Shown here one piece after another: positions 1 to 45,415 of a stretch of 45,415 bases of DNA. Source of the DNA: Chloroflexota bacterium (GTDB lineage: Bacteria > Chloroflexota > Anaerolineae > Anaerolineales > UBA4823); contig JAUWPO010000003.1 in assembly GCA_030611505.1 (NCBI GenBank), forward strand, positions 1-45,415. Direction: 5' to 3'. The position numbers were made by a program, and so were the translations under genes. Positions within the stretch are counted from its first letter, which is position 1. The number at the start of each line of letters is the position of its first letter. The notes under the pieces are model-generated. The model was not told the DNA's origin, searched no databases, and saw only the letters and a list, made by a program, of their open reading frames with translations.

Positions 1-768
1 TCTAACAACAAGTATGCTTTGTTAGGCGCTTTTCGTACGGTAGCCCAGGTGATTTCTTACGAAGTGCCGATGTTGCTTGCATTACTAGTGCCCGTATTAC
101 TTGCCCGCACAATGTCAGTTCAGGGAATTGTACAAGAGCAGGAAATCTGGTATGTATTGATGGCTCCTGTATCAGCACTTATTTTTTTTCTCACTGGTAT
201 TGCAGAAATTGGACGCACACCATTTGATCTTCTCGAGGCAGAATCTGAAATTGTTGCGGGATTTCACATCGAGTACAGCGGGATGAAATTCGGGCTATTC
301 TACGCAGGAGAACTCCTGCATGCTTTGACTATAGGGGTTCTGTTTACAACGCTTTTCTTGGGTGGTTGGCGCGGCCCATTTGTGGAACAAGTTCCAATCT
401 TAGGAGTTGTCTATTTGTTTTTTAAAGGGTTTTTGGTTTATTTTGTCATTATGTGGATCCGGTACTCATTGCCTCGCATCCGTATTGACCATATGTTGAA
501 TCTCAATTGGAAGTTTCTTACTCCGCTGGCATTGGTTGCATTAATTGCTACGGCTCTTATGGACAAGATACTGATAAACGCTTCACCCCGAGGCTATGCT
601 GCTGGAATGTTGATCGTAAATATTGTGATCATATTGATTACTCTTACCATCCTACACACTTATGCCGTTATTAAACGAGAGAGAGTGGGAGAATATCGTC
701 CGACTGCAAATCCTGACGCTGCTATTTCTTCTAGAGATAAACCAACGGAGGTATCAACGTTAGTTTAA
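1..768 (+). CDS. nuoH: NADH-quinone oxidoreductase subunit H, 5'-truncated by the window edge
   Basis: Frame is open from base 1 (SNNKYALLGAFRTVAQVISYEVPM...), a typical NuoH motif. The track start at 19 is an internal TTG. Followed by nuoJKLMMN. Confidence 0.95.
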   Translation, partial: SNNKYALLGAFRTVAQVISYEVPMLLALLVPVLLARTMSVQGIVQEQEIWYVLMAPVSALIFFLTGIAEIGRTPFDLLEAESEIVAGFHIEYSGMKFGLFYAGELLHALTIGVLFTTLFLGGWRGPFVEQVPILGVVYLFFKGFLVYFVIMWIRYSLPRIRIDHMLNLNWKFLTPLALVALIATALMDKILINASPRGYAAGMLIVNIVIILITLTILHTYAVIKRERVGEYRPTANPDAAISSRDKPTEVSTLV

Positions 769-780
769 AATAGGACACTT

Positions 781-1290
781 ATGACATTTATTCAACTATT
801 TTTCATTTTCGCTGCTGCTGCAACTCTCGGTGCTGCTTTATTGGTTGTTACTTCTCGCAACCTGATCCATGCCGCATTATGGCTGATTGTGTCTTTGTTT
901 GGGGTTGCTGTTTTTTATGTAATTCTTAATGCCGGATTTTTGGCAATGGTTCAGGTGGTCGTATATATTGGCGCCATTGCCATTTTAATGATTTTCGCCA
1001 TAATGCTAACTCGGAAAGTATCTCAAGTTCCAAAGCCAGTCTTCAATTCAAATTGGATTTGGGCTTTGTTAATTGCAGTTGTGATGTTTGGATCAATGAC
1101 CTGGATTCTCAATATGTGGCCGCAATTTGAAGCGATACCCCCTGCTTTAGATCCATCCATTGACCCGCTACGCCAGTTGGGTGTAGCCTTGGTCTCTCCA
1201 GAGGCATATGTATTGCCCTTTGAATTAGCCTCTTTGCTCCTTCTAGCTGCGCTGATTGGTGCAATTGTCGTAGCTTGGGAAAGCAGGTAG
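781..1290 (+). CDS. nuoJ: NADH-quinone oxidoreductase subunit J
   Basis: 169 aa membrane protein with NuoJ motif (NLIHAALWLIVSLFGVAVFYVILNAGFLAMVQVVVYIGAIAILMIFAIML). Confidence 0.95.
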   Translation: MTFIQLFFIFAAAATLGAALLVVTSRNLIHAALWLIVSLFGVAVFYVILNAGFLAMVQVVVYIGAIAILMIFAIMLTRKVSQVPKPVFNSNWIWALLIAVVMFGSMTWILNMWPQFEAIPPALDPSIDPLRQLGVALVSPEAYVLPFELASLLLLAALIGAIVVAWESR

Positions 1291-1296
1291 GAGCGT

Positions 1297-1608
1297 GTGA
1301 TGATCCCAATTTCATATTATTTAATTTTTGCAGCCGCACTCTTTTGCATCGGATTATTTGGGGTCTTAGCCCGTAGAAACGCGATCGCGATTTTAATGGG
1401 TATTGAGCTCATGCTTAATGCTGTGAACGTAAACCTTATCTCCTTTTGGCGGTATGCAACCCCAGAAAAAATAAATGGGCAGGTGTTTGCGGTCATTGTG
1501 TTCGCGGTTGCGGCTGCAGAAGTAGCTGTTGGTTTGGCAATATTCATATCAGTTTATCGCCGTCGTGGTACTGTTTCTGCTGACGAAATTGATTTGTTAA
1601 AGTGGTGA
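1297..1608 (+). CDS. nuoK: NADH-quinone oxidoreductase subunit K
   Basis: 103 aa; NuoK motif GIELMLNAVNVNLISF and AAAEVAVGLAIFISVYRRRGT; start may be 1300. Confidence 0.95.
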   Translation: MMIPISYYLIFAAALFCIGLFGVLARRNAIAILMGIELMLNAVNVNLISFWRYATPEKINGQVFAVIVFAVAAAEVAVGLAIFISVYRRRGTVSADEIDLLKW

Positions 1609-1656
1609 TAGTCAAAAAAGCCTTTCTTTGTAACACTGTTTGTTTAGGGATTTTCT

Positions 1657-3837
1657 ATGACAATTGAAACACTAATCTGGCTAATTCCACTTCCACCTTT
1701 ATTAGCATTTTTTATTATTATCCTGATCACTAACCGGAATAAAGGGCTCAGCCATACGATATCTGTAGGATCTGCAGTCCTATCTTGGATTGGCAGTATG
1801 GTGGTTGTTTGGGCTGCGATCAATTCAGAACACTTAGGATTGCACCCGTTTACTTCATACCTGCCGTGGTTTCCTACAGGTGATAACTGGTTTGTTATTG
1901 GTGTCCAAATTGACCCATTATCTGCGGGGACGCTCTTCTTTGTCGCCTGGACGATTCTGATGATCTTCATATACAGCGTTGGATACCATAATTTCGGTCA
2001 ACCTAATGGTGATCACGACCGGGCAGGTCTTCCACCTGATTGGGCGACGGTGTCCGATGTACATGGGCATTCGCATAAAGTCCCGTCGATAGAGCCCATG
2101 TATTCGCGCTTCTTTGCTTTCATTGGGTTATTTGCTTTTGGAATGTATCTTCTGGTTGTCACGGGAAACTTGTTAATCCTGTTCGTCGGGTGGGAAATAA
2201 TGGGTTTGTGTTCGTACCTATTGATCGGTTTTTGGTATGGAAAGCCTTCTGCTCGTGCAGCAATGATTAAAGCATTTATGACGACCCGGGTTGGCGATGT
2301 GTTTATGCTTTTAGGAATAGCATACCTTTATACAGCCACAGGCACTCTAAATTATCGCGAAATCTTTTACAACGAGGAAGTTCTGCATCAATTAGCGACT
2401 ACAGCCACAGGGATATTTGGGCTTTCTGTGGCGGGATTAATCGGTTTGTTGCTGTTTATTGGTGCAGTTGGCAAATCTGCCCAGTGGCCGTTGCACGTCT
2501 GGCTGCCGGATGCAATGGAAGGACCTACACCAGTTTCAGCAATGATCCATGCTGCTACGATGGTTTCTGCTGGTGTATATATGACAATCCGCATCTTCCC
2601 ATTGCTGTCCGCCGGTGCGGAACATGGTCAATTGACTCCGACGATGACCGTGATTGCGTTCATCGGTACGTTTACAGCCATATTCGCAGCCACAATTGCG
2701 ATCGCTCAAAATGATATCAAGAGAGTGCTGGCTTACTCGACGATATCTCAATTGGGCTTCATGTTTGCAGCGATAGGAATCGGCGCTTACGTTGCCGCAG
2801 CGTTTCACTTGATTATGCATGCCTTTTTCAAAGCGCTGTTATTTCTTGGCTCTGGTTCAGTGATCCACGGCATGGAACATGGTGTTCTGCACACCGGTGA
2901 GCACATTGACTCACAGGATATGTTCAATATGGGCGGTTTGCGAAAAAAAATGCCCATAACTTTCTGGACGTTTTTAATTGGTGGATTAGCACTCGCTGGG
3001 TTCCCCATCCTTACGGCAGGATTTTGGTCTAAGGATGAAATTTTTGCAGACGCGTTTGGGCATAACCATTGGGCCGTTTTTATTACTTTAGCATTTGCGG
3101 CGCTACTTACTGCATATTACACAATGCGCCAGATCACATTGACATTTCTTGGGAAACCGCGCACCCATGCTGCTGAGCATGCTCATGAAAGTAAGTGGAC
3201 GATGACGTTGCCTTTAGTGGTGTTGGCCGTTCTGTCAGTTATTGCTGGCTGGGTGGGTATCCCTGAAGATTTCCCCGCTCTAGGTGGCACAATACCCAAC
3301 TTTATGCATGAATTCGTAGGTGAAACGCTATTAGAGCACCCCGAAATGGTTGTGTTCAGCTACATTCCTTTGCTGACATCACTGGTTGTTTCGTTGGGCG
3401 GTCTAACTTTGGGTTGGCTGGTTTATCGTGACATCAAAGTTGGTGCCTTCGATCCAGCGCAGAAAGCGCTTGGACCCTTGTATACGGTGTTGAAGAAGGG
3501 ATATTACTTTGATGAGTTGTACGATTTCTTGTTTGTGCGACCATCTTATTGGTTGGCTAGAAATTTCGCCTATTTGTGGATGGATCACAAGGTGATCGAT
3601 GGCATCATCAATGGGGTTGGTCATATTGCGGGTCTCATAGGAGATTTTCTCCGAAACTTTATAGACAAACCGATAATCAATGGTTTCGGTGATTGGGTTG
3701 GTGAAACGACCAAGAAATTGGGTTTTCTATTCCGCTCCATCCAGACCGGTCGTGTACAACAGTACATGATAATAGCACTGGTAAGCATGATGGCGTTTAG
3801 CGCAATTTTTTATTATCTGCTCGTTTTCACTCGTTAG
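1657..3837 (+). CDS. nuoL: NADH-quinone oxidoreductase subunit L, with a long C-terminal lateral-helix region
   Basis: 726 aa; motifs GWEIMGLCSYLLIGFW, GKSAQWPLHVWLPDAMEGPTPVSAMIHAATMVSAGVYM; C-terminal amphipathic stretch of about 65 aa between FVRP and QTGRVQQY. Confidence 0.95.
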   Translation: MTIETLIWLIPLPPLLAFFIIILITNRNKGLSHTISVGSAVLSWIGSMVVVWAAINSEHLGLHPFTSYLPWFPTGDNWFVIGVQIDPLSAGTLFFVAWTILMIFIYSVGYHNFGQPNGDHDRAGLPPDWATVSDVHGHSHKVPSIEPMYSRFFAFIGLFAFGMYLLVVTGNLLILFVGWEIMGLCSYLLIGFWYGKPSARAAMIKAFMTTRVGDVFMLLGIAYLYTATGTLNYREIFYNEEVLHQLATTATGIFGLSVAGLIGLLLFIGAVGKSAQWPLHVWLPDAMEGPTPVSAMIHAATMVSAGVYMTIRIFPLLSAGAEHGQLTPTMTVIAFIGTFTAIFAATIAIAQNDIKRVLAYSTISQLGFMFAAIGIGAYVAAAFHLIMHAFFKALLFLGSGSVIHGMEHGVLHTGEHIDSQDMFNMGGLRKKMPITFWTFLIGGLALAGFPILTAGFWSKDEIFADAFGHNHWAVFITLAFAALLTAYYTMRQITLTFLGKPRTHAAEHAHESKWTMTLPLVVLAVLSVIAGWVGIPEDFPALGGTIPNFMHEFVGETLLEHPEMVVFSYIPLLTSLVVSLGGLTLGWLVYRDIKVGAFDPAQKALGPLYTVLKKGYYFDELYDFLFVRPSYWLARNFAYLWMDHKVIDGIINGVGHIAGLIGDFLRNFIDKPIINGFGDWVGETTKKLGFLFRSIQTGRVQQYMIIALVSMMAFSAIFYYLLVFTR

Positions 3838-3877
3838 GATGACAGACGTTGAAAAAATACAATCTTAGGAAAAAGAA

Positions 3878-5425
3878 ATGGATTTCATCCTAAATCACTT
3901 GCTAACGCTCATTTTGTTTTTTCCTGTATTGGCAGCATTAATTCTTTTTATACTGCCAAGCGAGCTCAAAATTCTCCAACGTTGGACGGCGTTTGTATTA
4001 TCCATTATCCCCCTGATCCTTTCGTTGGTACTGTGGTTTAACTTCAAGTCAGGGGAACCAGGATTCCAGTTTCAAGAGATTTATACCTGGTATAGCCCAA
4101 TCAACGCTTCATATCACGTAGGTGTAGATGGTATCTCGCTGATATTGGTATTACTTACTACACTGCTGACTCCATTGGCAATATTAACATCATTTACCAT
4201 CACGGATCGAATCAAAGCATATATGATCCTGTTCTTCTTATTAGAACTGGGTATGTTAGGAGTGTTCATGACTCTTGACTTACTGCTGTTCTTCGTTTTT
4301 TGGGAATTTGGTCTCGTCCCCATGTATTTCCTGATAAACCAGTGGGGCAGCGAAAAAGGAGAGCGCGAAATTTGGGGAGGGAGAAGGATAAAATCGCGAA
4401 CATACGCATCCTACAAATTTATTTTATTCACCATGACCGGCTCGTTGGGTCTTTTATTAGCAATCCAATTGATTGGCGTTACTGCAGGGACGTTTGACCT
4501 GGTTTTACTTACAGAGCGATGGGTATCACTGGATACCTCTTTATTCAATATTCCAGTTCATACGGTAAAAACAATAGCATTCTGGGCATTTGTTATCGCT
4601 TTTGCTGTCAAAGTCCCTGTATGGCCATTCCACACCTGGCTGCCGGATGCGCATACAGAAGCCCCAACCGCTGGCTCTATGATCCTGGCAGGTGTACTGC
4701 TTAAGCTCGGTGCTTACGGCTTCCTCAGATTAGTCTTACCGCTTTACCCCCAGGAATCTAAATACTTCGCAGGTGCTTTAGCTTTTCTTGCAGTGGTGTC
4801 AATCATTCACGGAGCTCTTGCAGCATATGGACAAACCGATTTTAAACGACTGGTAGCGTATTCATCGGTAAACCACATGGGCTTTGTCGTTCTGGGCATT
4901 GCCGCAGCAGCATTTGCAGTGGGTACACAGAATGCCACAATTGCGTTGGAAGGTGTCGTATTACAGATGTTCAATCATGGTCTGTCGGCAGCCGGCATGT
5001 TCTTCCTCGTTGGTGTTATTTACGATCGTACCCATACTCGCGACCTGAGTGAATTTGGTGGTTTTTTCCCCTTAATACCTGTATATGGTGGAATTCTTAT
5101 ATTCACTTCCATGGCATCCTTAGGACTGCCGGGTCTTAATGGTTTTATTTCTGAATTCCTGGTTGTGAGAGGAGCATGGCCCGTATTTACCATTTATACG
5201 GCTCTGGCGATGATTGGTCTGTTCTTTACGGGTGCATATATTCTCAAGGGGATAAAGATGACACTCCACGGCCCTCTCAATACTCGTTGGGTTGGACGTT
5301 TAACCGAAATCAATGGGCGTGAATTGTTAGTGATCATCCCATTGATGATATTAATGTTGTGGATTGGCGTTTGGCCGGCATGGATATTAGGAGTTATCAA
5401 TAAAGCAGTCATGACTTTATATTAA
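3878..5425 (+). CDS. nuoM: NADH-quinone oxidoreductase subunit M (copy 1, canonical)
   Basis: 515 aa; FFVFWEFGLVPMYFLI, FAVKVPVWPFHTWLPDAHTEAPTAGSMILAGVLLKLGAYG. Confidence 0.95.
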   Translation: MDFILNHLLTLILFFPVLAALILFILPSELKILQRWTAFVLSIIPLILSLVLWFNFKSGEPGFQFQEIYTWYSPINASYHVGVDGISLILVLLTTLLTPLAILTSFTITDRIKAYMILFFLLELGMLGVFMTLDLLLFFVFWEFGLVPMYFLINQWGSEKGEREIWGGRRIKSRTYASYKFILFTMTGSLGLLLAIQLIGVTAGTFDLVLLTERWVSLDTSLFNIPVHTVKTIAFWAFVIAFAVKVPVWPFHTWLPDAHTEAPTAGSMILAGVLLKLGAYGFLRLVLPLYPQESKYFAGALAFLAVVSIIHGALAAYGQTDFKRLVAYSSVNHMGFVVLGIAAAAFAVGTQNATIALEGVVLQMFNHGLSAAGMFFLVGVIYDRTHTRDLSEFGGFFPLIPVYGGILIFTSMASLGLPGLNGFISEFLVVRGAWPVFTIYTALAMIGLFFTGAYILKGIKMTLHGPLNTRWVGRLTEINGRELLVIIPLMILMLWIGVWPAWILGVINKAVMTLY

Positions 5426-5470
5426 GCAAATTCGTACCACGTGCCTTATTCCACGTGAACGAGGAAACCA

Positions 5471-6943
5471 ATGCAATTTCCGATTTTGACCTTTATCGTT
5501 TTTACCCCTATGGCAGCTGGATTGCTGATTCTCTTGATCCCGGGAGAGCGAAAAAGGGAAGTGCGTGTCGCCGCCCTGGCAGCTGGGATAATCGCTCTAG
5601 TCCTGACTGTTTGGTTGTATTTCTCCTACGACGTTGCTGCCGGTGGATATCAGTTTGTTGAAAATTATCCCTGGCTTCCGGCTTTAGGAATATCCTATCA
5701 AGTTGGGGTGGATGGGATGAACACCCCTCTTGTTTTACTGACAGGCGTGGTAATGTTCACGGGTGTGTTGATTTCCTGGAACATCGATGATCGTCCACGA
5801 GAGTTCTTCTTCTTTTTATTTCTACTCGCCACGGGTGTATTTGGTGTTTTTGTTGCCTTAGATTTGTTTATGTTGATTTTTTTCTATGAGATCGCAGTAT
5901 TCCCAATGTACTTGCTGATAGCAATTTGGGGTTGGAAAGTCACTCGTGAATACGCCGCTATGAAGCTGACTCTATATCTCTTTATCGGTTCAGTAATTGC
6001 ATTAATTGGCATACTTGCCATGTATTTCGCCTCCGGGCTAGGCACATTTAATATGCTTGCCCTTGAGGGTGCCGGATTTTCTACAACCTTCCAGAAAATT
6101 TGGTTTCCATTCGTTTTCTTCGGTTTCGCGGTTCTGGGAGGCATCTTCCCTTTCCACAATTGGAGCCCTGACGGGCATGTAGCAGCTCCCACAGCCGTAT
6201 CAATGTTCCATGCAGGTGTGCTGATGAAGTTAGGTGCCTTCGCAGCTTTGCGAGTGGGAATTATGTTAATGCCAGAGGGTGCCAAATTTCACATGCCATG
6301 GATAATATTATTGACCCTCGTGAATGTTGTCTATGGAGCATTCATAGCTTCTGTTCAATCTGATTTCAAGTACGTGATCGGTTTTTCTTCTGTTTCTCAT
6401 ATGGGTCTGGTATTAATGGGTTTTGCAACCCTAAATAGAGATGGATTCTTAGGCGCTGGCGTGCAGATGTTTTCACACGGTGTCATGACAGCACTATTCT
6501 TTGCTGTTGTCGGGTTGGTTTACGACCAAGTTCATACCAGAGAAATACCTTCTTTAGGTGGCTTAAGCAAGGTGATGCCCCTTGTTGCTGTAGCATTTAT
6601 TGTTGGCGGTTTAGTATCGATGGGTATGCCTGGTTTTTCGGGTTTTATTGCGGAGTTTCCCATATTCATGGGCCTTTGGAGAGATAATCCATTGATCGCG
6701 ATCATCGCAGCTATCTCGATCGTAATCACTGCTTCCTATATTTTTCGTATAGTGGGACAGGTTTTCTTCGGCAAAATCCCTGACAAATTCAAAGATCATG
6801 TTCACGATATCAAAGCGTTTGATAAGATCGCCCTCGTTTTTCTTTCAATCATCTTGATCATTGTGGGTATATATCCTTCAATATTGGTTCCCCTTGTCGA
6901 TTCTGGTGTTAATAATGTGCTGCGCCTTCTGGGAGGTGCGTAA
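5471..6943 (+). CDS. nuoM: Second NuoM-like antiporter subunit of complex I (copy 2, divergent)
   Basis: 490 aa; FYEIAVFPMYLLIAIWGW, FAVLGGIFPFHNWSPDGHVAAPTAVSMFHAGVLMKLGAFAALR; tandem with nuoM copy 1 and nuoN. Confidence 0.92.
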   Translation: MQFPILTFIVFTPMAAGLLILLIPGERKREVRVAALAAGIIALVLTVWLYFSYDVAAGGYQFVENYPWLPALGISYQVGVDGMNTPLVLLTGVVMFTGVLISWNIDDRPREFFFFLFLLATGVFGVFVALDLFMLIFFYEIAVFPMYLLIAIWGWKVTREYAAMKLTLYLFIGSVIALIGILAMYFASGLGTFNMLALEGAGFSTTFQKIWFPFVFFGFAVLGGIFPFHNWSPDGHVAAPTAVSMFHAGVLMKLGAFAALRVGIMLMPEGAKFHMPWIILLTLVNVVYGAFIASVQSDFKYVIGFSSVSHMGLVLMGFATLNRDGFLGAGVQMFSHGVMTALFFAVVGLVYDQVHTREIPSLGGLSKVMPLVAVAFIVGGLVSMGMPGFSGFIAEFPIFMGLWRDNPLIAIIAAISIVITASYIFRIVGQVFFGKIPDKFKDHVHDIKAFDKIALVFLSIILIIVGIYPSILVPLVDSGVNNVLRLLGGA

Positions 6944-6945
6944 AT

Positions 6946-8388
6946 ATGATCTTAAACGCCTCAATGTTTCTTCCAATACTGCCTGAGATTCTACTGGTCG
7001 CCTTAGGCGCAGTGGTGCTCATTTTGGATTTGGTCCTTCCCAAAAAGCAGCACAGAAACATTGGCTGGGTAACTGCTGCAGGTATGGGGGTGATCCTACT
7101 ACTCAGCATACCTGCTCGACCTGAAACTGAGCCCAGCCTGGTTTGGGGTGGAATGCTGCGTCATGATTGGTTGGGGTTTTCCTTTACAATGCTTTTCATC
7201 TTTGGCGCTGGCATAACAGCACTTTTTGCGATGGATTTCAAGAAACTGGGGCACAGGGGCGAGTTTTATCTCTTAATGATCGTTTCTACGATCGGTATGG
7301 CTCTAATGGTTTCTGCTGCAGATTTGGTTATGCTCTATCTCGCCATCGAGACGACGGCGATTCCGCTATACATCTTGGCTGGCTTTTTCATCCGGGATGA
7401 TAAGTCGACAGAAGCAGGTTTCAAGTACTTTCTTTTCGGTGCAATGACTTCGGCAATAATGTTATATGGTTTTAGCCTATTATTTGGATTTGCAGGAACA
7501 ACTAATATTTACCAGATCGCTCAAAGTGTGCGGGAGGGTGGCTTGCCTGCTGGTGCTCTAATAGGAAGCATGTTGCTAGTGTTGGTAGGATTTAGCTTTA
7601 AGATTGCTGGAGTGCCATTTCATTTTTGGTCCCCAGATGTGTACGAAGGATCACCGACACCTGTAGCGGGCTTTCTATCAACAGCGTCAAAAGCAGCAGG
7701 GTTCGTGGTACTCTTACGGTTTATGATGGTCGTCTTTCCTGATATTACATTACAGTGGGGAGCAGTGATCACGGCGATGTCCGTAGCGACTATGACATTA
7801 GGCAATTTATTGGCTTTGACGCAAAAGAATATAAAACGTATGCTCGCATATTCATCAATCGCACATGCAGGTTATGCTTTAATCGGTGTGGCGGTGATTT
7901 CACAAGTCGGTGTTAGCAGTATGGTCTATTACTTGATCGTATATCTGGTCACGAACCTGGCTGCTTTCGGTATTGTGGCTTCGTGCGGTAGGATCACCGG
8001 TTCGGATGAGATGACAGCTTATTACGGGATGAGTCGCCGTTCACCCTGGCTGGCGCTTGCTTTGCTAGTTGCCCTACTTTCATTAGCTGGGATGCCGCCC
8101 CTGGGTGGATTTGTTGCCAAGTTTTTTGTGTTCGCAGCCGCAGTGGACGCAAATATGATATGGTTAGCGGTGATCGGTGTGCTAAACGCTATTATCGGTA
8201 TGTACTATTATCTAACGGTGCTCAAATATGTATACCTATACAGATCGGAAGATGAAGAGAAACCCCTGCTAGTAACTCGCCCTCAGAAATTGGCTATTAC
8301 GGTTTTAACAGTCGGGATAATATTGATCGGTACAGTCCTCGTTCCTTGGTTCAATTGGGCTACAACAGCAGCAGCCTCTGTTTTTTGA
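6946..8388 (+). CDS. nuoN: NADH-quinone oxidoreductase subunit N
   Basis: 480 aa; GFSFKIAGVPFHFWSPDVYEGSPTPVAGFLSTASKAAGFVVLLR. Confidence 0.95.
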   Translation: MILNASMFLPILPEILLVALGAVVLILDLVLPKKQHRNIGWVTAAGMGVILLLSIPARPETEPSLVWGGMLRHDWLGFSFTMLFIFGAGITALFAMDFKKLGHRGEFYLLMIVSTIGMALMVSAADLVMLYLAIETTAIPLYILAGFFIRDDKSTEAGFKYFLFGAMTSAIMLYGFSLLFGFAGTTNIYQIAQSVREGGLPAGALIGSMLLVLVGFSFKIAGVPFHFWSPDVYEGSPTPVAGFLSTASKAAGFVVLLRFMMVVFPDITLQWGAVITAMSVATMTLGNLLALTQKNIKRMLAYSSIAHAGYALIGVAVISQVGVSSMVYYLIVYLVTNLAAFGIVASCGRITGSDEMTAYYGMSRRSPWLALALLVALLSLAGMPPLGGFVAKFFVFAAAVDANMIWLAVIGVLNAIIGMYYYLTVLKYVYLYRSEDEEKPLLVTRPQKLAITVLTVGIILIGTVLVPWFNWATTAAASVF

Positions 8389-8405
8389 TATATAATGCCA
8401 ATTTA

Positions 8406-8435
8406 TTGACGGCATTTAGATGCTTATGATACAAT
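8406..8435 (+). promoter_or_regulatory. Putative sigma70-type promoter of the F0 ATP synthase operon
   Basis: TTGACG (8406-8411), 18-nt spacer, TACAAT (8430-8435), in the nuoN/atpI intergenic gap and 9 nt upstream of the ATG at 8445. Confidence 0.55.
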
Positions 8436-8444
8436 TCTCCAACC

Positions 8445-8753
8445 ATGAGTCCAACCAATGAGAGATCCAGCAAAACCCGTGCTACGTATGCTTTGAATCT
8501 CACACTTGCAGCGGTGGTTGGTCAGGTGGGCTGCCTAACTTCTGTGATTGTTTTGGCAGCCCTTTTTGGCGGATTATGGTTGGATAGCCGCTTCAGTACT
8601 AAACCTATGATCACAATAGTATTAATCGGTATCAGCGTTCCAATTACCCTATTCGCAATGATATGGGTAGTGAAAAAAGCTACCTCTCGAATAAAAACAG
8701 ATGGTGAGCAGAATCCACAACCTTCGATGAAGGAGGAGCTCATAAGTGAATAA
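8445..8753 (+). CDS. AtpI/AtpZ-like ATP synthase accessory membrane protein
   Basis: 102 aa with two predicted TM helices (GGLWLDSRFSTKPMITIVLIGISVPITLFAMIWVVKKA), directly upstream of atpB. Confidence 0.75.
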   Translation: MSPTNERSSKTRATYALNLTLAAVVGQVGCLTSVIVLAALFGGLWLDSRFSTKPMITIVLIGISVPITLFAMIWVVKKATSRIKTDGEQNPQPSMKEELISE

Positions 8754-9750
8754 TACCCGCCCCAGAATCCTTGGGATTCCAAATCGTTATCTTACGTTGG
8801 CAATAATAGTATTGGGCATATTTGCCGCTCGTGTTTATGCACCTGTTTTGCCACATATCCAGGTAGCACCTGAACGTTTATCACACCAACCATTATTCAC
8901 ATTACCTGTTATTGGTCCTTTCTATTTGACAAATACCATGACAGCGATGGTCATCGCAGATATTATTCTACTTCTGATTACTTTTGCGGTTTGGAAAGCA
9001 GTGAAAAGCGGCAGTTTAGTACCCCAAGGATTTTCCGGGGCGATAGAAGCCTTTATCGAAGTGTTATACAATATGACCGAATCCACTGCAGGAAAGTGGA
9101 CAAAAAAAATTTTTCCTTATTTTGGCGCGATTACCCTTTTGGTCCTAGTCGTCAACTGGACGGAATTAATTCCAGGTGTGGATACAATCGGGATTTTAGA
9201 GCCTGTGGTAGAGCATGGGAATCCAATCGAACAGGTCACGAGCAATATATACACTTTAATACGACCTGAAGGTGGAACAGATAGCGATCATGCTGCAGGT
9301 TTTACGCTCATAGGTTTTGTGCGAACACTTTCAACCGATTTAAATTTTACAGTTGCACTGGCATTAATTTCAGTGTTCATGACTCAGGTGATCGGTTTTC
9401 AAGCACTCGGACCGGGCTACTTCTCAAAATTTATAAACATTTCTGCTCTTTGGAACGTATTTAATAAACCAATGGGGATTATCGATTTTGCCGTTGGTTT
9501 GCTTGAGATCGTGTCAGAAATTTCAAAAATACTCTCTTTCTCCTTCCGGTTGTTTGGTAATATTTTTGCTGGTACCGTTTTACTTTTTGTAATTGGTACC
9601 TTGGTGCCCGTATTAGCTCCCTCGTTATTTTTGATGTTGGAAATATTTGTTGGTTTGATTCAAGCGTTCGTATTTGGTATGCTCACTATGGTATTTATGT
9701 CTCTGGCAACAAAGGGTCATGGAGATCATGAGGAACAGCACGACCATTAA
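8746..9750 (+). CDS. atpB: F0F1 ATP synthase subunit a
   Basis: 334 aa, GTG start; ISKILSFSFRLFGNIFAGTVLLFVI contains the conserved subunit a Arg. Confidence 0.95.
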   Translation: MNNTRPRILGIPNRYLTLAIIVLGIFAARVYAPVLPHIQVAPERLSHQPLFTLPVIGPFYLTNTMTAMVIADIILLLITFAVWKAVKSGSLVPQGFSGAIEAFIEVLYNMTESTAGKWTKKIFPYFGAITLLVLVVNWTELIPGVDTIGILEPVVEHGNPIEQVTSNIYTLIRPEGGTDSDHAAGFTLIGFVRTLSTDLNFTVALALISVFMTQVIGFQALGPGYFSKFINISALWNVFNKPMGIIDFAVGLLEIVSEISKILSFSFRLFGNIFAGTVLLFVIGTLVPVLAPSLFLMLEIFVGLIQAFVFGMLTMVFMSLATKGHGDHEEQHDH

Positions 9751-9850
9751 TATGGTAAATGATTTCTTGAGATACCCATAAATTTTTAATAGGAATTATC
9801 AATAGTCAGTTATTTACAAAGATTAATAAAAGGAGGTTAATTAGAAGACA

Positions 9851-10078
9851 ATGGATGCAGCAGCAGCAAAACTCATCGGAGCAGGCATAGCCATGCTTGG
9901 CACAATAGGTGCTGGATTAGGAATTGGCATCCTTGTAAGTGGTGCAGTTCAAGGAATTGCTCGCAATCCAGACGCAAGCGGCGATGTACAAACGAATATG
10001 ATTCTAGGGATTGCTTTTGCGGAAGCGGTCGCTATTTATTGTTTGGTTGTCGCACTCTTGATCCTATTCGTTGGTTAA
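9851..10078 (+). CDS. atpE: F0F1 ATP synthase subunit c
   Basis: 75 aa hairpin protein; GAGLGIGILVSGAVQGIARNPDA...GIAFAEAVAIYCLVVALLILF; RBS aaaggagg upstream. Confidence 0.97.
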   Translation: MDAAAAKLIGAGIAMLGTIGAGLGIGILVSGAVQGIARNPDASGDVQTNMILGIAFAEAVAIYCLVVALLILFVG

Positions 10079-10110
10079 CATCGTAAAAACAAAAGAAAAG
10101 GAGGTAGGTT

Positions 10111-10845
10111 TTGGAAGCACTAGGCCTTAACCTGGGATATCTCTTAGTTCAGATCTTAAACTTTGCACTTGTCTTTATTGTCTTGCGTGCCTTTGTGTTC
10201 AAGCCGATAATGGATTTACTTGACAAACGCCGCAAATCCATTGCTCAAGGCTTACAGGATGCCCAAGTAGCAGCGGAAGCGCGCGCTAATGCGGAAAAGG
10301 ATGCGCAGGAGATATTAACAAAGGCACAGGCTGAAGCAAATCAAAATATTCGGGAAGCGACTGAAAGAGCGGAAGTTGTTAGTAAAGAAATCATGGCTCA
10401 AGCTGAATCCGATGCTGCAAAAGCGCGCGAAGCAGCCTTAGCCGATGCCGGTTTGGAACGTGACCGGATGCTGGCAGATGTCCGCGGTCAAGTCGCAGCA
10501 CTTGCTATGGCTGCGACTCATAAACTGATAGGCGATGCTTTGGATGAAAAACGCCAACGTGCCCTCATCGATGAATTCTTCTCAGGTGTCAAGTCCGGAG
10601 AAGTTGTCGTGTTAGAGGATACCGGATTGAGTGGAGCTTCGGCTGAAATTATTAGTGCTCTACCGCTTACCGAAGAAGAAAAAGAAATTGTCAGGCAAGA
10701 CATAACATCAAAAACAGGCAGTCAGACTGTCACATTTCGGGTTGACCCGTCCATACTCGGTGGATTGGTCGTTAAAGTTGGCGATAAAGTCTTAGATGGT
10801 TCCGTGTCTGGACAACTCGAGTCGCTCCAACAAAGTTTATCATAA
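10111..10845 (+). CDS. atpF: F0F1 ATP synthase subunit b fused to a delta C-terminal-like domain
   Basis: 244 aa, TTG start after an AAAGGAGG RBS; N-terminal TM plus b coiled coil (FKPIMDLLDKRRKSI); C-terminal LTEEEKEIVRQDI...VDPSILGGLVVKVGDKVLDGSVSGQLESL resembles the delta subunit C-terminus. Confidence 0.88.
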   Translation: MEALGLNLGYLLVQILNFALVFIVLRAFVFKPIMDLLDKRRKSIAQGLQDAQVAAEARANAEKDAQEILTKAQAEANQNIREATERAEVVSKEIMAQAESDAAKAREAALADAGLERDRMLADVRGQVAALAMAATHKLIGDALDEKRQRALIDEFFSGVKSGEVVVLEDTGLSGASAEIISALPLTEEEKEIVRQDITSKTGSQTVTFRVDPSILGGLVVKVGDKVLDGSVSGQLESLQQSLS

Positions 10846-10916
10846 CGCAGATTCGAAATTCGTTTGGTGAGTCTCAGTTTTAAATACGTATTACTTTATT
10901 TGAATAATATAAAAAT

Positions 10917-10947
10917 GCTCAGGGAGATGTAAGTTCCTGGGCGTTTT
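10917..10947 (+). terminator. Putative intrinsic terminator of the F0 operon
   Basis: GCTCAGG (10917-10923) / CCTGGGC (10936-10942) stem with one G-T wobble, followed by GTTTT. Confidence 0.65.
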
Positions 10948-10961
10948 CCTGTACTATTTTT

Positions 10962-12551
10962 ATGGAACAAAATGACCGAACCAGGGGATCGACTGTCAGG
11001 CTTGAGGATATTATGGAGTCTCTGCCTGAAAAAGAATATTCGGCGGATTTAAACATCATAATTACAGGAGTGACACCAGATTCGCGGCGCGTTAATACCG
11101 GCGTTTTATTTGTCGCTGTCAAGGGGGGGACAAATGATGGTCATGATTTTATTCCAGATGCAATCGAACGAGGGGCAAGCGCTGTAATTGGGACTCAAGT
11201 GATTCAAGATTGCGATGTCCCATATATTCGCGTCTCAGACAGCCGCTTGGCGCTTGCTAATGCATCAGCGGCTTATCATGGTTTTCCATCCCGCAAGCTG
11301 GTAATGATTGGGATAACAGGAACGGACGGTAAGACGACGACGGCTAATTTAATCTTTAATATACTTCAGACTGCCGGCTTTCAAACCGGTATGATTTCAA
11401 CAGTCAATGCCGTGATCGGCGAGGAAACCTTGGATACAGGATTGCATGTCACGACGCCAGATGCTTCAGAACTTCATGGCTATTTAGCCCAAATGGTAGA
11501 AACTGGCATAACGCATGTAGTCTTAGAAGCGACCTCTCATGGGCTAGCCCAACACCGTTTATCTGCATGTGATTTTGATATCGCTGTAGTCACAAATATC
11601 GCCCATGAACATTTGGATTACCACGGGACATATGAAGAATATCGTGCTACAAAGGCGCGCTTATTTACTGCATTGGAGCACGGATATCCGAAACAAATTA
11701 ATCCAGAGAGGGGTGCGGTGCTAAATATGGACGACATCTCATTCCAATACTTGTCTTCTGTTACTTCTTCCACACAAATAACCTATGGGATTAAGCAAGA
11801 TGCAGATATAAAGTCATTAAGTGTGCGGGAATCCATAAATGGTTTGGATTTTATTGTAGATGGACATGGCATTCACCACAGGTCTTTTCGTTTCCCTGTT
11901 TTCACCCCCCTGATAGGTCGTTATAACATCTCCAATTGTTTGGCTGCGATTGCAGCAACAAAAGGGATAATGGATTTACCTGGGGACGTGATCCAAAAGG
12001 GTATAAGTACTATGGCTTGTGTGCCAGGGAGGATGGAGAGAATTAAGATCGGGCAGGAATTTATTGCGATTGTTGATTTCGCTCACACACCCAATGCACT
12101 AAAAAATGCTTTAACAGCAGCTCGTGCTCTGACCGCTGGTAAGGTTATCGCAGTTTTCGGATCGGCTGGCTTGCGCGATAAGGCTAAACGCTGTTTGATG
12201 GCCGAGATTTCAGCCGAATTGGCAGACCTAATAATCTTGACTGCTGAAGACCCCAGGACAGAATCCTTGCAATTTATCTTGTCGGAAATGGCGGAAGGGT
12301 TGAAAACAAAAAATGGGGTCGAGGGCGATACTTTCTGGCGCATCCCGGACCGGGGAGAAGCTATCCGCTTTGCGGTTGAATTAGCTGAGCCGGGGGATTT
12401 GGTAATCGCCTGCGGTAAAGGGCATGAGCAGTCAATGTGCTTTGGTGAAACGGAATATGCCTGGGATGAACGGATCGCGATGACAGCAGCCTTATCTGAA
12501 CGGCTGGGGATACCCGGACCTGAGATGCCTTTTTTACCTACACATCACTAA
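10962..12551 (+). CDS. murE: UDP-N-acetylmuramyl-tripeptide synthetase family (MurE)
   Basis: 529 aa; GITGTDGKTTTANLI P-loop, EATSHGLAQHRL, FAHTPNALKNAL, EDPRTES, GKGHEQ. Confidence 0.93.
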   Translation: MEQNDRTRGSTVRLEDIMESLPEKEYSADLNIIITGVTPDSRRVNTGVLFVAVKGGTNDGHDFIPDAIERGASAVIGTQVIQDCDVPYIRVSDSRLALANASAAYHGFPSRKLVMIGITGTDGKTTTANLIFNILQTAGFQTGMISTVNAVIGEETLDTGLHVTTPDASELHGYLAQMVETGITHVVLEATSHGLAQHRLSACDFDIAVVTNIAHEHLDYHGTYEEYRATKARLFTALEHGYPKQINPERGAVLNMDDISFQYLSSVTSSTQITYGIKQDADIKSLSVRESINGLDFIVDGHGIHHRSFRFPVFTPLIGRYNISNCLAAIAATKGIMDLPGDVIQKGISTMACVPGRMERIKIGQEFIAIVDFAHTPNALKNALTAARALTAGKVIAVFGSAGLRDKAKRCLMAEISAELADLIILTAEDPRTESLQFILSEMAEGLKTKNGVEGDTFWRIPDRGEAIRFAVELAEPGDLVIACGKGHEQSMCFGETEYAWDERIAMTAALSERLGIPGPEMPFLPTHH

Positions 12552-12559
12552 TAGAGATA

Positions 12560-12886
12560 CTAATACTTATACTCTTCTCGTACAGGGCTAAAAATATCCA
12601 AGACTTTGGCTGGAGTTCCCCCGACCTGCACTTCATGATCTACTCCGCCTGGAATAATATATAAGTCCCCTGGGTGTAAGAGGCTTGTTTCGCCTCCAAT
12701 TATGAATTCCAATTCCCCTTCAAGCACTATCCCCCCTTGTTCGTGTGTGTGGTTGTGTTTGGGGAGTGTGGCGTTTGCGTCCAACTCCACAATCACCATC
12801 ATCATTTTTTCTCCCCAAAAAGTCCTCGCATGAATGCCAGTAAATAAATCCTTTTCCTCCCGGTCGGCAGGGTTGTAAAAAAACAT
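12560..12886 (-). CDS. Cupin-domain protein
   Basis: 108 aa; LPKHNHTHEQGGIVLEGELEFIIGGETSLLHPGDLYIIPGGVDHEV. Confidence 0.85.
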   Translation of the reverse strand: MFFYNPADREEKDLFTGIHARTFWGEKMMMVIVELDANATLPKHNHTHEQGGIVLEGELEFIIGGETSLLHPGDLYIIPGGVDHEVQVGGTPAKVLDIFSPVREEYKY

Positions 12887-12934
12887 CCTTTATTCTCTGG
12901 GTGTGTTTGAATAATATACGTTTGTGGATTTAAA

Positions 12935-13165
12935 TCAGGATTCCAGTACAAGACATGTCAAAGTATCAATTACACCAGGAATCGGTTGTATATCTGCTGC
13001 AATCAAGCGACCAATTCTGTGGACGTTCTCAGCCTGGATTACAGCAACGACGTCATAAGGACCGAATGTCATATTTGCATCCATTACCCCATCAATACGT
13101 CGTAAATTATTGACGACCTCCAGGATTGCTCCGGATCGTACTGTGATCATTACATACGCTTTCAT
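12935..13165 (-). CDS. Stand-alone Lrp/AsnC ligand-binding (RAM) domain protein
   Basis: MKAYVMITVRSGAILEVVNNLRRIDGVMDANMTFGPYDVVAVIQAENVHRIGRLIAADIQPIPGVIDTLTCLVLES. Start chosen at the internal Met after an RBS-like GAGGAGATG; the track ORF extends to 13222. Confidence 0.82.
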   Translation of the reverse strand: MKAYVMITVRSGAILEVVNNLRRIDGVMDANMTFGPYDVVAVIQAENVHRIGRLIAADIQPIPGVIDTLTCLVLES

Positions 13166-13188
13166 TTCATCTCCTCGGTGTTTAAGAG

Positions 13189-14082
13189 CTATTTTCTTGC
13201 GGGACGGAGAAAGATTATCCAATATATACCTGCGACAAAAATCGCGCCTCCGATAATATTCCCGATTGTTACTGGCAGCAGATTGTCGATAAGAAAAGAT
13301 TCCCAGGAGAGGGATGAATAATCAGCAGGTGTCCTGCCTATCGTGCCCCAAAATTCAGTCGTCCCAAAGTTTTTTATTAGAAGGGCAATTGGGATAAAGT
13401 ACATATTAGCAATACTGTGTTCGAAGCCAGCGGCAACGAATGCTGTGACGGGGAAGATGATGGCTGCGATCTTGTCGATTGTACTGCGAGCGCTGAAAGT
13501 CATCCACACAGCAAGACAAACCAGGGTATTACAAAGGATACCAAGTGCTATCGCTTGGATAAACCCAAGTCCGACTTTTGCCTGTGCAATATTGAGAGCT
13601 GCAGCTCCAACTGCTCCGCCGCCGAACAGGTATTGTTTGCTGATAAACACCAATAACGCTGTTCCAAAAGCACCGACAAAGTTGCCAATATAGACGACCC
13701 CCCAATTTCGCAGCAGGGCAGATGAAGAGACTTTCCCGCTTGCCCAGGCCATTACAATCAGGTTGTTCCCAGTGAACAGTTCAGCGCCTCCAACTACTAC
13801 CAGAATAAGACCCAGGCAGAAAACGAAACCTGCAAGTAGTTTGTTGAACCCAAATGGAAAATCTGTAAATAATGCAGTTGTCCCCTCCATTGTTTTAATG
13901 GGCATATCGCCTGCAATAACAGTTGTGGCAAAAACCGCACCCAGAGCAATAAAGGCACCGGCAAGTATCGCCAGTGCAAACATTGTAAGAAGTGGAGCTT
14001 CGGCTTTCCGTACGCCGATATATTCGGCTCTGGTTGCCATCTCTGACGGCAGTAAAGCATCTATATGCAGTTCAGGACTCAT
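13189..14082 (-). CDS. Formate/nitrite transporter family (FNT/FocA-like) channel
   Basis: 297 aa; AGAFIALGAVF, GGAELFTGNNLIVMAWASGKVS, LGILCNTLVCLAVWM, FEHSIANMYFIPIAL. Confidence 0.92.
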   Translation of the reverse strand: MSPELHIDALLPSEMATRAEYIGVRKAEAPLLTMFALAILAGAFIALGAVFATTVIAGDMPIKTMEGTTALFTDFPFGFNKLLAGFVFCLGLILVVVGGAELFTGNNLIVMAWASGKVSSSALLRNWGVVYIGNFVGAFGTALLVFISKQYLFGGGAVGAAALNIAQAKVGLGFIQAIALGILCNTLVCLAVWMTFSARSTIDKIAAIIFPVTAFVAAGFEHSIANMYFIPIALLIKNFGTTEFWGTIGRTPADYSSLSWESFLIDNLLPVTIGNIIGGAIFVAGIYWIIFLRPARK

Positions 14083-14541
14083 AGTGATCTAACGCTCCAA
14101 CCTACTTTTGTGAAATATCCAACGTTTGAAAGTCTAACTCTAATATGACCTTTTACAAGGGACAAAAAACACTTAGACGTTATGAATAAATCATATCTAA
14201 GTGATGATTGGTAATTTAATGCATAATGATTTAACTTAAGATAGTTATACTTATATGGTACATCATAAAGGTCGAAATCGTAATTTCTATGGTATCCTTG
14301 CGTCGATGTCTTAAGCCTCGATGGCTGATACCCAAAATTTTTTTCCTTATTCCAGTCGCCAATTACTACCTTTTACTATGTTGAGCGTTGCGCTCTCTAT
14401 AATGAATTGGGAATTCCATTTTACTGTGACATCCCAATTATATCAAGAAAAATCCTCCAGGTCAGGTGCTTATTGATTGTTCAGGGCACAGGAATTATCA
14501 ACGCGAATTTCGCTCAATAACCTGTTACGGATTCCCTTTCA

Positions 14542-16305
14542 ATGACACATACATCTTTATCAACAGAATTCAGTCTGCCTGAGAGCAGTAACACTGATCG
14601 GCGCAGTGCGGTACGGTGGATAATATCGTATGCTTTGCGGTACTGGTCTTTATTACTAATGGTATTGATCGGGGCAATAAGTAATGCGGGTCTTGCGGCT
14701 TTAGTCCCTGTGTTGATCGGTCAGGCTTTCAACGCGGTATTTGAGTCCCCTCCTAACATAAACGTACTGGTACAAATTGCCATCTTAATAGTGGTGAGCC
14801 AGATAGTACGGGGGGTACTGCAATTTGGTCGTAACTTTGGCGCCGAGTTGACTGGTCAGCGTGTGGAGCGGGATGTACGTCACGAATTATATGTCAGCCT
14901 GCTAGGAAAAAGCATGACATTCCACAGCTTACAGCCGGTCGGGGATACAATGGCACGTGCCACCAATGACGTCCGCGAGTTGAACCTTTTATTCAACCCT
15001 GGTTTGAACTTAGTAATTGGTTCAGCAGTTTTTATGTTTATGCCGTTAATAATTGCACCACGCTACCATCCGTCCTTAGTGCTAATACCCTTATTGTTCA
15101 TCGTAATTTATTACATTGCAATCTGGCAATATTTGCGCGAACTGCAACCGATCACAAACAACATACGGACAGCATTTGGGCAGTTAAACACCAGATTGGC
15201 GGAAGCAATCGATGGAATAGAGACAGTCAAGGGCATGGCTCAAGAAACCAGTGAGGTCGAACGTTTCGCAAGTATTGCGCGCCGGTTCCGAGATGCGTTT
15301 GTCAAGCAAGGGGATGTAGAAGCCCGCTTTTTACCTTTGCTTTTATTGGGAATTGCTCAAGCTTTGGCTCTCTTTCAAGCATTGATTCTGTTTAAAAATG
15401 GTTCCCTGGATGTTGGAGATGTGATTGCTTACTTTGGACTCATTCAATTATTTGGATTCCCAACTTTTGTCTCCTTATTCGCATACTCTCAGATTTCTCT
15501 GGGGATTGCCGGAGCAACTCGAATCCTTGACTTGATCAACCGTGAAAATGATTTGGATCAAAACCTGCAGGGATATTCCGGACCAATGCGAGGCGAAATT
15601 GAATTTCGAAGCGTTTCGTTTTCGTATGGAGAGAAGGAACAGGCAGTGGCAGACATCTCCTTTAAAGTTGAACCTGGGCAGACTGTAGCTTTCGTCGGTC
15701 AAACCGGCAGCGGAAAAACCACACTGGTGAAACTTGTAAACCGCACTTATGATGTGACATCGGGTCAAGTTCTTGTTGATGGCGTCGATGTTCGTGATTG
15801 GAACCTGGAAGCTCTGAGGCGCAGCATTTCCTTTATTGAACAGGATGTGTTCTTGTTCTCGCGTAAGATTTCTGAGAACATTACTTTCGGGAATCCTGAT
15901 GCGACCCAGGAAAAGATGATAGAAGCGGCACAGGCTGCGCAGGTGCACGAGTTTATTTCGTCTTTTAAGAGCGGTTACCAGACAATTATCGGAGAGCGTG
16001 GTGCGACTCTTTCTGGGGGACAGCGCCAGCGTATCGCGTTGGCTCGGGCGTTCCTCACTGATCCACGGATACTTATATTGGATGATTCGACCAGCGCGAT
16101 TGACAGCGCAACCGAAGATGAAATCCAACGTGCTATATATACTGCAGCTCGTGGACGGACAACTTTCATCATTACCCATCGATTGTCACAGATCCGGTGG
16201 GCTGATCTGATCCTCGTCATGCGTCAAGGAAAAATAGCCGCTGTTGGGACACATGAGAAGTTAATGACATCCTCAGAAGATTACCAGCGAATTTTCAGCG
16301 AGTAA
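14542..16305 (+). CDS. ABC transporter, fused permease/ATPase, exporter half A (Walker B ends in DD)
   Basis: 587 aa; [10 protein letters not shown] Walker [15 protein letters not shown] signature, [12 protein letters not shown] Walker B. Confidence 0.93.
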
Positions 16306-16308
16306 GAA

Positions 16309-18126
16309 ATGGGATTTTTTTCAAGTTTAGATATTGAAGGCTACGATCGTCAATATACCGACAAGCAACTAGTAAGCCGCGCCGCTGAATATTTTCGCCC
16401 TTATACCCTTCAACTGATCACGGTAACGCTCTTACTTCTGGTGATTGCTCTAGCTGCTGCCGCCACCCCTCTGTTAGTCTCACGTAGCATTGATGCTATG
16501 GATGAAAATCTAACAACGTACGATATTGTTTTACTTTGTGGGGTTGTACTGCTGGCCGGAATAATAATTTGGATAGCGAATTGGGGTCGGCGAAGAATCG
16601 TGGTGCGCATGGTCGCTGATATTGTACTGGCTTTACGTATTGATGCATTCCGCGCAACCTCTGAACATGATCTCTCGTTCTTTGATGAATTTTCCTCTGG
16701 GAAGATCGTCTCCCGGATCACATCAGATACACATGAGTTTGGACAAACTGTGATTTTGATTACCGATTTGTTCGCTCAAATTGTACAAGCTGTCATTTTA
16801 GGCGCGGTTTTAGTCTCCATAAATTTGAGGCTATCACTTTATCTTTTTGCATTCTTGCCAATATTGTTTCTAGTGGCGCTCGGATTTCGGAGATTAGCGC
16901 GCAAGGTCACTCGTAGTGGAATGCGTGCAATGGCGAACGTAAACGCAACGATCAAAGAAACTGTCAGTGGGATTGTGGTAGCAAAAAATTTTCGACAGGA
17001 AACAAGTATTTTTGAGGAATTTGACCAAGCGAATAAGCAGTCATACCGTGTAAATGTTCAAAGGGGGTTAGTTCTTTCGTCGGTGTTTCCAGCATTAAAT
17101 GTTTTGGGAGGAATAGCGACTGCAATATTGTTATACATCGGAGGTATCAATGCTGCTTTGGGGATTATCTCCGCTGGGGCTTGGTTTTTATTTTTAATAA
17201 GTCTGGACCGTTTTTTCTTCCCGGTATTGAACCTTTCTGCATTTTGGGCTCAAATCCAATCCGGTCTTTCGGCTTCGGAGCGTGTGTTTGCCTTAATGGA
17301 TGTAGAATCCAATGTAGTTCAAAATGACAATTTATATGTGCCAGATCTAAAAGGGGAAATTAAGTTTCAGCATGTTTACTTCCATTATATAGATGGCGAA
17401 TCGATTTTTGATGATTTTGATCTCCATGTCTATCCTGGGGAGACCATCGCTTTGGTGGGTCACACTGGTGCTGGCAAATCTTCGATTGCCAAGCTTATCG
17501 CCAGGTATTATGAATTCCAGGGTGGACAGATCTTTATCGATGGTATAGATATTCGTTCATTTGATCTATACGATTACCGGTCACATCTTGGTATTGTCTC
17601 CCAGACACCCTTTTTATTTTCGGGGACTGTAGCAGATAATATTTGCTACACTTGTCCGAGTAAAGAAGTGTATTCCTTTATTCAGGAATTGGCGCACAAG
17701 ATTGGAGAGGGAGAGTGGTTGGGGACCTTGGCGAATGGTTTGGACACTGAAGTGGGTGAGCGAGGAGCGCGCCTCTCCATGGGACAGCGTCAATTAGTGT
17801 CTTTGATGCGTGTAATAGTACAAAAACCGGCGATATTTATCCTGGATGAAGCTACCGCAAGCATTGACCCGTTTACAGAATGGCAGATTCAACAAGCATT
17901 GGAAATGATCTTTGCAGACACAACCAGCATTTTAATAGCCCATCGTCTTTCAACTGTTAAGGCTGCTGACCGGATCATTGTGCTTGAACACGGGATGATC
18001 GTTGAAGAGGGGAACCATGAAGATTTGCTGGCAAAAAGCGGTGAGTATGCAAATTTATATAACACCTATTTTCGTCATCAAAGCTTGACCTATATTGAAG
18101 AGGCTAAGCAGCTTACATTTAAGTAA
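16309..18126 (+). CDS. ABC transporter, fused permease/ATPase, exporter half B (LSMGQ signature)
   Basis: 605 aa; VGHTGAGKSS Walker A, LSMGQRQLVSLMR signature, IFILDEATASID Walker B; 3 nt after half A. Confidence 0.93.
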   Translation: MGFFSSLDIEGYDRQYTDKQLVSRAAEYFRPYTLQLITVTLLLLVIALAAAATPLLVSRSIDAMDENLTTYDIVLLCGVVLLAGIIIWIANWGRRRIVVRMVADIVLALRIDAFRATSEHDLSFFDEFSSGKIVSRITSDTHEFGQTVILITDLFAQIVQAVILGAVLVSINLRLSLYLFAFLPILFLVALGFRRLARKVTRSGMRAMANVNATIKETVSGIVVAKNFRQETSIFEEFDQANKQSYRVNVQRGLVLSSVFPALNVLGGIATAILLYIGGINAALGIISAGAWFLFLISLDRFFFPVLNLSAFWAQIQSGLSASERVFALMDVESNVVQNDNLYVPDLKGEIKFQHVYFHYIDGESIFDDFDLHVYPGETIALVGHTGAGKSSIAKLIARYYEFQGGQIFIDGIDIRSFDLYDYRSHLGIVSQTPFLFSGTVADNICYTCPSKEVYSFIQELAHKIGEGEWLGTLANGLDTEVGERGARLSMGQRQLVSLMRVIVQKPAIFILDEATASIDPFTEWQIQQALEMIFADTTSILIAHRLSTVKAADRIIVLEHGMIVEEGNHEDLLAKSGEYANLYNTYFRHQSLTYIEEAKQLTFK

Positions 18127-18164
18127 GGACTAGAATTAAGCTGAGATAAATTTATCGATTACAG

Positions 18165-18983
18165 TTAACTCGATACAATAACGAGTAACCCCATTACAGT
18201 ACAATAAACCGCAAAGATGTAGAGGGGATGACCAACCAAGAAACGTAACAGCCAATGGATTGCTAGATAACCGACAACTGCAGCCGAGATGAAACCGGGT
18301 ATAAATGTTGGCAGGAGCTGCAAAACATTGGGGCTGCGGATTAGATCATAAGTCGCAGATAAACCTGCTGCAAGCATAATTGGGATGGATATTAAGAATG
18401 AGAACCTTGCTGCTGTGGGACGTCCAAGATCGCGGGTCATTCCTCCGGCGATTGTTGCGCCTGAGCGTGAGACGCCTGGGAAAATCGCTATAACTTGCGA
18501 AAAACCGATCCAGAGTGCATCTTTCCAATCCAACTGTTCTAGGTTGCGATCACGTTTTCCCACTCTCTCTGCGATTATTAGTAGAGTGGCAGTTAGGAAC
18601 AATGCCGATGCTGTAAGCTTGGGATTCGCAAATGTGTTCTCGACAGTTTCTTTAAGTAATAAACCGATAATCCCGGCAGGGATTGTGGCGAGGATTAACT
18701 TCCATCCCAAACGAGCTTGTGGGGTTTTCATCGGGGATTTGTTTTTCAAGCCCAAAAGCATGGCTTTTGCTAAGGCAATCAGGTCGTTCCAGAAATATGC
18801 GATCACAGCTACTAAAGTTGCCACCTGTACGAGGACATCAAATTTAAATGCGTCCGTTGCTGGTATGTGCCAACCTAGCAAATACGGTACGATAACCAGG
18901 TGTCCTGAACTTGAAATTGGTAAAAACTCGGTCAAGCCTTGAATAACACCGAGAAGGATAGATTGTAAAACTGTCATACACAA
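18165..18983 (-). CDS. uppP: Undecaprenyl-diphosphatase (BacA/UppP family)
   Basis: 272 aa; GVIQGLTEFLPISSSGHLVI and PGVSRSGATIAGG. Confidence 0.96.
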   Translation of the reverse strand: MCMTVLQSILLGVIQGLTEFLPISSSGHLVIVPYLLGWHIPATDAFKFDVLVQVATLVAVIAYFWNDLIALAKAMLLGLKNKSPMKTPQARLGWKLILATIPAGIIGLLLKETVENTFANPKLTASALFLTATLLIIAERVGKRDRNLEQLDWKDALWIGFSQVIAIFPGVSRSGATIAGGMTRDLGRPTAARFSFLISIPIMLAAGLSATYDLIRSPNVLQLLPTFIPGFISAAVVGYLAIHWLLRFLVGHPLYIFAVYCTVMGLLVIVSS

Positions 18984-19004
18984 TCACGCATGAGCTTCCA
19001 GTAT

Positions 19005-20126
19005 TTATTTGCCACTGTGTTTGCCTAATATAAAGCTCTCTACAAAGTCGTTAAAACGAGCATCGAGGATTGATTGGCGCATTTCTTTTACGAATTCAAG
19101 CAGAGTATGTAGGTTGTGTATGGACAGGAGAGTTGCCGATAACATCTCTTTGGCGACGATCAAGTGGCGTAGATATGCCCGTGAAAAATGTTGGCATGTA
19201 TAGCAGGTACATGTGTTGTCTATTGGGCGTGAATCTTTCGCAAAAACTGCGTTTGTTAGATTTAGTTTATCTTTAGGCACCATTGCCGTGTTATGACGCG
19301 CAAGCCGCGTTGGCAATACACAGTCAAATATATCAACACCCCTAATTACGGCGTTCAATAAATCTTCTGGTGTGCCAACTCCCATCAAATAACGTGGTTT
19401 ATCTTCAGGTAAAACTGCGTTTACGATTTCTAACATTGATTTCATCTCATCTTTCGTCTCACCAACAGATAATCCGCCAATTGCGTGACCAGGGAAATCA
19501 AGGGAGGAGATAAATTTTGCGGATTTGCGGCGTAGATCAGAAAAGACCCCGCCTTGTACGATGCCGAACATAGCCTGATCGGAACGTTTTTTGGATTTCA
19601 GGCAGCGTTCTGCCCATTTATGGGTTCTCATTAACGCTCGTTGATTGTACTCATAGTCATAAGGTGGTGCGCATTCATCAAAGGTCATGATGATATCGGC
19701 ACCTAACTTTTCCTGGATCGCAATTGATTTTTCAGGTGTGAAGTGGTGAGTGGAACCATCAATATGACTTCTGAATATCACTCCTTCGTCCGATATACTC
19801 CGATTTGCGGCCTGTGAATAAACTTGATATCCGCCTGAATCGGTCAACAGTGGGTGATGCCAATTCATGAAGTCATGCAGCCCACCAAGTTCAGCAATCA
19901 ATTCTTCACCTGGTCTTAGATAAAGATGGTAGGTGTTAGCGAGAACTAAGCTTGCGCCCAATTCGTTTAATTGAGCAGGAGTGACTGCCTTTACACTTGC
20001 TTGAGTTCCTACAGGTGCAAAAACGGGTGTCAAGATATCACCATGAGGAGTGTGCAGGACTCCGGCTCGAGCATCTCCCTGTGAGGCTTGTATATTAAAA
20101 GAAAAAAGGGCTGTTGATGCATTCAT
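19005..20126 (-). CDS. tgt: Queuine tRNA-ribosyltransferase
   Basis: 373 aa; LANTYHLYLRPG, LLTDSGGYQVYS, GIVQGGVFSDLR, GGLSVGE, zinc motif CTCYTCQHFSRAYLRHL. Confidence 0.95.
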   Translation of the reverse strand: MNASTALFSFNIQASQGDARAGVLHTPHGDILTPVFAPVGTQASVKAVTPAQLNELGASLVLANTYHLYLRPGEELIAELGGLHDFMNWHHPLLTDSGGYQVYSQAANRSISDEGVIFRSHIDGSTHHFTPEKSIAIQEKLGADIIMTFDECAPPYDYEYNQRALMRTHKWAERCLKSKKRSDQAMFGIVQGGVFSDLRRKSAKFISSLDFPGHAIGGLSVGETKDEMKSMLEIVNAVLPEDKPRYLMGVGTPEDLLNAVIRGVDIFDCVLPTRLARHNTAMVPKDKLNLTNAVFAKDSRPIDNTCTCYTCQHFSRAYLRHLIVAKEMLSATLLSIHNLHTLLEFVKEMRQSILDARFNDFVESFILGKHSGK

Positions 20127-20265
20127 GGTTTTTAATATAGTAAAGGATTGCTGCTCACAGAACGAGGAATGATTATACCCTTATTAAACCAGCAGGCTAT
20201 AAACCAAACTTCTAGGGTTTAATGGTGTGTTCGAGGTATAATTCATCCGGTAATTTGCGTGATTG

Positions 20266-20293
20266 TGAGAATATTATTTCGATAATAATCTCA
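20266..20293. promoter_or_regulatory. Hairpin upstream of the class III aminotransferase gene
   Basis: TGAGAATATTAT-TTCG-ATAATAATCTCA: 12-nt arms with one mismatch and a TTCG loop. Confidence 0.5.
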
Positions 20294-20399
20294 ATACCTA
20301 TGTTGATTCACACCGAGAAATCATATTTATCCGAACTTCATTCATGTGATTGATGAAATATATAATAAAAAATTCTGATAAATCTAGGAGACTTAATCT

Positions 20400-21737
20400 A
20401 TGCAAACGTTCAATTTACCAGGACCGAAAGCCCGGTCACTCATAGAGCGTGACAATAAGGTTATCTCACCATCCTATCCACGCGGCTACCCATTTGTTAT
20501 GGAGCGAGGCCGAGGTGTAGAAGTATGGGATGTGGATGGGAATCGCTTTTTGGATTTCGCAGCCGGTATCGCTGTCGTCGCAACCGGACACAGCCATCCG
20601 AAAGTTGTTCAAGCGATCCAGGAGCAGGCTGAAAAGTTCATTCACATTTCTTCAGATTTTTACCACGAGAAGTGGGTTGAATTAGCGGAAGCCATCAATG
20701 GGATAGCACCCTTTTCAGAAGAAGCTGTATCTTTTATGACCAATTCGGGGACAGAAAGCGTCGAAGCTGCTATTAAACTGGCTCGTTCTCATACGGGTCG
20801 CACCCAATTTATAGGATTTCTTGGTGGATTTCATGGGCGAACAATGGGGTCGATTGCATTTACAGCCAGCAAAAAAGTTTACCGTCATGGCTTCTTTCCT
20901 TTTATGAGCGGTGTTGTACATGTTCCGTATCCTGATCCTTACCGGCAAGTACTGGAATCACCCCCGCGAGAAGATTATGGTGATACAGTTGTGCGTTATA
21001 TTGAGGAGCAGATACTTACCAAGGTTATTCCACCTGATGATCTGGCTGGAATTTTAATTGAACCAATCCAAGGAGAGGGTGGTTATATCATTCCATCGCC
21101 CGGCTTCTTCCCGGCTTTGCGCCGGTTATGTGATAAGTATGGGATACTATTGATCGCTGATGAAGTGCAATCGGGGATCGGACGCACTGGTAAATGGTGG
21201 GCGATTGAACATTTTGGGGTTGAACCCGATATTGTATGTACGGCGAAAGGAATCGCTTCCGGTATGCCTCTTGGGGTTATGTTCGCACGAAGGCAAATTA
21301 TGGATTGGCAAAAAGGGGCACATGGAAATACTTACGGAGGAAACCCTGTAGCATGCGCTGCGGCTTTAGCGACGATTTCCCTGGTGGAAAATGAGTATAT
21401 GCAGAACGCTTCGGCGGTTGGCCGGTATACAAAGGAACTGGCGGAGGAGATTCTATTAAATAAGTATTCTTCTATTGGCGAAATACGGGGGCAAGGGCTA
21501 ATGATCGGTATTGAGTTTGTCGAGGATCGTAATACTAAAAAACCAGCTGAGCAATTGCGCGACGCGATCATTGAGAATGCATTTCAACGGGGTTTAATCT
21601 TGCTGGGTTGTGGCAAGAGCACCATAAGATTAGCCCCACCGCTTTGTGTAACTCGAGAAGAAGTGGATGAGGCTCTTGAAATCCTCGATGAGGTTATCAT
21701 GATCAGTGAAGGAGAATTTCACACAATTGCTGCCTGA
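20400..21737 (+). CDS. Class III PLP-dependent aminotransferase (4-aminobutyrate/acetylornithine aminotransferase-like)
   Basis: 445 aa; MTNSGTESVEAAIKLAR, GFHGRTMGSIAFTASK, LIADEVQSGIGRTGKWWAIEHF, CTAKGIASGMPLG. Confidence 0.92.
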   Translation: MQTFNLPGPKARSLIERDNKVISPSYPRGYPFVMERGRGVEVWDVDGNRFLDFAAGIAVVATGHSHPKVVQAIQEQAEKFIHISSDFYHEKWVELAEAINGIAPFSEEAVSFMTNSGTESVEAAIKLARSHTGRTQFIGFLGGFHGRTMGSIAFTASKKVYRHGFFPFMSGVVHVPYPDPYRQVLESPPREDYGDTVVRYIEEQILTKVIPPDDLAGILIEPIQGEGGYIIPSPGFFPALRRLCDKYGILLIADEVQSGIGRTGKWWAIEHFGVEPDIVCTAKGIASGMPLGVMFARRQIMDWQKGAHGNTYGGNPVACAAALATISLVENEYMQNASAVGRYTKELAEEILLNKYSSIGEIRGQGLMIGIEFVEDRNTKKPAEQLRDAIIENAFQRGLILLGCGKSTIRLAPPLCVTREEVDEALEILDEVIMISEGEFHTIAA

Positions 21738-23289
21738 TTTCAGAGTCCGTCAACGGGATTATCTGCTTGAGATTCTACGTGCCATTACTCAGGAGCTGGA
21801 TTTAGATAAAGTATTGGCGCGTATTTTACACATTTCAATTGAGATGATGGCAGGTCAAGCGGGATTAATAGCCTTACGTGATGTTCAAAAAGGTTGGTCG
21901 GTAGCCGTATCCCAAGGTATTCCAGCGACGTTTATCCGGACATTGGATCCGCTGCTTGCACACGTTCCTCTGGAGAATGACCCGGCACGGAATGAGTTTT
22001 CAGACATTAACCGCTTGCTGCAGGGGTTAACACGTGCTGCTAGTTTAAGTCTGCTCACTGGGGTCGGGCTTCCGCTAATTGCCAGAAAGCAGGTGACTGG
22101 TGTCTTGTTCATCTTTCGTAATTACCAGGGTGTATTTTCGTCTAACGACAGGACGCTGCTGCAAAGTTTTGCTGACCAGGCAGCGATTGCCGTACAAAAT
22201 GCACAGCTATATACCCAGGTGCTCAACGAAGAAAGGCGGATGTCAGCTCTCCTGGATTCTGTGGCTGATGGAATTCTGATATTATCCGCTCATTATACAA
22301 TTGAACGCTGCAACAGGGCTATGGCAAGAATGTTGGGGGTTAGTATGGCTGATATTGTAGGGCGGAATCATGCAGATGTCGTTCTTTGGGTACATCGCGA
22401 AGATGGGGTGACGTTAGAACAAGCTAAAGAAGGTGGGTGGCCCTTGACCCCGAACGCAACTTTGTATGTGGAGGGAGATTTGGAACGTCCAGTCCGACCG
22501 CCTTTGCCTGTCGGAATTACATACGCGCCCCTTCTTTCAGTGGAAGGTAATTTGATTAATATTGTTGCTTCCGTACGCGATATCACCCATTTTCGGGAGG
22601 CAGAAGAACTAAAGAGTACTTTCATCTCTGTAATCAGCCATGAGCTGAAAACACCTGTAGCGCTTATCAAAGGCTATGTGGGAACGCTACGCAGAGAAGA
22701 CGTTAATTGGGATCGCAAGATTGTAGAGGACAGCCTGGAAGTAATCGAAGAAGAATCGGACCGCTTGACAGAGCTAATTGAGGACTTGTTGGATGCATCA
22801 CGGTTGCAGGCTGGCGCTTTATCCATCAACATGACTGAAGTATCATTGGATTTATTAGCAAAGCAGATAGCGACGCGTTTTCAGGTGCAATCAACAATAC
22901 ACAATATCGTAGTGGATTTCCCTGAAGGCTTTCCAGTAATTCTGGGGGATGAAGACCGCCTATCTCAGGTCTTTGCTAACTTGATTTCAAATGCTATTAA
23001 ATATTCACCAGAAGGTAGTGAAATCCAAATAAATGGTCAGGTGAAATCTGAACATTTAATTGTCTGTGTAAGCGATCGAGGTCTTGGTATCGCCGCAGAT
23101 GATTTGCCGCATATATTTGATCGTTTCTACCGGGCGAGTGAAGTATCACGTACGACAAAAGGAACCGGTCTTGGTTTATATCTTGCTCGGGCAGTGATTG
23201 AAGCGCATGGCGGACGTATTTGGGTTGATCCAAAACCGGGTGATGGTGCCAGGATATGTTTTTCAATCCCACGTGATCTTAAAGGATAA
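21706..23289 (+). CDS. Soluble GAF-PAS sensor histidine kinase
   Basis: 527 aa; GAF-like N-terminus, PAS-like region, HisKA H-box FISVISHELKTPVALIKGY, N/G boxes (NLISNAIKYSPEG, VSDRGLGIAADDLPHIFDRFYR, GTGLGLYLAR). Start GTG or a nearby TTG. Confidence 0.9.
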   Translation: MKENFTQLLPDFRVRQRDYLLEILRAITQELDLDKVLARILHISIEMMAGQAGLIALRDVQKGWSVAVSQGIPATFIRTLDPLLAHVPLENDPARNEFSDINRLLQGLTRAASLSLLTGVGLPLIARKQVTGVLFIFRNYQGVFSSNDRTLLQSFADQAAIAVQNAQLYTQVLNEERRMSALLDSVADGILILSAHYTIERCNRAMARMLGVSMADIVGRNHADVVLWVHREDGVTLEQAKEGGWPLTPNATLYVEGDLERPVRPPLPVGITYAPLLSVEGNLINIVASVRDITHFREAEELKSTFISVISHELKTPVALIKGYVGTLRREDVNWDRKIVEDSLEVIEEESDRLTELIEDLLDASRLQAGALSINMTEVSLDLLAKQIATRFQVQSTIHNIVVDFPEGFPVILGDEDRLSQVFANLISNAIKYSPEGSEIQINGQVKSEHLIVCVSDRGLGIAADDLPHIFDRFYRASEVSRTTKGTGLGLYLARAVIEAHGGRIWVDPKPGDGARICFSIPRDLKG

Positions 23290-23378
23290 ACGGATCAGAA
23301 TATGGCAAGAGATTTATGAAATGTAAAAATTTTTAAGATTGAGCCCGTTTAATACTATGTTAGAAGATGGAGAAATGA

Positions 23379-24725
23379 ATGCCAAAAACAAATATTAATT
23401 GTCCTAATTGTCACCGGTCTATTGTTGCAGATATTGACCGGTTGTTTGATTTGGGGACCGATCCAACGGCTAAACAACGTTTGCTCACAGGCGCATTTAA
23501 CGTTGTGCTGTGCTCGTACTGTGGTTATCAGGGTCAAATTGCTACACCGATTGTGTATCATAATCCAGAGAAAGAGCAATTACTTACATTCGTGCCTCCA
23601 GAGGCTGGGTTACCGCATGACGAACAAGAACGCGTTATCGGTTCTATGGTTATTCAAGTGACCAATAATCTGCCCCAAGATAAGCGTAAAGGTTATTTGC
23701 TGCGTCCACAGGCTACATTAACCTTGCAAGGTTTGGTAGAACGTGTACTCGAGGCTGATGGGATCACCAAAGAAATGATACAAGCCCAACAGGAGAAATT
23801 TCAATTAATTCAACGCTTATTAGAAACAACGGATGAAAAAGAGATTGGCGAAGTTGCAAAGAATGAAGATACGAAAATTGACGCCGAATTTTTTATACTT
23901 CTTCAGCGGCTAACAGGAGCATCCATTCAAAGTGGAGACCAGGAAACCGCAAGAAAATTAGAACAATTGCGAGAGAGTCTGCTGCCAGTGACAACTTTTG
24001 GGCGGGAAATCCAATCGCAAACACAAGAGATGGAAGCCGCGGTTGCAGACCTTCAGGCTGCGGGGGAAGAATTGGATCGAGAGACGATGCTAGACCTAAT
24101 CATCAAAGCCCCTAACGATACCCGGATTAGAGCGTTGGTGAGCCTGGCACGTCCAATTATTGATTATCCATTCTTCCAGATGCTTAGTGAACGTATTGAT
24201 CGCGCCCGCGGGGATGGACGCACCCGTTTGGTTGAACTCCGTTCTGATCTTTTAGATTTGACTGAGGAAATTGATCGTCAAGTGGCTGCGCACGTTCAGG
24301 AACAAAAGAGCCTAATTAATAAAATATTGCAGGAAACCGATGTTAAAAATGCCATGCAGAATTATTTACCGGCAGTAGATGAATACTTTATAAGAGAATT
24401 GGAACAGCGATTGGAGGATGCCCGTAAACAGGGAGATTTGGAGCAGATAGTAAAGCTGCAGGATATGATTGATATTGTTGAGGAAGCCAGTGCTCCCCCA
24501 CCAGAACTAGCGTTGATTGAGGAATTGCTTCAGGCATCGGATGATCAATCCCGTCGAGAAATACTTGATGTTCATCAAGAAGAAATCACACCAGAATTCG
24601 CCAATGCTTTATCAAATATTGTGGTTCAAGCCCAGTCCAGCGAAGATAATAAGCTGGCCGAACGCGCCTTGGCAGTTAATCGCCAGGTGCTGCGCTTTTC
24701 TATGAAGAAGAATATCATCAAATGA
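23379..24725 (+). CDS. CpXC-domain protein with a long helical C-terminal region
   Basis: 448 aa; CPNCHRSI ... FNVVLCSYCGYQGQIATPIVYHNPEKEQLLTFVP matches CpXC-type zinc domains. Confidence 0.78.
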   Translation: MPKTNINCPNCHRSIVADIDRLFDLGTDPTAKQRLLTGAFNVVLCSYCGYQGQIATPIVYHNPEKEQLLTFVPPEAGLPHDEQERVIGSMVIQVTNNLPQDKRKGYLLRPQATLTLQGLVERVLEADGITKEMIQAQQEKFQLIQRLLETTDEKEIGEVAKNEDTKIDAEFFILLQRLTGASIQSGDQETARKLEQLRESLLPVTTFGREIQSQTQEMEAAVADLQAAGEELDRETMLDLIIKAPNDTRIRALVSLARPIIDYPFFQMLSERIDRARGDGRTRLVELRSDLLDLTEEIDRQVAAHVQEQKSLINKILQETDVKNAMQNYLPAVDEYFIRELEQRLEDARKQGDLEQIVKLQDMIDIVEEASAPPPELALIEELLQASDDQSRREILDVHQEEITPEFANALSNIVVQAQSSEDNKLAERALAVNRQVLRFSMKKNIIK

Positions 24726-24731
24726 TTTAAA

Positions 24732-25475
24732 TTACTCAATTGGAGGGTTGTCTAAACGCAGACCATGACCGCGGACGGTGACGATATATGAATGATTCGC
24801 ATCGATATTGGCAAGCCTGTTTCGCAGTCTTCTAACCAAAGCATCTAGGGCTTGGATGGAAACCTCTAAGGCTTGATTCTCTCCCCATACCGCGGAAATT
24901 AATTCATAGCGCGAGATAACACGACCTTGGTTTTCGTAAAGCTGTTCTAATAGTCGAAATTGGGACACCGATAGGGGTGGAACAACTTCCTCTTCGCTGG
25001 CAAGCTGCCCATGTTTGACGAAATTGATCCAGACTCGTCTGGATTTCTTGTCCAGTCGTAAACGACTGGTGTTTTGAACTGGTTCTTGAGCCTGATATTG
25101 ATTGGAGATTTGTGGTTCTAAATCTTGTGAATTGAGAGGGAGTGTGGCATCAGAACTTAGAAATACAAATCTTTGTACCAAAGCAATTTGGATAACGTCA
25201 CCATCTTGGAGGGTTACAGCGTCATTGAGTCGTTTCCCATTACGGTGCGTTCCATTTTTGCTCTTTAAATCTTCTAAAAAGATTCCCTTGGGAGCAACCG
25301 AAATGCGTGCATGATGACGGGAAACCTGACGATCAGTGATGACTATATCGCAGCTTGTTTCACGCCCTATTAACAGATTTCTGCCCAATAACCACTGTTT
25401 ACCATTCAATGGTCCTGCCTGGGCAAGCAATAATGACGCTTCATCATTATAGTTATTCATCATCACGCCCTCCAT
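24732..25475 (-). CDS. FHA domain-winged helix (Trans_reg_C) transcriptional regulator
   Basis: 247 aa; FHA core (LLIGRETSCDIVITDRQVSRHHARI...LEDLKSKNGTHRNGKRL), C-terminal OmpR-type wHTH (LSVSQFRLLEQLYENQGRVISRYELISAVWG...VRRLRNRL). Confidence 0.9.
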   Translation of the reverse strand: MEGVMMNNYNDEASLLLAQAGPLNGKQWLLGRNLLIGRETSCDIVITDRQVSRHHARISVAPKGIFLEDLKSKNGTHRNGKRLNDAVTLQDGDVIQIALVQRFVFLSSDATLPLNSQDLEPQISNQYQAQEPVQNTSRLRLDKKSRRVWINFVKHGQLASEEEVVPPLSVSQFRLLEQLYENQGRVISRYELISAVWGENQALEVSIQALDALVRRLRNRLANIDANHSYIVTVRGHGLRLDNPPIE

Positions 25476-25592
25476 GGGTATAATAACATAAATATTTTCG
25501 TAAAAAGTCCATCCATAACCTTTGCATCATTTAAATTAATCAGGTATTATTAAGAATAAAAGGAAAATTTGACGTTAGTGGATCAATAAAAT

Positions 25593-26582
25593 GTGCCTAT
25601 GCCATTAAAATCAGGTGAAGTTCTGCGCGAACGATATAAAATTCGCCGTATTATCGGTCATGGGGGTATGGGTAGTATTTATCTGGCAGATGATCTCCGG
25701 CTTGAAGGTCGAATGTGTGCTTTAAAAGAAGTTGAGCATGATCACACTTTGCCTGAAGAGATGATCAAACAGGCACGCGATCAATTCATGCGCGAAGCTA
25801 CTGTTCTAGCCCGACTGGACCATCCCAATTTGCCAAAGGTGTCTGATTTCTTTTCTCATGGGGGGCGCGATTTCCTGGTGATGGATTTCGTGCCGGGGAA
25901 GGATCTGCGTACACTAATGAATGAAGCCCACCAGAAAGGAGATTTTCTGTCAGAACGAGAAGTATTGAGTTGGGCAAATCAGTTGGCGAATGCTTTGAAT
26001 TACTTGCACAACCAGAATCCTCCGATCCTGCATAGAGATATCAAACCCAGTAATTTAAAATTAACACCAACGGATACAGTGAAACTGGTTGATTTTGGAT
26101 TGGTAAAAATTTTGGCATCTGAAGAGGTCACGATAACAATCTTGCAGGGTCGCGGTACAGCTCTATATACACCTCTTGAGCAATATGGTGGAGATTCAGG
26201 TCACACAGATATTCGGAGTGATGTTTATGCGTTTGGAGCTACACTTTATCACCTGTTGACAAATCAAAAGCCAGTAGAAGCTCGTGAACTTTTCTTACAC
26301 CCCGATTCTTTGATCCCTCCCCGACAATTGAACCCTGATCTCAGCCTCCGTACTGAACGTGCTGTTTTATGGGCAATGAATTTGCATCCTGACGAACGAC
26401 CTCAAGATATCGAATCTTTTCGAAAAGCCCTATTGGGTGACTGGGATCCAATTATTCGACCGCGAGCATCTCTACCATCACCTACTTTGGCCGATTTAGT
26501 ATCATCACCGATAGAGCGGACACTAATATTGGTATCTCTAGGTTTGCTATTTCTGAGCCTAGCTGTAACGTTATTACGCTAA
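25593..26582 (+). CDS. Hanks-type Ser/Thr protein kinase with a C-terminal TM helix
   Basis: 329 aa; GHGGMGSIYLA, ALKEV, HRDIKPSNLKL, VDFGLVK, DIRSDVYAFGATLYHLLT, C-terminal TLILVSLGLLFLSLAVTLL. Confidence 0.92.
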   Translation: MPMPLKSGEVLRERYKIRRIIGHGGMGSIYLADDLRLEGRMCALKEVEHDHTLPEEMIKQARDQFMREATVLARLDHPNLPKVSDFFSHGGRDFLVMDFVPGKDLRTLMNEAHQKGDFLSEREVLSWANQLANALNYLHNQNPPILHRDIKPSNLKLTPTDTVKLVDFGLVKILASEEVTITILQGRGTALYTPLEQYGGDSGHTDIRSDVYAFGATLYHLLTNQKPVEARELFLHPDSLIPPRQLNPDLSLRTERAVLWAMNLHPDERPQDIESFRKALLGDWDPIIRPRASLPSPTLADLVSSPIERTLILVSLGLLFLSLAVTLLR

Positions 26583-26614
26583 AACGGAATCTTGCGATGA
26601 AATTCTCATACTCG

Positions 26615-29446
26615 TCAATCTTCAGGTTCTTCGCTTTGGGGCCCTCTTACCGAGAGCGCTCTCCAGGATAAAGCGACCAGCAAACCGATAACAGTCCCGA
26701 ATAGAGTAATCAAGAAAACGCTCCTTGAAATGGAGCCACCGAGCAAACTTTGGCTGGTGGGTAGTTGGTAAGCAAGGTAAGAGTAAGCCAGCAAACCACT
26801 GATTAAAGCTAAAAAACCGGCACGGATGCCCCATTTAACATGTCCAATTAAAGCTGCCAATCGATAGGACGACCATGCTATTGCAATTGATATCAAGGTC
26901 GCCATGAGCCAATCGCTCAATCTTGTGTGATTAGATATTCCAGGTGGAGATGGAGGTTTCGTCGGTATTGGATTCGAAACTTTCGTGGGAAAGTTTGTGG
27001 GAGCTGTGGTAGCTTGAGTAGTTAATTCAGTAGGGGTGACTTCACCGTTGGGTGAGGGGACATCAAACTTCAAACTCGTTGATTTGGCTGGCTCGCTTTC
27101 AGCTTGGATTTCCAGATTGCCAGGTGATGAAACTGCAAAAGATGTTCTAGCGATGCCATCGACTGTGGTTTCCATCTGTTGAGTGATGCTTGCTTCACCA
27201 CTAACAGTCAGAACAAAATCCACTGGTGTTCCATCCGGGACAGGATTTCCATTATGGTCAAAAATCGTACCGGTTCGTACTGGAATTATATCGCCCACTC
27301 GAAATTCTGGGGGAGGTGTTGGCTCAGGAGTGGTTGCATCGTCGGTATTTTCAGGTTCTGGAACGTCAATTCCGAGAGGGATAATTTGCTCCGGATTTGG
27401 GAACAAAGCTGTATTTAGGTCATAATTAATTCCTGATATCGAGACTGGTGATGCACTTCCTGGCTGAATTTCATGGAATAAAAGGTAAGATGACAGGTCT
27501 ATAAATTGTGGAATTTTACTATAAAGACCATAATAGGCTGTTATTTTCGATATATTTGTGGCGTCTAAGAAATAGGGGGCATTGAAGGCGAATACGATTA
27601 AACGTTTTTGTTGGAATAGATCGGGGCGTTCGTTCAGAAACCGAATAAGTGTTTGGTACGATGGGACCTCGGTACTGTTATCCAACATCGCGAAAACGAT
27701 CCAATTACTACGTTGAAAATCATTCTGCAGTTGTGAGTCTTGCAAGCTGCCATCTAGCATACTTTCCAGGTTGGCGAGAGAATAGGATGAGAGATTGCTC
27801 TGCGTCACCTGTCCACCGGCAAGGGGCCCATATCTGCGTATCACAAATTCCTGTAAAGCCCTCACACCGAGAATCGGCTGCTCCGTGCATTGGCTGCATT
27901 GTTGTGTCGGGCGCGAATCGCTGATAAACACAATGCGGTCATTTTGATTGGGTGGGTCGGGAATCGTCTCATCCAGCTCGGCTTGAGAAGGACTAATTAA
28001 AGTAGCTCCTTGTCTAGCAACTTCAAAAACGATCTGGTCAGCCTCTTCTAATTCGATCGAAATATTGGGTTCAGCGATGATCTGATCTAAAGAATCTTTT
28101 CCGTACAATCTATATTTCAGGTTCAGAATTCGCAATACTGATTCATCTACACGTTGAGCGAATACGTTATCTTCACGATATTTTTGAGCAAAAAAATCAA
28201 GTGTACGTACAGTAGATGTATAAGAAACGGGATCGGTCTCAGAAGAAAAATCTGCCATGTAAAGTAGATCATTGCCAGCTAGAAATGCATTAAGCGCTAC
28301 ACGGCGGGGGTCGAAAGTCTGGCTGGTCAGTTCATAAAACCGGCGTACTGCCGGGCTGCCGAGATTATCGCTAATCATTACTCCCCCATTTTGACGCCAC
28401 GAATCTAAAATCGGCTGCTCCAGAAGCAAGTTCAGGGCTTGAGGATCTAGGCTGACAGGGCGAGTGGTTGCGCGAATATTGCCTTGCAGACCTTGATAGC
28501 GGATATGAGAAGTTAGCAGCGCATCTGTGGTTTCTTCTAGTGATAATGCGTCTCCTGTTACGGTGAAGAACGGGGCTAGGTCAAACGTAATCAATTCTTC
28601 TAAGGACTTTCGGACGGTAGCAACTTCATCCTCAGGTAAACGGTCGGCACCACCATGTCCGGGAAAGTGCTTAGCAACAACAACAACTCTTCCAGCACTG
28701 CCTGTGTGCACACCACGGATGTAGGCGCGTCCCATTTCTGCCACCCAATAGGGATCTCCGCCAAATGTCCGCGCCCCGAGGTCATTAGTTCCTTCAATTT
28801 GAGGGCTTTCCAATATGTCCAATGATGGTCCAAGCAGTAAATTTATGCCCACAGATGTCAGTTCGCTACCAAGGATTGTTCCTACTTCCGCTGCCAGTTC
28901 TGGGTTCCATGTAGCCCCGAGCGCCATGTGGTTAGGCAAGGGTGTCAACCCAAAAAGAACTTGATCATAAGGATAGCCATCTCCCTCCTGGGACATGCCG
29001 ATAAGGAGAGGAATATAGGATGGGACGAATATTTCTCCTGAAGTAGGATTTTCCTGGCTCTGCTGTGCAGCAGTCCATTCGGTTTTTTGGAGGTCGCGTG
29101 TTAAGGCTCGCAGTTGCAGGCCAGTATCATCAGGTGATTGGTTGACATGTGTCAGATTGTCGTTCTCGTCTAATATTACAACGCTGCCGATATGATAATT
29201 CATGATCAGGTCGTGGATTTGAGATTCTGGTCCAACGTCAGTACCAACGAATGTAATCATGAAGAGTTGACCGACCTTCTCTTCTGGGGTCAGGTTATTT
29301 AGAACTCCAGCTGCTTGAGATTCTGGTGTTGTTGTGACGGTCTGGGCAGCCACCTCAAATCCCGGCAAAGTCAGCACCAGGATGGATAACAAGACGATTA
29401 CAATCGAGATATTGACTTTGAAATTTCGGAACAATATCGACATCAT
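26615..29446 (-). CDS. GH3 (NagZ-type N-terminal domain)-like secreted or membrane protein with an Ig-like domain and C-terminal TM helices
   Basis: 943 aa; signal-like N-terminus, LTPEEKVGQLFMITF, KHFPGHGG, GVMISDNLG, Ig-like RVGDIIPVRTGTIFDHNGNPVPDGTPVDF, C-terminal hydrophobic segments. Confidence 0.85.
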   Translation of the reverse strand: MMSILFRNFKVNISIVIVLLSILVLTLPGFEVAAQTVTTTPESQAAGVLNNLTPEEKVGQLFMITFVGTDVGPESQIHDLIMNYHIGSVVILDENDNLTHVNQSPDDTGLQLRALTRDLQKTEWTAAQQSQENPTSGEIFVPSYIPLLIGMSQEGDGYPYDQVLFGLTPLPNHMALGATWNPELAAEVGTILGSELTSVGINLLLGPSLDILESPQIEGTNDLGARTFGGDPYWVAEMGRAYIRGVHTGSAGRVVVVAKHFPGHGGADRLPEDEVATVRKSLEELITFDLAPFFTVTGDALSLEETTDALLTSHIRYQGLQGNIRATTRPVSLDPQALNLLLEQPILDSWRQNGGVMISDNLGSPAVRRFYELTSQTFDPRRVALNAFLAGNDLLYMADFSSETDPVSYTSTVRTLDFFAQKYREDNVFAQRVDESVLRILNLKYRLYGKDSLDQIIAEPNISIELEEADQIVFEVARQGATLISPSQAELDETIPDPPNQNDRIVFISDSRPTQQCSQCTEQPILGVRALQEFVIRRYGPLAGGQVTQSNLSSYSLANLESMLDGSLQDSQLQNDFQRSNWIVFAMLDNSTEVPSYQTLIRFLNERPDLFQQKRLIVFAFNAPYFLDATNISKITAYYGLYSKIPQFIDLSSYLLFHEIQPGSASPVSISGINYDLNTALFPNPEQIIPLGIDVPEPENTDDATTPEPTPPPEFRVGDIIPVRTGTIFDHNGNPVPDGTPVDFVLTVSGEASITQQMETTVDGIARTSFAVSSPGNLEIQAESEPAKSTSLKFDVPSPNGEVTPTELTTQATTAPTNFPTKVSNPIPTKPPSPPGISNHTRLSDWLMATLISIAIAWSSYRLAALIGHVKWGIRAGFLALISGLLAYSYLAYQLPTSQSLLGGSISRSVFLITLFGTVIGLLVALSWRALSVRGPQSEEPED

Positions 29447-29476
29447 ATTAATTTCGGTAGAATGCCTGTAATATCA

Positions 29477-30325
29477 TTAATGAAGGATGTCATTTGAATA
29501 CGATTCAGCCTGGACAATTTTCCGGAGCAATTTCCTGCGAGTGGCACCGCTGAGCATCTCCAGTCTCCGTATGCCTGATGGGTCGATCTTTTCACGAAGC
29601 AAGTGGATTTCTTCTTCTGTGGGCGTGGGGGTCTCATGGACGTCCGGAGAAATTTCAAATTCGAAACCCGTTCGGGCTTTTATATGAGTGATGGTCACAC
29701 CAGGATGATAAGTGGTCAGGCGCATAAGGGATTTGTGCGGTGGTTGACCACCTTTGAAGTCAAACTCCCCAAGATCTGTGACAAGGTACTTAGGTCCTTC
29801 CCCAAATTTTCGAGCGGGGTTATGACCCAAGCCGGACAAAAAATCCAATTTAGGTACAAAAGTTAAGCGCGAGTGGCGGGGGACATAGAGATATATATCG
29901 TTGATAATCGGAGTCAAATCAGGGATACCGCCAGTTCCAGGAAGACGAAGGCGGGGCTTCTTGTAATCTTTGCCAAAAGCAATATTGTTGAAATTACCAT
30001 GTGGATCGATTTGAGCTGGGCGGAAGAATTCTTTTGGACGCAGGCAGGGCAGAATATCGGCAGCAGCACGTACAAATCCTACGTTTATCAGAGAGTGATC
30101 CAGCCAAAGACTCTCCACTTTGGTCAGGCTTAACGGCGCTGGCTGCCGACATATGCCTTGTCCTATTGCGGACACAAAGTAGAGGTTCGGTGCGTGAGTG
30201 TATCGTGCTAACAAGTAAGCAGCTGCAATCAATGGAGTGGCAAGACCTTGAGCTACAATCTCGCCGTTGACAATCTGACGTGATATGCAGATTGCCATGT
30301 ATTCGTCGCGGGTGATTTCCATCAT
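29477..30325 (-). CDS. CoA-transferase beta subunit-like protein (glutaconate CoA-transferase B/IpdB-like)
   Basis: MMEITRDEYMAICISRQIVNGEIVAQGLATPLIAAAYLLARYTHAPNL...; PHGNFNN, GTGGIPD. Start set at MMEIT; the track ORF extends to 30367. Confidence 0.75.
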   Translation of the reverse strand: MMEITRDEYMAICISRQIVNGEIVAQGLATPLIAAAYLLARYTHAPNLYFVSAIGQGICRQPAPLSLTKVESLWLDHSLINVGFVRAAADILPCLRPKEFFRPAQIDPHGNFNNIAFGKDYKKPRLRLPGTGGIPDLTPIINDIYLYVPRHSRLTFVPKLDFLSGLGHNPARKFGEGPKYLVTDLGEFDFKGGQPPHKSLMRLTTYHPGVTITHIKARTGFEFEISPDVHETPTPTEEEIHLLREKIDPSGIRRLEMLSGATRRKLLRKIVQAESYSNDILH

Positions 30326-30402
30326 ATTACTACAAGTCCTAATAGACAAAATCAATCTGAATATCACATTATATGACGTCTTTGGATAAGACGCGTTGAT
30401 TA

Positions 30403-31158
30403 TTAATAATTTCTAACCCCGAAAATTTGTTTTGCCAAGATTGGATCGTCAGTAAAAATCCCATCAACGCCCATAGTGAACATACGGTAGATATCTTCTT
30501 CTCGATTTACGGTGTATACGAATAATTTCTTCCCTTTTGCTTGTGTTCTTCTTACTAGCTCTGTTGTAACATCAATCTGTTTACTGTGTAAGCTGCTGTA
30601 AGGTATTAGTTTTCCGATAAAAGAACGAGCCCAAGCGCCGCCTTTGCCCGGTAGGGACAGGAGACCGATTGGGACTTCAGGCAGCAAGCGGTAGATTCGA
30701 ATCAAGGCGATAGGATTAAAGGATGAGAGTAAAATTCTATGTCTTAGATTATAGTTATTGATCAAATCAGCCACTTTCTCAGGTAGATTGTCGGTAATTT
30801 TATCGTAGTTCGTTAATTCAATGTTGAGAAAGGATCGCTGACCGATATTGTCCAAGACTTCTGCAAGCGTAGGAATTTGTGATCCCTGAAAAGCGATATC
30901 GAAATGGCTACCGGCATCTAGAGATTTTAATACTTCTAAAGAAAGTTCTCCCACTCGACCATGTTCTCCTGTAGTGCGATCAATGGTTTGGTCGTGAATG
31001 ACAACGACCTGTCCATCGGCACTTAGTTTCACGTCAAGCTCAATCGCATCAGCTCCCTGGAGAATCGCAAGCTGGAAGGCAGGGAGAGTGTTTTCGGGTG
31101 CGTATAGGCTGGCACCACGGTGGGCGATTATTGCTGGTTTTGGTAGTTGATAGAGCAT
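30403..31158 (-). CDS. Glycerophosphodiester phosphodiesterase
   Basis: 251 aa; AHRGASLYAPENTLPAFQLAILQGADAIELDVKLSADGQVVVIHDQTIDRTT, VDGIFTDDP. Confidence 0.94.
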   Translation of the reverse strand: MLYQLPKPAIIAHRGASLYAPENTLPAFQLAILQGADAIELDVKLSADGQVVVIHDQTIDRTTGEHGRVGELSLEVLKSLDAGSHFDIAFQGSQIPTLAEVLDNIGQRSFLNIELTNYDKITDNLPEKVADLINNYNLRHRILLSSFNPIALIRIYRLLPEVPIGLLSLPGKGGAWARSFIGKLIPYSSLHSKQIDVTTELVRRTQAKGKKLFVYTVNREEDIYRMFTMGVDGIFTDDPILAKQIFGVRNY

Positions 31159-31240
31159 TGCTGTAACAAGAATAATAAATTAGATTATAACTCAAGGGAT
31201 TTTTATCTTAATTGGATTGATCTAAACCTGATGTACAAGG

Positions 31241-31256
31241 TATAATCCAGGACATG
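31241..31256 (+). promoter_or_regulatory. -10 element TATAAT immediately upstream of the GT2 ATG (candidate leaderless promoter)
   Basis: TATAAT CCAGGAC ATG; possible -35 TTGATC (31217-31222) with an 18-nt spacer. Confidence 0.5.
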
Positions 31257-31937
31257 GCACTTAGTGTGATTATCCCAGTTTATAATGAAAAAAACACAAT
31301 CAACGAAATTTTAATTCGCGTGCAGGCAATGGATATGGTTGATGAAATAATTGTAATTGATGATGGTTCCATTGATGGCACTCGAGAAATCCTTCAGGAG
31401 ATGGATGGGGTTGGACCTATTAGGGTCGTATATCACGAGAAAAATCAGGGTAAAGGTGCAGCAGTTGTAACAGGTATCAAGAATTCGGAAGGGGATGTGA
31501 TCTTAATCCAAGATGCTGACCTTGAGTACGACCCGCGCGATTACCCGGAACTATTAAAGCCGATTGAGGAGGAAATCGCCGATGTTGTGTATGGTTCACG
31601 TTTTCTAGGGGGACCTCGTCGACCAACAATGTTCTGGCATATGGTTGCAAATAAAATGCTAACCTTGATGACCAATATCCTGTACGACAACATACTTACG
31701 GATATGGAAACCGGTTATAAAGTTTTCCGTCGCGACGTTGTTCGTGATATGACCATCCATGCTCGTCGGTTTGATTTTGAGCCTGAGTTTACGGCTAAAA
31801 TCATGAAGCGAAAAGTGCGAATTTTTGAAGTCCCGATCTGCTTTAATCCACGTGACTACGATGAGGGGAAGAAAATTAAGTTGAAAGATGCTGTTCAGGC
31901 AGTTTGGACCCTAATTAAATACCGTTTTGTGGATTGA
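31254..31937 (+). CDS. Family 2 glycosyltransferase (dolichol-phosphate mannosyltransferase-like)
   Basis: 227 aa; LSVIIPVYNEKNTINEIL, EIIVIDDGSIDGT, ILIQDADLEYDPRDYPELLKPI, VYGSRFLGG. Confidence 0.93.
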   Translation: MALSVIIPVYNEKNTINEILIRVQAMDMVDEIIVIDDGSIDGTREILQEMDGVGPIRVVYHEKNQGKGAAVVTGIKNSEGDVILIQDADLEYDPRDYPELLKPIEEEIADVVYGSRFLGGPRRPTMFWHMVANKMLTLMTNILYDNILTDMETGYKVFRRDVVRDMTIHARRFDFEPEFTAKIMKRKVRIFEVPICFNPRDYDEGKKIKLKDAVQAVWTLIKYRFVD

Positions 31938-31948
31938 TTCCGATTAAT

Positions 31949-33670
31949 TTATACGGCTGGTTTCAAGTCCTTGATGTTTAATTGGAGGGTTCTGCGACCG
32001 TTGTACTCATTGACTTCAAAAGTGTAAATGACATCAATGCTACCCGGCATTTGTTCATACCAGTGACCTTGCCTGAAGGCGATAGCATCGAATGTGAATG
32101 TGCCATCTGTTAGGGTAAGTTTGAGATGTGATTTTTCTCTACCAACGGGTCGACTTCTAATAACCTTGACATTATAAGAGACGAAATGCGCTGGTGGATT
32201 GCTTTGACCAGTTGGTTGCAGCAAGTTTAGATGCTCAATAAGTTCGGGTTTCAATTCCGAGAAAGTGACTTCTATATCTGCATTGATAGTTGGGCACAGG
32301 TCCAAATGAGATAGCTCTTCTTCGGCAATCGTTTTCACTCGTTCCTTGAGTTCCGGTACACGCATATTAGATACTGTAAATCCAGCAGCAGCAGAGTGCC
32401 CACCGTATCGCACCAATAAATCGGAGCATTGATCTAGAGCGTTAGTTATATGAAATTCTGGTATGCTACGGCAGGAGCCGCGGGAGAATTCATCACCTCT
32501 TGTGGCAACAATTGAGGGGCGGTAATACTTTTCGGTTAAGCGCGAAGCTGCTAATCCGACTACACCGGGATTGAAGTTGGGATGAGCCGCAAATAAAAGC
32601 AGTGCATTAGGATCCTCCGCCATAACAATTTCTTCAGCAGAAGACTGAATGTCTCTGGTGAGTTTCTGGCGTTCACGATTTTGATTGTCTAACTGCTGGG
32701 CGAGTACTCCCGCCTCGTAAATATCCTCACTAAGAAGCAGATTGAGGGAGGTTAGTGCTGTATCGAGCCTGCCAGCGGCATTTAATCTAGGTCCGAGAAC
32801 ATAACCTATTGTACTGGCAGTTATATTGTTGATGTTTACTCCTGCGACGCCGATCAATGCCATTATTCCTTGGCGTCTGGGTGAGCGCATATGTTCCAAG
32901 CCAGCTCTGACCAGGGCTCTGTTTTCACCAACCAGTGGAGCTAAGTCTGCGACTGTCCCTAATGTAACCAGATCAAGGTAGTCGCCTTCGGATGGGGGCG
33001 ACATTCCAATATGAGATTTCATCGTTCTTAAAGTTGTAGGGTTGTTCATGGCGGCGATTAACTTATATGCCAGACCTACCCCCGCCAGATCTTTTTCTGG
33101 ATATCGATCATGGGGTTGTTTGGGGTTGATGATAGCTTGCGCTGCAGGTAGTTCAGAACTGGGTTGATGATGATCCGTGATAATCAGGTCCATACCTAAC
33201 CGTCGTGCATGGTCAACCTCTAACAGGGAACGGATACCACAATCAACTGTGATCACCAACCGTATACCACCTTCATGTAGTTTGTCTAACGCTTCAATGT
33301 TTAACCCGTAACCTTCATCAAAGCGATTTGGGATATAACCCAGAACATCCGCCCCCATAAATTTCAGTGCATGAGATAATAATGCCGTTGCGGTTACACC
33401 ATCAACGTCGAAATCACCATAAATGGCTATTTGTTCTTTATTCTTAACTCCCCAGATAATCCTCTCAACAGCTTGAGGGATCCCTAGTAAATCGTATGCA
33501 TCTGTGCCTATAGGCGTTTGAGCCTGTACGTACCTGACTGCATCGTCTTGTGTTGTGTAACCCCGGTTGTAGAGCAATTGGCGCATAATTGGATGAAATC
33601 CATCCAAGTTTTTTTCAATTTTGGATGGGATAGTTTCAGCAATTATCCAGCGTTTTGTGAGCATTGACAT
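31949..33670 (-). CDS. recJ: Single-stranded-DNA-specific exonuclease RecJ
   Basis: AIYGDFDVDGVTATALL, ITVDCGIRS, DLIITDHHQP, GHSAAAGFTV. Start set at MSMLTKRW; the track ORF extends to 33715. Confidence 0.94.
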   Translation of the reverse strand: MSMLTKRWIIAETIPSKIEKNLDGFHPIMRQLLYNRGYTTQDDAVRYVQAQTPIGTDAYDLLGIPQAVERIIWGVKNKEQIAIYGDFDVDGVTATALLSHALKFMGADVLGYIPNRFDEGYGLNIEALDKLHEGGIRLVITVDCGIRSLLEVDHARRLGMDLIITDHHQPSSELPAAQAIINPKQPHDRYPEKDLAGVGLAYKLIAAMNNPTTLRTMKSHIGMSPPSEGDYLDLVTLGTVADLAPLVGENRALVRAGLEHMRSPRRQGIMALIGVAGVNINNITASTIGYVLGPRLNAAGRLDTALTSLNLLLSEDIYEAGVLAQQLDNQNRERQKLTRDIQSSAEEIVMAEDPNALLLFAAHPNFNPGVVGLAASRLTEKYYRPSIVATRGDEFSRGSCRSIPEFHITNALDQCSDLLVRYGGHSAAAGFTVSNMRVPELKERVKTIAEEELSHLDLCPTINADIEVTFSELKPELIEHLNLLQPTGQSNPPAHFVSYNVKVIRSRPVGREKSHLKLTLTDGTFTFDAIAFRQGHWYEQMPGSIDVIYTFEVNEYNGRRTLQLNIKDLKPAV

Positions 33671-33814
33671 GGTAATGCACTCGTATGTAGTAAAAAACGG
33701 GAAAAATATTTTCAAATAATATGAGAATTACAGAACATTTTCAGGCTCGTTCCAACGAGTATAGTATAGAACAAAAACCGACCAATTTCCCAAAATGATA
33801 ATCTGGTTTACACG

Positions 33815-35182
33815 TTGACGAGACAAAAAAAGACTGCTATCATCTCCGCAAGTATGAAGGAACAGAAACGCTGGTACCAACGCTTAAGCGGCAATATCTC
33901 AAATTACACCTTCTGGTTTATTCCTGGCGTTGGTGTAAAACGCTGGATTATTGTAATCCTTTTTGGAACAACACTGATAGGGATAGGGCTTGCGGTTCTG
34001 ATATTAGAAGTTTACCGCACCGCCCCTGAGACATGGTGGCTGCCATTATTATCAGTAGCCTCCCTTCAGTCCCTGGTTCGACCACTCCGAGCAGTCATAT
34101 TTGGCGGATTGGGATTAGGCTTTATTATTATCGGCATACGCGAGTTAAATCGCTCACTGATGAAGCCATTTATCCATCCGGGGCGCGGGTTTGTCGACAC
34201 ACTGCGAACCCACCGGCAGAAAGAACGTGGACCTCGTGTTGTCGCAATTGGTGGGGGGCATGGACTGTCCACAATGCTGCGGGGCATGAAAGGATTTTCT
34301 CATAATATTACTGCAGTGGTAACAGTCGCAGATGATGGCGGATCTTCAGGTCGATTACGCCGTGATATGGGAATTTTACCTCCAGGAGACATTCGCAACT
34401 GTCTGGTTGCTCTTTCGAATGATGAAGCTCTCCTGGGAGAGCTCTTTCAATACCGCTTTCCAGATGGTAATTCCGGATTAGATGGACATTCTTTCGGCAA
34501 TCTATTTATCACTGCTCTGGCAGAGATAACGGGTAGTATTGAGGAAGCAGTAGCCGAGTCGGGAAGAGTCCTGGCGGTCTATGGGCGCGTATTACCTTCC
34601 ACGCTGAATAACGTGCAGTTGGTTGCTGATGTAATGCTCCCACATATGGTCAGCGAGCTTCGTATTGAAGGGGAAAGCCAGATTCCGAAAAGCAATGGCA
34701 AGGTCCGGAGAGTGTGGTTGGAGCCCAATAATCCTCCCGCTTTCCCTGAAGCGATAAAAGCAATCCTATCTGCTGATTTGATCCTAATTGGTCCGGGAAG
34801 TTTGTATACAAGTATCCTACCGAATTTGCTTGTACCCGATTTTTCAGAAGCGATTCGTGCCAGTAAGGCTCATACATTCTACATTTGCAATGTTGCCACT
34901 CAGCCAGGAGAGACTGATGGATTCACTTGCGGTGATCATATACATGCCATTGAAGAGCACGCGGATGAAGGTTTATTCGATATGGTGATAATCAATAATA
35001 ATAATGAGGGAAAACTGCCTCAGAACGTAGATTGGGTTGCTGCCGAACCGGAATTGGATCAAGAGTATGCCACATATAGCGCCGACATAATCGATACACT
35101 TCATCCATGGCGTCATGATTCGAAGAAATTGGCTCAAGTAATCATGGATTTATATCAAGATCGTACTGGTCCTTTGGTATAA
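33815..35182 (+). CDS. YvcK/CofD-like protein (gluconeogenesis factor family) with N-terminal TM segments
   Basis: 455 aa, TTG start; VVAIGGGHGLSTMLRGMK, VTVADDGGSSGRLRRDMGILPPGDIRNCLVAL, GPGSLYTSILPNLLVP; two N-terminal hydrophobic segments. Confidence 0.9.
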   Translation: MTRQKKTAIISASMKEQKRWYQRLSGNISNYTFWFIPGVGVKRWIIVILFGTTLIGIGLAVLILEVYRTAPETWWLPLLSVASLQSLVRPLRAVIFGGLGLGFIIIGIRELNRSLMKPFIHPGRGFVDTLRTHRQKERGPRVVAIGGGHGLSTMLRGMKGFSHNITAVVTVADDGGSSGRLRRDMGILPPGDIRNCLVALSNDEALLGELFQYRFPDGNSGLDGHSFGNLFITALAEITGSIEEAVAESGRVLAVYGRVLPSTLNNVQLVADVMLPHMVSELRIEGESQIPKSNGKVRRVWLEPNNPPAFPEAIKAILSADLILIGPGSLYTSILPNLLVPDFSEAIRASKAHTFYICNVATQPGETDGFTCGDHIHAIEEHADEGLFDMVIINNNNEGKLPQNVDWVAAEPELDQEYATYSADIIDTLHPWRHDSKKLAQVIMDLYQDRTGPLV

Positions 35183-35315
35183 TAAGTAGTCGGGAACCTA
35201 ATAAATTCCAGATAAAACTTTAAACCGCAGTTTATACAAAGTTTATTCATGTATATTAAAAGAGTAGTTTCGAACTGACGATAATCAAACTAACAAGTGT
35301 TTAACGGAGGTATTC

Positions 35316-36338
35316 ATGACAGTAAAAGTAGGTATTAACGGGTTCGGTCGCATTGGACGGCAGGTGTTAAAAGCGATTCAGGATGAGTATCCTAAAGAGT
35401 TAGAAGTAGTTGCATTTAACGACATCGGTGATCTTAAAACGATGGCTCATTTGTTTAAATATGACTCTAACTATGGTATCTTTGAAGGTACCGTAGAAGT
35501 AGGGGATGGTGAACTGGTCGTAAATGGCAAATCGCTAAAAGCGTTCAGTGAAATGGACCCTGCGAATTTGCCCTGGAGCGACTTAGGTGTCGAGATTGTT
35601 GTGGAGGGCACCGGGTTCTTCCGCCAAAAAGAAGACGCCGAAAAACACATTACCGGAGGCGGTGCTAAGAAGGTCATAATCACCGCTCCTGGTAAGGGAG
35701 ATATTTTCACGGTAGTTTTAGGCGTCAATGATGACCAGTATGATCCTAAGAAGCACAATGTGATCTCTAATGCGTCATGTACTACCAACTGCCTAGCGCC
35801 CGCTGTAAAAGTGATCCATGATGAGTATAAGATCAAGCGCGGTTTTATGACGACGATCCATTCATATACGAATGATCAAAGGATACTTGACCTGCCTCAT
35901 AAAGATCTGCGGCGTGCCCGAGCAGCAGCATTGAGCATCATCCCAACCACAACAGGTGCTGCCAGTGCGTTAAAATTAGTTATCCCTGATCTTGCGGGCA
36001 AGGTGGATGGATATGCGTTGCGTGTACCCACTCCCACGGTTTCATTGGTTGATTTGACCGTTGAATTGGAAACCCCCACAACGACAGAAAGGCTGCATCA
36101 AGCATACCGGGATGCGGCTGCCGGTTCCATGAAGGGCATTCTTGATGCGGTTGATGAACCGCTGGTCAGCATGGATTATAAAGGCAATAGTTATAGCTCC
36201 TCCATTGACCTGCAGTTCACGACAGTGCTTGGAAGCGGGGAAGGGACACTTGTTAAGGTCGTTGCCTGGTATGACAACGAATGGGGTTATTCTGTACGCA
36301 CTGCGGATCTTGCTGCTATGATTGCGAAAGATCTTTAA
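35316..36338 (+). CDS. gap: Glyceraldehyde-3-phosphate dehydrogenase, type I
   Basis: 340 aa; [37 protein letters not shown]. Confidence 0.97.
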
Positions 36339-36373
36339 TAAAGATATATAAAAGTGGAGAATTAGCTTTACTA

Positions 36374-36405
36374 AAAACGTGAAACGTGAGAGCGTTTCAC
36401 GTTTT
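36374..36405. promoter_or_regulatory. Perfect 13-bp inverted repeat between gap and pgk (mRNA hairpin)
   Basis: AAAACGTGAAACG-TGAGAG-CGTTTCACGTTTT. Confidence 0.8.
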
Positions 36406-36423
36406 CAATGCGCGGAGGTAATC

Positions 36424-37599
36424 ATGTTTAGTAAAAAAACAATTACTGATGTGGATGTCAATAAAAAACGCGTCCTTGTGAGGGTGGACTTCAACGTACC
36501 CTTGAAGGGTGATGAAGTCGCCGATGATACCCGCATCCGAGCCGCATTACCAACGATCAATTACCTGTTGGAACATGACGCGGCTGTGATACTATGTTCT
36601 CATCTTGGCAGACCGAAAGGTAAACCGGACGTGGAGCTAACGCTCCGTCCAGTGGCTGAACACCTTGCTGAATTATTGGACGAACCGGTTGCCTTTGCTA
36701 GCGATTGCATAGGACCGGTCGCGGAAGAAGCTGCTCATGAATTGGGATTTGGTGAAGTGCTGGTTTTGGAAAACACCCGTTTTCATCCTGGAGAGAAGGG
36801 AAATGATCCAGAGATGGCGCGCCAACTTGCTTCACTGGCAGATCTGTATGTTATGGACGCGTTCGGTTCAGCACACCGCGCTCATGCATCCACTGAGGGT
36901 ATCTCTAATTACCTCCCGGCGGTTGCCGGCTTCCTGATGGAAAAGGAAATTCAATACCTCGGTCAGGTAATTTCAGATCCCCAAAAACCATTCATTGCCA
37001 TTTTGGGGGGCGCTAAAGTTAGCGATAAAATTGGTGTTATTCGCAATTTACTTGCAAAGACTGATTTTATACTCATTGGGGGCGGTATGGCAAATACTTT
37101 TTTCAAAGCACAAGGCTACCCGGTGGGTGATTCTCTGGTAGAAGATGAAGCATTGGATACAGCTCGCGAGCTCTTGCAGGTAGCAGGATCACGTTTACGC
37201 CTGCCAGTTGACGTAGTTATCGCCAAACGGTTTGACAACGATGCTGAATCGAAAGTAATAGCGATGGCTCCTGTACCAGAAGGATGGCGAATCTTGGATA
37301 TCGGTCCTGAAACAGTCGCCGCCTATGATAAGGTGCTGCATGATGCTAGGACCATTGTGTGGAATGGACCAATGGGTGTGTTTGAATTCCCAAAGTTCGC
37401 TATGGGGACTTTTGGTGTTGCTGAGGCGGTAGCGGAGAGTGAAGCGGCTTCTATTGTGGGTGGAGGTGATTCTGTGGCGGCGATCAACCAATCTGGTTTG
37501 CAGGACCGCATCACACACATCTCAACCGGTGGCGGAGCTTCGCTGGAAATGATGGAAGGTAAAGTTCTGCCGGGGATTGCTGCATTAGAGGACAAATAG
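36424..37599 (+). CDS. pgk: Phosphoglycerate kinase
   Basis: [60 protein letters not shown] 36424 follows CGGAGGTAATC; the track start at 36379 lies inside the hairpin. Confidence 0.97.
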
Positions 37600-37655
37600 C
37601 CGCCATTTATCTTCACTATGGAAAATGTGATTTAGAAAACAGAAAGAGGCTTATT

Positions 37656-38423
37656 ATGCGTAAACCATTTGTAGCTGGAAACTGGAAAATGAATAAAACA
37701 GTGGCAGAATCTCGTCATCTGGTTTCGGAATTGGTGCCAGGATTGCAAGCCATTGATGGTGTAGATAAAGTGCTTTGCCCGCCGTTTACCTCGTTGCTTG
37801 CTGTTGCAGCCTTGTTGGAGGGAACGGATATCGGATTAGGTGCCCAAAACATACATTGGGAAACCGCCGGGGCGTTCACAGGTGAGATCTCTCCCCCGAT
37901 GGTAGCCGAATATTGTCAATATGTGATCCTGGGACATTCAGAACGACGGGCGTATTTTGGGGAAACAGATGAAACAGTAAATCGAAAAATAAAGGCGGCA
38001 TTGGCACATGACCTGACACCTATCCTTTGTGTAGGTGAAACGCTTGAAGAGAATGAAGCAGAACGCACTAAGGAAGTGATATCGCGGCAAGTGCGAGAAG
38101 ATTTGTACGGATTGGAAGGAATGATCGAACCCGGGAATGAAAGTCCGCTAGTTATCGCTTATGAACCTATTTGGGCTATCGGCACGGGAATGGCGGCTAC
38201 TGCAGATGGAGCTGCCGCCGTTGTTTCTGATGTGATCCGTCCTACCTTGTCAGATTTATTTGGAGAAGCGTTCGCACAGACTGTGCGTGTTCTTTATGGT
38301 GGCTCCGTAAAAGGTGGCAATGCAGCCGAGTTCTTCAGCCAACCGGAAATTGATGGCGGGCTTATCGGTGGGGCATCTTTGAAAGTCGCTGATTTTATCG
38401 AGATCGTCCAAGCCGCCTCATAG
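37656..38423 (+). CDS. tpiA: Triosephosphate isomerase
   Basis: 255 aa; VAGNWKMNKT, ILGHSERRAYFGE, VIAYEPIWAIGTGMAA, VLYGGSVKGGNA. Confidence 0.97.
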   Translation: MRKPFVAGNWKMNKTVAESRHLVSELVPGLQAIDGVDKVLCPPFTSLLAVAALLEGTDIGLGAQNIHWETAGAFTGEISPPMVAEYCQYVILGHSERRAYFGETDETVNRKIKAALAHDLTPILCVGETLEENEAERTKEVISRQVREDLYGLEGMIEPGNESPLVIAYEPIWAIGTGMAATADGAAAVVSDVIRPTLSDLFGEAFAQTVRVLYGGSVKGGNAAEFFSQPEIDGGLIGGASLKVADFIEIVQAAS

Positions 38424-38470
38424 GAGATATAGATTCCCATAAAACATTTTTGAACCTGGTACGTTAATTG

Positions 38471-38501
38471 TGGCTCTTGCCTATGTGCTGGAGCCATTTT
38501 T
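38471..38501 (+). terminator. Putative intrinsic terminator after tpiA
   Basis: TGGCTC (38471-38476) ... GAGCCA (38491-38496) followed by TTTTT. Confidence 0.6.
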
Positions 38502-38699
38502 GATATTTGATGTTGTTTATGGCTCGGGCAGTTCAAGATAATTTGACACCCACAATCAGTATGTGAACTTGAAAGAAGTGCATCGTCGGAGTAAACTATA
38601 TAATGATGTTATAATCCGCCCCCGTGATTATGGAGAAAGTATTTTTGATGGTTATGCAGTATTTCATGACAAGTTCCGATGGTGAGGCATAATAGGGAC

Positions 38700-39206
38700 A
38701 TGGCACATTGTTGGTTTGCGATGAAGAGTAAGCCGCGCAAAGAAGAAGTGGTATGGCGTCAGGTTATTGCGCACGGTTTTGAAGCTTATTTCCCACGTTT
38801 ACGTGTTCAACCTGTAAATCCACGTGCCCGGAAGTTGGTTCCCTATTTTCCGGGTTATTTGTTTGTATGCGCTGATCTTGAAGATGTTGGATTATCTGTA
38901 TTCAAATGGATGCCGCATACAGTGGGATTAGTAAGTTTTGGTGGTGAGCCAGCGATTGTACCAGACAATTTAATTCATAGCATTCGTAAGCGGGTTAGTG
39001 AGATCAACGCTGCCGGCGGTGAAGTTTTAGAAGCTCTACAGCCCGGTGATGAAATCCGAATTTCCGAAGGTCCCTTCCAAGGCTACGAGGCAATATTTGA
39101 TTCGCGTTTGCCCGGAACAGTGCGGGTTCGGGTATTGTTGGAGCTGTTGGGAAGCCAGCGTCGTGTACCTATAGAGATGGATGCTGCCCTTATTAAACCA
39201 AAATAA
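38700..39206 (+). CDS. NusG-family transcription elongation factor paralogue (RfaH/LoaP/UpxY-like)
   Basis: MAHCWFAMKSKPRKEEVVWRQVIAHGFEAYFPRLRV...PYFPGYLFV; C-terminal KOW (LQPGDEIRISEGPFQGYEAIF). Start set at internal Met; the track ORF starts at 38679. Confidence 0.88.
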   Translation: MAHCWFAMKSKPRKEEVVWRQVIAHGFEAYFPRLRVQPVNPRARKLVPYFPGYLFVCADLEDVGLSVFKWMPHTVGLVSFGGEPAIVPDNLIHSIRKRVSEINAAGGEVLEALQPGDEIRISEGPFQGYEAIFDSRLPGTVRVRVLLELLGSQRRVPIEMDAALIKPK

Positions 39207-39235
39207 TCGTCAACTGAAGTTCTAGGAAAAGAATT

Positions 39236-40303
39236 ATGAAAAAAGCGCTTATCACTGGCATTACTGGTCAGGATGGTTCATATTTAGTTGAGCTGTTGTT
39301 ATCCAAAGGCTATGAAGTGCACGGTTTGATCCGCCGGGCAAGCACTTTTAATACTAAACGTATCGACCATATCTATAGGGATCCTCACAACGGAGAGGAT
39401 GTATTGTTGTATCTTCACTATGGGGATTTGGCCAATACGGGAAATTTGGTAGATCTGATCTACGAGATTAAACCGGATGAAGTTTATCATCTTGCAGCCC
39501 AAAGTCATGTGCGGGTGAGTTTTGACCTGCCCGAATATACGGGAGATATCACAGGCTTGGGGACTATTCGCATTCTGGAAGCCATCCGAAAAAGTGGGTT
39601 AAACGCCCGGTTTTATCAGGCATCATCGAGTGAGATGTATGGAAACGCCAGGCCACCCCAAAGCGAAACCACACAATTTGAACCGCAGAGCCCGTATGCG
39701 GCAGCCAAATTATACGCTTATTGGGTGACGCGTAACTACAGGCAGGGATATGGTATGTTCGCCTGCAACGGCATACTATTCAACCACGAATCACCCCGCC
39801 GCGGTGAAACCTTTGTTACCAGAAAGATAACCCGAGCCTTGGCTGCCATTCGCGCTGGTTTGCAGGATACGTTATATTTAGGAAACCTGGACGCCAAACG
39901 TGATTGGGGATATGCGCCCGATTACATTGCCGCGATGTGGAAAATGCTGCAGCATGATAAACCAAGTGATTTTGTGATTGGAACCGGAGAAGCCCATTCC
40001 GTGCGTGAATTCCTTGATGAGGCTTTTGGTTATGTGGGTTTGGATTGGCACGATTATGTAAAGATTGATCCCCGCTACTTCCGTCCCACTGAAGTTGATT
40101 ACCTGTTGGCTGATTCCAGCCAAGCTCGTGAAGTAATAAAGTGGGAGCCACGGATTTTCTTCAAGGACTTAGTTCACATCATGGTGGATGCCGATATGGA
40201 ATTGTTAGGTCTCGACTCGCCGGGAGAAGGTCAACAAGCTATAGAAACCCATCATGGCAGGTGGCATCGCTGGCAAGATCAGGTCGTAAGCATGGAAGGA
40301 TAA
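39236..40303 (+). CDS. gmd: GDP-mannose 4,6-dehydratase
   Basis: 355 aa; [73 protein letters not shown]. Confidence 0.95.
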
Positions 40304-40307
40304 CGGT

Positions 40308-41273
40308 TTGGTAAAAGCGCTAATTTTGGGAATTAATGGCCAAGACGGTTCGTATTTGGGTGAACTTCTACTCGAGAGGGGTGTAGAAGTAGTAGGCTGG
40401 ATTCCCAGCAGCATCCCAGTCAATTTAGAGAACATCCAGCATATTATAAAGAGGATTCAGCTCGTTGAGGGATCCCTTTCCGATCAAGAAGCTATCAACG
40501 CATGTATAGAAGAACATCGTCCGGATGAAATCTACAATCTCGCCTCACCATCATCGCCTGCAGCATCCTGGGATTCAACAGTTGAAGTGGGAGATATAGC
40601 TGGATTAGGTGTCGCGCGCCTTCTCGAAGCTATCCGCGTTGTTCACCCCGCTGCTCATTATTACCAGGCTTCATCGAGTGAGTTATTTGGCAACCCCGTA
40701 GATGTACCGCAAAATGAAACGACTCCCTTCCAACCAAGGAATCCATATGGTATTGCCAAGCTCTACGCACACTGGCTAACCGTGAGATACCGTCAAGAGT
40801 ATGGTTTGTATGGAGTTTCGGGTATTCTATTCAACCACGAAAGTCCTAGAAGGGGTCTTCAATTTGTCACCCGTAAAATCACACATACGGCTGCGAAAAT
40901 CAAGCTAGGTCTTGAAAGCGAATTGCACCTGGGAAACCTGGATGCACGCCGCGATTGGGGGTTTGCTAGGGATTATACTGAAGCGATGTGGTTGATGATG
41001 CAGCAGGAAGCAGCGGGTGATTTTGTGATTGGAACCGCTGAAACTCATTCTGTGCGCGAGTTTTGTGAACTGGCCTTCGGTTTCCTGGACCTGGACTATC
41101 GAGATTACGTGGTTCAGGACCCTCAGTTCTACCGGCCCTTGGAGAAAAGGCAGTTAATTGCCGATTACAGTAAGGCATCCAAAAAACTTGGCTGGCATCC
41201 AAAAATGAAATTTGAAGAACTTGTCAAATTGATGGTGGATGCCGATTTAGATACTTTACAATCTAATAGATAA
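40308..41273 (+). CDS. Divergent GDP-mannose 4,6-dehydratase-like SDR (tandem paralogue)
   Basis: 321 aa, TTG start; [53 protein letters not shown]; lacks the [15 protein letters not shown] segment. Confidence 0.88.
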   Translation: MVKALILGINGQDGSYLGELLLERGVEVVGWIPSSIPVNLENIQHIIKRIQLVEGSLSDQEAINACIEEHRPDEIYNLASPSSPAASWDSTVEVGDIAGLGVARLLEAIRVVHPAAHYYQASSSELFGNPVDVPQNETTPFQPRNPYGIAKLYAHWLTVRYRQEYGLYGVSGILFNHESPRRGLQFVTRKITHTAAKIKLGLESELHLGNLDARRDWGFARDYTEAMWLMMQQEAAGDFVIGTAETHSVREFCELAFGFLDLDYRDYVVQDPQFYRPLEKRQLIADYSKASKKLGWHPKMKFEELVKLMVDADLDTLQSNR

Positions 41274-41300
41274 ATCCATCAAATAAGAGATTGAGGTCTT

Positions 41301-42035
41301 TTGAATTCAGTAAATATCCTGGATGTCAATGTTTCCTGCCTTGATATTAATGGCATATTTGCATGTGTGAAAGAGTGGGTCGAGGGAGATCAGCGAAGGA
41401 CCATTCTGTATGTAAATGCCCACTGTTTAAATATTGCCAGTGAAGACACTTATTACCGCAGGTTACTAAATCAGGCGGACATCGTTTATGCAGATGGAAT
41501 CAGCGTGGTATGGAGCAGCAGTATTTTGGGCGGATGCAAATTGCAAAAGAATACGGGTGCCGATTGGATTGAGGATTTCTGCTATTTTGCAGAGCAGGAA
41601 TCGATTCGAATTTATATTTTAGCGGGAGGGGAAGGAGTTGCCCTGAAGGCTAAAGACAACTTGCTTAAAAGTTATCCGGCAATTAAAATTGTAGGGTACA
41701 GCGATGGCTATTTTAAAAACAAAAGTGAAGTCCAAGTCCAAAGTGAAATTGGAGTTTTATCGCCACAGGTCCTATTTGTTGGTATGGGTACACCCCACCA
41801 GGAAAGATGGATTTATGAACACCGGGAAGAGATTTCAGCTCCTGTGTGTTGGGGTGTGGGTGCTTTATTTGATTACGTTGCCGGTATTGAGTCCAGAGTA
41901 CCTCCCTGGATGGGCAGAGTAGGGTTGGAATGGTTCTACCGACTGATAGTTGATCCTGCTGGCAAGTGGGAGCGTTACATAATAGGAAATCCGCGTTTTG
42001 TGACGCGCATTATCCGGCAGAAATTGGGTATTTAA
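41301..42035 (+). CDS. WecG/TagA/CpsF family glycosyltransferase
   Basis: 244 aa; YVNAHCLNIA, QADIVYADGISVVW, VGMGTPHQERWI; TTG start. Confidence 0.9.
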   Translation: MNSVNILDVNVSCLDINGIFACVKEWVEGDQRRTILYVNAHCLNIASEDTYYRRLLNQADIVYADGISVVWSSSILGGCKLQKNTGADWIEDFCYFAEQESIRIYILAGGEGVALKAKDNLLKSYPAIKIVGYSDGYFKNKSEVQVQSEIGVLSPQVLFVGMGTPHQERWIYEHREEISAPVCWGVGALFDYVAGIESRVPPWMGRVGLEWFYRLIVDPAGKWERYIIGNPRFVTRIIRQKLGI

Positions 42036-42069
42036 GTATGCGGTTCTTCTGAAAGGATATTGATTCGAG

Positions 42070-42549
42070 ATGAATTCTGTTCTTTTCATCTGCTCTGCCA
42101 ATGTATGCCGTTCTCCGATGGCTATGGGGCTGCTGCGCTCGATGGTCGAAGATTCAAGTGATCAGTGGAAGATCGAATCATCAGGAGTTTGGGATATGGG
42201 AGACCAACCGGCGGCATTAAATACCCAGTTGGTTTTGCAGGAACATGGTATCGATTTGAACGATCACGCATCGCGCACTGTTACAGGCATAATGCTCAGT
42301 GAGTTCAACCTGGTCCTGGTAATGGAAGACAATCACAAAGAGGTCTTAAAGTTGGCTTTCCCTGAATATACCGACCGGATTTATATGTTGAGCGAAATGG
42401 TGGGGGAAATTTTTGACATTGTTGATCCCATTGGAAGATCTTTGGCCGATTTTGAAGAAACTGCTCTTGAAATGGAGCGGATATTGACCGAAGGTTTTGA
42501 AAAGATAAGTATACTGGCTGCTGATAAGCCGATTATTTATGCCTCCTAA
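42070..42549 (+). CDS. Low-molecular-weight protein tyrosine/arginine phosphatase family
   Basis: 159 aa; VLFICSANVCRSPMAMGLL (C-X5-R-S P-loop) and DIVDPIG acid loop. Confidence 0.92.
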   Translation: MNSVLFICSANVCRSPMAMGLLRSMVEDSSDQWKIESSGVWDMGDQPAALNTQLVLQEHGIDLNDHASRTVTGIMLSEFNLVLVMEDNHKEVLKLAFPEYTDRIYMLSEMVGEIFDIVDPIGRSLADFEETALEMERILTEGFEKISILAADKPIIYAS

Positions 42550-44533
42550 CGAAGTTTCAAAGCTGCGTAATAATGAGCGGGATGGTATTATCCTGATCCT
42601 TATCCTTGCACTCCTGCATGGATTGATCTATGTCTACTTGCTTCCACCCTGGCAGCATTATGATGAACCCAAACATTTCGAATACGTATGGTTGATCGCC
42701 AACCATGAGGGGTTACCCAAACCAGGGGATCATGACCCGCAGATGAACCGGGCAGTGGTGGAATCTATGGTTGATAACGGTTTTTATCGAGATATGGGCT
42801 CACAACCTAGACTTGATTCTCCAGATCAATCAGTGACTATAGGTGGCTACTCGCAGTTAGATGGTCCTCCATTTTACTATTGGATTGTTTCACTTCCAGT
42901 TCGATTCATGAATGGCTGGAATGTCACAACTCAAATGTACATAGGGCGATTGGTATCATTAATTATGTATCTCATAACAGTTATGATAGCGTGGGGTATC
43001 ACTCGAGAGATAACCTTGTCAGGACATCCACTACGTTTACTGGTTCCGGGTACTCTAGCACTGTTGCCGGGTTATGTTGACATAATGACATCCATAAACA
43101 ACGATGTAGGTGCGGTTCTGGTAATGTCATTATCGCTGTGGGGGAGCTTGCGCCTGATGAAGCGTGGATTTTCCATTATTGATTTCATCTGGGCATCATC
43201 TACAGCTCTGCTCAGTATTTTCACGAAGAGTACCGCGGTTGTCAGCTTATTGATCCTGCCGATTGCAATTATATTTTCGTTACTAAAGGGTGCTAAGCAA
43301 AAATATGCCTGGTTTTTGATTTTTGTCAGTTTCCTCACCGTACTTGGAGCGGCTTTTACCTGGGATGATGCGGCCTGGTGGTACCGTTCAACTTCTCAAG
43401 CCGGTCCTACACGTGTCCAAGATGAAAAAGCAGTTTTTGGAAAATTTGCCTTTGTGATCGAGCCCCAGGCTGGTGTTACACCGCGATGGATGGTGCCACT
43501 CTTTCAACCCATTCCAATAAAGATTAGTCGTGAGCTGTATGGCAAAGATGTGACCCTGGGAGTATGGATGTGGGCCAACCAACCTATCGAAATTAGCACA
43601 CCTACATTAGGTACACCCAGTTCTAGGTATTCTGAGAGTGTCGAAGTAGATGAGAAGCCACGTTTTTATGGACTTCAAACCACGCTCACAGATACGAACC
43701 AAAGGATTTGGATTTCTCTGCCGGAAAATAAAACGACACCTGCCAATGATGTTCAAATCTATTATGATGGATTCGTTTTGGTTGAGGGTCATCGACCATT
43801 GGAAGAAGCACCTGTTTTCAGTTTCCCGGATGGTTCGGTTGGAAATTGGGGGGGGGAACCTTTCAGGAACTTGATCCGTAACGGCTCCGCAGAAAAAGCC
43901 GGACTGCGGTTCCGTCCTTGGTTAGATGGCTTAGGATCGAGATTCTTAGGGGATAATACACGCCCTTCGTTGATACTGACTTACTTGTATGATTGGTCTA
44001 ACGCCGGATTTATTTATAAGCTCACGATCCCTCGCCTGTTCCGAACTTTTTGGGGTAAGTTTGGATGGGGACATATCTCGCTCATTGGGGATCATCCTTA
44101 CCACTATTTAGCGGTCTTTACATTGATTATACTCGGTGGAGCAATGCTGAGGATTATTCGCAATTGGCGGATTCTTCACTGGGACGTGCTCCTTATACTC
44201 GGAATCGGGATCATTGCAGTGTGGTTTCCGGCTTTAGTCAGGGGAGCAATTTTTTTGGCGATTCCCCAAATCTATTATCCAGTGGCACGCTACATTTATC
44301 CGGTGATTATTCCTATGGCGATCGTGTTTAGCTTTGGTTGGCTGGAAGTTTTTCTTTTGTTGATACAATTCTTGGATTGGTTTACTGGAATTCTTAAAAG
44401 GACTGATGTTGGACCATCAGAACTACGAAAACAACCACCTCCGGAACTTCAAATTGTTATATATTTGGGTCTGTTTTTGATCTTGGATATTGCATCCATC
44501 ATCAGTATCGCAAGGTTTTATGAGATAATTTAG
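42539..44533 (+). CDS. Polytopic membrane protein, GT-C glycosyltransferase-like
   Basis: 664 aa, many hydrophobic helices; early PPWQHYDEPKHFEYVWLI with an acidic DE motif; overlaps the LMW-PTP by 11 nt. Confidence 0.65.
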   Translation: MPPNEVSKLRNNERDGIILILILALLHGLIYVYLLPPWQHYDEPKHFEYVWLIANHEGLPKPGDHDPQMNRAVVESMVDNGFYRDMGSQPRLDSPDQSVTIGGYSQLDGPPFYYWIVSLPVRFMNGWNVTTQMYIGRLVSLIMYLITVMIAWGITREITLSGHPLRLLVPGTLALLPGYVDIMTSINNDVGAVLVMSLSLWGSLRLMKRGFSIIDFIWASSTALLSIFTKSTAVVSLLILPIAIIFSLLKGAKQKYAWFLIFVSFLTVLGAAFTWDDAAWWYRSTSQAGPTRVQDEKAVFGKFAFVIEPQAGVTPRWMVPLFQPIPIKISRELYGKDVTLGVWMWANQPIEISTPTLGTPSSRYSESVEVDEKPRFYGLQTTLTDTNQRIWISLPENKTTPANDVQIYYDGFVLVEGHRPLEEAPVFSFPDGSVGNWGGEPFRNLIRNGSAEKAGLRFRPWLDGLGSRFLGDNTRPSLILTYLYDWSNAGFIYKLTIPRLFRTFWGKFGWGHISLIGDHPYHYLAVFTLIILGGAMLRIIRNWRILHWDVLLILGIGIIAVWFPALVRGAIFLAIPQIYYPVARYIYPVIIPMAIVFSFGWLEVFLLLIQFLDWFTGILKRTDVGPSELRKQPPPELQIVIYLGLFLILDIASIISIARFYEII

Positions 44534-44641
44534 TTGTTGCATAAAAAAAAATCATCTTTGCACATCGTTTTTCTCAAGAATGCATAACTTTACTCTCGCA
44601 ATGGGAGTTTTGAGATTACTGAGTAAGCCCATAAAATTCCA

Positions 44642-44669
44642 TTGGTCTTCGTGTGCAGTGTGGTAGAAT
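44642..44669 (+). promoter_or_regulatory. Putative promoter for the terminal secreted-protein gene
   Basis: TTGGTC (44642-44647), 16-nt spacer, TAGAAT (44664-44669). Confidence 0.35.
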
Positions 44670-44708
44670 TTTGATCTATTGTCAAAGTGTGAAGATAGTT
44701 GAAGATTA

Positions 44709-45415
44709 ATGGAGAATATTATTATGCGTAAATGGAAGCTATTGAGCTTGATTTTACTCTTTTCGATTTTGGCGTCTTTAGGAGGTAGGTGGGGTACTCT
44801 TGCCGGGAATTCAGATACAAATCCTTTAATAAAAGGGGTTGCATTAGCAGCGCCTTCTGTAGATATGGATATTTATCTACCGATTATATTCAATAATTAC
44901 CCAGTACGAACGATCTTCGGCGTAGAGATGTATAATATTACTGAAGGCGGGGGCCTAAATGAAATTGAAGATGCGGGAGCAACTTATATCCGGCATAACG
45001 GGCTAATATGGGCAATGGTTGAATGGAATTACAGTGGAGAGAGGAATTGGGGGGCGGTTTCTTATTTAGATAACCAACTGATCAACGCTGCAGAACGGGG
45101 CATGGAAGTCATCCTGATCGTCCGCAGCACTCCACCATGGGCACGGGATGATCTTTACTCGCCGTGTGGTCCGATCAAGCCAAGCGAATATGCTGCTTTT
45201 GGCCAATTTATGCATGCAGCAGTTGAGAGGTACAGTGCTCCTCCATACAACGTTAAGTATTGGGAGATTTACAACGAACCGGATGTTCCTAAAAACACTA
45301 ATGAGCCCCCCTATGGCATGCCTTATGGATGTTGGGGAAATGAAAGCGATCCCAACTATGGGGGAAGTGCTTACGGCGAAATGTTGAAAGTGGTCTATCC
45401 ATACATAAAATCCGC
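44709..45415 (+). CDS. Secreted glycoside hydrolase-like (TIM-barrel) protein, 3'-truncated by the window edge
   Basis: Own translation: MENIIMRKWKLLSLILLFSILASLGG (signal-like) ... IYLPIIFNNYPVRTIFGVEMYNI ... VILIVRSTPPWARDD ... VKYWEIYNEPDVP; open to the window end; start could be 44724. Confidence 0.75.
   Translation, partial: MENIIMRKWKLLSLILLFSILASLGGRWGTLAGNSDTNPLIKGVALAAPSVDMDIYLPIIFNNYPVRTIFGVEMYNITEGGGLNEIEDAGATYIRHNGLIWAMVEWNYSGERNWGAVSYLDNQLINAAERGMEVILIVRSTPPWARDDLYSPCGPIKPSEYAAFGQFMHAAVERYSAPPYNVKYWEIYNEPDVPKNTNEPPYGMPYGCWGNESDPNYGGSAYGEMLKVVYPYIKS

Follow-up and report, generated by a model that had tools for sequence, protein, structure and literature searches.

In recent work on complex I, the ion pair between a glutamate on TM5 and a lysine on TM7 is treated as a switch of each antiporter module (PMC9271201, PMC11496545). 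The first-pass annotation of the DNA described here regarded this lysine as functionally important in E. coli NuoM, and indeed mutants of the E. coli residue, K234, lose function (PMC3046159). The locus under study encodes two NuoM subunits, and the second of them, NuoM2, has no lysine at this position; the question is whether, and by what means, such a subunit could work as an antiporter-like module. The window, that is the whole stretch of 45,415 nucleotides that was analysed, corresponds to contig C141 of a Chloroflexota (Anaerolineales-like) assembly of 2.32 Mb, 86% complete. It starts inside nuoH and continues with nuoJ, nuoK, nuoL, nuoM1, nuoM2, nuoN and genes for the F0 part of an ATP synthase. 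The genes for the antiporter-like subunits are the following:

1657..3837, + strand: nuoL, 726 aa, distal antiporter-like subunit, with both the TM7 Lys and the TM8 His
3583..3750, + strand: segment of the NuoL lateral helix (HL), from D643 to the QTG motif, 53 residues
3878..5425, + strand: nuoM1, 515 aa, canonical Lys-type NuoM, with the TM7 Lys codon at 4610-4612
5471..6943, + strand: nuoM2, 490 aa, Leu/His-type NuoM
6946..8388, + strand: nuoN, 480 aa, with the TM7 Lys

Two nuoM genes lie between nuoL and nuoN, and the NuoL HL segment has 53 residues instead of the 26-27 found in most one-M complexes, according to a pattern count that errs for some rows and whose outliers, except for L153 (see below), were left uninterpreted; this 27-residue insert is typical of 2M complex I. 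On the basis of gene order and of the longer lateral helix, the locus is identified as a 2M complex I with NuoM2 as its extra M subunit, in agreement with the first reading of the sequence. The nuoLM1M2N arrangement is already known for Chloroflexi (PMC7117926), and the NuoL HL insert of 2M complex I has been described as well (PMC9040806). A search of the PDB for a solved structure of a 2M complex I found none. Chadwick et al. 2018 reportedly deals with 2M complex I. At one locus, L153 (G088:C4:389700-401200), a one-M complex of the Lys type has a NuoL with a lateral helix of 2M length, containing two D..IID/VVD repeats; thus, the HL insert alone is no proof of two M subunits. In the trees L153 is sister to the NuoL and NuoM1 of 2M complexes, and it looks like a secondary loss of NuoM2.

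The same genome contains a second complex I, on contig C30, which is of the one-M type and is accompanied by NuoD and NuoF. In this assembly NuoD was found solely on C30, so that the peripheral arm of the 2M complex is absent from it, at least in part. Directly 3' of nuoN, at 8445-10845, are the F0 genes (AtpI-like, a, c, and b with a delta-like tail); no F1 alpha or beta gene follows them in the window, and the F1-type genes of the genome are located on C31 and C110. Near the respiratory genes, a formate/nitrite transporter-like membrane protein, recognised by eye from its translation, is encoded at 13189-14082 on the - strand.

Comparison of NuoM2 with the TIGR01972 (NDH_I_M) profile gave 455.3 bits, above the curated cut-off of 263.8. 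Its AlphaFold model, built on 22 sequences and poor at residues 231-243, has a pTM of 0.84 and an antiporter-like NuoM fold, the best PDB matches being NuoM/NdhD chains with TM scores of 0.90-0.91. In TM7, NuoM1 reads FAVKVPV, with the Lys codon given above, and NuoM2 reads FAVLGGIFPFHNWSPDGH, with a CTG codon at 6134-6136 that encodes Leu222. The NuoM2 residues relevant for the comparison, in which f3 is a family treated further below, are:

5888..5890, + strand: Glu140, the TM5 Glu of the canonical ion pair, invariant
5906..5908, + strand: Met146, on TM5 at Glu+6, the position of NuoL Ser150; Lys in 28/28 f3 rows
6134..6136, + strand: Leu222, in place of the TM7 Lys (E. coli K234), where the discontinuous TM7 is broken
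6209..6211, + strand: His247, on TM8, at the position of NuoL His254 and MrpA His248; Leu/Val in canonical NuoM
6221..6223, + strand: Leu251, on TM8; Glu in 28/28 f3 rows, which lost His247
6227..6229, + strand: Lys253, the central TM8 lysine, kept
6398..6400, + strand: His310, a bridging histidine, kept
6653..6655, + strand: Glu395, the TM12 Glu (E. coli E407), kept

The difference between the two NuoM copies, already noticed at the first reading, is therefore real, and it extends well beyond this genome. In the alignment, column 222 is occupied by Leu in 110/110 NuoM2 rows and by Lys in all the NuoM1 (105/105), NuoL (64/64) and NuoN (107/107) rows with a residue there, so that the retention of the lysine by NuoL and NuoN is also verified; an enlarged set, where some genomes are counted twice, contains 167 rows with Lys and 178 with Leu. 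A sequencing error at codon 222, which the first-pass annotation had envisaged, and a one-genome oddity or local mutation are both ruled out, since Leu is found in all the NuoM2 orthologs compared. Whether the substitution is general in 2M complexes had been left undecided; the 110 NuoM2 rows indicate that this is the case for those of Chloroflexota. The genome scan returned Chloroflexota only, and no relative was found in the viral contigs searched. In the predicted structure TM7a spans residues 205-220 and is followed by a break at 221-226; Leu222 falls in this break, which is where the ion-pair lysine would be expected. Thus, NuoM2 is a NuoM, yet not a canonical ion-pair NuoM, because the TM7 Lys is replaced by Leu in all 178 rows of its class.

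This class is not restricted to 2M complexes. In records from Bacteroides, Phocaeicola and Prevotella (L159-L161), three closely related entries that alone represent Bacteroidota, complex I has an L-M-N arrangement and its sole NuoM is of the Leu/His type, with Leu at 222 and His at 247. In a sample of 80 genomes from another class of Chloroflexota, probably Dehalococcoidia, at least 34 of the fetched loci are also Leu/His. When this Dehalococcoidia-like set was read with longer flanks, 19 of 20 loci showed the order L-M(Leu)-N, the twentieth ending at the contig end, and the same order was found at L121 and L139; many of those genomes contain, at another site, a further NuoM match that is more distant and, in both cases that were read (L132 and L134), Lys-type.

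Phylogenetic analysis groups the Leu/His NuoM proteins in a single clade (SH-aLRT 99, and 100 after removal of the trait columns and with a mixture model), with f3 nested inside it (SH-aLRT 99); these are quick trees, with SH-aLRT support only and long outgroup branches, and many of their sequences come from metagenome bins. The least number of changes on the tree is two, one from Lys-type to Leu/His and one from Leu/His to f3; as the rows are related, the swap has to be counted as one event with one further change, and not as hundreds. The first-pass annotation had viewed the loss of the lysine as a change in a NuoM duplicate, and this view did not survive: an origin of NuoM2 as a tandem or decayed duplicate of NuoM1 is rejected by the tree, which places NuoM2 in an old, separate NuoM lineage; in Bacteroidota and in the Dehalococcoidia-like class, ordinary one-M complex I draws its only NuoM from the Leu/His clade. 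Within 2M complexes, NuoM1 and NuoL branch with the C30-like one-M lineage, and NuoM2 and NuoN with the lineage holding the Bacteroidota and Dehalococcoidia-like complexes. This pattern, with little resolution of the forks within the N and M2 groupings, suggests that the 2M cassette may be a mosaic, with L and M1 from one complex, M2 and N from another, and a new joint between M1 and M2.

The Leu/His class is further characterized by a histidine on TM8. NuoM2 His247 aligns with the TM8 His that is strictly conserved in NuoL, at a position where canonical NuoM proteins carry Leu or Val. Among the 259 NuoM rows of the first set, Leu or Val occupies position 247 in 141/141 Lys-type rows and His in 115/117 Leu-type rows, the two remaining ones belonging to one single genome and carrying Glu251. 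The enlarged set, with some genomes counted twice, comprises 167 Lys rows, 150 rows with Leu and His, and 28 rows with Leu222, Leu247 and Glu251, and has no row that combines Lys222 with His247. Across these alignments, residues 222 and 247 change together, and His is gained where Lys is lost. In the 259-row set, the Leu/His class gained no titratable residue other than His247, and it lost a basic residue at 301 besides the TM7 Lys. A lysine moved along TM7, or to another conserved site of the class, is ruled out by the same finding, Lys146 being confined to f3. Several other pocket residues differ between Lys-type and Leu/His proteins (T170L, P224G, A235G, S339M, R301Y), indicating that the whole pocket was rebuilt. 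The earlier statement that no lysine is near in that helix is correct for TM7, but it missed the neighbouring TM8, with His247 at the NuoL His254 position. Indeed, another Lys, Arg or His in the same pocket, which had been envisaged, is largely what the alignment points to, in the form of His247 or, in f3, of Lys146; by analogy with the NuoL and MrpA structures, positions 247 and 146 would both be close in space to the old lysine site.

The residues of the putative conduction path are instead kept: K253, the two bridging histidines H310 and H336, and E395 are invariant or nearly so across the rows of the class, and the retention of the TM5 Glu, TM8 Lys and TM12 Glu noted at the first reading is borne out as E140, K253 and E395. 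In the NuoM2 of L119 (G037:C60) His247 is present and the central TM8 Lys has moved by one residue (GVLKATG vs GVLMKLG; column 253 is Ala).

A second natural replacement is found in the f3 family. In 28/28 of its rows position 222 is Leu, His247 is lost and replaced by Leu, Glu251 is gained and Met146 is changed to Lys. Position 146 is six residues after Glu140 on TM5, in the place of E. coli NuoL Ser150, to which NuoL His254 is hydrogen-bonded in one of its two conformations (PMC13358369); the counterpart contact in MrpA is His248-Ser146 (PMC9568556). So, with the TM8 His lost, f3 has acquired a base at the position facing that His in NuoL and an acid one turn along TM8. The presence of Lys146 and Glu251 upon loss of His247 represents the best evidence from comparison for the need of a titratable partner in the pocket.

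NuoM2 can be compared with several known systems. With canonical NuoM/ND4/Nqo13 it has in common the fold, the TM5 Glu, the TM8 Lys, the bridging His residues and the TM12 Glu, while the TM7 Lys is changed to Leu, the TM8 Leu to His, and Thr170, Pro224, Arg301 and others are replaced. With the histidine switch of NuoL/ND5/MrpA (His254/His248) it shares the TM5 Glu and a TM8 His at the aligned position; however, NuoL also keeps the TM7 Lys (Lys229) and has Ser150 as partner of the histidine, whereas NuoM2 has Leu222 and Met146, together with the NuoM-type TM8 Lys and TM12 Glu. Since Ser150 corresponds to Met146, the NuoL mechanism is not copied whole in NuoM2, which is not called a NuoL-type switch and would be only partly alike in its working. 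The TM8 His is regarded as characteristic of the distal subunit (PMC13358369) and is absent from MrpD (PMC9568556). A precedent in the superfamily for a titratable residue moved to a neighbouring helix is formate hydrogenlyase (FHL), where His222 replaces the missing switch His (PMC13358369); in FHL, however, it is the TM8 His that is replaced, in NuoM2 the TM7 Lys. Known 2M complex I (PMC7117926) is alike in the adjacent nuoM pair between nuoL and nuoN, in the long NuoL lateral helix and in the Chloroflexota host, but the missing TM7 Lys, the TM8 His and the kinship of NuoM2 with the one-M NuoM class of Bacteroidota go unmentioned in the 2M complex I papers compared, Chadwick 2018 being outside this comparison. 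A literature search, with most subscription papers outside its scope, turned up neither a description of NuoM proteins that lack the TM7 Lys as a class nor functional data for any Leu/His NuoM, and no priority is claimed.

Altogether, NuoM2 probably functions in 2M complex I as an antiporter-like module. It belongs to an old NuoM class that appears to have exchanged the TM5-Glu/TM7-Lys ion-pair switch for another, and it probably works differently from NuoM1, as proposed at the first reading from the absence of the TM7 Lys. In T. thermophilus NuoM the proton runs through Lys235-His292-Glu377, and the Glu123/Lys204 pair, about 14 A off this path, controls the barrier electrostatically (PMC11496545). 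In NuoM2, the TM7 Lys would have become Leu with the titratable base His247 on TM8 in exchange, and the proton path would be kept, with uptake to Lys253 on TM8 and a lateral step via the bridging His310 to Glu395 on TM12. A change at the neighbouring subunit would alter the charge of the Glu140/His247 pair, which would set the field that lets the proton of Lys253 pass to Glu395; histidine, softer than lysine, could reorient and change its protonation, as proposed for NuoL His254. The simplest replacement of the lysine would be this Glu140/His247 pair, with Glu/Lys146 as the alternative in f3. We infer proton pumping, its stoichiometry and the order of the subunits, with NuoM2 beside NuoN.

Other readings were weighed against this one. 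The lysine needed in E. coli is absent (PMC3046159) and the added NuoM2 is wedged, in gene order, between two ordinary subunits, as would suit a passive spacer or lateral relay that lengthens the arm and passes a conformational or electrostatic signal between NuoN and NuoM1 without a proton of its own, the 2M complex still pumping four. This role, suggested in the first-pass annotation, is hard to keep and is judged unlikely, because the same class serves as the only NuoM of one-M complexes in Bacteroidota and in the Dehalococcoidia-like class, which a pure spacer would leave one pump short; moreover, the TM8 Lys, both bridging His and the TM12 Glu are kept, and NuoM2 evolves no faster than NuoM1, being slightly more conserved (mean identity to the copies in the window 69.8% vs 67.8%, with NuoM2 ahead in 67/99 loci, p = 1e-4).

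The TM7 Lys might also be dispensable here, with Glu140 alone, protonated or deprotonated, acting as the switch and His247 having a structural role or serving proton uptake, with no replacement at all. The invariance of the TM5 Glu where the TM7 Lys varies and the further pocket differences would agree with this view, but the strict Lys-to-His coupling and the Lys146 and Glu251 of f3 look like the substitution of one function, and we regard it as improbable. Far less credible is a leaky or differently selective module, whose channel, without the ion pair, would rest more open and let H+ (or Na+) through, either passively or in an antiport step: when the pair is broken by E123Q, isolated T. thermophilus NuoM does show increased proton conduction (PMC11496545), yet a leak has an energy cost and would hardly have persisted across so many lineages, and no cation-site residue has been gained, His247 being the sole class-specific titratable gain.

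The replaced switch thus remains the preferred explanation for NuoM2. For complex I as a whole, the balance tips slightly towards a widespread class of modules devoid of the Glu/Lys ion pair, which would use a Glu/His switch or, in one family, Glu140 with TM5 Lys146 and TM8 Glu251; 2M complex I would then be a mosaic in which a Lys-switched and a His-switched NuoM are arranged in series. In current models proton transfer in every antiporter-like subunit is driven by the opening of its TM5-Glu/TM7-Lys pair. The class described here is natural and long-lived and lacks the lysine of this pair, and it provides the sole NuoM in culturable Bacteroides and Prevotella and is found beside a Lys-type NuoM in Chloroflexota; it amounts to an experiment of nature in which the lysine switch has been taken away. 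With this class, direct tests become feasible of the need for the ion pair and of the possible pumping of a fifth proton by the fourth module of 2M complex I, and the three natural arrangements of charged residues represent ready-made constructs.
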